Shown here: positions 1 through 64,000 of the stretch, in pieces
How the letters are laid out: every line of letters starts with the position of its first letter
How positions within the stretch are numbered: the first letter of the stretch is position 1
Source: Halobium salinum
Lineage (GTDB): Archaea; Halobacteriota; Halobacteria; Halobacteriales; Haloferacaceae
Assembly: GCF_026586625.1 (NCBI RefSeq)
Contig: NZ_JAODIW010000006.1
Coordinates: 1,339,061 to 1,403,060, forward strand
Direction of reading: 5' to 3'
DNA length: 64,000 nucleotides
Made by a program: the position numbers and the translations under genes
The notes under the pieces: generated by a model
Database searches by the model: none
What the model was told of the DNA's origin: nothing
Seen by the model: only the letters and a program-made list of their open reading frames with translations

Positions 1-2
1 GC

Positions 3-2414
3 GAGTCCCACGAGGACGACTTCGAGGCGGCGAAGGAACTCGCGACCCGCCTCGGGGCGCACGTCACCGAGACGGAGGACGGCGAAGTCGCCGCCGCCGT
101 CGGCTTCTGGACGCCCGACCTCGTCGAGGCCGGCGTCCCCGAGACCGACGTGTACCTCGAGGTGCTCACCTCGACGACGCCGGTGGACCTCGCCGCCGAG
201 GAGACGACCGCCGAGTTCCAGCGCGAGCGCGTCCCCCTGCGCCGGAAGGGCGAGTTCCACTGGGGGGTCGTCGCCGGGATGCGCGCCGGCACCCGGGACG
301 TGGTCGGCTCGCTGTACCAACTCGTCTACGAGGACGACGACGGCTGGCACGCCGTCCCGGACCCCCTCGCGTACTCGGTGCCCTTCGGCGCGTTCGCGCC
401 CGCCGAGTTCTACGACATGGAGCGGCTGGACGACGAGCGTCCCGACCGCGCCTACTTCGAAACGCTCGGCACCGACGAGGAGCGCGTCGAGACGACCGAA
501 CACGACGGCCTCCCGCGAGTCTCTCCGGCGAACAGCATGCTGGAGATTCACCCCGGCACGGCCACGGAGTCGGGCTCGCTGAAGGGGCTGGCGGAACGCT
601 ACGAGGACATCGGCGGGAAGCTCCACCGCGGCGACGAACTCGACCCCGCCGACCGCAACTTCGTCGGCTACGACGGCATCCAGCTGATGCCGGTCGAGCC
701 AATCACGGAGAACCCCGACATCCACGACTTCTGGCGACCCGCGGGGGACAGCAGTAGCTCGAACGACCCGACGCCGGTGGGGACTGCAGACGACGACCCC
801 GAGACCGTCGAGGTGACCGTCTCCCATCCGGACATGATAAACTGGGGGTACGACATCGTCGTCTCCGCGTTCTCCGCGGTGAACCCCGCGATTCTGGAGA
901 CCGGCCGCCCCGACGAACTGGTGGACTTCATCGCCGCCTGCCACGCGATGCCGGACCCCATCCGGGTCGTCTTCGACGTGGCGCTCGGTCACGCCGACAA
1001 CGGCGGGCTGAACACCCTCCCCTCCCCGTTCTTCGAGGGGCCGGGGATGTACGGCCAGCACCTCAACTACCCGCATCCGACCGTCCGGGCGATGCTGCTC
1101 GAGATGCAGCGCCGGAAGATGGACTTCGGCGCCGACGGCATCCGCGTCGACGGCGCGCAGGACTTCACCTACTACGACCCCGGGCTGGACGAGAACGTCC
1201 ACGACGACGCGTTCCTCGCGGAGATGGACGCCGTCACCCAGGAGGTCGCCGGCACCGAGTACCGCCCGTGGATGGTGTTCGAGGACGGCCGGCCGTGGCC
1301 CCGTGAGGACTGGGAACTCGCCGCCACCTACCGGTCGCTCATCGAGCAACACCCCCACTCGTTCCAGTGGTCGCCCATCACGTTCGCGCACAACACGCCC
1401 GCGCTGTTGACGTTCTGGGCGACGAAGTGGTGGCGCGTCCGCGAGGTGCTCGACTTCGGCGGTCACTGGCTCACCGGCGTCGCCAACCACGACACCATCC
1501 GGCGCGGCACCCAAATCGACCCCCACGTCGAGTTCAACCAGTCGCCGGTGAACCCCTACCTCGGCGAGTCGCTGCCGAACGTCCTCGACGAGGCGTACGA
1601 CAACGCCGCGGCGGCGATGTTCTTCTACTGCGCCTCGCCCGGCGTCCCGATGGACTTCGTCCACGCCAACGCCCGCGCCCCGTGGGGGTTCGTCCGCGAC
1701 ACCGACGAGACCTGGAACGTGAAGGTCGTCTCCGACGAGTCGAGCTTCGTCGACTGGCAACTGCGCCCGGAGGAGTTCCACGACCCCGAGCACTTCACGC
1801 GCGTGAAGGGACTCGGCTTCGAGGACGAGGAGCAGTTGGGCACGTTCATGAACGCCCTCTCGGCGGCGGTCGACGCCACCGACTACGACCTCGACGCGAT
1901 GGCCGAGATGCTGTCGGCGCTCGACACGCCGTTCACGGGTGAGGACGGGACCGGCGGCCCCACCGCCACCGACCTCGAAGCGTTCGCCTACGCGTGGATG
2001 CAGGACGTCCACGACTTCGCCAACCTCGCACACTGGGCCGACGACCAGGACGAGGAGCGAACGGCGTTCCGTCTCCGGACGCGACGGTTCCGCCACGAGC
2101 GCCCGTGGCTCCGCGAGGACGTCTCCGAGTCGGAGTTCTTCACGTATCGACATCCGACCGACGGGACGGTGCTCTACTTCGGTCTGCGCGAATCGCCCGA
2201 CGGGGACGAGCAGCTGCTGTTCGCCGCGAACATGGAGGGCGTCCCGGTCGACGTCTCGCCCGAGAGCCTCGACGTGCCGGACCTCCCACGGGACGGCTGG
2301 ACCGTCGCGCTCGCGGCACCGTCGCTCGACGTAGAAGCCGGGGAAGAGACGACCGCCGACGACCCGGTGACGCTGACGAACGCGACGGCGGTGGTCTGGA
2401 CGCGCGAGCCGTAA
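3..2414 (+). CDS. gghA: GH13-family hydrolase, probably glucosylglycerol hydrolase (5' partial)
   Basis: The open frame runs from the window edge to a TAA at 2412-2414, so the N-terminus is missing. A GH13 (alpha-amylase clan) barrel is shown by GADGIRVDGAQDF near nt 1130-1165, where the Asp in RVDG is the expected nucleophile. FDVALGHADN near nt 970-1000 is a further barrel-strand motif, and VANHDTIR near nt 1480-1500 looks like the conserved NHD region. The length and overall pattern recall the glucosylglycerol hydrolases known from cyanobacteria, which release glucose and glycerol from the compatible solute glucosylglycerol. That would suit turnover of an osmolyte in a halophile. There is no signal peptide in the visible part, so it is probably cytoplasmic. 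The GH13 fold is firm; the exact substrate is inferred from remembered family resemblance. Confidence 0.7.
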   Translation, partial: ESHEDDFEAAKELATRLGAHVTETEDGEVAAAVGFWTPDLVEAGVPETDVYLEVLTSTTPVDLAAEETTAEFQRERVPLRRKGEFHWGVVAGMRAGTRDVVGSLYQLVYEDDDGWHAVPDPLAYSVPFGAFAPAEFYDMERLDDERPDRAYFETLGTDEERVETTEHDGLPRVSPANSMLEIHPGTATESGSLKGLAERYEDIGGKLHRGDELDPADRNFVGYDGIQLMPVEPITENPDIHDFWRPAGDSSSSNDPTPVGTADDDPETVEVTVSHPDMINWGYDIVVSAFSAVNPAILETGRPDELVDFIAACHAMPDPIRVVFDVALGHADNGGLNTLPSPFFEGPGMYGQHLNYPHPTVRAMLLEMQRRKMDFGADGIRVDGAQDFTYYDPGLDENVHDDAFLAEMDAVTQEVAGTEYRPWMVFEDGRPWPREDWELAATYRSLIEQHPHSFQWSPITFAHNTPALLTFWATKWWRVREVLDFGGHWLTGVANHDTIRRGTQIDPHVEFNQSPVNPYLGESLPNVLDEAYDNAAAAMFFYCASPGVPMDFVHANARAPWGFVRDTDETWNVKVVSDESSFVDWQLRPEEFHDPEHFTRVKGLGFEDEEQLGTFMNALSAAVDATDYDLDAMAEMLSALDTPFTGEDGTGGPTATDLEAFAYAWMQDVHDFANLAHWADDQDEERTAFRLRTRRFRHERPWLREDVSESEFFTYRHPTDGTVLYFGLRESPDGDEQLLFAANMEGVPVDVSPESLDVPDLPRDGWTVALAAPSLDVEAGEETTADDPVTLTNATAVVWTREP

Positions 2415-2446
2415 GCGGGGCGACTGCGGCCGTCGCCGACTCTCCT

Positions 2447-2596
2447 TCAGACGATTCGCCGCGTGACGAACACGAGCAGGCCGACGACGATGAAGCCGAT
2501 TCCCCAGTAGAAGGAGTCGTAGGGGAGATAGACGAGGGCCAGCGTGACGATTCCGGAGACGATGAGTGACCAGCCGGCGGTCGTGCGATAGCTCAC
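2447..2596 (-). CDS. Small two-helix membrane protein
   Basis: A 49-residue protein starting at GTG 2596. Two hydrophobic segments (about residues 8-24 and 30-44) flank a short loop YLPYDSFY, and the C-terminus is basic (TRRIV). A longer upstream reading (to 2698) runs through Gly/Arg-rich, non-protein-like sequence and antisense to the neighbouring gene, so the short start is preferred. It is convergent with the hydrolase, whose stop lies 33 bp away. No family recognised; function unknown. Confidence 0.55.
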   Translation of the reverse strand: MSYRTTAGWSLIVSGIVTLALVYLPYDSFYWGIGFIVVGLLVFVTRRIV

Positions 2597-2719
2597 ACCG
2601 TATCGTCGCCGGGGGACGGGATGAGTCCGGTGGCCTCGACCACCGACCCCGCCAGAGAATCCGTCGGCCTCCGACCCGAGAGCGAAGCCTACAACCACCG
2701 CCGCGCCGACGCTCGGGCC

Positions 2720-3697
2720 ATGAGCAAACTCACGCCCGCGGACCTCGACCGATACGTCTTCTCACGGACGGGGGCGACCAACGAGGACCTGCTCGTCGGA
2801 CCGGCGTACGGGGAGGACGCCGCCGCCGTCCGCGTCGACGAGGGAACGATGGTCGTCAGCAGCGACCCCATCTCGCTCGCGGCCGAGCGCATCGGCCAAC
2901 TCGGCGTCGTCGTCGCCTCGAACGACGTGGCCGCCTGTGGCGGGATGCCGGAGTGGCTCGTCTCGACGATTCTGCTCCCGGACCTCGACCCGGAGCGCCT
3001 CGACACGATTACGGCGCAGGTCGACGCCGAGGCCGACCGCCTGGGAATCACGGTCGTCGGCGGGCACACCGAGTCCGTCTCCGGGCTGGAGCGCCCGCTC
3101 CTCTCGTTGACCTGCATGGGGCCGGCAGAGCGGTACGTCCCGACTTCGGGTGCCGAGCCCGGCGACCGCGTCCTCCTGACGAAGGGCGCCGGCGTCGAGG
3201 CGACGGCGGTGTTGGCGAGTGACTTCCGTGGAGACCTGCTCGACGCCGGTGTCGACGCCGCGGTCGTCGACCGCGCGGAAGGGTACTTCGACGACCTGAG
3301 CGTCCTCCCCGAGTCTGTCGTGCTCTCGGCGGTCGCGACCGCGATGCACGATCCGACCGAGGGCGGCGTACTCGGCGGGGCCGTCGAACTCGCCCGCGCC
3401 TCGGGCGTCGTCCTCGACATCGCGCGCGAGGCGGTGCCCGTCCGCGAGGAGACCCGGGACTGTTGTGACGCGATGAGCCTCGACCCGCTCTCGGTGCTCG
3501 GGTCCGGGGCGATGCTCGCGGCGGTTCCCGAGGCCGAAGCCGACGAGGCGCTCTCGGCCTTGGAGCGCGAAGGAATCGAGGCGGCGGAGGTTGGGCGGGT
3601 CGAAGCGGTGGCCGGAGGGGACGGACCGGGTGTCCTCCTCGACGGGGAGTTGCGCGCGGAAGCGGTCGAGGACGGCATGTACGCGCTTTGGGAGTGA
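2720..3697 (+). CDS. AIR synthase-related protein (HypE-like)
   Basis: A 325-residue ATP-binding protein of the PurM/AIR-synthase superfamily. The N-terminal half has YGEDAAAV (about residues 29-36), DVAACGGMP (72-80) and VVGGHTES (113-120), all typical of the HypE/ThiL/SelD/PurM fold. The C-terminal half has HDPTEGG followed by GGAVELARASG, the conserved second-domain motif. HypE carries a C-terminal Cys that is carbamoylated during hydrogenase maturation; this protein ends in MYALWE with no Cys, and no hydrogenase genes are nearby. It is therefore a HypE-like paralogue of unknown substrate. The ATG at 2720 is chosen because the 33 residues upstream look non-coding. It stands alone. Confidence 0.8.
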   Translation: MSKLTPADLDRYVFSRTGATNEDLLVGPAYGEDAAAVRVDEGTMVVSSDPISLAAERIGQLGVVVASNDVAACGGMPEWLVSTILLPDLDPERLDTITAQVDAEADRLGITVVGGHTESVSGLERPLLSLTCMGPAERYVPTSGAEPGDRVLLTKGAGVEATAVLASDFRGDLLDAGVDAAVVDRAEGYFDDLSVLPESVVLSAVATAMHDPTEGGVLGGAVELARASGVVLDIAREAVPVREETRDCCDAMSLDPLSVLGSGAMLAAVPEAEADEALSALEREGIEAAEVGRVEAVAGGDGPGVLLDGELRAEAVEDGMYALWE

Positions 3698-3832
3698 GTA
3701 TCCGGAAGTGACCGCACGGGGAGAACCGTACCGCTCGCTGGTCGAGTCCCGCTAGAGAACACTACGGAAGCCGGCCCTTCCGGACCCCCACCCGTGCCGG
3801 CCGTTCGGCGAGCGTCGGGCGACCGGTCCCGC

Positions 3833-4606
3833 TCAGCGTCGGTCGGTCGGCTCCTCGGGGTCGTCCCAGCGGCTGTCTTCCGAGACGGGCTCCACCGCGT
3901 GGTCGATTTCCTCCTGGGTGTACTCCTCGTCGGCGAGGAGCATCGCGAGTCGCTGCCAGCGGGCGCTCCGGTCGTCTTCTCCCTCGGGGCCGACGCGGGC
4001 GCCGAACCGCTTGAAGAACTCGGTGTCGCGGCCGAGGCGCTTCCCCTCGGCGGTGTGCGTATCGAAGATGACGTCGTAGGGGCCGCCCGGTTCGAGGTCG
4101 CCGACGGGGAAGTCGTGAGCCGGCTCCTCGCCCGCCGCCTTCGCCTCGGCGCGACCCTCCGCGACACGGCGGAAGTACTCGTCGGCGTTGGCCGCCTCCC
4201 GCGAGGAGCGGGCGCGGGCGCAGGCCAGCGCGGCGTGAATCGCACAGAGGCGGCCGCGCCAGGACTCCTCGCCCCACTCGTCGGCGAGTTCCTCGTAACG
4301 GGCGACCGTCAGGGCGGCGTCCTCGCCGGCGCGGAGGTCCTCGACGACGAAGAGGTTGAGCCGCTCCCAGAGGTTCCAGCCGTAGCCGGAGCGCGCCAGC
4401 TCCCAGGCCGCCCACGCGGCTATCTCCTCGTCGGAGCGGCGGACGGCCTTCTGGAGCAGACTCGAGACGACGTAGCGGTTGTAGCCGCCGTCGGTCGCGT
4501 CGGCGCCCTTCTCCTCGCCGAAGTCGTCGGTCCCGGCCGCCTCCGGCGGCGTGTCGGCGCGTACCTCCCCGTCGGTGCCGAACGTGGCCTGTCGGTCCTC
4601 GCCCAT
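3833..4606 (-). CDS. Stand-alone MgsA/RarA C-terminal-like helical protein
   Basis: A 257-residue protein. SLLQKAVRRSDEEIAAWAAW (residues about 49-68) resembles the helical lid region that follows the AAA+ core in MgsA/RarA/WRNIP1 ATPases, in which a chain of SDxxAAxxxLAR type is conserved. Near the C-terminus FDTHTAEGKRLGRD resembles the tail of the MgsA tetramerisation domain (HTAEGRRLG type). There is no Walker A or Walker B motif and no room for an ATPase core, so it keeps only the helical/oligomerisation part. A partner ATPase is not in the window. An acidic tail (EEPTDRR) ends the protein. The role is unknown; a link to replication-fork maintenance is inference from domain resemblance. 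Confidence 0.6.
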   Translation of the reverse strand: MGEDRQATFGTDGEVRADTPPEAAGTDDFGEEKGADATDGGYNRYVVSSLLQKAVRRSDEEIAAWAAWELARSGYGWNLWERLNLFVVEDLRAGEDAALTVARYEELADEWGEESWRGRLCAIHAALACARARSSREAANADEYFRRVAEGRAEAKAAGEEPAHDFPVGDLEPGGPYDVIFDTHTAEGKRLGRDTEFFKRFGARVGPEGEDDRSARWQRLAMLLADEEYTQEEIDHAVEPVSEDSRWDDPEEPTDRR

Positions 4607-4696
4607 AGCTCGCCCGTCGGCGTCCCCGGGGAAAACCGCTGTGGAGCGACCGAGGGAGGCGTGGTTCCGTCTCCCACCCCGTCACCGAATGGGAAT

Positions 4697-4704
4697 TTTT
4701 AAGT
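4697..4704 (+). promoter_or_regulatory. TATA-like box for tRNA-Tyr
   Basis: TTTTTAAG lies about 28-35 bp upstream of the first base of the mature tRNA-Tyr, the usual spacing for an archaeal box A in front of a tRNA gene. Confidence 0.5.
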
Positions 4705-4731
4705 CCGAACCGGGGACTACGTTGTACTGTA

Positions 4732-4805
4732 CCGGGTTTAGCTCAGCCTGGCAGAGCAGCCGACTGTAGATCGGCTTGTCCCCCGTTCAAATCGGGGAAC
4801 CCGGA
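4732..4805 (+). tRNA. tRNA-Tyr (GTA)
   Basis: A complete 74-nt cloverleaf. Acceptor stem CCGGGTT pairs with AACCCGG, discriminator A at 4805. D-arm GCTC...GAGC, anticodon stem GCCGA/TCGGC around loop CTGTAGA (anticodon GTA), T-arm CCCCG-TTCAAAT-CGGGG. CCA is not encoded. There is no intron. Its 3' end is the source of the repeat array that follows. Confidence 0.97.
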
Positions 4806-5160
4806 CTGATTCTGTCGCCGCTATGCGAGGGAGCGTAGCGACCGAGCCAGCGGCGACTGTGAAGCCTCTGTGAGCCGATTTGAGCCTGTCAGTCGCAGCC
4901 CGCGCAGCGAAGCGAGCAGGAACGTCTGACTCCGTTCAAATCGGGGAACCCGGACTTTTGCAGTGGACCACGCGAGGGAGCGAAGCGACCGAGCCGTCCA
5001 CCGCAGAATCAGACGTGGGCCGATTTGGGCAGGCGAGCCGCAGCCGACGAACGACCGAAGGGAGTGAGTCGGACCGTCTCGACGAGTTCAAATCGTGGAA
5101 CCCGGACTTCTCCAGTAGACTACGCGAACGAGCGGAGCGAGTGAGCCGTGCGGCACGAAA
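4785..5160 (+). repeat. Tandem array of tRNA-Tyr 3'-end copies with hairpins
   Basis: The 23-bp tail of the tRNA gene (GTTCAAATCGGGGAACCCGG plus ACT) recurs at 4785-4807 (in the gene itself), 4934-4956 (identical) and 5086-5108 (one difference). Spacing is 149 and 152 bp. Each copy is followed by a palindromic block. At about 4813-4857, GTCGCCGCT pairs with AGCGGCGAC around GCGAGGGAGCGTAGCGACCGAG. At 4960-5007, a GCAGTGGAC/GTCCACCGC stem surrounds nearly the same core. The third block is decayed. Other parts of the unit also match (GCCGATTT...GCAGCC at about 4873-4902 and 5020-5045). No convincing gene lies in 4806-5279. Confidence 0.85.
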
Positions 5161-5279
5161 TCCACCGAGCCGTTTCAGTTCAGCAGGCCGTAACGGGCGA
5201 GCGACCGAAGTGTGTCGAAACTGTCCGAATATAATGAATGACACGAGATATTAAGTGTCTGCCCGTCGAGTCGTTCCCC

Positions 5280-5546
5280 ATGCCGGAATCCAGCGTCCGT
5301 TCCGAGGAGGGGACCGTCGTCGCGAAGGTCGTTCGCCCGATGAACGACCACCGGTCGATGACCGTCGAGGTCGCAGACCAGCATTCGACACGACACATCG
5401 TCGAGTACGACACCGACCGAGTCGAGCGCACGCTCGCGGCGCTCCCACAGGGGTCGGCCCTCCGGGTACTCATGACGCCCATCGAGGGTCGGGCGAACGT
5501 CTGGCGCGTCGGCGCACCCGAGCCTCGGCGGGCGAGCGGTCGGTAG
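5280..5546 (+). CDS. Small haloarchaeal protein of unknown function
   Basis: An 88-residue soluble, slightly acidic protein. The ATG at 5280 is preferred to the upstream in-frame ATG at 5238, which would run into the promoter region. The middle (AKVVRPMNDHRSMTVEVADQ, then HSTRHIVEYDTDRVERTLAALP) reads as a short alpha/beta domain, and a second beta-rich segment GSALRVLMTPIEGRANVWRV follows. TATTAAG at about 5250-5256 gives a TATA-like box 24-30 bp upstream, consistent with a leaderless transcript. No signal peptide, membrane segment or metal-binding motif. The codon pattern is typical of the neighbours, so it is likely real. Function unknown. Confidence 0.65.
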   Translation: MPESSVRSEEGTVVAKVVRPMNDHRSMTVEVADQHSTRHIVEYDTDRVERTLAALPQGSALRVLMTPIEGRANVWRVGAPEPRRASGR

Positions 5547-5651
5547 CCAGCGCGGACGGAGCAGGCGGACGGCGCCGGAACGGGGAACGAGTACGCCGAC
5601 CGCGGACGGGAACCGGGGGGCTTTACCCGTCGGGCCGCGCCGAATCGGCCG

Positions 5652-6098
5652 ATGAACGTTCCCGACTCGGACGACACCTTCGTCGCCGACCTCGACGTCC
5701 GGTACCGCGACGTGGACGAGATGGGCCACGTCAACAACGCCGTCTACGTCACCTACCTCGAACAGGCGCGCGTCGACTACTTCCGGGAGGTCGTGGGCCT
5801 CGGGGTCGACGACCTCGACAACGTCGTCGCGAGCCTCGAAGTCGACTACGAGCGCTCGCTGACGGTCGAGTCGGACCTCCGCGTCACGGTGTGGGTCGCC
5901 TCGATGGGTCGTTCCAGCCTCCGGATGTGCTACGCGGTCCGCGACGGCGACCAGGTGGCCGCGACCGCCGAGACGACGCAGGTCGTCGTCGGCGACGACG
6001 GTCGACCTCGGCCGGTTCCCGACGAGTGGCGCGAGCTGATTCGTGAGTTCGAAGGCGACCGGCTGAAGACGACCGAGGAGTCTCGACAGCCCCAGTAG
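5652..6098 (+). CDS. Hotdog-fold acyl-CoA thioesterase (4HBT family)
   Basis: A 148-residue protein of the 4-hydroxybenzoyl-CoA thioesterase/YbgC type, the full length for a single hotdog domain. The signature VRYRDVDEMGHVNNAVYVTY (about residues 16-35) includes the catalytic Asp and the HVNN turn, followed by YLEQARVDYF in the long helix. The protein should hydrolyse acyl-CoA thioesters in the cytoplasm; substrate chain length cannot be read from sequence. It is monocistronic and convergent with cheB. Confidence 0.85.
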   Translation: MNVPDSDDTFVADLDVRYRDVDEMGHVNNAVYVTYLEQARVDYFREVVGLGVDDLDNVVASLEVDYERSLTVESDLRVTVWVASMGRSSLRMCYAVRDGDQVAATAETTQVVVGDDGRPRPVPDEWRELIREFEGDRLKTTEESRQPQ

Positions 6099-6136
6099 CG
6101 ACGATACTCACGGCAACCCGCGCTACCCCACGCCGG

Positions 6137-7456
6137 TCACCGCTCGTCGGCGGCGAGCGCTACCACCGCGCGTTCGACCGCCGTCGCGAGCTCCGCCGCC
6201 GGGGCGACGGCGTCGACGTGTCCGGCCTCGACGGCCGCCGTCGGCATCTCCGACAGCGTCGAACTTGCTTCGTCCTGTGCGACCGTCGCGCCGCCGGCCT
6301 CGGAGACCGCACGCAGTCCGCGGGTCCCGTCGGTTCCCATCCCGGTGCAGAGCACGCCGACGAGCGGCCCGTCGACGACCGAGGCCGCACTCGACATCGT
6401 CACGTCGACGGCGGGTCGGGCGTCCGCGACCGGCGGGTCGTCGGTCGGGTCGGCCGCGAGTCGACCGCCCGCGTCGGCGGCGACGACGAGGTGTTCGCCA
6501 CCGCGCGCGAGCACCGCCTCCCCCGGCCCGACGCTCGCGCCGGCCTGCGCTTCACGAACGTCGTAGGCCGACACGTCGTCCAGTCGCTCCGCCAACCCGG
6601 CGGTGAACCCCGCCGGCATCTGCTGGACGACGAGGAGTCGGGCGTCGAGCCCGTGCGGGAGGTCGTACAGCAGTCGCGCGAGTACCCGAGGGCCGCCGGT
6701 GCCGGCGCCGACCACGACCGTCGGCACCGACCGCTCGCTCGCCGCGGGTGTCGGGGCGGGAGCGCCGCCTGAAGTCCCCGGCCTCGCCGGAGTTGCGCCC
6801 GACTCGACCGCCGAGACCGCCGCGGCGACGTCGCCCGCGCCGGCCTCCCGGACGGCCGTCGAATCGGTGTCCGTCGTCGAGTCGGTGCCCGCCGGGTCGT
6901 CGCCGTCGACCGGTCCTCCGTCGTCGACGTCGACGCCGCTCGTCACGGCGGCGTCACCCGCCACGGCGGCGCCACCCCTCTCGTCGGTGTCGCCCGTCCC
7001 GTCGGTGCCCTGTCCGAACTCGAAGCCGCCGGTCCCGTCCACCCCGCCGACGTCTCCTCCACCGACGACCGAGACGTCGGCGGACGCGACGGCCGAAATC
7101 TTGGCGGCGAGCCGTTCGTCCAGGGCCTCCCGGGCGGTCGCGTCGTCGGGCTTCGGGAGGAAGTCGACGGCCCCGGCCGAGAGGGCGTCGAGGGTGACCG
7201 ACGCGCCCCGCTCGGTGTGCGAAGAGAGCATCAGAATCGGCGTCGGCCGGCTCGACATGATCGCTCGAACGGCCTCCAGCCCGTTCATCCGGGGCATCTC
7301 CACGTCCATCGTGACGGCGTCCGGTTCGGCCCGGAGCACCGTCCGGAGCGCGTCGCGTCCGTCTTCGGCTTCCAGTGTCTCGTGGCCGGCCTCTTCGAGC
7401 GCCTCGCGGACGAGCGTCCGCATGAACCCCGAGTCGTCGACGACCAGAACCCTCAC
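6137..7456 (-). CDS. cheB: CheB-like response regulator lacking the catalytic Ser and His
   Basis: A 439-residue protein starting at GTG 7456, which overlaps the cheY stop (GTGA), implying translational coupling. Receiver domain, residues 1-120: D8/D9, phospho-acceptor D51 (in VTMDVEMP), S79 region and K102 are all present. Residues 121-242 are an unusually long Gly/Asp/Thr linker. The methylesterase domain begins at VPTVVVG. The nucleophile motif, normally G-A-S-T-G-G, reads GAGTGG, so Ser is Gly252. The catalytic His normally preceding MPxGFT is Gln279 (VVQQMPAGFT). Only Asp376 (CTGMGTDG) of the triad remains. Both changes are clear in the DNA (GGC and CAG codons). The fold is otherwise complete, so it is probably not a simple pseudogene. 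It is likely a non-catalytic phospho-regulated protein, or one using another chemistry. No other che or fla genes are in the window. Confidence 0.85.
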   Translation of the reverse strand: MRVLVVDDSGFMRTLVREALEEAGHETLEAEDGRDALRTVLRAEPDAVTMDVEMPRMNGLEAVRAIMSSRPTPILMLSSHTERGASVTLDALSAGAVDFLPKPDDATAREALDERLAAKISAVASADVSVVGGGDVGGVDGTGGFEFGQGTDGTGDTDERGGAAVAGDAAVTSGVDVDDGGPVDGDDPAGTDSTTDTDSTAVREAGAGDVAAAVSAVESGATPARPGTSGGAPAPTPAASERSVPTVVVGAGTGGPRVLARLLYDLPHGLDARLLVVQQMPAGFTAGLAERLDDVSAYDVREAQAGASVGPGEAVLARGGEHLVVAADAGGRLAADPTDDPPVADARPAVDVTMSSAASVVDGPLVGVLCTGMGTDGTRGLRAVSEAGGATVAQDEASSTLSEMPTAAVEAGHVDAVAPAAELATAVERAVVALAADER

Positions 7457-7809
7457 ACCACCTCTCCCACGGCGTCGAGCACCTCCGGGCCGTCGAACGG
7501 TTTGGTGACGTAGCTGGCGGCGCCGGCGTCGACGGCCGCACGCATCTTCTCGGCCTGACTGACGCTCGTACACATCACGACACACGCCTCCGGGTCGGCG
7601 TCCCTGATGCGGAGCGTCGCCTCGATGCCGTCCACCTCGGGCATGACGATGTCCATCGTCACCACGTCCGGGTCGTGCTCGGCGTACGCCGTCACCGCTC
7701 CCTCGCCGGTCTCGGCCTCCGCGACGACCTCGTACTCCACTTCGAGAATCTGCCGGAGATGCGAGCGCATGAACGCGGAGTCGTCGACGATCAGGACACG
7801 TGCCGGCAT
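7453..7809 (-). CDS. cheY: CheY-type single-domain response regulator
   Basis: A 118-residue receiver domain with no output domain. The acidic pocket D9/D10 (VLIVDDSAF), phospho-acceptor D53 (VTMDIVMP), T81 and K103 (YVTKPF) are intact, so it should be phosphorylated by a CheA-type kinase and signal to the archaellum switch or another partner. It is the first gene of a two-gene unit with the CheB-like protein. An ACATAAAAG stretch at about 7834-7842 (read on the minus strand as CTTTTATGT) sits about 25-33 bp upstream of the ATG, suggesting a leaderless transcript. Confidence 0.92.
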   Translation of the reverse strand: MPARVLIVDDSAFMRSHLRQILEVEYEVVAEAETGEGAVTAYAEHDPDVVTMDIVMPEVDGIEATLRIRDADPEACVVMCTSVSQAEKMRAAVDAGAASYVTKPFDGPEVLDAVGEVV

Positions 7810-7959
7810 TTCCGCGTAGCTCCGCAGTGGCCAAACATAAAAGCTCGCCCGAAATTATTTCGAGTTGAGAATTGGGGCCGCGCGGAAACTGTCCCGCCGG
7901 AGAGTCGTCTCCGACAGCGAGCCCGACATACCTAAGTGCCGACTCGATAATCCCTCAGT

Positions 7960-8412
7960 ATGAGCCAGAGCATATCCGAGGAGGAACGACCGCTCCTCGC
8001 CGACGTCGGGTCGCGGACCCTCCACGTGGGTCGGGACCGGCCGCTGCGCATCAGTGCGGGCCACCGGCTGCAACACCACGACGGGAAATGTAGCCGCCCG
8101 CACGGGCACAACTACGAGGTCGACGTGACGGTCGTCGGCGACCTCACCGAGGAGGGGTGGGTCGTCGACAAGGGCGACGTGACGGCGGTCGTCGACGAGT
8201 GGGACCACCGTTTCCTGCTCGAACGCGGCGACCCTCTCGTCGAGGCGTTCGAGGCGAGCGGCGACGGCGACGCCCTGGTCGTCCTCGACGCGCCGCCGAC
8301 GGCCGAGGTGATGGCCGTCGTCCTCGAACGGAAGCTCGCCGACACCCTGCCCGACACCGTTCACGAGGTGTCCGTCTCCGTGCGCGAGACGAGCGAGCTC
8401 TGCACCAACTGA
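7960..8412 (+). CDS. queD: 6-pyruvoyltetrahydropterin synthase family protein QueD
   Basis: A 150-residue enzyme converting 7,8-dihydroneopterin triphosphate to 6-carboxytetrahydropterin, the second step towards preQ0. Zn ligands are His in SAGHRLQHH and the pair in RPHGHNYEVDV; the catalytic Cys lies in GKCSRPHGH. The downstream VDKGDV and WDHRFLL segments match the PTPS fold. It is the first gene of a queD-queE unit: its TGA overlaps the queE ATG (TGATG). In archaea preQ0 feeds archaeosine in tRNA. CCTAAGT at 7931-7937 may be the TATA box, about 24 bp before the ATG. Confidence 0.93.
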   Translation: MSQSISEEERPLLADVGSRTLHVGRDRPLRISAGHRLQHHDGKCSRPHGHNYEVDVTVVGDLTEEGWVVDKGDVTAVVDEWDHRFLLERGDPLVEAFEASGDGDALVVLDAPPTAEVMAVVLERKLADTLPDTVHEVSVSVRETSELCTN

Positions 8413-9254
8413 TGCCGGTCTCCTCGTCGGTCGACGGCCAGCGAACCGGAGCGGACGACGACGCCGGGTCGCGACCCGAGGGGCCCGCCCTCCCCATCAA
8501 CGAGCTGTTCACCTCGCTCCAGGGTGAAGGGACCCTCGCCGGCGTCCCCTCTACCTTCGTCCGCACCAGCGGCTGTAACCTCCGCTGCTGGTTCTGTGAC
8601 TCCTATCACACGTCCTGGGAACCCACCGGCGCGTGGTACGGGGTCGACGAAATTCTCGACGAAATCGACGCTCGCGGCCCGAACCACGTCGTGTTCACCG
8701 GCGGCGAACCGTTGATTCACGACGCGAGCACGACGCTCCTGCGCGAGCTCGACGACCGAGGGTACCACGTCACCGTCGAGACCAACGGGACGATTCTGCC
8801 CGAGGACGACGACGGTCCCGTCCCCGTCGACCTCGCGAGCGTCAGCCCGAAGCTGGCGTCGTCGACGCCGGGTCCCGAGCGGCCGCCCTCCGGCGGCGGC
8901 GATGGTGGCGACGGAGCCGAGAACGTCGACGCCGAGACGTGGGCCGAACGTCACGAGGCCCGCCGGCTCGACCTCGACGCGCTGGCGACGCTCGTCGACC
9001 GCTACGAGACCCAGTTGAAGTTCGTCGTCACCGGCCCCGACGACCTCCCCGAAATCGAGTCGCTCGTCGCCGACGTGCGCGAGGCGGCGACCGCCGAGGT
9101 GCGAGACACCGACGTGCTCCTGATGCCCGAGGGCCAGACGCGCGAGGAGTTGGAGTCGACCCGGCGGGTCGTCGCCGACCTCGCCCTCGAACACGGCTAC
9201 CGCTACACGCCGCGCCTGCACGTCGACCTCTGGAACGACGCGCCGAACACCTGA
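8412..9254 (+). CDS. queE: 7-carboxy-7-deazaguanine synthase (radical SAM)
   Basis: A 280-residue radical-SAM enzyme that ring-contracts 6-carboxytetrahydropterin to 7-carboxy-7-deazaguanine. LFTSLQGEGTLAGVPSTFVR (about residues 34-53) is the family N-terminal signature. The cluster-binding site is SGCNLRCWFCD (C-x3-C-x2-C). FTGGEPLIH is the SAM-contacting GGE motif. The ATG at 8412 overlaps the queD stop, fixing the start. An extra stretch around residues 158-175 (PPSGGGDGGDGAENVDAE) is a disordered acidic insertion typical of halophiles. Confidence 0.95.
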   Translation: MPVSSSVDGQRTGADDDAGSRPEGPALPINELFTSLQGEGTLAGVPSTFVRTSGCNLRCWFCDSYHTSWEPTGAWYGVDEILDEIDARGPNHVVFTGGEPLIHDASTTLLRELDDRGYHVTVETNGTILPEDDDGPVPVDLASVSPKLASSTPGPERPPSGGGDGGDGAENVDAETWAERHEARRLDLDALATLVDRYETQLKFVVTGPDDLPEIESLVADVREAATAEVRDTDVLLMPEGQTREELESTRRVVADLALEHGYRYTPRLHVDLWNDAPNT

Positions 9255-9261
9255 GACCCGC

Positions 9262-9367
9262 GTTTTGCTGCGTTCGCGGCGCGAAGCGCCCTCGCTGGCA
9301 AAACCTGGACCAAAGCTCCGGAACCCGACCAACGGGAGGGTTCCGAGTCCGCTCGGGCCTTCGGCCC
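9262..9367 (+). repeat. Triple hairpin between queE and queC
   Basis: Three inverted repeats lie in the gap. GTTTTGC (9262-9268) pairs with GCAAAAC (9298-9304), with an inner GCGGCGCGAAGCGCC hairpin. GGAACCC (9320-9326) pairs with GGGTTCC (9338-9344). GGGCCTTCGGCCC (9355-9367) forms a tight stem. It may be a terminator, a processing site or a mobile repeat; a regulatory leader for queC is possible. Confidence 0.6.
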
Positions 9368-9399
9368 TCGCGGTGCGACCCCATCACAACCGCAAAACC

Positions 9400-10128
9400 A
9401 TGACCGAACACACCGACCACGACACCACCGACGAGACGGAACCGAAGACGGCCGTCGTCCTCCTCTCCGGCGGGATGGACAGCGCGACGACCGCCTACGA
9501 GGCCGCCGATAGGGGGTACGACCTCTACGTCCTGCACACCTCCTACGGCCAGCGCACGGAGACGAAGGAGTACGAGTGCGCCCGGCGGCTGGCGGCGGAA
9601 CTCGACGTGCGCGACTTCCTCCACGTCGAGACCGGCCACCTCGCCGACATCGGCGCCTCCGCGCTCACCGACGACGGCATCGAAGTCGAAGATGCGGACA
9701 CGGAGAGCGACGAGATTCCGGACACGTACGTCCCGTTTCGTAACGCCAACCTGCTGTCGATGGCCGTCTCCTACGCCGAGGCGCAGGGCGCCGACGCCGT
9801 CTTCGTCGGCGCCCACAGCGAGGATTACGCCGGCTACCCCGACTGTCGCCCCGAGTTCTTCGAGGCGTTCGAGCGCGTCGTCGACGAGGGGACGAAGCCG
9901 GAGACGGGAATCGGAATCGAGGTGCCGTTCGTGGAGGACGCGAAGCGCGACATCGTCGAGCGCGGCGTCTCGCTGTCGGTCCCCTTCGAGCACACCTGGA
10001 GCTGTTACCGCGACGAGGCGCCCGCCTGTGGCACCTGTGACTCCTGTGCCTACCGGCTGGAGGCGTTCCAGTCCGTCGGCGTCCGCGACCCCATCGAGTA
10101 CGCCGAACGCCCGACGTACGTCGACTGA
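9400..10128 (+). CDS. queC: 7-cyano-7-deazaguanine (preQ0) synthase
   Basis: A 242-residue ATP-dependent enzyme turning 7-carboxy-7-deazaguanine into preQ0. The PP-loop is VVLLSGGMDSATT (about residues 19-31). The C-terminal Zn site is WSCYRDEAPACGTCDSCAYR (one Cys followed by C-x2-C-x2-C). The ATG at 9400 is chosen because the upstream frame runs through the hairpin region. It continues the queD-queE cluster but is separated by 145 bp. The N-terminal tail (HTDHDTTDET) is an acidic extension. Confidence 0.95.
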   Translation: MTEHTDHDTTDETEPKTAVVLLSGGMDSATTAYEAADRGYDLYVLHTSYGQRTETKEYECARRLAAELDVRDFLHVETGHLADIGASALTDDGIEVEDADTESDEIPDTYVPFRNANLLSMAVSYAEAQGADAVFVGAHSEDYAGYPDCRPEFFEAFERVVDEGTKPETGIGIEVPFVEDAKRDIVERGVSLSVPFEHTWSCYRDEAPACGTCDSCAYRLEAFQSVGVRDPIEYAERPTYVD

Positions 10129-10191
10129 GACGCCGCGACCGACGCCATCACCGGCAGCGAACTATATCTCTGAAGGACGCTAACGTACCCC

Positions 10192-10719
10192 ATGGCATCC
10201 GAACCCGAGAGCGTCGTCCCTGGGGTCGCCGACGTGGAAGACTCGTTCGAGCCGTCGGAGACGGCGGCAACGTTCGAGACTGTCGAGCAGTACGGCGTTC
10301 GCGAAGTCGCCATCGCGGTCGGCGCCGGCGCCGTCGCGACGGTCGCGATGGCTCCGCTGTTCGTGCTCGCGTGGCGGGCCGGCGCACTCGACCCGGTGGC
10401 GTTCACCGGGCTGTCGACCCTCGTCGGCCTCGGGCCGAGTCTCCCCGTCGGCGCGTTCATCTTCTTGGGCGGCGGGGCGATTCCGCTGGCGCTCGTCTTC
10501 CTCGCGTGGGCCGGCTTCCTCCCGGGCCGGACCCTCGCCGTCCGCGGAATGGTGTACGCCACCATCGTCTGGACCGGATTCGCGTTGGCGTTCTACTCCG
10601 GCCAACAGGGGACGCTCCTCTTCGTCTACCTCGCTCTGACGCTCGTGGCTCACTGGGTGTACGGCGCCGTCCTCGGTTACGTCTACGGCCAGTTCGCGGT
10701 CATCCCCGCGAACCTCTGA
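10192..10719 (+). CDS. Membrane protein, first of a tandem paralogous pair
   Basis: A 175-residue protein with an acidic soluble N-terminus (about 38 residues) and four hydrophobic segments at about 41-60, 72-92, 98-118 and 130-165. The core shares most motifs with the next gene: LSTLVGLGPSLPVGAFIFLG versus LAQIVGLGSSFPLGALIFLG, VWTGFALAFYSGQQGT versus VWTGFAIAFYSGQTGT, and VYGAVLGYVYGQ versus VYGAVLGYIYGR. It resembles a haloarchaeal family of unknown function (probably DUF6789, from memory). TATATCT near 10163-10169 is a TATA-like box about 25 bp upstream. Confidence 0.8.
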   Translation: MASEPESVVPGVADVEDSFEPSETAATFETVEQYGVREVAIAVGAGAVATVAMAPLFVLAWRAGALDPVAFTGLSTLVGLGPSLPVGAFIFLGGGAIPLALVFLAWAGFLPGRTLAVRGMVYATIVWTGFALAFYSGQQGTLLFVYLALTLVAHWVYGAVLGYVYGQFAVIPANL

Positions 10720-10776
10720 CCGACCACCTTACTGGTAGGCCGCCGCGGCTATGGGAGTTCCCGACGACACTGGAGT

Positions 10777-11262
10777 ATGGACCTCTCCACCTTCCAATCG
10801 GCCCTCCTCGACGCGGACCGCAAGGAGTCCTCCGCGGTCGGGCGGGCGGTCATCGCCGGCTTCGCGGGTCTGCTCGGCATGCTCGCCATGTCGCCCGTCC
10901 TCCTGCTCGCCTGGGCGCTCGGCGCGCTGGAGCCCTCGGCGTTCGCCGGCCTCGCCCAAATCGTCGGCCTCGGCTCCAGTTTCCCGCTGGGCGCGCTCAT
11001 CTTCCTCGGTGGCGGCGCGACCACGCTCCCGCTCCTCTTCGTCGCGTGGGCGCTGTTTTTCCCCGGAGAGACGCTCCCGCGGCGCGGTGTCGTCCACGCG
11101 GTCATCGTCTGGACCGGGTTCGCCATCGCGTTCTACTCCGGACAGACCGGGACGGCGCTCGCGCTGTACCTCGCGCTGACCTTCGTCGCCCACGTCGTCT
11201 ACGGCGCCGTCCTCGGCTACATCTACGGCCGGATGGCGACGATTCCGGTGTACGAAATCTGA
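10777..11262 (+). CDS. Membrane protein, second of a tandem paralogous pair
   Basis: A 161-residue protein with four predicted membrane helices, a clear paralogue of the preceding gene 57 bp upstream. It has a shorter N-terminal tail (MDLSTFQSALLDADRKESSA) than its neighbour. Conserved features are the Gly-rich VGLGSSFPLG turn and the FYSGQTG motif between helices 3 and 4. No catalytic or transport motif is seen. The pair probably arose by local duplication and may form a heteromer; this is inference. Confidence 0.8.
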   Translation: MDLSTFQSALLDADRKESSAVGRAVIAGFAGLLGMLAMSPVLLLAWALGALEPSAFAGLAQIVGLGSSFPLGALIFLGGGATTLPLLFVAWALFFPGETLPRRGVVHAVIVWTGFAIAFYSGQTGTALALYLALTFVAHVVYGAVLGYIYGRMATIPVYEI

Positions 11263-11382
11263 CTGTCGGACGACTTCGGTTCCGAACCACGCCCGGCTCA
11301 CCGTCCCTTCCCGCCGAACCTGGCTCTTCCCTCCCGTTTGTGTCAACAGCCTAATTGCTACAGCGAGCGTATACGCCCGCCG

Positions 11383-12177
11383 ATGAAGCGAGGAACTTCC
11401 GGGAAGGGGCGCGTCGTCGTCGTCACCGGCGCGAACGAGGGCATCGGCTACCACACGTCGGCGGCGTTGCTCGAACGAGGGTACCGCGTCGCCGGGTTCG
11501 ACGTCGACGGTGAGGGGTTCGAGGCGCTCGAAGACGCCTACCCCGACCACGCGCGCTACCACCGCTGTGACGTGACGGTCGACGGAGACGTACAGAGCGC
11601 GGTCGACGCCGTGGTCGCGGAGTGGGGTCGTATCGACGTGCTCCTCAACAACGCCGCGGTGTTCAGCTTCGGCTCCGTCGAGGACCGGAGCCTGGACGAC
11701 ACCAGACGCGAGTTCGAGGTGAACTACTTCGGCTACCTCCGCGCCATTCGAGCCGTCCTCCCCCAGATGCGGAAGCAGGGCGGCGGCATCGTCCACTGCG
11801 TGTCCTCCGGCGTCGGCTCCACCGGTCACCCGGGGCTGTCGGGGTACGCCTCCTCGAAGGCCGCGATAGAGGCGCTCGTTCGGTCGCTCCGGCTGGAACT
11901 GCGCCACGAGCCGATTTCGGTCACGCTGATGTACCCGCCGGCGACGAACACCCGCTCCGCGGCCCGCCTCGGCTACCCGTCGTACGCGGTCAAGGAGCCC
12001 GCCGAAGTCGGTCGGAAGCTGGCGGCGAAAATCGAATCCACCGGGCCGGTGGTCGCGGCCGACTGGTCCACCAGACTCGGGATGGCGGTCATGGACCGGT
12101 TCCCCTCCCTCGTCGAGCGGGGGACCGCACGCTTCGTGACCGAGGACGGCGTGAGCCTCGGCCGAGTGGAAGGGTAG
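11383..12177 (+). CDS. Short-chain dehydrogenase/reductase
   Basis: A 264-residue classical SDR. The NAD(P)-binding motif is VTGANEGIG (about residues 13-21), followed by LLNNAAV. The active site is Ser in CVSSGVGS and the Y-x3-K pair in GYASSKAAI. An Asp in AGFDVDG at the end of beta-2 suggests a preference for NAD(H). The substrate-loop region after PPATNTRSAA is polar. The ATG at 11383 is preferred because 15 upstream residues are not conserved-looking. It stands alone; substrate unknown. Confidence 0.88.
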   Translation: MKRGTSGKGRVVVVTGANEGIGYHTSAALLERGYRVAGFDVDGEGFEALEDAYPDHARYHRCDVTVDGDVQSAVDAVVAEWGRIDVLLNNAAVFSFGSVEDRSLDDTRREFEVNYFGYLRAIRAVLPQMRKQGGGIVHCVSSGVGSTGHPGLSGYASSKAAIEALVRSLRLELRHEPISVTLMYPPATNTRSAARLGYPSYAVKEPAEVGRKLAAKIESTGPVVAADWSTRLGMAVMDRFPSLVERGTARFVTEDGVSLGRVEG

Positions 12178-12323
12178 CCGCCGACCGACGTTCTCCGTTC
12201 GACGACAGCTTCTCCCGGCCCGCGCCCGCACCGGTCGCTGTGGAACCCACTCGGTCGACGAGGTGAGAAGGCGACGCGGACCCCGGGACAGGATTCACGT
12301 GTCCGGAGCGTCGACCCCCGACC

Positions 12324-12707
12324 ATGCCTCTCCTCCAGTTCGACACGTCGGTTGCGATGACGGCCGGCGAGAAGCGGTCGTTCGCGAACGAGGTGACGGA
12401 GTTGTACACCGAGCTGTTCGAGACGACGAGCGAGGACGTGGTGGTGAGCATCCGCGCCCGCGAAGACGCGGAACTCCACCTGGGGCGGGCGGAGCCGGGG
12501 CCGATTCTCCTCCTCGACGCCCACGTTCGGCGGGGGCGCCCCACCGACCGGCGCCGCGAGTTCGCCCGCGCCGTCATGGACGCCGCGAAGGCCCGCTGGA
12601 AGGTGCCCGAGCCGAACATGACGGTCACTTTCACCGAGCACGACGGCGACGAGATGATGGGGTACGACCGGGTCGGCGGCGAGTGGGAACCCGAGAACGA
12701 AGACTGA
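12324..12707 (+). CDS. Tautomerase/MIF-superfamily protein
   Basis: A 127-residue protein beginning Met-Pro, so removal of Met exposes the N-terminal Pro that acts as catalytic base in 4-oxalocrotonate tautomerase/MIF enzymes. The pattern MPLLQFDTSVAMTAGEK, then FANEVTELYTELFETTSEDV and VVVSIRA, matches the beta-alpha-beta unit. It is twice the length of a minimal 4-OT monomer, with an acidic tail. Substrate unknown. It is convergent with the exonuclease-like gene (1 bp gap). Confidence 0.75.
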   Translation: MPLLQFDTSVAMTAGEKRSFANEVTELYTELFETTSEDVVVSIRAREDAELHLGRAEPGPILLLDAHVRRGRPTDRRREFARAVMDAAKARWKVPEPNMTVTFTEHDGDEMMGYDRVGGEWEPENED

Positions 12708-12708
12708 G

Positions 12709-13410
12709 CTACTCGACCGCGAACGGCCGCCGGTCAGCCAGTTCGTACAGCGGTTCGATGTCAGCGACGGTGTAGTGTTCGAGCAGTCCGTGGAGTTCCC
12801 GGAACGTGAGCGTCTCGCGGGCGTCGACGCTCGCCAGCGCGAGGTAGCGCTCGCCCACCTGCGGCACGTCGGAGTTCGTGACGAACGCCGCCCCGCGCGC
12901 CCGACCGAAGCGCCATGTCTCGGGGTCGAGTCCCGTCTCGTAGTCGGCCCACAGCGTCTCCGGACAGTCGATTCCCAGCTCCGCGCAGGCGTCGCCCAGT
13001 TTCAGCCTGTGGCCCCACGCCTCGCGCACGTCGTCCATCAGGTCGTCGTGCGGGAGCGCGAGGAGCGCGTCGAGGCGGTCGCCGGGGCCGGCGTCGCCGA
13101 CTTCCTCACCTGCGAGGTCGGCGCGACCGGGGAGGTGGAGGAAGTCGAACCCGGTGCCGTTGTAGGTGAGGAGGGAGTCGGGGTCGCGTTTCTCCGCCCA
13201 GTCACAGACCGCGTCGAGGAGCGCGAGTTCCGACTCGGGGGTGTCGTCCTCGCGGAAGCGGACGGTCGTCTCGACGGGCTCTCCGGGCGCGGGTCGGTGG
13301 CCGAGGCCGACCGCGAGTAACTCGAAGAACGTCGAGTCGCGGAACTGCTCGCCCCGCGGTTCGCGGCCGGGACTGACCGTCTCGATGTCGACTGCGAGCG
13401 TGCCGGACAC
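12709..13410 (-). CDS. DnaQ/RNase H-like 3'-5' exonuclease domain protein
   Basis: A 233-residue protein starting at GTG 13410. Exo I is LAVDIETVSPG (DxE, about residues 5-15). Exo II is LLTYNGTGFDFLHLPG (the N-x3-F/YD-type motif). Exo III is YTVADIEPLYEL near the C-terminus (x-V-x2-D). This is the fold of proofreading domains of family B polymerases and of DnaQ-like nucleases, with no polymerase attached. It probably cleaves single-stranded DNA or RNA in the cytoplasm. A longer upstream frame (to 13797) is Arg/Pro-rich and reads antisense to the GH97 gene start, so it was not used. Confidence 0.75.
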   Translation of the reverse strand: MSGTLAVDIETVSPGREPRGEQFRDSTFFELLAVGLGHRPAPGEPVETTVRFREDDTPESELALLDAVCDWAEKRDPDSLLTYNGTGFDFLHLPGRADLAGEEVGDAGPGDRLDALLALPHDDLMDDVREAWGHRLKLGDACAELGIDCPETLWADYETGLDPETWRFGRARGAAFVTNSDVPQVGERYLALASVDARETLTFRELHGLLEHYTVADIEPLYELADRRPFAVE

Positions 13411-13615
13411 GACCGTCGGGAGTCGGCGGAGTGACTTGAACCTTCGCGGTCCGCGGCACCGAACTCGACGCCGAGGACGGGTTCGACGCGGGGGATCGGC
13501 CCGGCGCGGGCGCCGACTCGACTGCCGACGCGGTGGCGCCGGGACGCCGCCTCGTCTCCGCCGGAGCGTGTCGCGCCCTCGACGGTGTGTGGATGAATGC
13601 TGAGAACAACCATGA

Positions 13616-13627
13616 AGTTTAATGTAA
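13616..13627 (+). promoter_or_regulatory. TATA-like box for the GH97 gene
   Basis: GTTTAATGTAAT lies 23-34 bp before the ATG of the GH97 gene in otherwise GC-rich DNA, the spacing expected for a leaderless archaeal transcript. Confidence 0.45.
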
Positions 13628-13649
13628 TGCTTCTTCAAGTGCTCACGTA

Positions 13650-16600
13650 ATGGCACGCAATGACGAACCATTCCTGAAGCAGAGTCGTCGCGGCTTCCTC
13701 GGTGGCCTCTCGGGGGTGCTCGCGGCGGCGGCGTTCTCTCGGGACGTATCCGCGGAGGACGCGTCGGTCGTCGTGAACGACGAGGACGCGCCGACACGGA
13801 CCGTCACCTCCCCCGACGGGACAGTCGCGGTGACGGTCGACGTCTCCGACGGCCGCCCGAGCTACGACCTCACCTTCGACGGGCGAACCCTGGTACGGTC
13901 GTCCGCGCTGGGATTCGACTTCCGTCGACAACCCGCCTTCGGCGCCACCGCCGGGTCCGGGACCGTAGCGCCCGTCGGGGTCACCGGCAGCGAGAGCGGG
14001 GTGGAGACCGAGCGCTGGACGCCGGTGTGGGACCAGTACGACCGCGTCTCCGAGGACTACTCGTACCTCCGCCTCGGGCTCGAGGAGACGGCCTCGCCCG
14101 GGCGCCGCGGGACGCTCGAACTCCGAGTCTTCGACGACGGTCTCGGCTTCCGGTTCTGGTTCACCGAGGACTTCGGGGCGAGCGACGACCGGTTCGTCGT
14201 CACGTCCGAGAACACCGAGTTCGACTTCGCCGGCGACTACACGAGTTGGTGGATAGAGAACCGGTTCGCACAGCCCGACGGGGAGCCGGGCCGGTTCGAG
14301 GCGGAGTACCAGGAGACCCCCCTGAGCGAGATTCCGTCGGGGACCGAACCCCAGATTCCGAGCGGGACGCCGACGAAGGAGGGTGCTCACACGCCGCTGA
14401 CGATGAGAGCCGCGGAGGACGCCTATCTCAGCGTCCACGAGGCGGACCTGGTCGACTACGCGACGCTCTCGCTGTCGCCGCAGTCGGCGGGGAGCACGAC
14501 GTTCTCGGCGACGCTCGCGCCGCTTCCCGACGGGACGAAGGTGTCGGCGAGGGCGCCGCACGTGACGCCGTGGCGGACGATTCAGCTCGGTCGCGACCCC
14601 GGCGACCTTGTGGAGTCGTCGCTGCTCCCGCTGCTCAACGACGACCTCGACACGTCCGTCCTGCCGACGGTCGGCGGCGAACCCTCGACCGACTGGGCGC
14701 AGCCGAAGAAGTATCTTGGCATCTGGTGGCTGATGATTGCGGGCAGCGCCAACTGGGAGTACAAGACGGACGCGGAGGTCCGCGCGGCCGGCGGCAACCC
14801 GGCGCAGTACATCCACGGCGCGAAGACCGAGCGGATGAAGCGGTACATGAGCTTCGCGAGCCAGCAGAACATCGACTCCGTGCTCGTGGAGGGGTGGAAC
14901 GAGGGGTGGGACACCTACCCGGGAGACGGGTCCGGATTCGACTTCTCCGTCGACGGCTCCACGCCGGACTTCGACGTGCCGGCGGTGACGGACTACGGGC
15001 AGTCCCTCGACACCCCGGTCGAGATGACCATCCACAACGAGACGGCCGGCAACGCCGTCAACTACGAGGAGCAGATACTCGAGGACGACATCTTCGAGGG
15101 GTACGAAGAGAACCACATCCGCTCCATCAAGAACGGGTACGTCTCGAACCAGGGGCTCAACGTCCGGGGCGACGTCGCTCCCGACACCAACCAGCACAGC
15201 CAGCTCGCGGTCAACCACCACGAGTTGGTGACGAAGGAGGCCACCGCGAACAGACAGCTCCTCGAACGCCACGAGGCGGTGAAGCCGACGGGCAGGCGTC
15301 GGCAGTACCCCAGCCTGGCGGCCGCCGAGGTCGTCAAGGCACAGGAGTACGACGGGTTCGGCGCGCTGGGGTCCGACGTCGACTTCGACCACCACGTCAC
15401 CCTCCCGTTCACCCGGATGCTCGCGGGTCCGATGAGCTACCAGCCGGGCATCTTCGACATCACGTTCAACGACTCGACGGGCGGGCGCATCGTGACCACC
15501 CGCGCGAAGCAGTTGGCGATGTACCCGAACTACTTCGCCGGCATCCAGATGGCCGCCGACCGACTGGAGGCGTACATCAGCCCCGAGTTCGAGGTGGGCC
15601 AGTGTCTCCAGGCGCAGGCCGGCGAGTTGGACGGGTTCATCACCGCGGACGTGTGGCGCAACGCCTTCGGTGCTCACTACGTCCCCGTCGACCCGAACCG
15701 CGTGGCGTCCGGGTCGTCGGTCTCCTACACCGTTCGGGACGTGCCCGCGGCCGGCGAGTACGACCTCCACCTGCGTTACGCGAGCGCCCCGGAGGAGAAC
15801 TCGCCGCGCGTCGTCGAGGCCGGCGGACCGGAGTTCACGCTCCGCGTGAACGACGAGACGCGGACGGTGGCGCCCGAGTTCACGTCCTACTGGGACGACT
15901 GGCAGGTGTACACCACGTCCGTGACGCTCGACGCCGGCGACAACGAGGTCGCCATCGAACTCGACTACGACGACGAGGGCGAGTTCACCGGCGACGTGGG
16001 CGGGCTGAACGTCAACACGGTCGCCGTCACCGAGACGGGCGAGCCGTCCCCGGTACCCGCGGCGTACGAGGGGTACACCCCCGAGAACGAGAACTTCGAC
16101 GCCGAACCGGAGTTCGCGTTCATCAGCGACGTTCCGGCCGGCGGCTGGGACGACACCAGCGTCCTCTCGGCCGCCATCGGCGACTACGTCGTCACCGCCC
16201 GCCGGAAGGACGACGAGTGGTTCGTCGGCGCGATGACCGACGAGTTCGGGCGGGCGCTCGACGTACCCCTCGACTTCCTCGCACCCGACCGTGGCGGCGA
16301 CGACCGACCCGGCGAGGGGCAGGGGCCGCCCGACTCCCCTGGGAAGCGCAACGGAACGCCCACGGGGAACGGCAACGGGACGCCCGAGGGGAACCGCAAG
16401 CCGAGAGGGAAGTCCGGGGCGAACGGCGACGCCGGGCCGCCGTCGGACGGTGGGCCGCCAGAACACGCTGGACGGCCCGAACGGGCCGGGCCACCCGAGG
16501 ACGCCGGGCCGTCGGACGGACGCGTCCCGAGCGGGCCGAAGTACGTCGCCGAAATCTACTCCGACGGTCTCGACGGGGCGAGCGAGCGGAACCTCACCGA

Positions 16601-17717
16601 CGTGCGCATCGACGAGGCGGTCGTGGACCCCTCGACGACGCTGCTGGCGTCGATGGTCCGGGGCGGCGGGACCGCCGTCCGCATCCGGCCGCCCGAGTCG
16701 GGCGAGGTCGACGACCTCCCCGAGTACGAGCGGCCGACACAGGAGTTCGACGTGGACATCGACGGCGAGGCGTTCGTCCAGGAGCCGTTCGTGACCGCGA
16801 CCGGGTCGAACGACAGCGACTTCGTCGGCGGCACCGACGTCGAAATCCTCGTCGACGGCGAAGTCGAGGCGGAGCAGAACGTCCGCCTGCCGCCGAACGC
16901 TGACGACGTGACCGTCGAGTTCGACTTCGCCATCGACTCGCCCGGCGAGTACCGGGTGGCCGTCCGACGCGCGAGCGGCGGGACGCTCGCCAGTCGAACG
17001 GTGACCATCACCCCGCCGGCGACCGTCGCCACCCTGTCCGACCCGGCGGGTGACGACTTCGGCCCCGGCGAGTACACGTACCCGACGGACGGGGCGTTCC
17101 GACCCGGCGCGTTCGACCTGCGGTCGACCGAGGTCAAGGAGACGGCGTCGCTGCTCCAGTTCACCCTCGAAGTGGACACCCTCTACAACACCTTCGGCGG
17201 TACCAACGGCTTCTCGCCGCACATGTTCGTCGTCTGGGTCCGCGACCCGACGAAGGCCGGCGGGTCGACCGAGAGCCTCGACGACCTCGGTGCGAACGTC
17301 ACCTTCGAGAAGCCGTGGCACTACCGTCTGCGCGTCGACGGCTTCAACGTCGACCTCGTGAACAGTGCCGGCGGCGCCGTGACCGACGACGAGGGGAACC
17401 GCGTGACGCCGCGGGTCGCCGCCGACACCGAGGCCGGAACCGTCACCCTCACCTTCGACCGGAGCGCCTTCGGCGACGTCGAGACGACCGCCCTCGAAGC
17501 GATTCCGATGGTCCAGTCCGAGGACTTCGGCGGCCTCCGCGCGGTCGACGTCGAGGCGTCCGGGTTCGTCTTCGGCGGTGCGAAGGCCGGTGCGGTGGGT
17601 AACGCCCCGCGAATCATGGACCTCGCCACGCCCGAGGACGTGAGCCAGTCGGCGGCGCTCGCCTACGACGCCGAGGCGCTCGCCTCGCTGCCGTTCGTCC
17701 CGCTCGACGGGAACTGA
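13650..17717 (+). CDS. Secreted GH97 family alpha-glucosidase with C-terminal binding domain
   Basis: A 1355-residue protein, about twice the length of typical GH97 enzymes. A Tat signal (QSRRGFLGGLSG, residues 11-22) ends near VSA-ED. The GH97 N-terminal beta-sandwich starts at TSPDGTVAVTV. The barrel contains VEGWNEGWD (about 413-421), HNET (E464), RHEAVKPTG (E542) and KAQEYD (E566). The E542-E566 spacing of 24 equals that of Glu508 and Glu532 in the inverting glucosidase SusB, so an inverting mechanism is inferred. A carbohydrate-binding-like beta domain follows (about 680-800). Residues about 880-960 are a Pro/Gly/Asn low-complexity linker. A C-terminal domain (from LSDPAGDDFGPGEYTYP) resembles those of glucodextranases and pullulanases. 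It should act outside the cell on alpha-glucans. It is monocistronic. Confidence 0.85.
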   Translation: MARNDEPFLKQSRRGFLGGLSGVLAAAAFSRDVSAEDASVVVNDEDAPTRTVTSPDGTVAVTVDVSDGRPSYDLTFDGRTLVRSSALGFDFRRQPAFGATAGSGTVAPVGVTGSESGVETERWTPVWDQYDRVSEDYSYLRLGLEETASPGRRGTLELRVFDDGLGFRFWFTEDFGASDDRFVVTSENTEFDFAGDYTSWWIENRFAQPDGEPGRFEAEYQETPLSEIPSGTEPQIPSGTPTKEGAHTPLTMRAAEDAYLSVHEADLVDYATLSLSPQSAGSTTFSATLAPLPDGTKVSARAPHVTPWRTIQLGRDPGDLVESSLLPLLNDDLDTSVLPTVGGEPSTDWAQPKKYLGIWWLMIAGSANWEYKTDAEVRAAGGNPAQYIHGAKTERMKRYMSFASQQNIDSVLVEGWNEGWDTYPGDGSGFDFSVDGSTPDFDVPAVTDYGQSLDTPVEMTIHNETAGNAVNYEEQILEDDIFEGYEENHIRSIKNGYVSNQGLNVRGDVAPDTNQHSQLAVNHHELVTKEATANRQLLERHEAVKPTGRRRQYPSLAAAEVVKAQEYDGFGALGSDVDFDHHVTLPFTRMLAGPMSYQPGIFDITFNDSTGGRIVTTRAKQLAMYPNYFAGIQMAADRLEAYISPEFEVGQCLQAQAGELDGFITADVWRNAFGAHYVPVDPNRVASGSSVSYTVRDVPAAGEYDLHLRYASAPEENSPRVVEAGGPEFTLRVNDETRTVAPEFTSYWDDWQVYTTSVTLDAGDNEVAIELDYDDEGEFTGDVGGLNVNTVAVTETGEPSPVPAAYEGYTPENENFDAEPEFAFISDVPAGGWDDTSVLSAAIGDYVVTARRKDDEWFVGAMTDEFGRALDVPLDFLAPDRGGDDRPGEGQGPPDSPGKRNGTPTGNGNGTPEGNRKPRGKSGANGDAGPPSDGGPPEHAGRPERAGPPEDAGPSDGRVPSGPKYVAEIYSDGLDGASERNLTDVRIDEAVVDPSTTLLASMVRGGGTAVRIRPPESGEVDDLPEYERPTQEFDVDIDGEAFVQEPFVTATGSNDSDFVGGTDVEILVDGEVEAEQNVRLPPNADDVTVEFDFAIDSPGEYRVAVRRASGGTLASRTVTITPPATVATLSDPAGDDFGPGEYTYPTDGAFRPGAFDLRSTEVKETASLLQFTLEVDTLYNTFGGTNGFSPHMFVVWVRDPTKAGGSTESLDDLGANVTFEKPWHYRLRVDGFNVDLVNSAGGAVTDDEGNRVTPRVAADTEAGTVTLTFDRSAFGDVETTALEAIPMVQSEDFGGLRAVDVEASGFVFGGAKAGAVGNAPRIMDLATPEDVSQSAALAYDAEALASLPFVPLDGN

Positions 17718-18000
17718 ACTGAGCGGGAGCAGGGCCGTCCGACCGTGTCCGGTCGAGTCGAAGGGCGGTCGTCGGGTTCCGGCGGTGCGGCCGCTCTATG
17801 GCTCTCGGCGACGTCGCCGGACACCCGACTCGAAACGGAAAGGAGCGACGCCGCCGTCAGTACCTCCCAGGTAGCAAACTGTGGCTCCAGTCCGACCGCG
17901 AGGAACTGCCCGAACAGCATCACCACGGCGACGCCGACGCCGAACGGGTTGACGACCTTCGTGACGGAGCGAAGCACTACGACCCCAATCAGCGGTCCGT
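17664..18000 (-). pseudogene. Possible small membrane protein or remnant
   Basis: On the minus strand, about nt 17840-17996 encode VLRSVTKVVNPFGVGVAVV, then MLFGQFLAVGLEPQFATWEV and LTAASLLSV, a convincing two-helix membrane pattern with GC-rich third positions. Beyond this the frame becomes Ser/Pro/Arg-rich and runs into antisense of the GH97 3' end, and there is no clear start (a GTG near 17986 is possible). The boundaries are approximate. It is either a small membrane protein with a poorly defined C-terminus or a degraded gene. The rest of the 17718-18220 gap shows nothing else. Confidence 0.3.
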
Positions 18001-18220
18001 CGCTCGACTCCCACTCCCCGCGGGAGGGGACAGTCGACGTGAGCCGGTAACCCGACCGAGTCGGAACACATGGACCTCGCGTCCGCATCGACCGCGAGCC
18101 GTCGCAGGCTCCGAGTCCGCCGGGGGTGTGGGTACCGGCTGAACCTACTGCTTCGACGGGACGGGACCGGCGACGACGCCGACACTCGGCCGATTCGTCC
18201 CCTCGGAGCCGTCGCCGTCG

Positions 18221-18595
18221 TCACAGTTCGGGTCTGGTTCGATGGTATCCGAGAACGGCACCACCGACCGCGGCGACGAGAACGCCGCCCCAGAGAGCCA
18301 GCGGCGCCAACTCGCCGCCCCCGAGAAGCGCCGCGCCGGCCAGATACAGCCCGTTCGTGGCCAGAGTCCCCCCCGAGACGGCCAGCAGTCCGCGGGCGGC
18401 CCGCTCGCTCGAAGGGGCGGCCGGCAGAAGCCGAATCGCGGGTACGACGCCGAGGAGCGACAGTCCCATCGCGAGCGCCAGGAACGGGTAGATGAGGTTC
18501 CCCCGGCCCCATATCGACGCACCGAGCGGTAGACCGGCGAGATACAGCCCACACCCGCCGAGGGCGGGCAGCGTGTCCGACGTGGGGCGTCTCAC
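18221..18595 (-). CDS. Four-helix membrane protein of unknown function
   Basis: A 124-residue protein starting at GTG 18595. Four hydrophobic stretches run at about residues 10-26, 35-53, 66-86 and 92-115, with the loop LLPAAPSSERAARG between the second and third, and the C-terminus GYHRTRPEL is polar. The first segment begins PALGGCGLYLAGLPLG. No known domain recognised. A longer start in the same frame (18712) would add Ser/Arg-rich sequence without hydrophobic character. It lies downstream of the helicase gene on the same strand. Confidence 0.6.
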   Translation of the reverse strand: MRRPTSDTLPALGGCGLYLAGLPLGASIWGRGNLIYPFLALAMGLSLLGVVPAIRLLPAAPSSERAARGLLAVSGGTLATNGLYLAGAALLGGGELAPLALWGGVLVAAVGGAVLGYHRTRPEL

Positions 18596-18708
18596 GACCC
18601 ACCGTATCCGGAGCGTCCCTTGAGTGTGCCGACTCGGGAGGTGCCGAGAGGCGGTCCTCGCCGATTCGACCGAGGGCGGCAGACTGCCGCCCGTCGAACC
18701 GAACCCGC

Positions 18709-21486
18709 TCACTCCGCGTTCGCGAACGCCCGGTCCTCACCCTCCTCGTCGTCGCCGATTTCCGCCACGACGCGGGCGTGGAACTCCTGCAGGGCCGCCG
18801 ACTCGTCCTCGGCGAGCACCACGTCGCTCGCCATCAGCGTGGCGAGGCCGAACGCTCGGGGGGAGGGCGAGTCGACCTCGCGGTGGACGACTTCGATTTC
18901 GCCGTCGCCGACGGCCTCGAGCACCTCGCGGATACCCGCGACGTTCAGTTTGTCCTCCAGAATCTCGCGGTAGGTCTCCTCCATCACGGCGAAGGAGTCG
19001 AGCCCCTCGGCGAAGGAGAGCAGCATCTCGCTGGACACCTGCTGTTCGGCGGCGGACTTCTCGTACCCCTTGTAGCGTTTGAGAATCATCAGCGACCGCG
19101 TCGCGTTGATGCGGAAGTAGCGTTTGAGGAGGTCGGTGCCGCCGAGGGCGGAGCGGAGGTCCGCGCTCACCTGTTCGGGGTCGAGGCTCCGGAGGACGCC
19201 CGCCACGTCGACTTTCCTGTTGAGCGGCATCGACACCGAGAACCCGTTGTCGGCGACGGCGACCTGGACGTTCGTGTTCGCCTGTCGGGCGCAGTGGTAC
19301 GCGACGAGTCGGGAGAGGCCGTCGTTGAACCGCCGGCCGTAGTTCGAGTGGACGTAGAAGTGCCGGCGGTACTCCTCGCGGTTCAACTCCTCCTCGACGG
19401 CGAGTCGCCCGTCGGTGGAGACCGAATCGAGACCCGTGTAGCGGACCTGTTCGTCGAAGGTCCGGGAGACGGCGCGGACGGAGTTCTCGTCGAGCGGGAA
19501 CCCGCGGAGCCAGTCGCGGACTGCCGGTTGGCCGCCCGATTCGAGGCGGTCGAGGAGGTCACCCTGGAACGCGAGTATCTCGCGGCCGAGGTCGTACGAG
19601 AGCGGGAGGCGCTCGGAGAACCACGAGGGGACCGTCGGGCGCGACGCGGTGCGGTCGACGTACACCTTCGACCCCCTCCGGTACCGGAACTCGAAGTTGT
19701 CTCCCCCGAGGACGAACACGTCGCCCTTTTCGAGCGTGTCGAGGTAGTTCTCGTCTAAGTTACCGACCCAGGACTTCTCCCCCCGGATGTAGACGTCGCA
19801 GGTGAACGAGTCCGGGATGGTGCCGATGTTCGTCATGTAGATGACGCGGGCCATCCGGCCGCGCTTGCCGACGAGGGGTTCCCCGACCGGGAACTCCTCG
19901 TAGTGGAACTCACCGTCAGGGGGGTCGTTGGTGTCGCGCCATATCTTCGCGTAGACGTTCTTCTCCTCCAACCCCTCGTAGTCGGCGGTGAGGTACGAGA
20001 AGAGGCGCTCGAAGTCGGTGTCGTCGAAGTTCCGGTAGGGGTACGCCCGAGAGAGGATGTCTCTGACTTCGGACTCGGGTCGAATCGCGTTGATGGCCAT
20101 CCCGTACACCTGCTGGGCGGCCACGTCGTAGGCGTTCTCGGGGACGAACACGCGGTCGACGAACCCTTCGGTGGCCTTCTTGAGCATCACCGCGCACTCG
20201 ACGAGTTCGTCGCGGTCGAGCGCCACCACGCGGCCCTCGACGGTCTGGCCGAGCTGGTGGCCCGCGCGGCCGACGCGCTGGAGGAGGGAGGCGACGGACT
20301 TCGGGGAGCCGACCTGCACGACGAGGTCGATGTGGGGCATGTCGATGCCGAGTTCGAGCGAGGTGGAGGTCGTGACCACGTCGAGGTCGCCCGCCTTGAG
20401 TTGGCTCTCGACCTCCTGTCTGCGCTCCTTCGACAGGGAGCCGTGGTGACAGCCCGAGTTCGACTCGTCGTAGACGTCCGGATGATTCTCCCGGAGGTTG
20501 TGCAGGACGCGCTCGGCGCCCGAGCGAGTGTTGGTGAACACGAGCGTGTTCGTGTGATTCTGAATCTGTTCGTGGAGGCCGTCGTAGAACTCCTCCTGCA
20601 CCTCCCCTCTCGGGGTACCGATGAGGTCGTCCGTCGGGCACTCGAGGCGCACGTCGAGGTCCCGGACGAACCGCGTGTCGACGATGTCGTACTCTCGCGG
20701 GTCGCCGCGCTCGTCGCGGCCGACGAGGTACTCCGCCACGGTCGTGAGGGGTTCGACCGTCGCCGAGCAGCCGATGCGGGTCGGGGAGCCGTCGGCCATC
20801 GCTTCGAGGCGTTCGAGCGACACCGAGAGGTGCGTGCCGCGCTTGTTCTCGGCGAGGCTGTGTATCTCGTCGACGACGACGTACTCCACCGAGCGCAGTT
20901 TCTCCTTGAACTTCGGGGAGTTGAGCAGGATGGCGAGCGTCTCCGGCGTCGTGTTGAGGATGTGTGGCGTCGTCGAAAGCATCTTCTGGCGCTCGCTGGA
21001 GGCGGTGTCGCCGTGGCGGATGGCGTGGCGAATCTCGGTGTCGACGCCGCGCTCGGCCATGCGCTCGGAGATGCCTTCGAGGGGCACCGTCAGGTTCCGG
21101 TGGATGTCGTTGGCGAGGGACTTCAGCGGGGAGACGTAGAGGCAGTAGACGGCGTTGTCGAGGCCCTCCTCCTGTTCCCTGTCCCGGCGGAACAGTTCGT
21201 TGATGATGGCGGTGAAGGAGGCCAGCGTCTTGCCGGAGCCGGTGGGCGCACAGACGAGCGCGTTCTGCCCCTCGTGGATGAGGGGAATGGCCTCGCGCTG
21301 CGGGGGGGTAAAGAAGCCGTCGTTGCCGCCGACGTACTCGCCGAACTCGTCGACCCACCACTCCCGCGTGGCGGGTTCGAGCAGGTCGAGGACGGGTTCG
21401 TCGTCGATGGCGACCGTCTCGGGGTCGAAGTCGAAGTCGGTGTCGGGGTCCGAGGCGGCGTCGACCAACAGCTCCCGTCCGTTCAT
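18709..21486 (-). CDS. lhr: Large SF2 helicase, Lhr family
   Basis: A 925-residue ATP-dependent helicase. The N-terminal Q-like region precedes Walker A APTGSGKT (about residue 80). Motif Ib is SPLKSLANDIHRN, motif II is DEIH in VVVDEIHSLAENKRG, motif III is SATV, and motif VI is QRVGRAGHQ. Between them sit TTPHILNTTPETLAILL and TSTSLELGIDMPHIDLV, typical of Lhr. The remaining 450 residues form the Lhr winged-helix/beta-sheet DNA-binding region. Lhr proteins translocate 3'-5' on single-stranded DNA and act in repair. The ATG at 21486 is preferred over a GTG immediately upstream. It may be co-transcribed with the downstream membrane protein (113 bp gap). Confidence 0.93.
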   Translation of the reverse strand: MNGRELLVDAASDPDTDFDFDPETVAIDDEPVLDLLEPATREWWVDEFGEYVGGNDGFFTPPQREAIPLIHEGQNALVCAPTGSGKTLASFTAIINELFRRDREQEEGLDNAVYCLYVSPLKSLANDIHRNLTVPLEGISERMAERGVDTEIRHAIRHGDTASSERQKMLSTTPHILNTTPETLAILLNSPKFKEKLRSVEYVVVDEIHSLAENKRGTHLSVSLERLEAMADGSPTRIGCSATVEPLTTVAEYLVGRDERGDPREYDIVDTRFVRDLDVRLECPTDDLIGTPRGEVQEEFYDGLHEQIQNHTNTLVFTNTRSGAERVLHNLRENHPDVYDESNSGCHHGSLSKERRQEVESQLKAGDLDVVTTSTSLELGIDMPHIDLVVQVGSPKSVASLLQRVGRAGHQLGQTVEGRVVALDRDELVECAVMLKKATEGFVDRVFVPENAYDVAAQQVYGMAINAIRPESEVRDILSRAYPYRNFDDTDFERLFSYLTADYEGLEEKNVYAKIWRDTNDPPDGEFHYEEFPVGEPLVGKRGRMARVIYMTNIGTIPDSFTCDVYIRGEKSWVGNLDENYLDTLEKGDVFVLGGDNFEFRYRRGSKVYVDRTASRPTVPSWFSERLPLSYDLGREILAFQGDLLDRLESGGQPAVRDWLRGFPLDENSVRAVSRTFDEQVRYTGLDSVSTDGRLAVEEELNREEYRRHFYVHSNYGRRFNDGLSRLVAYHCARQANTNVQVAVADNGFSVSMPLNRKVDVAGVLRSLDPEQVSADLRSALGGTDLLKRYFRINATRSLMILKRYKGYEKSAAEQQVSSEMLLSFAEGLDSFAVMEETYREILEDKLNVAGIREVLEAVGDGEIEVVHREVDSPSPRAFGLATLMASDVVLAEDESAALQEFHARVVAEIGDDEEGEDRAFANAE

Positions 21487-21612
21487 CACGTATCTGTTGG
21501 TGTCGTAGGATTCCGTGCGTAAGTCGGTTGTGTCCGTGTATTCAGGGTGATGTGGGTTCGGCGTGACTGAAGCTAGCTCGGGGGCAGTTGAGACGGAGTC
21601 GGAGACGACCCT

Positions 21613-22124
21613 CGAAAGCCCCCGGCCGCTGGCCTCGCGCGGCTCGTTGCGCGCCTCGGTCGCTCACTTCGTTCACTCCCTGCGGTGCTTACGTCGCCGT
21701 GCTTCGACCAGCGACCGGCCCCTTTCGGAGCCCCGCCCACCACACCGCACAGCCTCACGCCTCCCCAACCTCCGAGCGGCCGCGACGGAGCGCGGCCGTG
21801 GTCCCTCACGCGAATCCGACGCGACACGGGGGTCGCGTCGGCGCGCGCCGGCAGCCCCTCCGTGGTTCCCGTGAGCCGAAGGCGAAACGGGAGCCAGCGA
21901 GGCGAGCAAAGCGAGTCTCGCGTTGGCTGCCGCACCCGTGCGAGGGCTGACTGAGCGAACGAAGTGAGCGAAGGAAGCGGTTGGGGAGGACGAGGGGGGT
22001 TGCTGTCGGGTGGGGCTCCGAAAGGGGCCGTGCGGTCGGCGGTTCTGCCGAAGTAAGCACCGCAGGGAGCGAAGCGACCGAGGCGCGCAGCGAGACAGAA
22101 CCGCCGAGCGTGCGGGGGCTTTCG
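21613..22124. repeat. Long imperfect inverted repeat
   Basis: The arms are 21613-21769 and 21980-22124. The left arm begins CGAAAGCCCCCGG and the right arm ends CGGGGGCTTTCG. Internal matches include GCGCGCCTCGGTCGCT/AGCGACCGAGGCGCGC, CTCCCTGCGGTGCTTAC/GTAAGCACCGCAGGGAG, GGCCCCTTTCGGAGCCCC/GGGGCTCCGAAAGGGGCC and CCTCCCCAAC/GTTGGGGAGG. The roughly 210-bp centre holds further GAGCGAACGAAGTGAGCG-type palindromes. Open frames on both strands here are by-products of the palindrome. No gene is supported in 21487-22250 apart from this element and the promoter region of the mevalonate kinase gene. Confidence 0.85.
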
Positions 22125-22250
22125 TGGGTCTTCTTCGGTACAGCGATTCCGGCGACGTGGAAGCCATCAACTCCGTCGTGAACGCCGAAGAATCAGAACA
22201 CCCAGTACAGTACCCTTAAGCGCCCGCCGTCTCCTCGATAGGATAGAACA

Positions 22251-23267
22251 ATGACCGTCTGCAGCGCCCCGGGCAAGGTCTACCTCTTCGGGGAGCACGC
22301 CGTCGTCTACGGGGAGCCCGCCGTCCCCTGTGCCATCGAGCGCCGGGCGACCGTCGCCGTCGAACCGCGCGACGACGACCGCATCCGCGTCGAGGCCCGC
22401 GACCTCTCGCTCAACGGGTTCACCGTCGAGTACGCCGGCTCGACCGGCGAGCGTCCCGACGTCGACGTCCCGACCCCCCTCGTCGAGGCCGCGGTGGGGT
22501 ACGTCGACGAAGCAGTCGCACAGGCCCGCGACGCGCTCGACGCCCCCGAGAAGGGGTTCGACATCACCGTCGAGAGCGACATCCCCCTCGGCGCCGGGTT
22601 GGGCTCCTCCGCCGCCGTCGTCGTCGCCGGCATCGACGCCGCGACCCGCGCCTGCGGCGAACCCTTGGACGACCGCGAACTCGCCGACCGGGCCTACCGC
22701 GCCGAACACGAGGTGCAGGAAGGACAGGCTTCCCGCGCCGACACCTTCTGCTCGGCGATGGGCGGCGCAGTGCGAGTCGAAGGCGACGACTGCGACCCCA
22801 TCGACACTCCCTCGCTCCCGCTCGTCGTCGGCTTCGACGGCGGCGCGGGCGACACCGGCGAACTGGTGGCTGGCGTGCGCGAACTCCGCGAGGAGTACGG
22901 ATTCGCCGCCGACACCGTGAGAACCATCGGCGACCTCGTCCGCGAAGGGGAGGCTCTCCTCGCCGACGCCGACCCGGACGAGCCGGCGAGCGCCGACCTG
23001 CTCGCCGAACTCGGCGGGCTGATGGACTTCAACCACGGCCTGCTCGAAGCCCTGGGCGTCTCCTCGCGCTCGCTGGACGCGATGGTGTGGGCCGCGCGGA
23101 CGGCGGAGGCCCACGGCGCGAAGCTCACCGGCGCCGGCGGCGGGGGCTGTATCGTCGCGCTCGACCCGACCGAGGAGACCGAGACGGCGCTGAAGTTCAC
23201 TCCCGGCTGTGAAGACGCCTTCCGGGCCGAACTCGCCGAGGAGGGCGTCCGGGTGGAGGCACCGTAG
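22251..23267 (+). CDS. mvk: Mevalonate kinase
   Basis: A 338-residue GHMP kinase that phosphorylates mevalonate for isoprenoid lipid synthesis. The N-terminus SAPGKVYLFGEHAVVYGEPA is the family signature. The ATP loop is PLGAGLGSSAAVVVAG (about residues 112-127). Motif 3 is KLTGAGGGGCIVAL near the C-terminus. It overlaps nothing upstream; the isopentenyl phosphate kinase gene begins 1 bp after its stop, so the two are an operon. Both enzymes belong to the archaeal alternative mevalonate route. Confidence 0.96.
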   Translation: MTVCSAPGKVYLFGEHAVVYGEPAVPCAIERRATVAVEPRDDDRIRVEARDLSLNGFTVEYAGSTGERPDVDVPTPLVEAAVGYVDEAVAQARDALDAPEKGFDITVESDIPLGAGLGSSAAVVVAGIDAATRACGEPLDDRELADRAYRAEHEVQEGQASRADTFCSAMGGAVRVEGDDCDPIDTPSLPLVVGFDGGAGDTGELVAGVRELREEYGFAADTVRTIGDLVREGEALLADADPDEPASADLLAELGGLMDFNHGLLEALGVSSRSLDAMVWAARTAEAHGAKLTGAGGGGCIVALDPTEETETALKFTPGCEDAFRAELAEEGVRVEAP

Positions 23268-23268
23268 G

Positions 23269-24027
23269 ATGGTCACCGTCCTCAAACTCGGCGGGAGCGT
23301 CATCACGCGAAAGGAGCGCCCGGAGACGGTCGACGAGCGGACGCTGACCGAGGCGGCGGACGCCGTCGCCGCGGCGGTCGTCGGCCCCGACCCGGCGACT
23401 TCGGACCTCGTGCTCGTCCACGGCGGCGGGAGCTTCGGTCACCCACACGCCAAGGAACACGGCGTGACGACCGCGGAGGGGACGAGCGACTTCCGCGCCG
23501 CCATGGACATCCACGGCGCGATGCTGACGCTCAACGAGGCCGTGCTCTCCCGACTCCACGACCGGAACGTCCCCGCGCTCCCCGTCCACCCGCTCTCGGC
23601 GGCGGCCCGCGACGAGGACGGAACCCTCTCGTACGCCGTCGACACCGTCGAGACGATGCTCGGCGAGGGGTTCGTCCCCGTCCTCCACGGCGACGGCGTC
23701 GTCCACGCGGGCGAGGGCGTGTCGGTGCTCTCCGGCGACGAACTGGTCGTCCGACTCGCGGCCGACCTCGACGCCGACCGGGTCGGCCTCTGTTCGACCG
23801 TCCCGGGCGTTCTCGACCTCGACGGCGCCGTCGTCCCCGAAATCGGCGCCTTCGAGGACGTCCACGACTACCTCGGCGGGAGCGACGCCACCGACGTGAC
23901 CGGCGGGATGGCCGGCAAGGTCCGCACCCTCCTCGAGACCGGCGTCCCGGCCCACGTGTTCGGCCCCGACGCCATCGACGAGTTCCTCGACGGCGGCTCG
24001 CCGGGGACGCGAATCGACTCGCGGTAG
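23269..24027 (+). CDS. ipk: Isopentenyl phosphate kinase
   Basis: A 252-residue amino-acid-kinase-fold enzyme that phosphorylates isopentenyl phosphate to IPP, the last step before prenyl chain building in archaea. It has the N-terminal LKLGGSVIT, then VHGGGSFGHPHAKEHG with the His of the SFGH motif that IPKs use to bind the phosphate. VLHGDGVV and DVTGGMAGKV complete the family pattern. The ATG lies 1 bp after the mevalonate kinase stop, fixing the start. Confidence 0.95.
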   Translation: MVTVLKLGGSVITRKERPETVDERTLTEAADAVAAAVVGPDPATSDLVLVHGGGSFGHPHAKEHGVTTAEGTSDFRAAMDIHGAMLTLNEAVLSRLHDRNVPALPVHPLSAAARDEDGTLSYAVDTVETMLGEGFVPVLHGDGVVHAGEGVSVLSGDELVVRLAADLDADRVGLCSTVPGVLDLDGAVVPEIGAFEDVHDYLGGSDATDVTGGMAGKVRTLLETGVPAHVFGPDAIDEFLDGGSPGTRIDSR

Positions 24028-24060
24028 CGTCGGTCCCGCCGGTGCGAAGCGAACGGCGCC

Positions 24061-24735
24061 TCACGCCGGCGGCAGCGTCGAGAGTCCCGGGTCGAGTCTG
24101 AGGTCGTCGGGCACCGAGTCGACCGCGCGCGTCTCCTGTGTGAAGCTTCCCCGGTAACTGAGGATATGACCGGCCAGCGGGTTCTCGACGGTCGCGAGCA
24201 CGTGGAAACGCTCGTCGGCCTCGTCGTAGCGGTCGCGCACCTCGACCGAGGCGGCTAGGGCCTCCGGGAGCGGGACGTACCGGTCGCCGACGTGGAGCCA
24301 CTGTCGCCCCGCCTCGACGACGAGCGCGCCGGCCTCCACGCGGGGGTGGAGTTCGGTGGCGATGCGCCCCATCCGGCCGAGGAAGTCGAGCAGGCGGTCG
24401 TTCCCGGCGTCCCACACCGTCGAGGAGTCGAAGCGCCGGCGCCGCCCGGGGAAGACGAACTCCCGGCGCGTCGTGAGTACCTCGTGGCCCGCCTCGCTCC
24501 GATAGCCTGCCGTCGTCACCGCGAACGGCACGTCGTGGCCGGCCTCGGGAAAGAGCAGGTCCTCCGCGGTCATGGCGTACAGCGCGGGGAGGACGTGCGT
24601 GCCGCGACTGATGTCCATCTCCCCGCGGCCGACGCAGACGGCGGGGTCGTCGGAGTCGAGGGCGTAGCGGTCGCGGACCATGGGGTGGAGGGCTTCGGCC
24701 TCGCCGCCGAGAGCACGTTCGTAGACGCCGGTCAT
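24061..24735 (-). CDS. DUF4166-like protein
   Basis: A 224-residue soluble protein resembling DUF4166 proteins. The N-terminal ERALGGEAEALHPMVRDRYA reads as the family's opening helix. The middle has PFAVTTAGYR and the arginine run FPGRRRRFDSS, with VENPLAGHILSYRGSF near the C-terminus. In other organisms this domain occurs alone or fused to NAD-dependent oxidoreductases. The ATG at 24735 is chosen because upstream residues are Pro-rich and look non-coding. It is convergent with ipk. Function unknown. Confidence 0.65.
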   Translation of the reverse strand: MTGVYERALGGEAEALHPMVRDRYALDSDDPAVCVGRGEMDISRGTHVLPALYAMTAEDLLFPEAGHDVPFAVTTAGYRSEAGHEVLTTRREFVFPGRRRRFDSSTVWDAGNDRLLDFLGRMGRIATELHPRVEAGALVVEAGRQWLHVGDRYVPLPEALAASVEVRDRYDEADERFHVLATVENPLAGHILSYRGSFTQETRAVDSVPDDLRLDPGLSTLPPA

Positions 24736-24807
24736 GGTCGGGACTCGGGGCGGCGGGGGTATAGCAGTTGGTGCGCTGACCATGGGGCCTCGTCGGCGAC
24801 GACGCGC

Positions 24808-25206
24808 CTACACGCCGTCCGCGAACTCGACCGACACCGACCCGTCGTCGACGTACACCTCCACCTCGTCGAACCCGTCGCTCCCGCAGAACCCCGCGGA
24901 GGCGCTCGCGGTCTCCCCGTTTTCGAGCCGGGCGCCCGCCTCGAACTGCCGAGCGAACAGGAGGCCCGGTCCGGGGAGCTGCCGGTCGACGGTCGCCGTC
25001 TCGCCGGCGGCCACGTCGAGGCGCTCGTCTATCTTCGTGTCACCGTCGACCACGACCGTAACCGTGACCTCGTGGTCGGTGTCGTCGTCGTTGACCACCT
25101 GGGCGCCCCGTGGCTGTTCGAACGGGGTGTCGGTACAGCCGGCGAGCAGCGGGAGCGCGGCGACGCCGGAGAGTCGAAGGAGCCGTCGTCGGGAGGAGGG
25201 GACCAT
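24808..25206 (-). CDS. Small secreted lipoprotein
   Basis: A 132-residue protein. The N-terminus SSRRRLLRLSGVAALPLLAG is followed by C24 in a lipobox (LLAGC); the adjacent arginines suggest Tat export. The mature part is acidic and beta-rich (HEVTVTVVVDGDTKIDERLD, later VEVYVDDGSVSVEFADG), and reads as a single Ig-like or beta-sandwich domain of about 100 residues. It is probably lipid-anchored on the outer face of the membrane. Function unknown. The 250 bp upstream hold no other gene. Confidence 0.75.
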   Translation of the reverse strand: MVPSSRRRLLRLSGVAALPLLAGCTDTPFEQPRGAQVVNDDDTDHEVTVTVVVDGDTKIDERLDVAAGETATVDRQLPGPGLLFARQFEAGARLENGETASASAGFCGSDGFDEVEVYVDDGSVSVEFADGV

Positions 25207-25457
25207 CGGTCGGATACTCGATAGGTCGGTTTGTAGTGGTTTCGGGAAGGGGGTCCCGTCCGTGAGCGGACGGGGCAGAACGGAGGGAGGGCCGGACCGC
25301 ACGTCGGCGGGGCACCGGACGACGAGCGGGGGGAGGCCCGCCGACCATGCACGCTTCGCTACGCCGGACGAAGATATAGCCCCTGCGTACGGTCAAAGAA
25401 CGGTTTTAGTCTAGGTGACCGACGAGTCCCGGAGTACGAGAGTCGGGTCGGAATCGA

Positions 25458-27272
25458 CTACTCGATGACGACCAGCACGTCGCCCATGTCGACGCTCTCG
25501 CCCTCCTCGACGAGCACCTGCGTGACGGTGCCGCCGGACTCGGCGACCACGTCGTTCTCCATCTTCATCGCCTCCAGCACGCAGAGCACGTCGCCGGATT
25601 CGACCTCGTCACCCTCGCCGACCTCGACGGAGAGGATGGTCCCCTGCATCTCGGCCTCGACGGTCTCGCCGTCGCCCTCGATTTCGACGGCGTCGCTCCC
25701 GCCGTCGTCGTCGCTCGTCGCCTGCGGCGGGCGCTTCCGACCGCCGGAGCCGCCCGAGCGACCGCCGCTGCCCGTCGGGATGGCGGGGGCGCCGCGCTCC
25801 TCCAGGGAGACTTGGAAGCGCTTGCCGTTCACCTCGACGGTGAAGTCACGCTCCGTGACCTCCTCGTCCTCGTCGTCGCCGTCGCTCCCACCCTGTGGGC
25901 CCCACTCGTCGACGGCCGCCTGAATGCGGGACTTGTCGAGTTCCTCGTCGAGGTACTTCGTCGTGTGGTTCCCCTCGCGGAAGCGCTCGTCGGTGAGCAT
26001 CAACCGGTGGAACGGGATGATCGTGTGGAAGCCTTCGATCTCGAACTCGGCGAGCGCGCGCTCCGAACGCGCGAGACACTCCTCGCGGTCGGAGGCGGTG
26101 ACGATGAGTTTCGCGATCATCGAGTCGTAGTCCGTCACCAGGTCGTCGCCCTGTCTGATGGCGTCGTCCATGCGGACGCCGATGCCGCCCGGTGGGTCGT
26201 ACGTCTCCAGTTTGCCACCCGGTGCGGGTGCGAAGTTGTTCGCCGCGTTCTCCGCGTTGATGCGGAACTCCATCGAGTGGCCCTCTATCTCCACGTCGTC
26301 CTGCGAGAAGGCCAGTTCCTCGCCGCTGGCGACGCGAATCTGCCACTTCACGATGTCGATGCCGGTGACCTGCTCGGTACAGGTGTGCTCGACCTGGATG
26401 CGGGTGTTCACCTCCATGAAGTAGAACTCCCCGTCCTCGACGAGGAACTCGACCGTCCCCGCGTTGGTGTAGTCGGCGGCCTTCACCCCGCGGCGAGCCG
26501 CGTTACCGATCTCCTCGCGGAGTTCCTCGTCGAGCGCGGGCGACGGCGCCTCCTCGATGACCTTCTGGTGACGGCGCTGGAGCGAGCAGTCGCGTTCACC
26601 CAGGTGGCGGGCGTTGTCGTGGTGGTCGGCGAGAATCTGCACCTCGATGTGTTTCGGCGCTTCGAGGTACTTCTCGACGTAGACCGAGGCGTTGTCGAAG
26701 TACGCCTCACCCTCGCGCTGGGCCGTCTCCAACTGCTCTTCGACCTCCGCCTCGTTCTGCACGACCTTCAGCCCGCGGCCGCCGCCGCCACCCTCGGCCT
26801 TGATTGCGACCGGGTAGCCGTACTCGTCGGCTATCTCCTTGACCTCCTCGGCGGACTCGACGGGGTCGGTCGTACCGGGGACGACCGGCACGTCTGCCTC
26901 CTGCATCAGCTTCCGTGCCTTGGTCTTCTCGCCGAGGCGCTCCATCGCGTCGGCGGACGGGCCGACCCACGTCATCTCGGACTCCTCGACCTTCGCGGCG
27001 AACTCGGCGTTCTCGGCGAGGAACCCGTACCCCGGGTGGACGGCGTCGGCGCCGGCCTTCCGGCCCGCCTCGATGACGGCCTCGTGGTCGAGGTACGAGT
27101 CGGCTGCGCGGGCGGGGCCGACGTTGTACGCCTCGTCCGCGTAGCGCACGTGGCCGCTGTGCTTGTCGGCGTCGCTGTAGACGGCGACAGTTCTGACGCC
27201 CAGTTCCTCGCAGGCGCGCATCACCCGGACGGCGATCTCCCCTCGGTTGGCGACGAGAACCTTGCTGAACAT
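25458..27272 (-). CDS. pccA: Acetyl-/propionyl-CoA carboxylase, biotin carboxylase and biotin carrier subunit
   Basis: A 604-residue protein. Biotin carboxylase runs from [20 protein letters not shown] to about residue 450, with the ATP-grasp loop [33 protein letters not shown] and RINAEN. A basic Gly/Ser/Arg linker (about 495-520) leads to the biotinyl domain, with the acceptor Lys in EAMKMEND. It carboxylates its biotin for transfer to acyl-CoA by the PccB subunit encoded about 8 kb away. In haloarchaea this complex makes (methyl)malonyl-CoA, for example for the PHBV precursor or propionate assimilation. Confidence 0.95.
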
Positions 27273-27480
27273 TCCTTGGAATCCAATTCATGCATGGCCC
27301 ACCTGATTCTATCGGTCCTCGGTGGGGGGTGGAGGGGGAGCGGAGGGGTTCACGTCAACTCACACCCAGTCGGGGTTGACGACCCGAGGTGGATTCGGCG
27401 ACCCCCCGAGCGGCGGCGACGACCCGCCGGATACCTGGCAGACGACGGACCCGACGACCGTCACGGGCGGCGCTCCGGAA

Positions 27481-27520
27481 AGGACCCGGGGGCTTCCGTG
27501 GAGGACCGGGGGCTTCCGTG
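27481..27520 (+). repeat. 20-bp tandem duplication
   Basis: Two adjacent 20-bp units at 27481-27500 and 27501-27520 share GGGGGCTTCCGTG and most of the rest. The 352-bp gap 27273-27624 is otherwise a GC-rich, C/G-skewed stretch with no convincing gene. TATA-like sequence for the MOSC gene would lie near 27590. Confidence 0.6.
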
Positions 27521-27624
27521 GAGGACGAAATCGACCGTCGTACTCCGCCTGCTCGACTGGCCACCGCTTCGAACGACACGAGGTCTTATCACCCCGTAAC
27601 GGCCTCTCACGAGTAGACACCACT

Positions 27625-28113
27625 ATGACCGGCATCGTCGAGCACGTCCACCTGGCACCCGAGAGCGGTGCCGCCGTCGAGTCGCGCGAGCGCGTCGAGG
27701 CCGTCGCTGGTCGCGGCCTCCGCGGCGACCGCTACTTCGGCGCCGAGGGCGCCTTCTCGCAGGGGAGCGACGACGACACCGCCGACCGCGCGGTCACCCT
27801 CATCGAGGCCGAGGCGCTCGACGCGGTCGAGGACGACTACGACATCGGGCTGGAACCGGGCGAACACCGACGGAACGTGACCGTCCGCGGCGTCGCGCTC
27901 AACCACCTCGTCGGTCGACGCTTCCGCGTGGGCGAGGCCGTCTGCGAGGGCGTCGAACTCTGTGAGCCCTGTAACTACCTCGAACGGAGTCTGTCGAAGC
28001 GGGGCGTCGAGGACGCGCTGGTCCACCGGGGCGGATTGCGGGCCCGAATCGTCGAGAGCGGCGAGATAGCCGTCGGCGATTCGGTCGTCTCGGTGGCTTC
28101 GGAGTCCGACTGA
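27625..28113 (+). CDS. MOSC-domain protein
   Basis: A 162-residue stand-alone MOSC domain (molybdenum cofactor sulfurase C-terminal type), a sulfur-carrier/transfer fold. The family motifs are GRGLRGDRYFG (about residues 30-40), VTLIEAEAL, RRNVTVRGVALN and the Cys-containing VELCEPCNYLERS, in which the conserved Cys would carry sulfur. ALVHRGGLRARI completes the fold. It is likely to act in sulfuration of a metal cofactor or detoxification of N-hydroxylated compounds. No Mo-cofactor genes are adjacent. Confidence 0.88.
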   Translation: MTGIVEHVHLAPESGAAVESRERVEAVAGRGLRGDRYFGAEGAFSQGSDDDTADRAVTLIEAEALDAVEDDYDIGLEPGEHRRNVTVRGVALNHLVGRRFRVGEAVCEGVELCEPCNYLERSLSKRGVEDALVHRGGLRARIVESGEIAVGDSVVSVASESD

Positions 28114-28273
28114 GAGCGTGTCGGTAGTACGAGAGCCGGGTCGATAGCCCACGAGAGCGCTCTCGAAAACTCCCGCCCTGCCGGCTGCTCCACCGGTCGT
28201 CGTCACCGCCAGGAGCGGTGAGTCGCCGGGTGCCACCGCCTCGGCGCGTGACGACACACCGGACCGAGCCGTG

Positions 28274-28930
28274 CTACTCCACCAACCGTTCCATCACCGC
28301 GGCTTCGGCCTTCCGGAGGTGGTCCGAGACGGTGCTCGGCGAGAGCGAGAGCGCCGCCCCGAGCTCCTCCAGGGTGGCCTCCCGCGGGACGGCGTAGTAC
28401 CCCAGGTCGACCGCGGCCGCGACGACCTCGCGCTGGTGGTCGGTGAGCGCGGCGCCGACGCGGGCGTGTCGGCGGTCGTACTCGCCGACGCGGTCGACCT
28501 CGACGGCCATCGAGTCGGGGATAGCGTCGACGACCGCCGAGAGGTCCTCGCCCTCGCCGACGACGGTGAACTTCGTCGCGCCGTCCTTCGCGTACACGAC
28601 GGGCGGGACGACCACGAGGTTGCGCCGGGCGAACGCCTCCCGGAAGGCCAGGTCGCTCTCGCGGGTTCGCTGGTGGACGTACGAGTAGAAGGAACGGTCG
28701 TCGACGGGCGTGAGGTCGTAGTCGGCCACGGACTCCACGTCGTCGATGGCCGCCTCGTAGGCGTCGATATCGCCGACCACGTAGAACAGCGCGTCCTCGT
28801 GGTCCTCGTCGGCGCCGAAGTTCCAGATGAGCAGGTCCTCGCGCTCCATCCCGTCGTGTTCGACGAGGAAGCTCTGCATCGGGTGACGCGTCTCCGGCGG
28901 TTCCCGGAGCGTGAGATGCAGGTACTTCAC
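28274..28930 (-). CDS. Bat-type HTH transcription regulator (divergent to P450-1)
   Basis: A 218-residue protein starting at GTG 28930. The N-terminus VKYLHLTLREPPETRHPMQS opens a sensor-like alpha/beta region found in haloarchaeal bacterio-opsin-activator-type regulators. The C-terminal HTH-10 domain holds LTDHQREVVAAAVDLGYYAV and LEELGAALSLSPSTVSDHLR. TATTTATC (minus strand, about 28953-28960) is 24-30 bp before the GTG, so the message is leaderless. The promoter is shared with the P450 gene on the other strand, suggesting it controls that gene. It is a paralogue of the regulator at 31138-31788, with closely matching order of motifs. Confidence 0.88.
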   Translation of the reverse strand: MKYLHLTLREPPETRHPMQSFLVEHDGMEREDLLIWNFGADEDHEDALFYVVGDIDAYEAAIDDVESVADYDLTPVDDRSFYSYVHQRTRESDLAFREAFARRNLVVVPPVVYAKDGATKFTVVGEGEDLSAVVDAIPDSMAVEVDRVGEYDRRHARVGAALTDHQREVVAAAVDLGYYAVPREATLEELGAALSLSPSTVSDHLRKAEAAVMERLVE

Positions 28931-29012
28931 GGCTCGGTGATAGGAGGTGGCTGATAAATAACCCCACATGCACGACCGAACGTCGAAGGGCCGGAGCGAC
29001 GAACACACGTGT

Positions 29013-30509
29013 ATGAACGAGACTGCCCCCGACGCCGACACCAGGGCCGACGAGGTGGCTCCCGCCGACGACGCGACCATCGGCGACGACGACGCGACCA
29101 TCGGCGACGCGAAACGGCCCGCCCCGGATGCGGCGGACTCGGACCGCCTCGACCCGCCGTCGGCCCCGCGTCCGCCTCGACCCGACGGGTGGCCCCTCGT
29201 CGGCAACACGTTCCAGTTCCTGCGCGACCCGTACGGCTACTACGAGACGCTCGCCCGCGAGGGGGACGTGGCCGGCTACAGCATCGCCGGCAACGAGTTC
29301 GTCACCCTGCTGCGTCCCGAGTACGTCAAGCGCGTCCTCGAGAACGACGTGGCCGAGTTCCGCAAGCCGGACCTCCTGCGACGCTCCGGCGGGTCGTTCA
29401 TCGAGGAGGGACTGTTCCTGCAGGACGGCGAGGAGTGGCGTCGGAACCGCACGGCGATGCAGCCGACGTTCTACCGCGAGCGCATCGAGGCCTACGGCGA
29501 GTCGATGGCGCGAATCGCCGAGGGGCGCGCCGACTCGTGGCGAGACGGCGAGGTGCTCGACCTGACCGAGGAGTTGTCGGCGTTCACCCTCGACGTGCTG
29601 ACGAAGACGCTGTTCGACGTGGAGATGGACGAACGCGCCGAGGTCATCCACGACGCGACGCTCGCCGTACAGGAGCGCGCCGACGCCTCTTCGTTGACGG
29701 CGTTCCTCCCCAACTGGGTGCCGACGCCCGCGAACCGGCGGTTCGACCGCGCGACGGCCGCGTTCGACGACCTCGTCGGGGAGCTAATCGCCGAACGGCG
29801 CGCCTCGACGAGCGACGAGGCCGGCGACCCGCCGGGCGAGGACCTCCTCTCGCTCCTGCTCGCCGTCTCCTTCGAGGACGGGTCGGGGCTGTCCGACCGG
29901 AAACTCCGGGACCACCTCGTCACGATGCTCTTTGCCGGCCACGAGACCTCCTCGCTGGCGCTGTCGTACGCGATTCTCTTGCTCTCACAACACCCCGAGA
30001 AGGCCGACCGACTGCGCGAGGAGGTCGAGACGGTCGCCGGCGACGGCCGACTCGGCGCCGCCGACGTTCGTCACCTCGACTACACCGACCGGGTGCTGAC
30101 GGAGACGCTGCGGCGCTACCCGCCCGCCGCCGTGCTGTTCCGCGAACCGGTCGAGCCGACGACGGTCGGCGGCTACCGGGTCGCCCCCGGCACCACGCTC
30201 ACGCTCCCGGCGTTTCGCATCCACAACGACCCGCGCTGGTACGACGACCCCGACGCGTTCCGTCCCGAGCGCTGGACCGACGAGATGGAGGCCGACCTCC
30301 CCGAGTACGCGTACTTCCCGTTCGGCGGCGGGCCGCGCCACTGCATCGGGATGCGCTTCGCCACGCTGGAGATGAAACTCGCACTGGCGACGTTCGTCCG
30401 TCGATGGGCGTTCGACCTTCGTTCGGACCCGGACCCCGACTTCGTCGCGGCGGGGACGATGCGGCCCGAGGAGCCAGTTCGGGTCCGGGTTCGGTCGCGG
30501 ACGGAGTGA
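29013..30509 (+). CDS. Cytochrome P450 (module 1)
   Basis: A 498-residue soluble P450. Motifs: I-helix LFAGHETSS (oxygen-activation A-G-x-[DE]-T), K-helix ETLRR (ExxR), PERW, and heme loop FPFGGGPRHCIGMRFA with the Cys ligand. The first 50 residues are an Asp/Ala/Pro-rich tail containing an exact seven-residue repeat (ATIGDDD). The domain proper starts at PPRPDGWPLVGNTFQFLRDP. The ATG at 29013 fits the TATA box better than one at 28968. No ferredoxin or reductase gene is adjacent. Substrate unknown; terpenoids and fatty acids are common for this group. Confidence 0.93.
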   Translation: MNETAPDADTRADEVAPADDATIGDDDATIGDAKRPAPDAADSDRLDPPSAPRPPRPDGWPLVGNTFQFLRDPYGYYETLAREGDVAGYSIAGNEFVTLLRPEYVKRVLENDVAEFRKPDLLRRSGGSFIEEGLFLQDGEEWRRNRTAMQPTFYRERIEAYGESMARIAEGRADSWRDGEVLDLTEELSAFTLDVLTKTLFDVEMDERAEVIHDATLAVQERADASSLTAFLPNWVPTPANRRFDRATAAFDDLVGELIAERRASTSDEAGDPPGEDLLSLLLAVSFEDGSGLSDRKLRDHLVTMLFAGHETSSLALSYAILLLSQHPEKADRLREEVETVAGDGRLGAADVRHLDYTDRVLTETLRRYPPAAVLFREPVEPTTVGGYRVAPGTTLTLPAFRIHNDPRWYDDPDAFRPERWTDEMEADLPEYAYFPFGGGPRHCIGMRFATLEMKLALATFVRRWAFDLRSDPDPDFVAAGTMRPEEPVRVRVRSRTE

Positions 30510-30614
30510 CGGGGGTGCCGAGTCGAAATCGACAGACTGCGTCGGGAGACGGATAAATCCCCGATACTCACAGCCCCCGCGTCCAAGCACGTTTCGCGCG
30601 CGGTTTCTATCGCA

Positions 30615-31112
30615 ATGTCCGCTCAGTCTATCGAGGACCTGTTCGTCGAAGGTCTGCAGGAGATGTACTACACGGAACAGCAGCTTACGGACGCGCTGGA
30701 GGACCTCGAGTCCAGTTCGTCGAGTGAAGACGCGAAGAACGCCTTCTCCGAGCACCGCGAGGAGACGCAGCGTCACGTCGAGCGGCTGGAGGAGGTCTTC
30801 GACTCCATCGGCCACGAGGCCGAGGCGCACGAGGACCCCGTCGTCGACGCGATGATTCGGCAGCACGAGGAGTTCGTCGACGGCGACCCGGACGCCGAGG
30901 CGCTCGACCGCTACAACATGCTCGCCGCACAGAAGTCGGAGCACTACGAAATCGCCTCCTACGGGACGCTCACGTCGCTGGCCGAGAAGCTCGGCCACGA
31001 CGACGCCGCCGATACCCTCGAGAGCATCCTCCGCGAGGAAGAGCAGGCGCTGGACGAGGTCGCGGAACTCACCGAGCAGTTCGACCAGCAGACGGTCGAG
31101 GCGTCCCAGTAA
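30615..31112 (+). CDS. DUF892 ferritin-like protein (YciF/YciE type)
   Basis: A 165-residue four-helix-bundle protein. The N-terminus IEDLFVEGLQEMYYTEQQLT is the family signature; carboxylate and His ligands of a ferritin-like di-iron site are visible in EHREETQRHVERLE and in KSEHYEIASYGTL, with a later EEEQALDEVAEL. Such proteins are stress-induced in bacteria and haloarchaea; the biochemical role is unsettled. It sits between the two regulator/P450 modules, downstream of P450-1 (105 bp) and convergent with the second regulator. Confidence 0.9.
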   Translation: MSAQSIEDLFVEGLQEMYYTEQQLTDALEDLESSSSSEDAKNAFSEHREETQRHVERLEEVFDSIGHEAEAHEDPVVDAMIRQHEEFVDGDPDAEALDRYNMLAAQKSEHYEIASYGTLTSLAEKLGHDDAADTLESILREEEQALDEVAELTEQFDQQTVEASQ

Positions 31113-31137
31113 CTCCTCACCGCACCCTTTTTCGCTT

Positions 31138-31788
31138 CTACCCCGGGAACGCCGCGTCGACGAGCGCCCGCTCACCCTTCCGCAGCAGCGTCGACGCCGC
31201 GCTCTCCGAGCAGTCGAGCGCGTCGGCGACCGCCGCGAGCGACGCCTCGCGCGGGACCTCGTAGTACCCGAGTTCGCGGGCGGTCCGGACGGCCTCGAAC
31301 TGTCGGTTCGTGAGCCGCCCCGCGAGCGAGGTCGCGGGGTGGCGATGGTCGCTCAGGCGGTCGACCTCGACGCCGACCTCGTCGGGGAGGTCGGCGACGA
31401 CCCCGCGGAGGGCGTCGGGGTCGCCGAGGACGGTCAGCCGGACGACGTCGGTGTCCAGATACACGACCGGCGGGACGACGACGAGCCGGCGCTCCTCGAA
31501 CGTCTCCCAGAGGGCCACGTCGGCGGGCGTCGTCTCCATCTCGGCGTAGAGGTAGAACGTGTCGTCGTCGATGGGGGCGAACTCGACCGACTGTACCGGG
31601 TCGAGGTCGGCGACGGCCGCCCTGACGACCGCGAGGTCGCCGGCGACGACGGAGAGAAAGGAGACGGTGCCGTCCGCATGGCCCTGCCACGCGACCATCT
31701 CCTCGCGTTCGACGGCCGCCTCCGCCGACTCGGGGACCGGAAGACGCATCGGCGGCGGGAGCCGGAGCGTCACGTCGAGGGACTTCAC
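31138..31788 (-). CDS. Bat-type HTH transcription regulator (divergent to P450-2)
   Basis: A 216-residue paralogue of the regulator at 28274-28930, starting at GTG 31788 (VKSLDVTLRLPPPMRLPVPE, matching the VKYLHLTLREPP start of its twin). Shared stretches: LVVVPPVVYLD versus LVVVPPVVYAKD and LGYYEVPREASL versus LGYYAVPREATL. The C-terminal HTH is ALDCSESAASTLLRKGERAL. CTTTTTATC on the minus strand at about 31810-31818 is a TATA box about 25 bp upstream. It is divergent from P450-2, 82 bp between starts. Confidence 0.87.
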   Translation of the reverse strand: MKSLDVTLRLPPPMRLPVPESAEAAVEREEMVAWQGHADGTVSFLSVVAGDLAVVRAAVADLDPVQSVEFAPIDDDTFYLYAEMETTPADVALWETFEERRLVVVPPVVYLDTDVVRLTVLGDPDALRGVVADLPDEVGVEVDRLSDHRHPATSLAGRLTNRQFEAVRTARELGYYEVPREASLAAVADALDCSESAASTLLRKGERALVDAAFPG

Positions 31789-31870
31789 GCCCCGAGTCGC
31801 GGCGGGACTGATAAAAAGGTTCAGCCGTTCGCGGCAACGACGAGGGGGGTCCGCCGCCGACTTCGACGTG

Positions 31871-33349
31871 ATGACCGACGCAGACCCACTCGCCGACCGA
31901 CGTTCCCGAGCGCCGACCGACCGGGAGGAGTCACCGGCGCCCGCAGCGGCCGCCATCGATTCGGAGCGCGACGACCCCGAAGTCGCTCCATCGCCGCCGG
32001 AGCACGACGGGCTTCCACTCCTCGGTAGCACCCCCGCGCTGCTCCGGGAGGGGCTCGCGTTCGGCGACCGTCTGCAGGAGCGGGGGGACGTGGTCGCCTA
32101 CGACGCGCTGGGCGAGCGGTTCGTCGCCGTCTTCGACCCCGCGCTCGTCGAGGCGGTGCTCGTCTCCCGGAGCGACGAGTTCCGGAAGGGGGAGTACGAG
32201 ACCGAATTCCTCTCGTTGCTCGCGCCGGAGGGGCTCGCCACCGTCGAGGGCGAGCGCTGGCGCCGCCAGCGTCGGCTGCTCCAGCCTGCGTTCACGCCCG
32301 CGCGACTCGGGACGTTCGCCGAGACGATGGTCGACGACGCGGCGACGATGACCGACGGCTGGGCGGACGGCGAGGTCGTCTCGCTTCGCGACGACCTGTC
32401 GTCGTACACGCTGTCGGTGCTCGCCCGGACGCTCCTCGACGTGGACCTCGACGCCGAGCGCGGCGCGACCGTCCGCGAGGCCGCCGACTCCATCGCCGGG
32501 CTGACGACGAGCGCCTGGTCGTTCGCCCCCGACTGGCTCCCGACCCCGCCGGAGCGCCGCTACCGGCGGGCCATGGCCGACCTCGACGACCTCGTCGGGA
32601 CACTAATCGAGGAGCGCCGCGGGGCGCCCGGCGACGGTAGCGAGCACGACGACCTGCTGACGGCGATGCTCGACGCCGCGTTCCCGGACGGGTCGACGAT
32701 GGACGAGTCGACGGTGCGCGACCAACTGGTCACGTTCCTCTTCGCCGGCCACGAGACCACCGCGACGGCGCTCTCGTACGCCTGCTGGCTGCTCGGCGGC
32801 CACCCGCAGGTCCGCTCCCGACTCGACGAGGAACTGGCGGGCGTGCTCGACGGGCGCGACCCGACGCTCGCGGACCTCCCGGCGCTCGACTACACCGAGG
32901 CCGTCGTGCGGGAGGCGATGCGGCTCTTCCCACCCGTCTACAGCCTCTACCGGCAGCCGAAGACGGACACGACGCTCGGCGGCTACGCGATTCCCGCGGA
33001 CGCGACGCTCCAGCTCGCGACGTATCACGTCCAGCGCGACTCGCGGTGGTGGGACGCCCCCGGCGAGTTCAGACCGGAGCGGTGGCTGAGCGGAGATTTC
33101 GAGAGCGGCAGCGGGGGCGACGGCGGCGTGAGCGACGACGGCGACGCCGACCGACCGGAGTACGCCTACTTCCCGTTCGGCGGCGGTCCCAGACACTGCA
33201 TCGGCATGCGGTTCGCGACGATGGAGACGAAACTCGCGCTCGCGACTATCGCACGACGGGTTCGCTTCGAGCGCGCCGGCGCCGTCGAGCCGGCACCGCG
33301 CCTCGTGCTCGACCCCGGCGAGGTCCGGATGCGGGTCCGGACGCGGTGA
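31871..33349 (+). CDS. Cytochrome P450 (module 2)
   Basis: A 492-residue P450. I-helix LFAGHETTA, K-helix EAMRL (ExxR), FRPERWL, and the heme loop FPFGGGPRHCIGMRFA, identical to that of P450-1. It is clearly paralogous to P450-1 but with a different N-terminal acidic tail and a Gly/Asp-rich insertion before the heme loop (about residues 410-425). The ATG at 31871 is the first in-frame start after the divergent promoter. It probably needs a ferredoxin-type donor from elsewhere. Confidence 0.92.
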   Translation: MTDADPLADRRSRAPTDREESPAPAAAAIDSERDDPEVAPSPPEHDGLPLLGSTPALLREGLAFGDRLQERGDVVAYDALGERFVAVFDPALVEAVLVSRSDEFRKGEYETEFLSLLAPEGLATVEGERWRRQRRLLQPAFTPARLGTFAETMVDDAATMTDGWADGEVVSLRDDLSSYTLSVLARTLLDVDLDAERGATVREAADSIAGLTTSAWSFAPDWLPTPPERRYRRAMADLDDLVGTLIEERRGAPGDGSEHDDLLTAMLDAAFPDGSTMDESTVRDQLVTFLFAGHETTATALSYACWLLGGHPQVRSRLDEELAGVLDGRDPTLADLPALDYTEAVVREAMRLFPPVYSLYRQPKTDTTLGGYAIPADATLQLATYHVQRDSRWWDAPGEFRPERWLSGDFESGSGGDGGVSDDGDADRPEYAYFPFGGGPRHCIGMRFATMETKLALATIARRVRFERAGAVEPAPRLVLDPGEVRMRVRTR

Positions 33350-33535
33350 CCGTCCGAAATATCGTTTACACCGTCGCGGACAGGACCCCGCGACGCGACC
33401 CTCGAGGCGGTCGCCCGTCGCTGTGGTCCACCGTGGCCCGCTGTCGACCACCGTTACCGGGACGAACCTATCAGCACTGACTAATCAAAAGTAGATATTG
33501 AAAAGATTTTACCGGACGACCTGACAGGAAGGGGC

Positions 33536-34600
33536 GTGAACGTCCCCAGCAAACGGATAGGGTTGCTCCTGCTCGCCGTGACCGGCCTGTCGGCCGTCTC
33601 TCTCGGCGTGGTCGCACAGGGTGAGGGACAAATCGTGCTCGAGAGTTCGGTCCAGACCGAGACGCGGACCGTCTCGTACGCGAACGAGACGCACACCGTC
33701 TCCTCCGTGGGTCGCGTCCAGGCTGGCGACCCGCTGACGGCGCTCGTCACGGTACCGTCGGAGGTCCAGTCGCTCCGTCTCTCCGACGGGAACGGGTCGG
33801 TCGTCACGGAGCGCCGCGTTCGGGGCGACGACTCGGTGACCCTGTCGACGAGGGGGCTCGCGCCCGGCGAGTACGTCGTGTCGACCCGGGACGAGAACGG
33901 CACCACGGAGGACGCGGTGCCGGTCGTCGTCGCCGGGTACGAGACGACGCTGTCGGTACGCGGGTCCGCGGGCTACGGACCGACGGTGTTCTCGGTCACC
34001 CCCCGCGAGGTGACCGCCGCGCCGGCGGTCGACGACGTTCGGGTGGTCGTCCGCGGTCCCGACGGTATCTCTCGGATGAACGCGACCGAGTCGGGGGATG
34101 GTAACTACACCGCGCTGGCGACTCTCGACCCCGGGAGCTACCGAGTGTACGCCGAGGTCTACGCCGGCGACCGGGTCGTCGGCACGAGCGACTCGATTCG
34201 GGTTCGCGTCTCGAACGAGACGACGACGGTGACGCGGACGCCGGAGAACGGGACAGTGGCCGAGGACGCGACGACGAGCGCGAACGAGACGCCGGAGACG
34301 ACCCAGTCGACGGCCGAGAACCGGACTGCGGTCGGGAACGGGACGACGACCGAGAACGGAACGGCGGACGCGAACCGGACGCAGAGGACCGGGACGCCCG
34401 CCGCGTCGGTGGACGACGCGGGGAACGCCACGTCGACCGGCGGCATCGGTGACCTCGGCGGACCCGGCGTCACGAACGCGCTCGGCGGCCGCTTCTCCGG
34501 ACTGACCGGCTCACCGCTCCTCCTCGTCGGTGCGCTGGTCGGTGGGCTCGTCCTGTCGACCGCGGCGTATCAGACGCTCTACGCGCTCCGCCGACGCTGA
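33536..34600 (+). CDS. Surface-exposed membrane-anchored protein, rich in N-glycosylation sites
   Basis: A 354-residue protein starting at GTG 33536. A signal peptide (RIGLLLLAVTGLSAVSLGVV, about residues 7-26) is followed by an extracellular region with two beta-sandwich-like stretches, then a Thr/Asn-rich spacer (about 225-300), and a single C-terminal helix (PLLLVGALVGGLVLSTAAY) with a basic tail RRR. At least a dozen N-x-S/T sequons occur (NET, NGT, NYT, NAT, NRT). Such composition is usual for S-layer-associated haloarchaeal proteins. Function unknown. Confidence 0.78.
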   Translation: MNVPSKRIGLLLLAVTGLSAVSLGVVAQGEGQIVLESSVQTETRTVSYANETHTVSSVGRVQAGDPLTALVTVPSEVQSLRLSDGNGSVVTERRVRGDDSVTLSTRGLAPGEYVVSTRDENGTTEDAVPVVVAGYETTLSVRGSAGYGPTVFSVTPREVTAAPAVDDVRVVVRGPDGISRMNATESGDGNYTALATLDPGSYRVYAEVYAGDRVVGTSDSIRVRVSNETTTVTRTPENGTVAEDATTSANETPETTQSTAENRTAVGNGTTTENGTADANRTQRTGTPAASVDDAGNATSTGGIGDLGGPGVTNALGGRFSGLTGSPLLLVGALVGGLVLSTAAYQTLYALRRR

Positions 34601-34680
34601 GTCGAGTACCCCTCCGCACGCTGGTCGGTCGCCGACCGACCGAGGGGAAGACACTTGTCGGACGGTTCCGAGCGCCACCC

Positions 34681-35223
34681 ATGCGCCGCCGCTCGCTGCT
34701 GGCCCTCCTCCCGTTCGCGGCCGCAGGCTGCCTCGGCTCCGTCCCGTCCACCGAGACCGACGGCCCCGAAAGCGCCTCGACCGACACGGCGACCGCCGTC
34801 TCACCCTGTGAGACTCCGGACTCGACCCGGGCGGGCGACGAATCGGGGACCGCTCGCTGTCGCGAGCACGGACCTCTGACCGCCAGACTCACCGAAATCG
34901 ACACCGACTACTCGGAGATGCCTAGGCGGGCGACGGTCCGAATCGCGTTCGAGCCGGGACGGGTCGTCGTGAACGGCTACCTCTACACCTGCTGGGGCGC
35001 GTCGCTCGCGTCGGTCGAGGCCGACGAGGACGGTCTGAAACTGGTCGTTCGTCGAGGAGAGGGGCCGGAGCGGACGGGCGAGACGGCTGTCGTGTGCGAC
35101 GCCGCTCTCCAGCACTACCGGGTCGTCGTCGCGAGCGGAGAAGAACTACCGAACCGGGTCACCGTCACCCAGCGCGGTACCAACGATACCGTCGAGAGGA
35201 CGGCGACGCGAGGGCGCCTCTAA
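34681..35223 (+). CDS. Lipoprotein of unknown function
   Basis: A 180-residue protein. [18 protein letters not shown] carries a lipobox with C17. A short Ser/Thr/Glu linker is followed by a domain of about 140 residues with four Cys (in [23 protein letters not shown] and [10 protein letters not shown]), probably two disulphides. The C-terminus [15 protein letters not shown] is polar. It is exported and lipid-anchored. Function unknown; it is convergent with pccX, and the two stop codons overlap. Confidence 0.72.
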
Positions 35224-35531
35224 AATCGGTCCGCTCGACCGGACGCGGCCCACCCGTCGGTCGGCGCACCGCTGGGAACCCGAATCCGGCGACCTTGGAG
35301 CGACTCGATGCGCCCCGCGTAGGCCCACTTGCGGTCCTGCCACGTCTCTTCGTCCTCCTCGCCGCCCGCGGCGGCCGCGGCGGCGGCCTGGTCGCGGAGG
35401 TGCGCGCCGAGCGCGGCGACGATGGCGGCGGCCTCCTCCGAGTCCGCGTCGTCCGGGAGCGTCAGGGCGTCGCCGAGCGTCGCCGGGTCGTCGACGGCCT
35501 GTCCCGTCCCGTCCTCGTTCTCTCCGGCCAT
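35220..35531 (-). CDS. pccX: Small third subunit of acyl-CoA carboxylase (PccX-like)
   Basis: A 103-residue acidic protein located 1 bp downstream of pccB. It has an Ala-rich helix ([20 protein letters not shown]) and a [20 protein letters not shown] segment matching the short epsilon-like subunits of actinobacterial acyl-CoA carboxylases. In Haloferax mediterranei an essential third subunit named PccX has the same gene position and size (established knowledge). It probably bridges the biotin carboxylase and carboxyltransferase parts. Its stop overlaps the convergent lipoprotein gene. Confidence 0.83.
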
Positions 35532-35532
35532 C

Positions 35533-37083
35533 TCAGAGCGGGATGTTGCCGTGTTTCTTGTCCGGGAGCGAATCGCGCTTGCTCTTGAGCATCTCGAGGT
35601 CCGAGACCAGGCGAGCGCGCGTCTCCGTCGGCTCGATGACGTCGTCGATGAACCCCTTGTCGGCGGCGGTGTAGGGGTTCGCGAACTCCTGGCGGTACTC
35701 CTCGATGAGTTCGTCGCGGCGGGCGTCGGGGTCCTCCGCGTCCTCCAGTTCTTCGCTGTAGAGGATGTTGACGGCGCCCTGGGGGCCCATGACGGCGATT
35801 TCCGCGGTGGGCCACGCGTAGTTCACGTCGGCGCCGAGATGCTTCGAGGCCATCACGTCGTAGGCGCCGCCGTAGGCTTTCCGCGTGATGACGGTCATCA
35901 GCGGAACCGTCGCTTCGGAGTAGGCGTAGAGGAGTTTCGCGCCGTGGCGGATGATGCCGTTGTGCTCCTGGTCGGTGCCGGGGAGGAAGCCGGGCACGTC
36001 GACGAAGGTGAGGATGGGGACGTTGAACGAGTCGCAGGTGCGGACGAACCGCGAGGCCTTCTCGCTGGCCTCGATGTCGAGCGTCCCGGCGTTGACGCGG
36101 GGCTGGTTGGCGACCACGCCGACGGAACGGCCGTCGAGGCGGGCGAAGCCGACGACGACGTTCTTCGCGAAGCGCGCCTGCACCTCGAAGAACGACCCCT
36201 CGTCGGCGACCGACTCGATAACGTCCGTGATGTCGTACGGCTTCCGGGGCTGGTCGGGGACGATTTCGGTGAGTTCCTCGTCGGCGCGCTCGGGGTCGTC
36301 CCACGGCTCTACCCGCGGCGGGTCCTCGACGTTGTTCTGCGGGAGGTAAGAGAGCAGGCGGGCGATGTGGTCGAGGGTCTCCTCCTCGCCGTCCTCGGCG
36401 AAGTGGGCGACCCCGGAGGTGCCGGCGTGGGTCTTCGCGCCGCCGAGTTCCTCGAAGGTGACCTCCTCGCCGGTGACCGTCTTGATGACGTCCGGCCCGG
36501 TGATGAACATGTGGCTGGTGTCCTTCACCATGAACGTGAAGTCCGTCAGCGCGGGCGAGTAGACCGCTCCGCCGGCGCAGGGACCCATGATGGCCGAAAT
36601 CTGCGGGACGACGCCGGACGCCTCGGTGTTGCGCCGGAAGATTTCGCCGAACCCGCCGAGGGATTTCACGCCCTCCTGGATGCGGGCGCCGGCGGAGTCG
36701 TTGAGGCCGACGACGGGCGCGCCGACCTCCACCGCCTTGTCCATCAGCTTGCAGATCTTCTCGGCGAACACCTCGCCGAGCGAGCCGCCGAAGATCGTGA
36801 AGTCGTGGGCGAAGACGAACACCTTGCGGCCGTTCACCTCGCCGTAACCGGTGACGACGCCGTCGCCGTACAGCTTCTTCTCCTCCATCCCGAACTTGTG
36901 GGTGTCGTGGGTCCGGAACCGGTCGAACTCCTTGAACGTCCCGTCGTCGAGGAAGTAGTCGATGCGCTCGCGGGCGGTCATCTTCCCGCGGTCGTGCTGG
37001 GACTCGATTCGGTCCTCGCCGCCGCCGAGGAGCGCCTCCTCGCGCTTCTCGCGGAGTTCGTCGATGCGGTCCTCCATCGTCAT
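35533..37083 (-). CDS. pccB: Acyl-CoA carboxylase carboxyltransferase subunit
   Basis: A 516-residue crotonase-fold carboxyltransferase, full length for PccB/AccD5 proteins. N-terminal [20 protein letters not shown] is the family opening. Acyl-CoA contacts are expected around [14 protein letters not shown] and [16 protein letters not shown]; the biotin-side oxyanion region is [20 protein letters not shown] and [11 protein letters not shown]. It transfers CO2 from carboxybiotin to propionyl- or acetyl-CoA. The first of two ATGs (37083) was chosen; starting at the second would drop two residues. It forms an operon with pccX; its pccA partner is about 8 kb away. Confidence 0.96.
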
Positions 37084-37172
37084 TCGGGACCACCGTCTGT
37101 CATTGTCTTTCCCGTCCCCCACAGGCGGCAAAAGGGTTCCGGGAGCGGAAACGTCCGCCACGCGCCGAACCC

Positions 37173-39464
37173 TTAGCTGGATTCGTTCGTCGCCCGCGCC
37201 GACGCCTCTACAGACACCCCGGAGACGTAGTCGCCGTCGGGGCCGACGTACGTCCCCTCGCGTCCGCACTCGGTCGTCAGTCGGCACACGCGCGTCTCGG
37301 GCGGCCAGACGGCCCGAATCGACCCCTCGGAGCGCTCGACCGTCAGCTCCTGTCGGTAAGTCACCGTCGACCCGCCGGTGCCGACGAAGGTGACGACGAG
37401 GTCCACCTCGCTGGCGCCCGGCGGCGGAGCGAGCGACTCGCTCCCGGCCGCGAACGGCAGGTTCCGCACGCGCGTGCGGTCCGGGGAGACGGACCAGTTC
37501 ACGGTCAGCGACTCCCGGTCGGACAGGTCGCCGACGCGGTAGCGGGCGTACGTCGCCCCCGACTCCGACCCAGCGTCGCCGTCGGCGGTCTCCAGTCGCA
37601 CCGACGCGCTCGTCGCCCCGGTCGGGACGCCGAAGGTCGTGCTCGCCCGGACGCGCTCCCCCCGGAGCACCCGCAGACGCTCCAGTTCGGGGTTTACGGC
37701 CCGGGTCGCCCCCGCCCACTCGCCCCGGTAGGTGTAGCGGTAGGGTGTCCGGTTCCCGAACGCGGAGAGCACGGCGAAGTCGTCGGCGGGCCCGCCGTCG
37801 GTCGCGTACACGACCTCGCCGTCGTACCCCGGGTCCGACCGGAGGTGCTGGAACGGGTGGGCCTGCCAGTCGCCGTACGTGTCGGGGGTGAAGACGAGGG
37901 CGTGCTCGAAGTCGGCGCGCTCGATGGGCTCGTAGGCGGTTTCGAGGTTCTCCGTGCGCTCGCGGTGTTCCGTGAGCGGTTCGGCGAGCACGCCCGCCTC
38001 GGCGCTCGCGACGACCGGCGCCGCGAGCAGGAGCGCGACGAGGACGAGCGCGCGCACCTGCCGAGGGTCGTCGCGGAGGCGGTGAACGGCCCGAAAGAGC
38101 CCACGGGTGAGAGCGACGACGCCGACGGCGACGAACAGCGAGAGCGGCAGGAGCAGGTCGAAGTGGTAGTACGGGCCGAGCAGTTCGATGAGGTCGTTAC
38201 GGAGCCCGTTGAGCGTCCCCCAGAAGTACGCCTCGCCGAGGACGACGCTGGGGACGAGCGCGAGGACGACGACGCGGACCTCCCGGTCGCTCATGCCGGC
38301 GAGGGAGGCGGTCGGGAGCGGGAGTCGCCCGTCCTCCTTCCGGCGCCGCCGGGCGAGGGAGAGCCACGCCCGGCCAGCGTCGACGACGACCCACGCGAGG
38401 CCGACCGCGGCGAGGGCCACCCCTACGGTGCCGGCGACGAACCAGTCGACGAGGAGCTCCTCGACCACCTCGACGGTCGTCTCGGCGGCGAGGGCGGGCG
38501 TGTAGTCGACGCCGTAGTTCAGGAGCTCGTGGTAGCCGAACCCGATGCCGTCCTGCGGGCCGAACGCCATGTAGGGGAAGACGAACGGGTCGCCGGTGAC
38601 GACGACGTTGTACGCGAAGGTGACGCCGACGAAGAGGGTCCCGGGGACGCCGACCGCGAGGTAGCGCGGGAGCGCGGTGCGGAGTCGGTCGACGCCGCCG
38701 GTCCGCCACGCCCGCGCGAGGACGGCGACCGCGTGGAACACGAAGGGGAGCGCGAACAGCAGGGCGGTGAAGGGTCGGGAGAAGGCGGCGAGGCCGACGG
38801 CGACGCCCGCGAGAACCCCCCAGCCGAGTGCCCGTCGCGGGACCGCGCCGAGGCGGTCGGCCCGCGCCGCTCTGACGTAGCCGTAGGCGAAGGCGAGGTT
38901 CAGGAACGTCGTCGGCGCGTACGAGAGGAACACCGACGAGGAGACGAGAAAGAGCGGGGAGCCGACCAGCGCGAGCGCGGCGACCAGCCCGGTCCGGCGG
39001 TCGGTCGCCGCCGCCGAGACGGCGTAGACGAGCGCCGTGCTCCCGGCGGCGACGGCGACGAGCGCGGCGGCGAAGCTCCCGGTGACCGCCTTCCCGAGCG
39101 CGAAGACCCCGGCGGCGACGGGCGAGTACTTCGGGTACATCCGGAGCCCGTCGCCCGCGCGGTCGACGACGAAGAACCACGGGCGGAGTTGCGACGCGGC
39201 GGCTTCGGGGGGGTGGAGGAACAGCCGTCCCTCGAGGAGCATCGCGGCCTGGTAGAGGTAGACCCCCTCGTCGTCGTTCACCGACCGGTAGGCGAACAGG
39301 TCGGTCGCGAACCAGAGGACGAGGACGGCCGCGAGGAGGGAGACGGCGGCGGCCAACAGGCGGGCGCCGGTCGCCCCGCGCAGTCGGGTCGGAACCGCAC
39401 CACGGAGACGCGCCGGGAGGACGTCGACGGAGCCGTCACCAGTCTCCTCACCTGCACCGCCCAT
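37173..39464 (-). CDS. Large polytopic GT-C-like membrane protein, probable glycosyltransferase
   Basis: A 763-residue protein with about 11 membrane helices in residues 35-510 and a soluble beta-rich C-terminal domain (about 515-763). The first external loop carries [13 protein letters not shown] (D64, D65, E66), the acidic motif expected of the GT-C class (PMT/ArnT type), which uses lipid-linked sugars. The C-terminal part has N-glycosylation sequons (NRT, NWS, NES) and four Cys, consistent with an extracellular position. The gene starts 3 bp after the stop of the iron ABC ATPase, so it is probably the fourth gene of that operon. Activity is inferred from topology and the acidic motif. Confidence 0.7.
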
Positions 39465-39467
39465 CGG

Positions 39468-40700
39468 TCAGTCGTCGGCCGGCGTCTCGGTCGGGTCCGG
39501 CCCGTCCGCCCCGGCGCCGGCCACGGCCGTCGTGTCGGCGCCGCCGTCGGCGCGCTGTTCGGCCGGGAACCACGAGAGTTCGTGGTCGGATTCGACCGAG
39601 ACCGTGACCGGGGTGTCGAGGTCGACCTGGTCGTCGTGGTTGTGCATGCACTGGACGCGGTCGCCGTTGTCGAGTTCCACCTCGTAGAGGATGGTCGGCC
39701 CGAGGTAGCGCCGGGAGACGACGCGGCCGTTCGCGGCGGTCTCGGCGGCCTCACCGGAACGGTCGCCGTCGGCGACGGCGACGGGCGTCGCGCTCACGTC
39801 GTCCGGGCGGACGAGCACGTCGATGTCGGTGTCGTCGTACTCCGGTGCGAGGCCGTGAATCTGGTCGCGCGGGAGCGAGCCGACGCCGGTTCGGACGGTA
39901 CCGCCGTCGACCGTCGCCGAGAGGAAGCTGGCGTGGCCGAGGAAGCCCGCGACGAAGCGGGACTCGGGGTGCTGAAACACCCCCTCGGGCGTGCCGATCT
40001 GCTCGATGCGGCCGTCGTTGACGACGGCGACGCGGTCCGAAATCGAGAGCGCCTCCTCCTGGTCGTGGGTGACGGAGACGGCGGTGACGCCGGCCTCCTT
40101 CAGGATTCTCCGTACCTCCTCGCGCATCTTCACGCGCAGGTCCACGTCGAGGTTCGAGAACGGCTCGTCGAGCAGCAGCATCTCCGGTTCGGGGGCGAGC
40201 GAGCGCGCGAGGGCGACGCGCTGTTGTTGTCCCCCCGATAGCTCGCTCGGGTGGGAGTCGTGCTGGTCTTCGAGGCCGACGAGCGACAGCATCTCGTCGA
40301 CGCGGGCCTCGCGCTCGTCGGCCGGCCACTCCTTCAGCCCGAAGGCGATGTTCTCGCGAGCCGTGAGGTGGGGAAACAGCGCGAACTCCTGGAAGACGAC
40401 GCCGACGCCTCGCTGTTCGGGGGCGACGAACGAGCCCGAGCCGGCCACGGACTCCCCGCGGAGCCGAATGTCGCCGCCGTCGGGGCGTTCGAGCCCCGAG
40501 ACGAGCCGCAGGGTGGTGGTCTTCCCACAGCCCGAGGGGCCGAGGAGGGTGACGATCTCCCCCTCGCGCACCGACAGCGACATGTCGTCGATGACGGTCT
40601 CGCTCCCGAATCGCTTCGAGACGCCGTCGAGTTCGAGCACGGCGTCGCTTACGTCGGTCTCGTTCAGTACGTCAGTCTTCCGCGTGAGTTCACTTGACAT
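39468..40700 (-). CDS. fbpC: Fe(III) ABC transporter ATP-binding protein
   Basis: A 410-residue ABC ATPase. Walker A GPSGCGKTT (about residues 54-62), Q-loop VFQEFALFPH, signature LSGGQQQR, Walker B LLLDEPFSNLD and the H-switch VTHDQEE. The C-terminal TOBE-like region (about 270-385) has a HNHDDQVDLDTPVTVSV segment. The family (FbpC/PotA) imports Fe(III) or polyamines; the neighbouring binding protein points to iron. It overlaps the permease gene by 11 bp. Confidence 0.93.
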   Translation of the reverse strand: MSSELTRKTDVLNETDVSDAVLELDGVSKRFGSETVIDDMSLSVREGEIVTLLGPSGCGKTTTLRLVSGLERPDGGDIRLRGESVAGSGSFVAPEQRGVGVVFQEFALFPHLTARENIAFGLKEWPADEREARVDEMLSLVGLEDQHDSHPSELSGGQQQRVALARSLAPEPEMLLLDEPFSNLDVDLRVKMREEVRRILKEAGVTAVSVTHDQEEALSISDRVAVVNDGRIEQIGTPEGVFQHPESRFVAGFLGHASFLSATVDGGTVRTGVGSLPRDQIHGLAPEYDDTDIDVLVRPDDVSATPVAVADGDRSGEAAETAANGRVVSRRYLGPTILYEVELDNGDRVQCMHNHDDQVDLDTPVTVSVESDHELSWFPAEQRADGGADTTAVAGAGADGPDPTETPADD

Positions 40701-42312
40701 CGTAACCCTCCTGAGAGATGATGACCAGCATCGAGAGCCCCGAGACGCCGAGCAGCACGAGCGCCGGGACCGCCGCGTAGCCGAAGTACCCCTGGTCGTA
40801 TGCCGCCCACACCCGGAGGACGAGCGTCTCGAAGCCGGGGGGTGCGAGCATCAGCGTCGCCGGAAGCTCCTTCATCGTCGTGAGAAACACGAGCGCGGCG
40901 CCGCCGACGACGCCCGGCGCGATGAGCGGCATCGTCACCGACCGAAACGCACCGACCGAGGTACGCCCCAGCGTGCGGGCGGCCTCGGGGAGCGCCGGGT
41001 TCACGCGCAGGAACGAGGCGCGCATCGAGCCGACGGCCTGCGGGAGGAAGCGCACGAGGTACGCGAACACCAGCAGCCAGACGGTCTGGTAGATGGGGAG
41101 GACGCCCGACACCTCGGTGCCGAGGTAGACGAGCGCCAGCCCGAGCGCGACACCCGGGACCGCGTAGCCGACGTACGTCGCGCGGTCGAAGACGCCCGCC
41201 AGTTTGGACCGATAGCGCGCCGAGAGGTACGCCACCGGCAACCCCGCCAGCGCCGCGACCAGCGCGGCGGCGCCGGCGACGCCGACGGAGTTGAACACGT
41301 GTGACGGCGTCAGCGCCAGCGACGCGCCGGTGTCCGTCGTCCCGGCCGCCCACCAGCCCAGCAGGACGGCGAGCGGGACGACCAGCGCGAGTGCGGGCAC
41401 CGCGGCCGTTGCGAGCATCGCCGGGAGCTTCCACTTCCCGAGACGGACCACGTCGTCCGTGCGGCCGCCCTGTCGGCCCGAGTGGAGCGGGTCGCCGCCG
41501 CGGACCCACGACTCCAGTGCGAGAATGAACAGCGTCACGCCGACGAGTTGGAGCGAGAGGAGCCCCGCGAGGTCCCGGTCGAAGGAGTTGAACGCGAGGT
41601 ACACCTCCCGCGTCATCGCGTCGAAGCGCATGATGGCGGGCGTCCCGAAGTCCGAGAGGGTGTACAGCGCGACCAGCAGCGCACCTGCGGCCGCCGCCGG
41701 CCGAATCTGGGGGACGGTGACGCGCTTGAACGCCTCCCAGCGCGACTGCTTCAGCGTCCGCGCGGCGTCGATGAGCGTCGTGTCCATCGACTTCAGCGCG
41801 GCGCGGACGGTGATGTACACGTAGGGGTAGGTGTACAGCGTCATCACCAGCGCCGCGCCCCCGAACCCGTAGATAGAGGGGAGCGACTCGACGCCGAGCG
41901 CGCGCTGGGCGATGCCCCGCGGTCCGAGCGCCGAGACGAACGCGAACGCGCCGATGTAGCTCGGGATGACGAGGGGGAGCGAGGCGGCGACGGTGAACCC
42001 CCGCTTGAACGGGAGGTCCGTACGCACCGTGAGGTACGCGAGCGGGACGCCGATGAGGAGCGACGCGACCGTCGTCGCCGCCACGAGCGCGAGACTGTTG
42101 GCGACGAACTCGGTGCTGCGAGAGAACAGGGGGAGCAGTTCGGTCGTCGGAACGTCGAGCGCGCGCCGGACCAGCCAGACGAGCGGCAGGAGGACGGCGG
42201 CGGCGACGGCCGCACTCGCCAGCGTCGGCGCCAGCGGGAGGGAGTCGCCGCGGCCGCTCGCCTCGTCGGCGTCGGACGCGGTCGCGGTCGAGGTTCGACG
42301 TTCGGTGCCCAT
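40690..42312 (-). CDS. fbpB: Fe(III) ABC transporter permease, fused two-domain type
   Basis: A 540-residue permease with about 12 helices, two copies of the binding-protein-dependent transport domain. The ATPase-contacting EAA loops are DAARTLKQSRWEAFKRVTVP (first half) and EAARTLGRTSVGAFRSVTMP (second half), a clear internal duplication as in FbpB/SfuB. It starts 19 bp after the binding-protein gene and overlaps the ATPase gene, showing one operon. Confidence 0.94.
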   Translation of the reverse strand: MGTERRTSTATASDADEASGRGDSLPLAPTLASAAVAAAVLLPLVWLVRRALDVPTTELLPLFSRSTEFVANSLALVAATTVASLLIGVPLAYLTVRTDLPFKRGFTVAASLPLVIPSYIGAFAFVSALGPRGIAQRALGVESLPSIYGFGGAALVMTLYTYPYVYITVRAALKSMDTTLIDAARTLKQSRWEAFKRVTVPQIRPAAAAGALLVALYTLSDFGTPAIMRFDAMTREVYLAFNSFDRDLAGLLSLQLVGVTLFILALESWVRGGDPLHSGRQGGRTDDVVRLGKWKLPAMLATAAVPALALVVPLAVLLGWWAAGTTDTGASLALTPSHVFNSVGVAGAAALVAALAGLPVAYLSARYRSKLAGVFDRATYVGYAVPGVALGLALVYLGTEVSGVLPIYQTVWLLVFAYLVRFLPQAVGSMRASFLRVNPALPEAARTLGRTSVGAFRSVTMPLIAPGVVGGAALVFLTTMKELPATLMLAPPGFETLVLRVWAAYDQGYFGYAAVPALVLLGVSGLSMLVIISQEGYDVK

Positions 42313-42331
42313 AGTTCGGTGTTACGTCACT

Positions 42332-43531
42332 TCACAGGACGCCCACGTCACGTAAGAGCGACACGGTCTCCTCCAGCTCGGAGAGCTGCGTGAGGTCCAG
42401 CTCCTCGGGCGGGCTGAGCTGGTCGATGGCGGGGAGCCGACCGAGCGGCTCGATTTCGGGGACCGTCGGGTACTCGTAGGTCTCCCGGGCGAAGTAGTCC
42501 TGTGCCTCCGCCGAGAGCAGATGTCGGACGAAGTTCGCCGCCAGCGTGTCGTCGCTCGCGGTGTCGACGACGGCGCCGCCGGCGACGTTGAACACCGAGC
42601 CGGCGTCGTTCTCGGTGAACGCGAGCGCGATGGGGGCGTTCGCCCGACCGGCCTGCACCCGCAGGGTGTAGTAGTGGTTCGCGAACCCGGCGGCGAGCTC
42701 GCCGTCGGCGACCGCCTGCGAGACGAGGAACTCGTCGTTGTACTGCTGGACGCCGAGCTCCTGCATCCCGTTCAGCCACTGTCGGGTCGCGTCCTCGCCC
42801 TCCAGGATACGCATGGCCGTGATGAACGCCTGGAAGGAGGAGTACGTCGGCGCCCACCCCATCTGTCCCTGGAGCGCCTCGGTGTTCGGGAACTCCATAA
42901 TCTTCGTCGGGATGTCCGACTCGGAGAACTGGTTCGTGTTGTACGGCACCGAGCGCGCTCGCCCGGAGGTGCCGACCCAGTTGCCGCTCGGGTCGCGGAA
43001 CTCCTGGGGGACGAAGTCGAGTATCTCCTCCGGAAGCGACGTCGTCCGTCCGGCGTTCGCGAGCTGACCGAGCGCGCCCGCGTTGACCGAGAAGAACACG
43101 TCCGCCGGGCTCGACTGCCCCTCCGTCTGGATGAGGTTGACGAGTTCGATGGCGGAGCCGTACTTCGTCCGGACGGCGAAGTCGGGGTACAGCTCCTCGA
43201 TGTACTCGATGAGCGTCCCGACGAGCGGCTCGCCGCGCCCGGAGTAGAGGGTCAGCTCGCCGGAGAGCTCGGGCATCTCCGCCATCGAAACGCCGCCCTC
43301 GAGGTTCCGGTCGCCGAACGGCGACCGCCCGGAGCCGATCTGCCCGGCGCTTCCGGCGGTGCCGTTCGTGGCGTTCCCCGTCCCCGAGCCGTTGCCCGTG
43401 CTCGTCGTCGTGCTCTCCCCGCCCGAACCGAAGAGCCCGTTACATCCAGCCAATCCTGCGATTCCGGCCGTCGAGGCCGCTGCCAGGAACCGCCGCCGGC
43501 TCCGACAGCGTTGCTCGCCGTCGTTCGTCAT
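42332..43531 (-). CDS. fbpA: Fe(III) ABC transporter substrate-binding lipoprotein
   Basis: A 399-residue protein. A Tat lipoprotein signal (RSRRRFLAAASTAGIAGLAG, then C30) is followed by a Gly/Ser/Thr/Asn spacer (about 31-65) and a class II periplasmic-binding-protein fold. LTLYSGRGEPLVGTLIEYIE opens the domain, and NHYYTLRVQ holds the adjacent Tyr pair that coordinates Fe(III) in FbpA proteins. It captures iron outside the cell and delivers it to the permease. It is the first gene of the operon, under the palindrome just upstream. Confidence 0.93.
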   Translation of the reverse strand: MTNDGEQRCRSRRRFLAAASTAGIAGLAGCNGLFGSGGESTTTSTGNGSGTGNATNGTAGSAGQIGSGRSPFGDRNLEGGVSMAEMPELSGELTLYSGRGEPLVGTLIEYIEELYPDFAVRTKYGSAIELVNLIQTEGQSSPADVFFSVNAGALGQLANAGRTTSLPEEILDFVPQEFRDPSGNWVGTSGRARSVPYNTNQFSESDIPTKIMEFPNTEALQGQMGWAPTYSSFQAFITAMRILEGEDATRQWLNGMQELGVQQYNDEFLVSQAVADGELAAGFANHYYTLRVQAGRANAPIALAFTENDAGSVFNVAGGAVVDTASDDTLAANFVRHLLSAEAQDYFARETYEYPTVPEIEPLGRLPAIDQLSPPEELDLTQLSELEETVSLLRDVGVL

Positions 43532-43537
43532 AGTTGT

Positions 43538-43553
43538 TTTAGGCCGGCCTAAA
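43538..43553 (-). promoter_or_regulatory. DtxR-type iron operator before fbpA
   Basis: A perfect 16-bp palindrome, TTTAGGCCGGCCTAAA, starts 7 bp upstream of the ATG. A TATA-like CTATAAGTGA (minus strand, about 43556-43565) lies behind it, so the palindrome sits between the TATA box and the start of a leaderless message, where a repressor would block transcription. The half-sites TTAGG/CCTAA match those of DtxR-family iron regulators (IdeR, SirR/Idr in haloarchaea). Confidence 0.75.
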
Positions 43554-43730
43554 TCACTTATAGCTGCCGGTTCGGCGGAGCGACGAGTCGAGCGAGAGCA
43601 CCACGGCGGCGGCCGAGAAACCGGGGGAAGAGCCCCCCGAGACCGTCCCGGACCGGCGATACGGACAGATTCGGAGCTGTCCTCCGTCTGGAAGTTCCGG
43701 TGTGAATCGGAGAGTGTCCCGCGGAGACCC

Positions 43731-44828
43731 TCAGTCGAGGGACGGTTGCCCCCGACCGGTCCGTCCGGAGGGGTTCGCTCTATCGAGCGGGTCCTCGAGC
43801 TCGCCCATCACGGCCTCCATCGCGTCGGTCGCGGTCAGCAGTCCGACGACCTCGCCCTCGGACAGAACGAGGGCCAGCTCCTGGTGTTCGGCCTGGAACT
43901 CGTCGATGGCGTCGCTGACGGTCGTCTCCGCCGAAATCGTCATCGGTGCCGTCGCGATGTCGGCGAACTCGATGTCGCCGGCTTTCAACTCCTCGATGTG
44001 GCTGACGACGCTCGGGACGTAGACGACCCCCTCGAACTCCTCGTCGCCGGCACTCAGGAGCGGGTAGCGCGTGTGTGGCGTCTCGGAGACGCGCTCGAGG
44101 TTGGTCTCGACCGAGTCGTCGGACGAGAGGAAGACGACCTCCGGCTCGTCGACCATCACGTCGCGGACCTGGATGGTCCCCGCCTCCAACGCGTTGAGAA
44201 TCTCGTCGTGGCGCTCGCCCGAGATTTCGCCGCGCTTCAGCAGGGAGCTCACCCGATTACGGAACTGCGCCCGGCTCTCGATGGCGTCCTCTTCGGCTTC
44301 CAGCCACGCCCCGGTCATCTCGATACCGAACAGGCGCAGCGTCCACTTGGCGATCTTGTCGCCGAACGTGATGAGCGGGGAGATGACGACGTAGAACCAG
44401 TACAGCGGCGCCGCACCGTACCGACAGACCCAACGGGACCGCTCGACCCCGAGGTACGTCGGCGTCTGCTCGCCGTGGGTCAGGTGGATGAGGTTGATGA
44501 TGAAGTACGCGATGAGCGCTCCGGCGCCGACGCTCGCGAGCCACGTCCCGCCGAACAGGGGTTCGAAGAGAGCGGCCAGCGCCGGTTCGGCGACGATACC
44601 GACGGCGATGCTCGACGCGGTGATTCCGACCTGGCAGGTGGTGAGATACAGCTCGAGGTCCTGCGTCATCTCCCACGCGCGTTCGAGCTTGGGGTTGCCG
44701 TCGACGAACTCGTCCTCGGTGAACTGTCTCGCTCGCGTCAGCGCGAACTCGATCGCGACGAAGAAACCGTTCGCGAGGATGAGTAGTACACCCGCGACGA
44801 GTCGGAGGCCGATCTCAGCTGGATTCAT
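43731..44828 (-). CDS. CNNM/CorC-type membrane protein with CBS domains
   Basis: A 365-residue protein. The N-terminal DUF21 domain has about four helices (LRLVAGVLLILANGFFVAIE with the conserved NGFFVAxEFAL motif, later GITASSIAVGIVAEPALAAL). Two CBS motifs follow: IQVRDVMVDEPEVVFLSSDD and IATAPMTISAETTVSDAIDE. It lacks the C-terminal CorC_HlyC domain, so is of the shorter form. The family is linked to Mg2+/Co2+ efflux in bacteria and animals. An in-frame GTG at 44852 would add eight residues. Confidence 0.85.
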   Translation of the reverse strand: MNPAEIGLRLVAGVLLILANGFFVAIEFALTRARQFTEDEFVDGNPKLERAWEMTQDLELYLTTCQVGITASSIAVGIVAEPALAALFEPLFGGTWLASVGAGALIAYFIINLIHLTHGEQTPTYLGVERSRWVCRYGAAPLYWFYVVISPLITFGDKIAKWTLRLFGIEMTGAWLEAEEDAIESRAQFRNRVSSLLKRGEISGERHDEILNALEAGTIQVRDVMVDEPEVVFLSSDDSVETNLERVSETPHTRYPLLSAGDEEFEGVVYVPSVVSHIEELKAGDIEFADIATAPMTISAETTVSDAIDEFQAEHQELALVLSEGEVVGLLTATDAMEAVMGELEDPLDRANPSGRTGRGQPSLD

Positions 44829-45007
44829 CGATTTCGATACCTCCTCGTTCACGCTAGACGGGTTAGTATGTGCTGGCTCGTCTCGCCACGGAAATACGGG
44901 ACTGTCGTCCCGACACCGAACCCGACGACTCGAAACGGACGGTGACATCGGGGGCTACCACGCAGACGTCGAACCCGAGGCGACGGGACACCCGCTATTC
45001 ACGCTCA

Positions 45008-45208
45008 CACCAGCGCGTCAGCGAGACGAGCACGCCTGAACGCGTGCTCGTCGTTGCGCTCAGTCGCACCTTCGCGACGGCACGTCGCGGCGCCACGGGG
45101 GCGCCGCGGATGCGGTCGTTCCGGGCGAATCGTCCGTTTGTAGTCTGCAACACCACCGCGTCAGCGAGTCGGCCGGCCCCTGTGGCCGGCCGTCGTTGCG
45201 CTCAGTCG
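45008..45208 (+). repeat. Two copies of a 58-bp element with different hairpin cores
   Basis: Copies at 45008-45066 and 45151-45208 share flanks CACCA-CGCGTCAGCGAG and GTCGTTGCGCTCAGTCG. The cores differ but each is a perfect hairpin: GACGAGCACGC/GCGTGCTCGTC in the first and CGGCCGGCC/GGCCGGCCG in the second. The second copy overlaps the stop codon of the glycosyltransferase gene. No gene is seen in the 373-bp gap 44829-45201; a further GGCGCCACGGGGGCGCC hairpin lies between the copies. Confidence 0.7.
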
Positions 45209-46368
45209 TCTGCCGGCACCGGCTCGGGACTCGCGTCCACCGCCTCCAACTGCTCGAGGCACGCGAGCCAGTCGCGCATGTGCTCGCCGACGTAGTTGAA
45301 GAACTCCCCGTTCGCGTACTCCTCGAAGTCGTCCTCGGCGAGTTCGTCCGCCATCGCCCGAAACACCTCTGCATACGAATCCGCGTCCCCGCCCACGTCG
45401 TCGATATGTTTCCAGAGGTGTTCGTTCAGCTGGAGCCCGGGCACCTCGTTGTTCAGGTCGTCGAACGTGGGTCGGGCCGCCTTGTTGTGCTCACAGAGAG
45501 GGTACCCCGTCAGAATCTCCTTGCCGAGCACGTCGGCCGCGCGCTTGAGGAACACGCCCGACCAGATGTCGTCGAAACGGCCCACGTCCCACTCGTTGTC
45601 GTCCATCGGAAGTTGGTAGAACGCGGGGACCACCTCCCGCTCGAAGGCGAGGTTCATCGAACAGACCGTGAGGTACTGCCCGGGGTCGACGACGAAGTCG
45701 CCCGCGAAGTCCTCCTTCGTGGTCCGCGTCTGGGCCTGCCCCTCCAGGTCGCCGTCCATCAGGATGCGGACGGCGTCGAGGTCGGGGACGTTCGTCCACA
45801 GCCCCTGCGAGGCGACCACGTCGCCGACCTCTCGGGTGTGCGTCTCGACGGTCTCGTCCATCGCGCCGTAGGGGTACCCACGGGGGTAGAGCCCGTGCTC
45901 CTCGGCGTTCTGATAGAGGACGTTCACCCAGTTCTCGTCCGAGCGGACGCTCTCCAGCTCCCCCTCGAAGGCGAGGTTCTCCATGTGGCGACCGAAGAAG
46001 TCCCACTCGTCGTGCGGGAGCGTGTCGTCGTCGATGAACACGCCGTACTCGAACCCCTCGTTCGCCCAGAGGTACAAGAGGCCGAAACTCGTCTCGGCGT
46101 GGCTGGCGGCCGGGACGACGTGAGCGTACTCGCTCACGCCGTGGGCTTCGTACCAGGCCTCGCGTGCCGACCCGTCGAAGACGACGCCTTCGACGCCCTC
46201 CTCCTCGAGCATGGTCTCCATCGATTCGGTGTCACAGAAGTCCTCCGTAACCAACACGAAAAAGAGGCGGTCGAGGTCGAACCCGTGCCGACGGGCGTTG
46301 GCGACGTACGAGCGGATACACTCGTACTCGCGGATCGTCGGCACGACGACGCAGATGTCGCGGCTCAT
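45202..46368 (-). CDS. Reversibly glycosylated polypeptide/alpha-1,4-glucan-protein synthase-type glycosyltransferase
   Basis: A 388-residue GT-A-like protein. ICVVVPTIREYECIRSYVAN opens a nucleotide-sugar-binding fold; the metal-binding acid motif is VFIDDDTLPH. The remainder (GYPYGAMDETVETH, LNLAFE-like SMNLAFEREVVP, and PLCEHNKAARPTFDDLNNEV) follows the RGP family, known in plants as UDP-arabinopyranose mutases that self-glycosylate. The archaeal substrate is unknown. The start is 12 bp from an iron-type palindrome, so iron control is inferred. It is cytoplasmic, with no helices or signal peptide. Confidence 0.83.
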   Translation of the reverse strand: MSRDICVVVPTIREYECIRSYVANARRHGFDLDRLFFVLVTEDFCDTESMETMLEEEGVEGVVFDGSAREAWYEAHGVSEYAHVVPAASHAETSFGLLYLWANEGFEYGVFIDDDTLPHDEWDFFGRHMENLAFEGELESVRSDENWVNVLYQNAEEHGLYPRGYPYGAMDETVETHTREVGDVVASQGLWTNVPDLDAVRILMDGDLEGQAQTRTTKEDFAGDFVVDPGQYLTVCSMNLAFEREVVPAFYQLPMDDNEWDVGRFDDIWSGVFLKRAADVLGKEILTGYPLCEHNKAARPTFDDLNNEVPGLQLNEHLWKHIDDVGGDADSYAEVFRAMADELAEDDFEEYANGEFFNYVGEHMRDWLACLEQLEAVDASPEPVPADD

Positions 46369-46380
46369 CGGGTGTGTATC

Positions 46381-46396
46381 TTTAGGCCTACCTAAA
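46381..46396 (-). promoter_or_regulatory. DtxR-type iron operator before the RGP-type glycosyltransferase
   Basis: TTTAGGCCTACCTAAA is an interrupted palindrome with the same half-sites (TTTAGG/CCTAAA) and the same 4-bp spacing as the operator before fbpA. It begins 12 bp before the start codon, in an AT-rich block. Confidence 0.7.
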
Positions 46397-46512
46397 ACTA
46401 CTTTCGTTTTGGGTCGACGGCTCCCGACGTGCCGGCGGACCGGGGGCTAACGGACGAAGAAAAAACCCCGCGACGCGAGCGTTTCCCCTGTCTCTGTCGC
46501 GTCAGCGTCCGG

Positions 46513-46668
46513 CTAGACGCGCTTCGAGCGCGCCTCGCGGACCGACGCGCCGTCTCGGACCACGTCTTCGCATCCTGGGCACACCCGCACGTCCGTGAAC
46601 CCGTCCGGTGCGAACACTCTGACGTACTTCTCCGTCACGAAGCCGCCGCAGTTGAGGCATTCCGGCAT
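46513..46668 (-). CDS. Small zinc-finger protein
   Basis: A 51-residue protein. MPECLNCGGFVTEKYVRVFA and VCPGCEDVV give two CxxC pairs (C4/C7 and the pair in VCPGC) that would bind one zinc. The C-terminal REARSKRV is basic. Many such single-finger proteins exist in haloarchaea. Separated by 71 bp from the MrfA-type helicase stop on the same strand. The longer upstream frame is not convincing. Confidence 0.78.
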   Translation of the reverse strand: MPECLNCGGFVTEKYVRVFAPDGFTDVRVCPGCEDVVRDGASVREARSKRV

Positions 46669-46739
46669 GGCACTACGTGTCAATGTGATGGTCGACCCTA
46701 TATCTGTCGGTGGGCGAACCCGCCGGAGAACCCGTCCGC

Positions 46740-49082
46740 TCACTCCTCGGTCAGCGCCCGGAGCAGCGTCACCGCCGGCGCCTTCGCGAGCGGTTCGTTC
46801 GCGTTCCCACACTGGGGTGACTGGACGCAGGACGGACAGCCGTCGGCGCAGTCGCAGTCGTCGATCAGCGTCGCCGTCCGCGCCATCAACTCCTCGACGC
46901 GACCGTACCCCGCTCGCGTGAGACCCACGCCGCCGGGATAGCCGTCGTAGATGAATATCGTGCTGCGCTCGGTGTGCGGGTGATACGGCGTCGACAGCCC
47001 GCCGATGTCCCCGCGGTCACAGAGCAGGTGGAGGGGGAACAGCGAAATCATCCCGTGTTCGGCGGCGTGGATGCCACCGTCGAACCCCCACTGGTCGTGC
47101 TCGCCGAGCAGGTCGCGCTCCACGTCCGGCGGGACGGTGAAGTACAGCGCCTTCGTCCGGAGGTGGGTCTTCGGGAGGTCGAGCGCCTCTCGTCCGAGCG
47201 TCTCGCCGCTGGCGGCGTCTCGGCGTTCGAACCCCGTAATCTCGATGGAGACGGTCACGTCGGCGAAGCGCACCGCCGTGTCGGGTCGCGCGGAGAGGGC
47301 CTTCTCGGTCACGTCGTCCTCGACGACGACCTCCTTCTCGTGGAGCGTCTTCGTGTAGTAGTCCGCCCACGTCGGCTGGAGTTTCGCCACGTCGCGGTCG
47401 AGGTCGAGGTCGGCCACCTCGTAGGACTGGCCCTGCTGGTGGTAGACGGCGCCGGGGTGGGCGTCGCGCATGGCGTCGGAGAGCGACAGCGAGGCGACCA
47501 CGTCGTTCGTCCGGGCGTCGAGCAGGTCCACCTCCCGGGAGTCGATACTCCGGAGGCTCATTCGGTGTTGCGGGCTGCCGTCGCCGGCGAACGTCCAGCG
47601 CGTTCCGTCGTCGGTCGCCCGCCGCGCGAGTTCGCCGGCGGACTCGAGGTCGGCGACGACGTCCGGGAACGTCGCCCCGAAGTAGTCCTCGTCCGCCGTC
47701 TGCAGCCAGTTCTCGGCGGCGGCGCTGGCGACGTGGTCGGGGAGCAGTTCGTCGTTCTCCGGGTCGGAGACGGCGTCCTCCGGGTCGCCGTCGAAGAACT
47801 CCCCCGGGTTGCGCATGAAGTACTGGTCCAGCTGGTCTTCGCCGCCGACGAGCACCACGAGCGCGGGGTCCTCGCCCCGTCCGGCCCGCCCGGCCTGCTG
47901 CCACGCGGACATCCGGGTGCCGGGGTAGCTGTCGAGGACGACCGCGTCCAGCCCGCCCACGTCGACGCCGAGTTCGAGCGCGTTCGTCGACCACACGCCC
48001 CGCAGGTCGCCGGCGTGGAGCGCGTCCTCTATCTCCCGACGCTCCTCGTTTCTGAGCGCGGCCTGGTACGCCCGGACCCCACGCGAGAGGTCGTGGTGGC
48101 CCCGCTCTCGGAGTTCCGTCGAGCTCTCGGTGGCGTAGCGTTCCGCGGCCTGTCGCGCCCGCGTGAACGTCAACGTCTGGAGGTCCTTCGAGACGAGGTC
48201 GACGAACAGCCGCTTCGTCTCGGTGTGAGAGGACCGTCGCCGGCCGCTTCGCGCGTCGGCGTCGCGGTACTCGGGCGGGTTCCACAACACCCAGTGGCGC
48301 GGGCCGCGACCCGAGGTGTCCTCGTCGACGAGCGTGAACGACGACTCCGACCGACCCGTCACGCGCGCCGCGTGCTCGACGGGGTTGCCGATGGTTGCCG
48401 AGCAACAGACGTACTGCGGGTCCGACCCGAACCGCTCGCAGACGCGCTGGAGCCGCCGGAGCGTGAGCGCGACGTGGCTCCCGAACACGCCCCGGTAGGT
48501 GTGGACCTCGTCGACGACGACCGTCTCCAGCGAGGCGAAGAACCACTCCCAGAGCCGGTGGGCGTGTGGCAGGAGCGCGTAGTGGACCATGTCGGGGTTC
48601 GACAGCAGGACCGTGGGCGCGCGGTCGCGCACCTCCCGTTTCTCCGTCTTCGACTGTCGGCCTGTGTACTGCGCCACGGAGACCCGGGAGCCGAACCCGA
48701 GGTCGCGGGCGAGGGAGTCGAGCGTCTCCTCCTGGTCGGCGACGAGCGCGTTCTGCGGGCCGAGGTAGAGCGTTCGCCCGCCGTGGTCCATCGCCCGCTC
48801 GAACGCCGGGACGGTGTAGGCGAGGCTCTTCCCGCTCGCCGTCTCGGTGGCGAGCACGACGTTCCTCCCCTCTCGCACGGCCTCGATGGCCTCGGCTTGG
48901 TGGCGGTACAGCCGGCCGATGCCGCGTGACTGGAGCGCCGAGTCGAGGCGCGGTTCGAGGTCGACGTCGGCGAACTCGGGGTCGCGAGCCGGGAGGCGGC
49001 GGTGGTCCGCAATCTGCCCCTCGTAGTAGGGGCGCTCGCGGAGCCAGTCGACGACCTCGGCGACGCTGTCGGTGTCGGGCAC
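46740..49082 (-). CDS. MrfA/YprA-type SF2 helicase
   Basis: A 780-residue helicase with GTG start. Walker A is ATETASGKSLAY (about residues 78-89), motif II DEVH in VVVDEVHTYRG, SATI, ELGVDVGGLD and QQAGRAGRG. The C-terminal MZB/DUF1998 zinc site is CDCADGCPSCVQSPQCGN with four Cys in the C-x-C-x3-C-x2-C style plus another. Bacterial MrfA repairs mitomycin-type DNA lesions, and yeast Hrq1 is the eukaryotic relative. The second large SF2 helicase in the window, from a different branch than the Lhr protein. Confidence 0.9.
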   Translation of the reverse strand: MPDTDSVAEVVDWLRERPYYEGQIADHRRLPARDPEFADVDLEPRLDSALQSRGIGRLYRHQAEAIEAVREGRNVVLATETASGKSLAYTVPAFERAMDHGGRTLYLGPQNALVADQEETLDSLARDLGFGSRVSVAQYTGRQSKTEKREVRDRAPTVLLSNPDMVHYALLPHAHRLWEWFFASLETVVVDEVHTYRGVFGSHVALTLRRLQRVCERFGSDPQYVCCSATIGNPVEHAARVTGRSESSFTLVDEDTSGRGPRHWVLWNPPEYRDADARSGRRRSSHTETKRLFVDLVSKDLQTLTFTRARQAAERYATESSTELRERGHHDLSRGVRAYQAALRNEERREIEDALHAGDLRGVWSTNALELGVDVGGLDAVVLDSYPGTRMSAWQQAGRAGRGEDPALVVLVGGEDQLDQYFMRNPGEFFDGDPEDAVSDPENDELLPDHVASAAAENWLQTADEDYFGATFPDVVADLESAGELARRATDDGTRWTFAGDGSPQHRMSLRSIDSREVDLLDARTNDVVASLSLSDAMRDAHPGAVYHQQGQSYEVADLDLDRDVAKLQPTWADYYTKTLHEKEVVVEDDVTEKALSARPDTAVRFADVTVSIEITGFERRDAASGETLGREALDLPKTHLRTKALYFTVPPDVERDLLGEHDQWGFDGGIHAAEHGMISLFPLHLLCDRGDIGGLSTPYHPHTERSTIFIYDGYPGGVGLTRAGYGRVEELMARTATLIDDCDCADGCPSCVQSPQCGNANEPLAKAPAVTLLRALTEE

Positions 49083-49416
49083 GGTGAGTCGTTCTCGGCT
49101 CGGGGGCGGTCGAGTATGACGGTTTCGCCCGTCCGTTCGGCCGACTCTTGAGCCGCCTCCGTGTTCGCGACGCTCGAAGACCTCGATACCGGTTCGTGGT
49201 CGGCCGGCGACACCTCGTCGCTCGGTGAACCGCGTCGCCCAGCCACGGGACTGCGCCGAGTCGAATTCGTCACGAACCGACTACAGTCTCTATAATCAAC
49301 CAATCCGGGACGAATCTGGGTGAGAGTTCCGCGCGACCTCGGGGGCATTCCGGCACCACCCCGGCGTAAACTCGGAAAATCCGTTTAGGAGGGTAGGTGC
49401 TCAACGAGAGTGGACA
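49083..49416. other. Intergenic region before the ferritin-like lipoprotein
   Basis: 334 bp between the MrfA-type helicase and the ferritin-like lipoprotein genes, both reading outward. CTATAATCAACC at about 49290-49301 is the only AT-rich run with promoter character, over 100 bp from the start; AAAATCCGTTTAGG at 49377-49390 is a closer candidate for the lipoprotein gene. No further gene or repeat is seen. Confidence 0.4.
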
Positions 49417-50739
49417 ATGAGTCAGAACGGCAACCCCCGACGGACCCGACGCAACTTCCTCGGTGCGACCGCCGCCGCGACGACGTTCGCCCTCGCCGGG
49501 TGTACCGGCAGTAGCGAGAACGGCGGTGGGTCGAGCGAGACGACGACCGAGGAGATGACCACGACGGAGACGACGACCGAGACGGCCACGCCGACCGAGG
49601 AGCCGACGACGACCGAGTCGGAGCCCCAGGCCGCCCCCGACGTGCCGATTCTCAACTACGCGCTGACGCTCGAACACCTCGAGAACGCCTTCTACCGCGA
49701 CGGGCTGGCGACGTTCTCGAACGACGAGCTGATGGAGGCCGACGCGCTCTCGACGTTCAGCGAGTCCCTCCGCATGGAGGTGCCCGGCTACCTGAAGACG
49801 GTCGGGGCCCACGAGAAGGCCCACGTCGACGCGCTGACGGCGACCATCTCGGACCTCGGCGGCGACCCGGTCGGCGAGGGCGAGTACGACTTCGGCTACG
49901 AGACCCCCACGGAGTTCATGCAGGTCGCGAAGGCGCTCGAGAACACCGGTGTCGCGGCCTACGCCGGCGCCGCTCCCTCCATCGTGAGCGAGGAGTTGCT
50001 CACCGTCGCCGCGGGCATCCACAGCGTCGAGGCCCGCCACGCGAGCTTCCTCAACCTCGTGAACTCCTCGTCGCCGTTCCCGAACGCCGTCGACGAGGCG
50101 AAGTCGGTGAGCGAGGTGCTCGAAATCGCCGGCGGGTTCGTCACCAGCGAGGTCGACCCGAGCGTCTACGAACTGAGCGAGGACCGTCCGGTGCCGGCGC
50201 GCAAGGAGGAGGACGACACGAGCGACGTGGACGTGCTCAACTACGCGCTGACGCTCGAACACCTCGAGAACGCCTTCTACCGCGAGGGTCTGGAGGAGTT
50301 CTCCGCCGAGCGAATCGCGAACTGTGACGCGCTCGCGGACTACAGCGAGGAGTTCCGCACGATGGTGCCGGAGCATCTGCAGACGGCCGGCGCCCACGAG
50401 AAGGCCCACGTCGACGCCATCACGAAGACCGTGAAGCAACTCGGTGGGACGCCCGTCTCGGAGGCGGAGTACGACTTCGGCTACGAGACCCCTTCGGAGT
50501 TCCTCGGCGTCGCCCGCGCGCTCGAGAACACCGGCGTCGCGGCCTACAAGGGCGCGGCCCCGACCGTCGCCAACGACGACGTGTTCGCGGCCGCCATCGG
50601 CATCCACAGCGTCGAGGCCCGCCACGCGGCGCTGCTGAACGAGGTGAACGCGAAGTCGCCGTTCCCGAAGGGCGTCGACGAACCGAAGTCGATGAGCGAG
50701 GTGCAGGAGATAGCCGGCCAGTTCATCGTCTCGAACTGA
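49417..50739 (+). CDS. Tat lipoprotein with two ferritin-like domains
   Basis: A 440-residue protein. RRTRRNFLGATAAATTFALA leads to the lipobox C29, then a Thr/Glu-rich spacer (about 30-70). Two homologous ferritin-like domains follow: residues about 75-250 and 270-440. Each has NYALTLEHLENAFYR, GAHEKAHVDA and IHSVEARHA, giving the Glu/His set of a ferritin-like di-iron site. The two copies are strikingly similar at DNA level in places, including a 50-bp identical run. It is anchored outside the membrane. Role unknown; oxidative stress or iron handling is possible. Confidence 0.88.
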   Translation: MSQNGNPRRTRRNFLGATAAATTFALAGCTGSSENGGGSSETTTEEMTTTETTTETATPTEEPTTTESEPQAAPDVPILNYALTLEHLENAFYRDGLATFSNDELMEADALSTFSESLRMEVPGYLKTVGAHEKAHVDALTATISDLGGDPVGEGEYDFGYETPTEFMQVAKALENTGVAAYAGAAPSIVSEELLTVAAGIHSVEARHASFLNLVNSSSPFPNAVDEAKSVSEVLEIAGGFVTSEVDPSVYELSEDRPVPARKEEDDTSDVDVLNYALTLEHLENAFYREGLEEFSAERIANCDALADYSEEFRTMVPEHLQTAGAHEKAHVDAITKTVKQLGGTPVSEAEYDFGYETPSEFLGVARALENTGVAAYKGAAPTVANDDVFAAAIGIHSVEARHAALLNEVNAKSPFPKGVDEPKSMSEVQEIAGQFIVSN

Positions 50740-50992
50740 TCGGAGCTACGAGAACTCCTCTGAGAGCGTTCCCAGGGCCTCGCTCTGTCGTCCCCCGTCG
50801 CTCCGGACGGTGCCACCCGGACCGACACGCCGCCCTGTGACCCCGGCCCGTGGCGGCCCGACGGCGGCGTTCGCCATGCCGCCGCCGTCGGGCCGTCGTC
50901 GGGCCGACACGGACCCCGCTGTGCCCGTGGCCTCCACCCTCTTTCCGTACCATGACCGGACTCACACCCGACCGTGTTCGCCCCCGTCGCTC

Positions 50993-50998
50993 GGAGGT
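50993..50998 (+). promoter_or_regulatory. Shine-Dalgarno site deciding a start
   Basis: GGAGGT lies 6 bp before the ATG at 51005. It is one of the few strong ribosome-binding sites in the window and supports that start over an upstream in-frame one at 50810. Confidence 0.6.
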
Positions 50999-51004
50999 AA
51001 GGCG

Positions 51005-51310
51005 ATGAGCGTCTGGCTCGACGCGGCGCGGGTCGCCGCCGCCGTCAACGTCCTCCTGCTCGCACTGCTCGTGGCCGTCTGGGGGCGAAACTACCTCGCG
51101 TTTCGGTCGAAACACACCCTCGGGATGTCGCTGTTCGCCGTCCTCCTCGCCGGCGAGAACGCCTTCGCGCTGTACTACTACCTCGCCGACCCGACGCTGT
51201 CGGTCTGGTTCGACAGCGCGGTTCCGGCCGTCGCGTGGCGGGCGATGCTGCTGTTCCACGTCCTCGAGACGCTGGCGCTCGGGTTCCTGACGTGGGTGAC
51301 GCTGGACTGA
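51005..51310 (+). CDS. Three-helix membrane protein
   Basis: A 101-residue protein with three hydrophobic segments (about residues 5-26, 39-61 and 78-98). The loop GRNYLAFRSKHTLG follows the first helix, and FHVLETLALGFLTWVTLD forms the last. This arrangement is common among haloarchaeal small membrane proteins. No transport or enzymatic motif. Function unknown. It stands alone between the ferritin-like lipoprotein and the flavoprotein. Confidence 0.75.
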   Translation: MSVWLDAARVAAAVNVLLLALLVAVWGRNYLAFRSKHTLGMSLFAVLLAGENAFALYYYLADPTLSVWFDSAVPAVAWRAMLLFHVLETLALGFLTWVTLD

Positions 51311-51379
51311 ATCCGCGACCGACCCGCCCCGGACCCGGCCCGAACCCGACCCGGACCCGAGTCGCCCTCCGACCTCGCC

Positions 51380-52780
51380 TCAGACGACGTAGTCGCTCTC
51401 GCGCAGTTGGACGTACTTCCCGTTTCGGAACTTCCGCTTGCGGCGTTTATAGGCGATGGCGAGTTTCGCGGCGCCGAAGCCGGCGACCGCCTTGCTCGTG
51501 TCGATGAGCCCGTTCGACCCCTCGTCGGTCATGAGGGTGTTCACGTGCTTGAACGTCCGGTCCCAGTCGTCGGGCCCGTAGTCGTGGACCACGTCCGCGA
51601 AGGAGACGTTGCGGAGTACCTCGTCGCCGGTGGCCTCCTTCCAGCGGTCGTTGTACGCCGAGAGGTCGCCGGCGGCGGCGAGTTCGCCGGCGATGGCGCC
51701 CGTCCGGACGGCGAGGTGGTCCCCACCTTCGTGGAACGCCGAGGTCGCCCCCATCGCCCCGCCGGTGACGGCGATACCCGCAGCGGTCGGCGAGTCGACG
51801 GGTCGCGTCGAGGAGATGGCGTACGTCTCGGTGCCGCCGCGCTTTCCGCGGTCCTCGGCGAGCGGGAAGTCGGCCTCGACGTCGTACTCGTCGCCGTACT
51901 CGTGTTCGAGGATGCGCCGGACGTACTCCTTCCCGGTCGGGATGCGTTCGTCCTCCGGGCGGAGCAGGGCGTACTTCTCGCGGCCCTCGACTTCGTCTAA
52001 GTCCATCCCGATGGGCATGGTCAGTCCGACGCGGGCCATCTCGCCGTCGTTCGGGAACACCCACGGATAGGCGGTGTGGCCGGGCATGTACCCCCACCAG
52101 AACTTGAGCGCGCCGCGGACCTCCTCGGCCACTTCGGGGGGCAACTCGCGGTGTTCCTGGTACGCGATGTGGTTGGCCTTCCGGGGACCGAGCACGTCGG
52201 AGGCTTTCTTCCCGTCTGGGAGCAGCCTGTCGAGGACGGGCATCGTGAGGGTGCGCTGGGGGCCGTCGGCGAGCACGAGGAAATCCGCGCCGACGTTCGT
52301 CCCGTTCTTCACGCGGAGGAGATGACGCGGCTCTGCCTCCCCGCCGGCGGCGTCGAGGTCGGTCTCTACGTCCTTGACCGAGGTCTTGACGTGGTACTCG
52401 GCGCCGGCCTCCTCACAGCGCCCGCGGAGCCAGTCGTCGAAGCGGGCGCGGTGGAACGTGTAGCCGAACTCGTCGTAGGACGATTCGATGCCGGTGTGGC
52501 GCATCGTCACCGTCCGGTTCGGCCCGACGAACTCGGCGCGGTCGAGTTCGTGCAACAGCACGCCCTCGGGGAACTCGTCGGGGTGGATGTCCATGATGTC
52601 TACCCAGTAGTCGAGGATGCCGGCGGCGTCGGTCGAGTCCGGCCCCAACCCCGAGGGTCGGTCGGCACGGGGCACCCCCTTTTCGAGCACCATCGCGGAG
52701 GCGCCGTTCGAGGCGGCGGCGTGTGCTGCCGCCGTCCCCGCAGGCCCCCCGCCGACGATTGCGACGTCGACGCGTTTCAT
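51380..52780 (-). CDS. Geranylgeranyl-reductase-family FAD oxidoreductase
   Basis: A 466-residue flavoprotein. The N-terminal dinucleotide fold is VAIVGGGPAGTAAAHAAA, followed by VLEKG. The middle has LVLADGP and KFWWGYMPGHTAYPWVFPND, the conserved substrate-tunnel motif (YxWxFP) of geranylgeranyl reductases. GIAVTGGAMGATSAFHEGGD is the second FAD motif. Archaeal enzymes of this family saturate the prenyl chains of membrane lipids or carotenoid/quinone tails. This one is longer than the classical DGGGPL reductase, and its C-terminal 60 residues are basic (KRRKRKFRNGKY). Confidence 0.88.
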   Translation of the reverse strand: MKRVDVAIVGGGPAGTAAAHAAASNGASAMVLEKGVPRADRPSGLGPDSTDAAGILDYWVDIMDIHPDEFPEGVLLHELDRAEFVGPNRTVTMRHTGIESSYDEFGYTFHRARFDDWLRGRCEEAGAEYHVKTSVKDVETDLDAAGGEAEPRHLLRVKNGTNVGADFLVLADGPQRTLTMPVLDRLLPDGKKASDVLGPRKANHIAYQEHRELPPEVAEEVRGALKFWWGYMPGHTAYPWVFPNDGEMARVGLTMPIGMDLDEVEGREKYALLRPEDERIPTGKEYVRRILEHEYGDEYDVEADFPLAEDRGKRGGTETYAISSTRPVDSPTAAGIAVTGGAMGATSAFHEGGDHLAVRTGAIAGELAAAGDLSAYNDRWKEATGDEVLRNVSFADVVHDYGPDDWDRTFKHVNTLMTDEGSNGLIDTSKAVAGFGAAKLAIAYKRRKRKFRNGKYVQLRESDYVV

Positions 52781-52912
52781 ACTCCGTACCCTGCCCTACG
52801 AGGCTATTAATGGTCCGGATGTTCGCCGGCGTGACTGACCGTCGCCCCGAGGTGTCCGCGAGGCCGGTCGTGCGACCGTCACCTTTTTTCGCGTCGTCAC
52901 GAACCGCCGGAT

Positions 52913-53911
52913 GTGACCCGTTCCCGAGACACCCTCCTACGGGTTCGGATGGCGGCGACCCTCCTCGCACTCGTCCTCACCGCCCTCGTCGAGGCGGTCG
53001 TGACCGGGGTGGCGGTCGTGCTCGCGCTCTCCCTTCTCTGGGTGAGCCTCACGCTGACGACGGGTGTCCCGACCATAGCCGTCCTCCTCGTCGTGGCCCT
53101 CGTGGCCGTCGCGACGCTGGCGCTGGTCGTGTACGGCGAACGAAAGGCGCCGGCGCACACGGTGGCACTACTGGGTGCCACCCCGGTCGACGCGGACGAC
53201 CGACCCGAACTCCGGAGGCTCGTGCGGGCCGTCGCACAGCAGGCCGACACGCCCGTTCCCGCCCTCTACGTCACCCCGAGTCGGACGCCGCTGTCGCTCA
53301 CCACCGGGTTCCGTCCCGGGTCGTCGCGGCTGGTCCTCAGCGAGGGGTTGCTCGAACGCCTCGACGAAGCCGAGCTCGAAGCCGTCGTCGCCCACGAGGT
53401 CGCACACGTCAAGAACCGCGACACCGCGGTGCTGACCGCCGCCGCCCTCCCGGTCGGAGCCGCAGGACGCGTGTTCGACCTGCTCTCGGGTCCGACGACC
53501 GGCGTCCAACACGGGACGGCCAGCCGGGCCGACCTCGCCGACGGACTCGTGACGGTCGGACTCCTGTTCGCCGCGCCGGTCGCCCTCTGTACGTTCCTCC
53601 TCTGGGCGTCGCTCTCCCGGAGCCGGGAGTTCACCGCGGACCGCGCGGCGACGGCTCTGACCGGGAACCCGGCGGCGCTCGCCAGCGCGCTCCGGCGAAT
53701 CGACCGGGCGTTCGGCGACCGTCCGTCGACCGACCTGCGGCGAACCGAGGTCGCGGCGTTCGCCATCGCCGAGCCCGGCCGTGTCCGGTCCGACGGGTCG
53801 AACCGCCTCGGCCGGCTCCCGCTCGCGTGGCTGTTCGACACGCACCCGTCGATAGACGAGCGAATCGACCGCCTGCGCCGACGGTCGCGGACGCAGGAAC
53901 GAGGGGAGTAG
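52913..53911 (+). CDS. M48-family membrane metalloprotease (HtpX-like)
   Basis: A 332-residue protein starting at GTG 52913 (an ATG 2 bp upstream is out of frame). Two N-terminal helices (about residues 13-75) precede the protease. The zinc site is HEVAH (about 161-165) with the third ligand Glu in SREFTADRAA. A further helix pair (about 205-235) lies between them. DTHPSIDERIDRLRR is the family's C-terminal motif. It should degrade misfolded membrane proteins. Confidence 0.88.
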   Translation: MTRSRDTLLRVRMAATLLALVLTALVEAVVTGVAVVLALSLLWVSLTLTTGVPTIAVLLVVALVAVATLALVVYGERKAPAHTVALLGATPVDADDRPELRRLVRAVAQQADTPVPALYVTPSRTPLSLTTGFRPGSSRLVLSEGLLERLDEAELEAVVAHEVAHVKNRDTAVLTAAALPVGAAGRVFDLLSGPTTGVQHGTASRADLADGLVTVGLLFAAPVALCTFLLWASLSRSREFTADRAATALTGNPAALASALRRIDRAFGDRPSTDLRRTEVAAFAIAEPGRVRSDGSNRLGRLPLAWLFDTHPSIDERIDRLRRRSRTQERGE

Positions 53912-53974
53912 CCCGTCGCTGTCGACGGCGACGACGATTGGGACAGCGACGGTGACAGCAACGGGAACGACGGG

Positions 53975-55204
53975 TCACTCCCGGAGGTACGCCGCCACGT
54001 CCTCGGGGTCGGCGTCGAGGCCGCCGCCCTGGGCGAACGACGCAGCACCCCCGCCACCGCCCCCGAACGCGTCGGTTACGTCCCCGACCACGTCACCGGC
54101 GGCCACCTCGTCCGTCGCGTCGTCGCCGACCGCGACGACGACGAACGTCGACCCCTGTTCCCCGGCGACGGCGAGCACGTCGGCCACGTCGCCCGCGTAC
54201 TCGCCGAGGCGGTCACCCACGTCGTTCGGGCCGAACCCGGAAACGACGCCGACCGCCCACGTCCGCCCGTCGCGCTCGACGGTCTCCAGCCCCTCCAGAC
54301 GGCTCCGGAGCACCTGCCCGCGGAGGTCCGCGAGTTCGGCTTCGAGGCCGTCGCGTTCGTCGCGGAGACGTTCGGCCTCGTCGGCCATCCCCTCGACGCT
54401 CGTCCCGAGGGCACGAGCCGTGGCGTCGGTGGCCTGTCGGACCCGGTGACGGCGCTCGATGGCGGCCGGGCCGACCGCGAACTCGACGCGGGTGACGCCC
54501 TCGCCGGGGTTCGAGCGGCCGAGCAGTTCGACCGGGCCGATTTCGCTCGTGTTCGAGACGTGGGTGCCCCCGCAGGCCGCCGCGTCCCACGCGACGCCGT
54601 CCGCCTCGCCCTCGACGGGGCCGACGGTGACGACGCGCACCATCTCGTCGTCGGCCATCACGCCCTCCTCGGTCTTCGTGTTGAAGGCGATTCCCTCCCG
54701 CTCCTGGGCCTCGGCGACGGGCACCTCCTCCCACGTCACCGCCCGGGAGTCCCAGACGGCGCGGTTGACGAGCCGCTCGAGTTCGGCGAGCACCGAGTCG
54801 TCGAGGTCGGTCGTCGTCTCGAAGTCGACGCGAACCTTCTCCTCGCCGATGTCGAAGCCGGCGTAGCCGAGCTCCTCGAGGACGTGCCGACCGGCGCCGT
54901 ACAGCACGTGACTGGCGGTGTGTGCCCGCATCGTGTACGTCCGGAAGTCGTCGTCGACGACGCCGACGACGCGGTCGCCCTCGTCGGCGTCGGGGGCCTC
55001 GGCGAGTTCGTGGACGACGTGACCGTCCTCGTCTTTCCGAACGGACTCGACCGGGACGCCGGCGAGGGTGCCGCGGTCGGCAGGCTGGCCGCCGCTCTCC
55101 GCGTAGAAGTAGGTGCGGTCGAGGACGACCGTCCGACCGTCGACGGTGTCGGCCGTCGCCTCGAACTCCCGAACGTCGGGTTCGAGCGCTGCGAGTTGTG
55201 CCAT
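53975..55204 (-). CDS. alaX: AlaX-type alanyl-tRNA editing protein with DHHA1-like C-terminus
   Basis: A 409-residue protein homologous to the editing and C-terminal parts of AlaRS. YAESGGQPADRG is the conserved N-terminal motif, HTASHVLYGAG holds the first two zinc ligands, and AACGGTHVSNT the other two. A coiled-coil (about residues 255-300, EAERLRDERDGLEAELADLR) leads to a DHHA1-type domain ending GGGGGGAASFAQGGG. It hydrolyses Ser or Gly mis-attached to tRNA-Ala. The ATG at 55204 is chosen over one at 55261. Confidence 0.92.
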   Translation of the reverse strand: MAQLAALEPDVREFEATADTVDGRTVVLDRTYFYAESGGQPADRGTLAGVPVESVRKDEDGHVVHELAEAPDADEGDRVVGVVDDDFRTYTMRAHTASHVLYGAGRHVLEELGYAGFDIGEEKVRVDFETTTDLDDSVLAELERLVNRAVWDSRAVTWEEVPVAEAQEREGIAFNTKTEEGVMADDEMVRVVTVGPVEGEADGVAWDAAACGGTHVSNTSEIGPVELLGRSNPGEGVTRVEFAVGPAAIERRHRVRQATDATARALGTSVEGMADEAERLRDERDGLEAELADLRGQVLRSRLEGLETVERDGRTWAVGVVSGFGPNDVGDRLGEYAGDVADVLAVAGEQGSTFVVVAVGDDATDEVAAGDVVGDVTDAFGGGGGGAASFAQGGGLDADPEDVAAYLRE

Positions 55205-55274
55205 GCGCTCTCGTGGGTGCGCGTCCGGAAAAGTGTGCGTCGTCCGCGCGGCGGTCCGCAAGCGATGGAGTCCG

Positions 55275-55838
55275 CTACTCGTCGGCGAGTTCGACGCCGA
55301 GACGGTCTTCGAGCTTCGAGATGACCGACCCGCCGACGCCCGCGCGGGTCGCCCGGTTCTGCTCGACGGCGAGCAGGTCGTCCTCGTCGACGTCGAGTTC
55401 GGCGGCGAGGTCTTCCACGGTCAGGCCGGCGTCCTGTCGGGCCTGCTCGACGACGTCGCCGTAGTCCGAGACGAGGTAGGGGAGTCGGTCCTTCTCGTAG
55501 CTCGTCCCCTCCTTCTCCCAGCGCTTCGAGTCGCCCTTGCCCGCGTCGTACATCTTCGCGGCCTTCTGGGCCACCTCCTGCTTGCGGCTCTTTGGACCCG
55601 AGTCGTAGTCGTCGCTCCCGGCGCCGCCCCCGCTTCCGCCACCGCCGCTTCCGGTGGCACGACCGCGCCCGCCGCCGCTCGACTTCCGGCTGTCGTCGTG
55701 TGGCGCGCAGTCGGGACAGACGAGCAGGTTCGCCCCCGCCACGTTCGCGCGTCGGAGCTTCCCGCTCTCCTTGCCACAGAGTTCGCAGGCGTCGCCGTCG
55801 TCGTCGCCGCCACCGCGTCCGGTGGAGTACTTGGCCAT
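55275..55838 (-). CDS. Archaeal multiprotein bridging factor aMBF1
   Basis: A 187-residue protein. The N-terminal zinc ribbon has CELCGKESG (C18, C21) and LLVCPDCAPHD (two more Cys). A Gly/Ser-rich flexible linker (about 55-80) leads to an HTH_3 (Cro/cI-type) domain with YGDVVEQARQDAGLTVEDLA and ELDVDEDDLLAVEQN. This is the archaeal homologue of eukaryotic MBF1, which associates with ribosomes and transcription machinery. The AlaX gene follows 70 bp downstream, so the two may be co-transcribed. Confidence 0.92.
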   Translation of the reverse strand: MAKYSTGRGGGDDDGDACELCGKESGKLRRANVAGANLLVCPDCAPHDDSRKSSGGGRGRATGSGGGGSGGGAGSDDYDSGPKSRKQEVAQKAAKMYDAGKGDSKRWEKEGTSYEKDRLPYLVSDYGDVVEQARQDAGLTVEDLAAELDVDEDDLLAVEQNRATRAGVGGSVISKLEDRLGVELADE

Positions 55839-55862
55839 ACCACCCTGTACCGGGTCCCCGAC

Positions 55863-56747
55863 TTAAAACTCCGCGGCTCCGCCGAGCCGGCGGGCGGTCG
55901 ATTCGGCCGTCGTCGCGGTCCCGGTGGCGGTCGCGACGGTGGTGGTCCCGGCCGTCGCGGCCTCGGTCGTCGTGGTCGTCGTGGTCGTCGCGGCCTCAGT
56001 CGTCGCGGTCGAGGGCACCCTGGTCGTGGTCGTCGCTGTCGCGGGTGATTCTTCGCCCCCAGCCGTCGTCTCCGGCGCCGGCACGTCGACCGACCCGGTC
56101 CACGTCGCCAGCAGGTCGTCGAACAGCGAGTCCCGGTCGAGCAGTCGCACCGTCACCTCGGTCCGTCCGCCCCGAACCCCGGCGGGGAAGTCGTCGGCCG
56201 GTATCACGACCTCGACGGCCGTGTTCGGCCCCCGTTCGAGGTCCGTCCTGACCAGTTGTCGCCCCTCGTGGAGGACGACGAGCAGGGGTTCACCGGGGTT
56301 CTCCGTTTCCCTGTCGGCGTACGCCATCGAGGTGTTCGCCCGCACCGTCAGCACGACCGACCGTCCGGCCGTCGCGGCGCGTACCTCCATCCGGTCCTGT
56401 GCGAGCGTCGTCGACCCGCCGGCGCCGGGCGTCGTCGACTCGGTCGTACGAACCGGCTCCCCGCGGTCGGAAGCGCTCCCGCTCGCGACGTCCGCGGGCT
56501 CCTCCGACGTACCGGAACCCGACCGCTCCCTCGACAGGTCCGCGGCCGCGTCTCCCGGGGCGGGGCCGGAAGACGTGACCGTCGACGTCACCGTCCCCCC
56601 GGTCTCGACGGTCGCCGAACCCGTGGTCTGCGTCGCGGTCGGCGTCGACTCCTCCACGCCGGTCGTCCCGTCCCCGTCGCTGACCGCGGCCCCGCATCCG
56701 GCGAGCACCACGACGACGAGCACTGCCACGACCGACTTCCGTGTCAT
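55863..56747 (-). CDS. Lipoprotein with Thr-rich linkers
   Basis: A 294-residue protein. MTRKSVVAVLVVVVLAGCG gives a lipobox at C18. The region to about residue 118 is a Gly/Ser/Thr/Glu low-complexity spacer. A compact beta domain (about 120-220) holds MEVRAATAGRSVVLTVRANT and LLVVLHEGRQLVR, ending in LLATWTGSVDVPAP. The rest is Thr/Ala-rich (nine Thr/Glu repeats), probably a glycosylated stalk. It is anchored on the outer face of the membrane. Function unknown. Confidence 0.75.
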   Translation of the reverse strand: MTRKSVVAVLVVVVLAGCGAAVSDGDGTTGVEESTPTATQTTGSATVETGGTVTSTVTSSGPAPGDAAADLSRERSGSGTSEEPADVASGSASDRGEPVRTTESTTPGAGGSTTLAQDRMEVRAATAGRSVVLTVRANTSMAYADRETENPGEPLLVVLHEGRQLVRTDLERGPNTAVEVVIPADDFPAGVRGGRTEVTVRLLDRDSLFDDLLATWTGSVDVPAPETTAGGEESPATATTTTRVPSTATTEAATTTTTTTTEAATAGTTTVATATGTATTAESTARRLGGAAEF

Positions 56748-56996
56748 GCTACCTCTCCCACACATCACGGCACCGAGGCTCAAGCGTTGTGGTGGGCAGC
56801 GCGGACTGTCTCGGTCGCTGTCGTCCCGTCGGCCGCCCGTCGTGACGGCGGCGCCGGCCGGCGCGAACGACGCCGGTGGCGGCGGGGACCTACGAGGCGG
56901 GACGGTCGGGGCGCTTCTCCACGCTCCCGAGAGCTATTGTCCCAACGGTACTGTACGAGGACAAGAGCTAACCGCCGGGAATCCGCGACTGGGTGT

Positions 56997-57446
56997 ATGA
57001 GAGTCGCGTTCGTCTGTGTGCAGAACGCCGGTCGGAGCCAGATGGCGACGGCGTTCGCCGAGCGGGAGCGCCGGGAGCGAGGCGTCGAGGAGCAAATCGA
57101 GGTCGTCACCGGCGGGACACAGCCCGCCGACCACGTCCACGAGGAGGTCGTCGGGGTCATGGAGGAGGTGGGTTTCGACCTCGCCGACCGGACACCCCGC
57201 GAGGTCACGTTCGAGGAACTCCAGTCGGTGGACTACGTCGTCACGATGGGCTGTTCGGCCGAGTCGGTCTGTCCGGCCTCGTGGAGCGGCGAGAACCGCG
57301 ACTGGGACCTCGACGACCCCGATGGTCGGGACCCGCAGGAGGTACGAGAGATTCGCGACACCATCGAGGCGCGCGTTTCGGCGCTGTTCGACGAACTGCT
57401 GGCCGAGACGGCGACGGCCACGACCACCGACGAGCGGACCGACTGA
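56997..57446 (+). CDS. Low-molecular-weight phosphatase/arsenate-reductase family protein
   Basis: A 149-residue protein. The P-loop is FVCVQNAGRSQMA (C7-x5-R13-S14), characteristic of LMW protein-tyrosine phosphatases and ArsC-type arsenate reductases. The second Cys of ArsC enzymes may be in MGCSAESVCP; DWDLDDPDGRDP is the general-acid Asp loop (D-P) typical of ArsC. A thioredoxin-linked arsenate reductase is likely. It is followed 10 bp later by an MFS transporter, so the two may act together in resistance. Confidence 0.87.
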   Translation: MRVAFVCVQNAGRSQMATAFAERERRERGVEEQIEVVTGGTQPADHVHEEVVGVMEEVGFDLADRTPREVTFEELQSVDYVVTMGCSAESVCPASWSGENRDWDLDDPDGRDPQEVREIRDTIEARVSALFDELLAETATATTTDERTD

Positions 57447-57456
57447 CCGGACTCGG

Positions 57457-58788
57457 ATGTCGGGCAGCGACGCCACCGCCGACGACGGGGTCGACACCTT
57501 CGGCTCGTTCCGACAGTTCGTCTCCCTGCGCCGCGACGTGCTCGTGCTGTCGGTCGCGATGTTCGCGTTCAGCCTCGCGTTCCAGATGACCAGCCGGTAC
57601 GTACCGGAGTACCTGCGCGTCCTCGGCGCCGGCGCGGGCGTCATCGGCCTGTACGGGAGCGTCGGGAACCTCATCGGCGCCGTCTACCCCTACCCCGGCG
57701 GCGCGCTCTCGGACCGCGTCGGCTCGCGCTACGCGCTGACCGGCTTCGCCGTCGTCACCACGCTCGGCTTCGGCGTCTGGCTCCTCGCACCTGAACTCGG
57801 CACGCTCGTCGTCGGTGGGGTCGCGATTCCGGCGTGGGTCTGGATTTTCGTCGGCCTCTTTCTCACGCAGGCGTGGAAGTCGTTCGGACTGGGGGCGACG
57901 TTCGCCATCGTCAAGCAGAGCGTCCCGCCGAGTCGGCTGGCGTTGGGTTTTGCGAGCACCGAGATATTCCGCCGCATCGGCTTCCTCGTCGGGCCGCTCA
58001 TCGCGGCCGCGCTGCTCGCGACCACCGCCACGTTCGTCGGCGGCTTCCAAGCCGTTCTCGTCGTCGCGCTGTTGTTCGGGGCGGGGGCGACCGTCGCCCA
58101 ACACGTCCTCTACGACGCGAGCGAGGACTCCTTCGGGAAGTCCTTCGACGGCCTGGGCGGCGTCGTCGCCGACCTCCGGTCGATGCCGGCGACGCTCCGT
58201 CCCCTTCTGGTCGCGGACACCCTGATTCGCTTCGGCAACGGGATGGTGTACGTCTTTTTCGTCATCGTCGTCACCGACTTCCTCGGCGGCAACGGCGTCG
58301 GCTTCCAGGGGTTCGGCGTCAGCCTGCGTCCGGACGCGTTCTTCGGCGTCCTGCTCGGCGTCGAGATGGTCGTCGCCATCCTCACCAAGGTCCCCGTCTC
58401 GAAACTCGCGGAGTGGACGGGGCTGAAACCGGTGGTCGGCCTCGGCTTCCTCGTCTACGCCGTCTTCCCGGTCGCGCTCATCAACGCGCCGGCCAGCCAG
58501 TGGGCGCTGGTGGCGCTCTTTGCCTTCTCCGGGCTCCGTTTCGCCGGCCTCCCGGCACACAAGGCGCTCATCGTCGGCCCGGCCGAGGCCGACGCCGGCG
58601 GCCGCGTGACGGGGACGTACTACCTCGTCCGAAACACGGTCGTCATCCCGAGTGCGGCGCTCGGCGGGTGGCTGTACGCCGGGAGCCCCGAGACCGCCTT
58701 CACCGTCGCGACGGTCGTCGGCCTCGCCGGCGTCGGCTTCTTCGCGTTGTTCGGCCGGGAGTTCGAGGCGTACGCGCGTGGAGGGTGA
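57457..58788 (+). CDS. Major facilitator superfamily transporter
   Basis: A 443-residue protein with about 12 helices. The family motif A variant GGALSDRVGSRYALTG follows helix 2-3 (about residues 76-91), and a similar motif at KVPVSKLAEWTGLKPVV in the second half. The N-terminal tail is acidic (GSDATADDGVD). Substrate unknown. It is 10 bp downstream of the arsenate-reductase-like gene, suggesting a role in efflux of a toxic ion or metabolite, but this is inference from position. Confidence 0.88.
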   Translation: MSGSDATADDGVDTFGSFRQFVSLRRDVLVLSVAMFAFSLAFQMTSRYVPEYLRVLGAGAGVIGLYGSVGNLIGAVYPYPGGALSDRVGSRYALTGFAVVTTLGFGVWLLAPELGTLVVGGVAIPAWVWIFVGLFLTQAWKSFGLGATFAIVKQSVPPSRLALGFASTEIFRRIGFLVGPLIAAALLATTATFVGGFQAVLVVALLFGAGATVAQHVLYDASEDSFGKSFDGLGGVVADLRSMPATLRPLLVADTLIRFGNGMVYVFFVIVVTDFLGGNGVGFQGFGVSLRPDAFFGVLLGVEMVVAILTKVPVSKLAEWTGLKPVVGLGFLVYAVFPVALINAPASQWALVALFAFSGLRFAGLPAHKALIVGPAEADAGGRVTGTYYLVRNTVVIPSAALGGWLYAGSPETAFTVATVVGLAGVGFFALFGREFEAYARGG

Positions 58789-58885
58789 GCGACGCGGCAC
58801 TCGACAGCGTGCGATGTTCGGTGACACGTCGCACTCCGTGGTACGTCACCTCGGTGGCCCATCACACGCTGCAGTCTCGCGGTCG

Positions 58886-60580
58886 TCACTCGGTGACGAC
58901 GTCGCTGCCGAGCCCGCGGAGCCGCTCGTCGGTCCCGACGAGCACGACCTCGTCGTCGGCGTCGACCTGTACGCCGTCGTCGACGAGCAACGCTCCGTCG
59001 CGCCGGACGCCGACGGCCGCCACTCCCGCCTCCCAGTCGCGGGTCACCTCCCCGAGGGCCCGCCCGGCGAACGAGTCGCCGTCGAGTCGGACGAATCGGA
59101 CCTCGCCGACCGGGTGGAGGTCGGGGTCGCCGTGAATCTCGGCCGCGAGCGTCCGCGCCGTCGTCGACTGCTCCGAGAGGGCGTAGTCCGCACCCGCGTC
59201 GAACGCCTTCCGGACGTTCTCCGCGTCGGCCACCCGGGCGAGTACCTCGGTGTCGTCGTCCATCGCGCGGGCCATGGCGACCGTCAACAGCGTCGTGTCG
59301 TCGTCGTTCACCGCGACGAGAAGCGCCGTCGACTCGTCACTCCCCAGCCCGGCGTCCACCAGCGTCGACCGCTCGGTCGCGTCGCCGACGATGTCCGCCC
59401 CGGCGTCGTCCCGGACGTCGACCGTCGTTACCGCCACCCGGTCGGGGAGCGCGTCCACGGCCGCCCGTCCCGCTTCGCCGAGCCCCACCACGACGACGCG
59501 TTCGGGGACGGCCGGTCGAGTGGTTCCACCGAGCGCGTCGTAGAGGGACTCGAACGCCGACTCGGGGCCGATGACCACCAGCGTCCCGTTCGACGGGAGT
59601 CGCTCGTCGGGGCGCGGAGGGAGGTGGAGGTCGCCGTCCACCCAGGCGGCGACCACGGAGAGGTCGGGGTCGGCGGCGACCGGGGTGTCGCCGACTCTCG
59701 TCCCGTCGAGCGGGCCGCCGCGACGGACGGGCAGTTCGCGAACCACGACGTCGCCGCCGAGTTCGGCCGACTCGTCCGACTGGCCGACGGCGAACGCCGC
59801 CTTCTCGGCCAACCGCTCCCCGACGAGCCGCGGGGGGCACACCACCCGGTCCGCGCCGACCCGCTCGAGGGCCTCGCGTCTGGTCTCGGTCTCGGTCAGA
59901 CAGACCGCTCGGGCGTCGTCGTTCAGCTGGCGGGCGGTTAGCGTGACGCTCGCGTTTCGGTCGTGCGCGTCGGTGACGACGAACGCGGCGTCGCCGACGG
60001 AGGCGCGTTCGAGCGTCGCCGTCTCGGTCGGGTCGCCGTCGATGGCCTGGTAGTCCCGGTTCGAGAGCGCGATGGCCTCCTCCTCGTCGGAGTCGACGAG
60101 GACGTACTCGGCGTCGGACGCCTCCAGTTCGTCGAGGAGGACGTCCTTGCCGCGCCCGTACTCGCAGACGACCACGTGACCGCGCTTGGTGGTCAGGCGC
60201 TCGTCGAGGACGACGGGGGCGCGTTCGAACAGCGGGATGATGAGGATGCGGAGCGTCACGAAGCCGATCACGACGCCGGTGATCTGATACCACGTCATGA
60301 GCAGGTTCATCGGCGCCGTCTCCCACGGTGCGTCCCCGCCGAACCCGGTCGTGGTCATCGTCTGGACGATAATTTGGAGCGAGTGAGGGAACGACCGGGG
60401 CCTCCCCTCGAGGCGGGCCATACCGACCTGATAGATGAAGGTGTACACCAGGAGGAGCGCCACGAGACCGGTCCCGAACTTCAGTACCTTCCGCTGTCGC
60501 TCCGAGAGGTCACCGAGCGACTCGATGGCGCGGAGCCGGTCGACCTGCTGTTCGAGCGGCGGCCGCTTCCGCGAACTCAT
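58886..60580 (-). CDS. Potassium channel with two TrkA/RCK domains
   Basis: A 564-residue protein. An Ion_trans_2 pore: helices at about 33-53 and 97-118, with pore loop TMTTTGFGGDAPW (variant selectivity filter TTGFGGD rather than TxGYGD). The first RCK domain (VVVCEYGRGKDVLLDELEAS) is a TrkA_N. A TrkA_C segment follows (ELPVRRGGPLDGTRVGD), then a second TrkA_N (ERVVVVGLGEAGRAAVDALP) and a second TrkA_C. It gates K+ flow according to nucleotide or ion state, central to haloarchaeal osmotic balance. The ATG at 60580 is chosen because the frame above it is Ser/Arg-rich. Confidence 0.9.
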   Translation of the reverse strand: MSSRKRPPLEQQVDRLRAIESLGDLSERQRKVLKFGTGLVALLLVYTFIYQVGMARLEGRPRSFPHSLQIIVQTMTTTGFGGDAPWETAPMNLLMTWYQITGVVIGFVTLRILIIPLFERAPVVLDERLTTKRGHVVVCEYGRGKDVLLDELEASDAEYVLVDSDEEEAIALSNRDYQAIDGDPTETATLERASVGDAAFVVTDAHDRNASVTLTARQLNDDARAVCLTETETRREALERVGADRVVCPPRLVGERLAEKAAFAVGQSDESAELGGDVVVRELPVRRGGPLDGTRVGDTPVAADPDLSVVAAWVDGDLHLPPRPDERLPSNGTLVVIGPESAFESLYDALGGTTRPAVPERVVVVGLGEAGRAAVDALPDRVAVTTVDVRDDAGADIVGDATERSTLVDAGLGSDESTALLVAVNDDDTTLLTVAMARAMDDDTEVLARVADAENVRKAFDAGADYALSEQSTTARTLAAEIHGDPDLHPVGEVRFVRLDGDSFAGRALGEVTRDWEAGVAAVGVRRDGALLVDDGVQVDADDEVVLVGTDERLRGLGSDVVTE

Positions 60581-60698
60581 ACCTCTGTGCGGTCGTCCGT
60601 CGGGCGCATGAGTCCACTGGCCTGGTCGGGTCGTCCTCCGCCCGGACGCCCGACTGCAGGGCGGCGGAGCCGACGGTTCGTATCGACACCCCGCTCGA

Positions 60699-61751
60699 CT
60701 ACTTGTGTCCCCGACTCGCGAGGTGGTACCCCAGAATCGGCTCCATTCCGGCGACGTAGGCGTCGAGGTCGACCGACTCGACGTCGAACTCGCGGGCCCG
60801 GAGCGCGTCGTAGCGCTCCCACCACTCCGCCAGGAGTCGGGTCTCCGTGCCCGCCTCGTCGATGCGGCCGCGGACGGCGGCCCTGAGCGCGGCCGACCCG
60901 GTGTCAGCTTCCAACGCCGCGAGCTCCTCGTGGGTGACGACGCCACGGTCGAGCGCGTGGGCGAACACGCCGGCGGCCACGTCCCCCTCGTCCAGTTCGC
61001 GCTCCCAGGTGCTGACCCAGTTCCCGATGCGGGCGAGCTTCTGGACCTCCTGGGTGACCGCTCGGAGCGTGCCGAGGTCGTCCGTGTCGAAGCCGGGCGA
61101 GTTCATCAGGTCGATTGCGAGGGTGACGAACATCATCATGTTCTGTGCGCCGTAGCGCATCGACTCCGTCGGGTTGGCGAGCGCCGGCTTCGCGCTCGCC
61201 AACTCCGCGTACTCCATGCTGGTCACCGTCTGTCCGAGGTCGAACCGGAGGACGTCCGCAAACTCCTCGTGTCGAGGCGCGTCCGCGAGCCGGTCGATCA
61301 GAGCGTCCCAGACCGCGGCCGTGAACCGAACGTGCTCGGTGTCGCCGGCGACGGCGTCCGGGTCGACTTGCTCGGCGGCGAACGGGATGCGCTTCGCCGT
61401 CGCGAAGGTGTCGTCGTGGCCCTCGCGTTCGGCGAAGTCGTCGAGCAGCGTGGTGAACAGGACGGCGATGAGTTTGTCCTGCCGGACCGCTCGCTCGCGT
61501 TCGGGCGCGACGCAGGACAGTCGGTACTCGGGGGCGATGGTGTAGTACCACTTCCAGACGAAGGAGTCGCGAATGCCGACCACCTCGTCGTACTCCCGCA
61601 CCAGACCCGCGACGGGGTCAGGGAGGTCGCGTTCGTAGATAGTCGACAGCGAGTCGATCGACGCGTCGGGCCGCCTCCCCTCTTCGGGCGAAGACGGAGG
61701 GGTCGGGTCGCCCGGATTCGGCCCCGCGTTCGTGGCTTCCGTGTCGTTCAC
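60699..61751 (-). CDS. Candidate class I terpene synthase-like protein
   Basis: A 350-residue all-helical soluble protein, the size of a microbial class I terpene cyclase. It carries the complete set of hallmark residues. The aspartate motif is DDFAE (104-108, in FTTLLDDFAERE), matching DDxxE. The pyrophosphate-sensor Arg is R199 (SMRYGAQ), 45 residues before the second metal motif. The NSE-type motif is NWVSTWERE (N244, T248, E252; pattern N-x3-S/T-x3-E). A C-terminal Arg-Tyr pair is R313-Y314. These positions match bacterial and fungal terpene synthases (established pattern), whereas overall sequence does not resemble a prenyl-diphosphate synthase. It would use Mg2+ to ionise a prenyl diphosphate. 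It is monocistronic, with an AT-rich TAATTGTTATG 27-37 bp upstream (61778-61788). Product unknown. Confidence 0.7.
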   Translation of the reverse strand: MNDTEATNAGPNPGDPTPPSSPEEGRRPDASIDSLSTIYERDLPDPVAGLVREYDEVVGIRDSFVWKWYYTIAPEYRLSCVAPERERAVRQDKLIAVLFTTLLDDFAEREGHDDTFATAKRIPFAAEQVDPDAVAGDTEHVRFTAAVWDALIDRLADAPRHEEFADVLRFDLGQTVTSMEYAELASAKPALANPTESMRYGAQNMMMFVTLAIDLMNSPGFDTDDLGTLRAVTQEVQKLARIGNWVSTWERELDEGDVAAGVFAHALDRGVVTHEELAALEADTGSAALRAAVRGRIDEAGTETRLLAEWWERYDALRAREFDVESVDLDAYVAGMEPILGYHLASRGHK

Positions 61752-62045
61752 GGCTGGGGAGCGCGGAGCAGGGGTAATTGTTATGTGTCGACTATCTGAT
61801 GTACGCTCGGAATACCGTTCCGGTAACCACCGTCTGCAGTCGCGATAGGTCCGGTGGTGGGGGCTTCCGGCGTACGTCGTGGCGGCGAGCGGCCGACAGG
61901 CGCAAAAGCCGACGAGCGGCGTGGCTCCGGAGCGTTAGAGCTGATACACACTACGGGCCGAGCAGCCGCTCTTCGAAGCGAGTTCGGTAGGATTGTGCGC
62001 GGGTGATGTCCGTGTAGCGGACGTCACCGCACTGTATGGTGACAG

Positions 62046-62130
62046 TGCGTGGGACCGGATTTGAACCGGCGGACCTCTACAGGACAGCGCCCTCAACGCT
62101 GCGCCGTTGGCCTGGCTTGGCTACCCACGC
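62046..62130 (-). tRNA. tRNA-Leu (GAG)
   Basis: An 85-nt type II tRNA. Acceptor stem GCGTGGG pairs with CCCACGC, discriminator A. The anticodon stem CAGCG/CGCTG encloses loop TTGAGGG, anticodon GAG. A long variable arm (TCCTGTAGAGGTCC) and T-arm GCCGG-TTCAAAT-CCGGT follow. CCA is not encoded. TTAAAATCC at 62171-62179 (minus strand GGATTTTAA) is a likely TATA box about 40 bp upstream. The opposite-strand frame here is a tRNA translation artefact. Confidence 0.96.
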
Positions 62131-62376
62131 GCCGTGTGTCTTTCCGCACTACCACGTTCCCGACGCTCCATTAAAATCCCTTCCCTTTCGTCCCGTCCCT
62201 GTCGGGGTCTCTCACCCCCGTCACGAGGCCGCCCGTCGGTCGGCCGGAATCCCGGACGGTCACGGGAGTCTGAGCAAGGATTATTCTCTCGGCCGGCGAA
62301 TATACGGTCGAGTTCTACCAGGCCCTCGCTCACGCGAGCCGCGGGTGCGCCGGCGCTGGGGACCTCGGTGATACAC

Positions 62377-62589
62377 ATGAGCAACACCTTCAACCTCGAC
62401 TCCTTCGTGGGTCTACTGGCTCCCCTCCAGTTCAGCGGCGAGTTCCTCTACTACGCGCTGGTCTTCTTCGTCCTCGCGCTCGTCGCGGCCTTCGTCGGCT
62501 TCCGCGGCGTCGCGGGTATCTCGATGGAGATCGCCCGAATCTTCGTGCTCCTGTTCGTGGTGCTCGCGATCGTCGCGATCATTCTGTAA
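62377..62589 (+). CDS. Small membrane protein, DUF1328-like
   Basis: A 70-residue protein with two hydrophobic segments. FLYYALVFFVLALVAAFVGF (about residues 23-42) is followed by RGVAGISMEIARIFVLLFVV, the pattern of the YtjA/DUF1328 family (two helices separated by a Gly-Ile/Ala turn with GVAG). A polar N-terminus of 20 residues precedes. Function unknown; stress-linked in bacteria. Confidence 0.82.
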   Translation: MSNTFNLDSFVGLLAPLQFSGEFLYYALVFFVLALVAAFVGFRGVAGISMEIARIFVLLFVVLAIVAIIL

Positions 62590-62706
62590 CCGGCGCCCGC
62601 CCTCACGAACGCATTTTCGTCCCGCACCCCCGCATCGACACAGTTCGTACCCGCACGGCTCTCCCCGACCGAACCGTTTTCGTCCGCTCGCTTCCTTTCG
62701 ACAGCC

Positions 62707-63267
62707 ATGGAACTGCGAGCGCGCCGGCACGTCCCGGCGCTCACCGCTCTCCTCAGCGTCGTCTCGCTCGCACTCGTGTTCGGCGCCGTCCTCGGCGCTA
62801 TCCCGGTCGACCGCGTCCCGCGGGCTCCTCCCGCCGTCCTCGACGCCATCCCGCACGTCAACGCGGTCGTCAGCGCCCTCGCCATCGGCACCATCGTCGC
62901 CGGCGTCCGGGCGATTCGGGCCGGTCGGGTCGAACGCCACCGGACGCTCATGCTGGCTTCCTTCGGCCTCTTCGCGGTCTTTCTCGTCTGCTACCTCTAC
63001 AAGGTCGCGCTGACGGGGACCGCGGCGTTTCCCGGTCCGGAGGCCGTCTACCGGTTCGTCTACCTCCCGGTGCTGGGAGTCCACATCCTGCTCGCGGTCG
63101 TCTGCATCCCGCTCCTCTACTACGTGGCTCTCCTCGGACTGACCCGACCGGTCGCGGCCATCCGGGCGTCGAACCACCGGCGGGTCGGCCGCGTGGCGGC
63201 GGCGCTGTGGCTCGTCTCGTTCGTGCTGGGCGAGGTGGTGTACCTCCTGTTGTACGTGGTGTACTGA
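62707..63267 (+). CDS. DUF420 membrane protein
   Basis: A 186-residue protein with five hydrophobic segments. The family's conserved His are in IPHVNAV, RVERHRTLM, VHILLAV and SNHRRVGR, at positions near helix ends that could bind metal or heme. DUF420 proteins are often near cytochrome oxidase assembly genes; none is in this window. It stands alone between the DUF1328-like and MoaD-like genes. Confidence 0.88.
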   Translation: MELRARRHVPALTALLSVVSLALVFGAVLGAIPVDRVPRAPPAVLDAIPHVNAVVSALAIGTIVAGVRAIRAGRVERHRTLMLASFGLFAVFLVCYLYKVALTGTAAFPGPEAVYRFVYLPVLGVHILLAVVCIPLLYYVALLGLTRPVAAIRASNHRRVGRVAAALWLVSFVLGEVVYLLLYVVY

Positions 63268-63360
63268 CCCTCCCGGTCGTCGGTCTCCGGCCCTGCTACG
63301 GATTCCCGACATTCGACAATCGTCGCGGCTCCCTTGTCGCCCCGGAGCGTAGCCGTATCC

Positions 63361-63783
63361 ATGACGATACGAACCGAACCGACGACCGTTCCCGGAGACG
63401 ACGCGGAGGAGGACAGCGGACCCGACACGACGGTCGAGGTCCACGCGACCGGTCACGTCCGGACGGCACTCGGCCGTTCCCGGTTCGAGTTCACGTTCTC
63501 GGGGTCCACGCTGCGGGCGTTCCTCGACGCGTTCTTCGCGGAGTACGACCTGCGCGGCATGCTCCTCGCCGAGGGGGAAGCGGAAGCGACGCCCCGGGGA
63601 TGGGTCAAACTCGACCGTGACCCGCCAGGGACGTGGCGGAAGAACCCCGCGGGCGAACAGTCCCGACCGTACGCACGTATCCTGGTCAACGGCCGATTCA
63701 ACGAGAACCTCGACGGGTTCGACACCGAACTGCGCGACGGGGACCGCGTCGCACTCGTCTACCCCTTCATGTTCTGCTGTTGA
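63361..63783 (+). CDS. MoaD/ThiS-like beta-grasp protein ending in Cys-Cys
   Basis: A 140-residue protein. An acidic N-terminus (about 25 residues) leads to an RFEFTFSGSTLRAFLDAFFA region resembling the first strand-helix part of MoaD-type ubiquitin folds. The C-terminal part ARILVNGRFNENLDGFDTEL plus DGDRVALVYPFMFCC aligns with the conserved VNGxxxxxLxGxxTxLxDGDxVALxPPxxGG end of MoaD/ThiS/SAMP proteins. It lacks the Gly-Gly terminus, having Cys-Cys instead, so it cannot be activated as a sulfur carrier in the usual way. A central insertion (AEATPRGWVKLDRDPPGTWR) is unusual. Function unknown. Confidence 0.68.
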   Translation: MTIRTEPTTVPGDDAEEDSGPDTTVEVHATGHVRTALGRSRFEFTFSGSTLRAFLDAFFAEYDLRGMLLAEGEAEATPRGWVKLDRDPPGTWRKNPAGEQSRPYARILVNGRFNENLDGFDTELRDGDRVALVYPFMFCC

Positions 63784-63858
63784 GTCCGGCCGCTCGGTCA
63801 CACCACGGTGACGGTGTCGGGACGCGACGGACCGCGTCCCGGCTACGGTCGCTTCGGA

Positions 63859-64000
63859 CTAATCGTCCGCAGGTGCCGCCTCGGTCCCCACGTCCGGTCG
63901 CGTCACGTCGCGGTCCGACGGTTCGCCGTCGATGTCGTAGGGGTACTCCCCGGTCACACAGCCGAGACAGAGGTCGTCACGGGTCGAGGAGAGCGCGTCG
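63859..64000 (-). CDS. purF: Amidophosphoribosyltransferase (3' end; gene continues past the window)
   Basis: The minus-strand frame from the window edge to a TAG at 63859-63861 reads 46 residues: ALSSTRDDLCLGCVTGEYPY, then DIDGEPSDRDVTRPD and an acidic tail ending APADD. The DxLCLxCVTGEYPYDI segment is the C-terminal signature of PurF, with Cys that in many homologues binds an Fe-S cluster. The enzyme makes 5-phosphoribosylamine, the first step of purine synthesis. The catalytic domains are outside the window. Confidence 0.85.
   Translation of the reverse strand, partial: DALSSTRDDLCLGCVTGEYPYDIDGEPSDRDVTRPDVGTEAAPADD

Follow-up and report, generated by a model that had tools for sequence, protein, structure and literature searches.

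What is known of archaeal isoprenoids concerns mainly linear ether lipids, quinones and carotenoids, and the searchable open-access literature yielded no class I terpene synthase from an archaeon. This fits the statement of an earlier sequence-only reading of the DNA analysed here that such cyclases are rarely reported from haloarchaea. Archaeal 'terpene clusters' have been reported from antiSMASH, in passages that describe no characterised class I cyclase. Described class I enzymes have a broken helix G, usually carry an Arg that serves as pyrophosphate sensor 46 residues before the NSE metal-binding motif, and have a conserved Trp six residues before an RY pair (PMC8450962). Departures from this pattern are on record: the sestermobaraene synthase SmTS1 is active although its sensor position is naturally occupied by Gly (PMC8450962), and a clade with deviating motifs in bacteria includes inactive enzymes (PMC10509563). 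The described system closest by sequence profile is Sat1646, a class I pimarane-type diterpene synthase from actinomycetes (PDB 7e4n/7e4o). Further points of comparison are synthases paired with methyltransferases, as in sodorifen biosynthesis (FPP C-methyltransferase and synthase) and in pairs of geranyl diphosphate 2-C-methyltransferase (GPPMT) and synthase, as well as the bacterioopsin activator Bat, which controls bacteriorhodopsin and retinal genes in Halobacterium (PMC3184054).

Here, we present a gene from a 64,000-nucleotide stretch of the Halobium salinum genome (hereafter the window) which, judging from its homologues and predicted structure, probably encodes a catalytically competent, divergent class I terpene synthase. 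The reading frame, at the interval given in the sequence-only reading, is uninterrupted and lies on the minus strand, and all four motifs named there (D104-D105-F-A-E108, R199, N244-x3-T248-x3-E252 and R313-Y314) are present at the claimed residues of the translation. The features discussed below are:

60699..61751, minus strand: CDS of a divergent class I terpene synthase-like protein, 350 aa, with a GTG start at 61751 and a stop codon ending at 60699 (assigned from homologues and structure)
61428..61442, minus strand: Asp-rich metal-binding motif D104-D105-F-A-E108, at the C-terminal end of helix 83-108, conserved in 82-86 of 86 homologues
60996..61022, minus strand: NSE-type metal-binding motif N244-WVS-T248-WER-E252, including the invariant R251 and aligning with the NSE motif of Sat1646
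61155..61157, minus strand: R199, proposed pyrophosphate sensor, not conserved
60810..60815, minus strand: R313-Y314, taken as the RY pair in the sequence-only reading, neither conserved nor in register
58886..60580, minus strand: TrkA_N/TrkA_C protein of potassium-channel type, 564 aa, the next gene downstream after a gap of 119 bp
62045-62130, minus strand: tRNA-Leu (gag), upstream of the synthase, about 300 bp from its start
28968-30509 and 31559-33349, plus strand: two cytochrome P450 ORFs (PF00067, E 4.8e-87 and 6e-76)

The NSE motif of Sat1646 (NDLASYERD in 7e4n) and the GD that follows it align residue by residue with the window family, but identity in the fold alignment is only about 18%, and no partner of the class II cyclase type was detected in the archaeal genome. 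Like SmTS1, which lacks the Arg sensor and the conserved downstream Asn, the archaeal family has no fixed Arg sensor and no conserved Asn at that place (8-9 residues after the NSE motif the family alignment shows S/G instead), whereas the Asp-rich motif, deviant in SmTS1, is kept here as DDxxE/D together with the NSE motif. The likeness to the methyltransferase-synthase pairs consists of methyltransferases at two loci, L010 and L002, but such pairing occurs in very few archaeal loci and the L002 protein lies far below the GPPMT cut-off. As in the Bat system, regulators of the Bat type (PAS/GAF/HTH_10) adjoin an isoprenoid enzyme, although a different one.

Distribution of the family

Relatives of the window protein were sought by sequence pattern in 84,980 species genomes; the scan returned ten, at 28-43% identity, of which eight are haloarchaeal and two come from metagenome-assembled genomes (MAGs) labelled Patescibacteria. 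In a whole-genome search, 120 of the 391 Halobacteria genomes, belonging to 39 of 86 genera, had a match, and methanogen members were added by a profile search across the phylum. All six plasmid copies are annotated as 'hypothetical protein'. Conservation was assessed on a set of 86 non-redundant homologues. That haloarchaea carry such a 'hypothetical' gene, often next to one for a sensor or regulator, suggests that archaea have a terpenoid chemistry yet to be studied. If this is true, the family, present in about 31% of the sampled Halobacteria genomes, would bring cyclic terpenoids into the chemistry of much of a domain, offer salt-stable cyclases and constitute a natural experiment on dispensable diphosphate-binding residues.

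Fold, metal motifs and diphosphate-binding residues

From the 86-sequence alignment, AlphaFold predicted an all-helical protein with a pLDDT of 91.7 and a pTM of 0.89; the single sequence gave a pLDDT of 37.5. In the model, the Asp-rich DDxxE stands at the end of helix 83-108, in the helix D position of the class I DDxx(x)D/E motif, the NSE motif lies near the end of helix 223-254, and the preceding helix is broken at residue 206 into segments 194-205 and 207-216, matching the helix G break of class I synthases. The first 50 Foldseek hits in the PDB were all class I isoprenoid enzymes and mostly terpene cyclases, headed by aristolochene synthase (E 3e-4, probability 1.00) and then Sat1646 (7e4o), with plant, bacterial and fungal synthases also among the matches; FPP synthases and the related protein Rv2173 were the sole non-cyclases among these 50. 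The model thus has the alpha-helical class I terpenoid synthase fold, at moderate TM-scores of 0.38-0.63 and high rmsd, and the structural check proposed in the sequence-only reading turned out, as regards the fold, in favour of that reading.

The profile searches proposed alongside it divided between the relatives and the window protein itself. Searched with the family profile, the PDB gave Sat1646 as the best sequence-profile match (E 0.095), aligned across the NSE motif. Weak matches to Pfam PF19086 (Terpene_syn_C_2) were found in 67 of the 86 members, with a best E of 2.3e-8, and matches to PF03936 in 15. The curated PF19086 cut-off of 23.7 bits was passed by a few relatives (e.g. L008 with 29.3 and L054 with 23.9 bits), and most individually scanned members fell below it. 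The window protein alone, searched against Pfam, NCBIfam and PDB sequences, gave nothing relevant and no terpene-synthase match, PF19086 included; a PF19086 search of its own genome returned no match, but neither did its controls. The trans-isoprenyl diphosphate synthase family PF00348 does not appear in the list of 25 families matched by the 86 members, and the second metal motif is of the NSE type, not a second DDxxD. As independent sequence and structure searches agree, we assign the protein to the class I terpene synthases, at the edge of current sequence models.

The claim that the protein holds all four class I motifs stands for the window sequence by inspection, but across the family only two of the four are shared features. 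In composition-preserving shuffles of the window protein, DDxx[DE] and N-x3-[ST]-x3-E at a spacing of 110-170 recurred in 0.4%, the same two motifs plus an Arg 45/46 before the N in 0.05%, and all four features together in none of 20,000. Since the motif pattern was chosen after the sequence had been seen, conservation is the better test. Among the 86 homologues, D105 is invariant, D104 is D in 82 and N in four, and position 108 is E in 71 and D in 15. The metal ligands of the NSE triad are kept in 85-86 of the 86 (N244 and E252 in all, T248 in 85), and the equally invariant R251 corresponds to the K/R of the consensus NDxxSxx[KR]E, given for class I enzymes as ND(L,I,V)xSxx(K,R)E; the family form is N-W-[VLI]-x-T-W-x-R-E, with W in place of the second-position D. 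R61, W66, W68, D214, R230, R241, W245, W249 and D257 are likewise invariant.

The other two elements fared differently. Position 199, 45 residues upstream of the NSE motif, is Arg in just 29 homologues and otherwise T (18), H (12) or Q (9), and the sensor proposed there is not borne out. Position 313, 69 residues after N244, is Arg in 32 and E in 26, and because W310 (84 of 86) precedes R313 by three residues, where the published spacing is six, R313-Y314 is not the RY pair that it had been taken for. C-terminal residues 341-342 read RY in only some members, and no conserved RY register was found at the C-terminus among the 86 homologues. The family hence has neither a fixed Arg sensor about 46 residues upstream of the NSE motif nor a fixed C-terminal RY pair with a Trp six residues upstream, both usual in class I enzymes but not indispensable. 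Lack of conservation of DDxxE, R199 and the NSE residues had been named as grounds for abandoning the assignment; it applies to R199, while DDxxE/D and NSE are essentially invariant. The original identification was therefore right in kind, by fold and metal-binding residues, and overstated in detail, by sensor and RY pair. Judged by its alignment, the family is a class I clade in which neither the pyrophosphate sensor nor the RY pair is fixed; by analogy with SmTS1, this is compatible with activity and need not abolish it. If its members are active in this state, they would show that the class I fold can hold diphosphate in a further way.

Gene neighbourhoods

Around the window synthase no biosynthetic neighbours and no sensor or regulator gene were found, and the surrounding genes are unrelated. 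The downstream TrkA-domain gene is not evidently related to it in function, and upstream lie a divergent gene for a small membrane protein and the tRNA-Leu. The two P450 ORFs, which the sequence-only reading had tentatively tied to the synthase, are genuine and close together, but they lie more than 27 kb from it, and on this distance we reject a link within the window. An archaeal terpenoid pathway, as suggested there, is plausible from the cluster of a relative in Natrinema ejinorense (L002), not from the window locus.

Besides the synthase, that cluster comprises a UbiA prenyltransferase, two FAD-dependent oxygenase-type genes (the FAD family scan was made on a relative), an O-methyltransferase and a SnoaL-type protein, and further a P450, a class III aminotransferase and a second methyltransferase. 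The best NCBIfam match of the latter is GPPMT, at 60-64 bits against a cut-off of 400, and by this score it is not a GPPMT equivalog. Read from gene content, the cluster is the best evidence that some members may feed specialised terpenoid biosynthesis. Only three loci have a P450 no more than two genes from the synthase. In L010, a methyltransferase gene precedes the synthase with an overlap of 16 nt.

Neighbouring genes were called with a codon model, which found 61 of the 62 annotated genes in the regions used to train it, and their domains were assigned by iterated HMMs. Histidine kinase, PAS, Bat/HTH_10 or HalOD1 genes made up 39 of 188 immediate neighbours, compared to 19 of 576 genes three to six positions away (odds ratio 7.7, p 9e-13), and at least one sensory or regulator gene lay within two genes of the synthase in 47 of 95 loci. 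The enrichment holds within haloarchaea alone (30 of 162 vs 18 of 519) and after thinning to below 60%, 50% and 45% synthase identity, with within-locus permutation p values of 0.0008, 0.016 and 0.012, respectively. This adjacency is a new observation. Layouts vary, including divergent Bat with HalOD1, co-directional Bat with HalOD1 downstream, and PAS kinases; in L010, a 7TM-type kinase gene follows four bp downstream of the synthase. The sensory neighbours are not one inherited block, as their presence or absence changes at least 12 times on a FastTree tree. Bat-type regulators form a large family in haloarchaea, and regulation of the synthase by Bat is therefore something that we infer from the arrangement. 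One could go further and envisage that haloarchaea, methanogens and Patescibacteria MAGs carry a module for terpenoid signalling or sensory response, in which a class I synthase is combined with diverse sensor kinases or Bat/HalOD1 and the terpenoid is either the sensed signal or the product of the response; we consider this speculative and rather unlikely. The recurring neighbours make a role in signalling or in a light/redox response directly testable in genetically tractable haloarchaea.

A metallo-beta-lactamase-fold-like gene occupies position -1 or -2 in 18 loci (e.g. L153), usually divergently (near 18 vs far 1), and may reflect the shared synteny of one clade.

Proposed reaction, alternatives and divergent copies

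In the reaction that we propose, D104, D105 and E108 on one helix and N244, T248 and E252 on another would bind a trinuclear Mg2+ cluster, which would grip the diphosphate of an isoprenyl diphosphate. The substrate would most likely be GGPP, the main archaeal C20 precursor, or possibly FPP; an acyclic diphosphate appears likelier because the genome encodes two polyprenyl diphosphate synthases as a substrate source and no class II cyclase was detected in it. The invariant R251, probably with R61, R230 and R241, may replace the helix G Arg and the RY pair in diphosphate recognition. Ionisation would give an allylic carbocation, to be cyclised, rearranged or quenched inside a non-polar cavity, and the product would be a specialised metabolite, in many relatives presumably under local sensory or transcriptional control. 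In Halobellus limi, a neighbour annotated as 'prenyltransferase/squalene oxidase repeat' was considered as a class II partner and rejected, as it has no DxDD.

Other readings of the same fold and motifs have to be weighed against this one. The FPP synthases among the Foldseek matches, together with the missing sensor and RY pair, which suggest altered diphosphate handling, would suit a class I-fold enzyme that uses the same Mg2+ chemistry without cyclising, such as a lyase or hydrolase of prenyl diphosphates, or a prenyltransferase with a small molecule as acceptor. We regard such an enzyme as improbable, given that the second motif is the NSE triad, a terpene-synthase motif (PMC8450962), rather than DDxxD, and that Pfam and profile matches point to terpene synthases. 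Even less probable is that catalysis was lost and that the protein serves as a ligand-binding or regulatory partner, with a terpene-synthase fold, of the neighbouring sensor kinases or Bat regulators. Its support comes from the strong enrichment of sensory genes and from synthase and kinase genes that share one direction, with 4 bp between them in L010 and side by side in methanogens, but metal ligands kept in essentially all members would be unexpected without catalysis, and neither the window copy nor about half of the loci have a sensory gene nearby. Chance coincidence of motifs in an unrelated helical haloarchaeal protein might have been suspected from a single sequence lacking any terpene-synthase match in Pfam or the PDB; family-wide invariance, the Pfam matches of the relatives and the structure search have already refuted it. 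Members of the family are thus, in our reading as class I terpene synthases, very probably enzymatic.

Some copies deviate from the general picture. Those of one methanogen-side family (L137, L138, L139 and L140; family f15) are truncated, stop-interrupted or motif-deviant, which suggests decay or assembly errors. On the two Patescibacteria-labelled contigs (L009:6747-8584 and L010:4393-7849), the synthase is directly followed by a 7TM-type histidine kinase gene, of which in L009 just a similar N-terminal part is visible before the contig ends; these copies represent either transfer between domains or mis-binning. The Methanosarcina-type homologues (L141, L142, L143, L144, L146 and L147) are very divergent and sit on a very long branch; they keep DDxxD and N-x3-T-x3-E, and each has a PAS histidine kinase gene directly upstream of the synthase.
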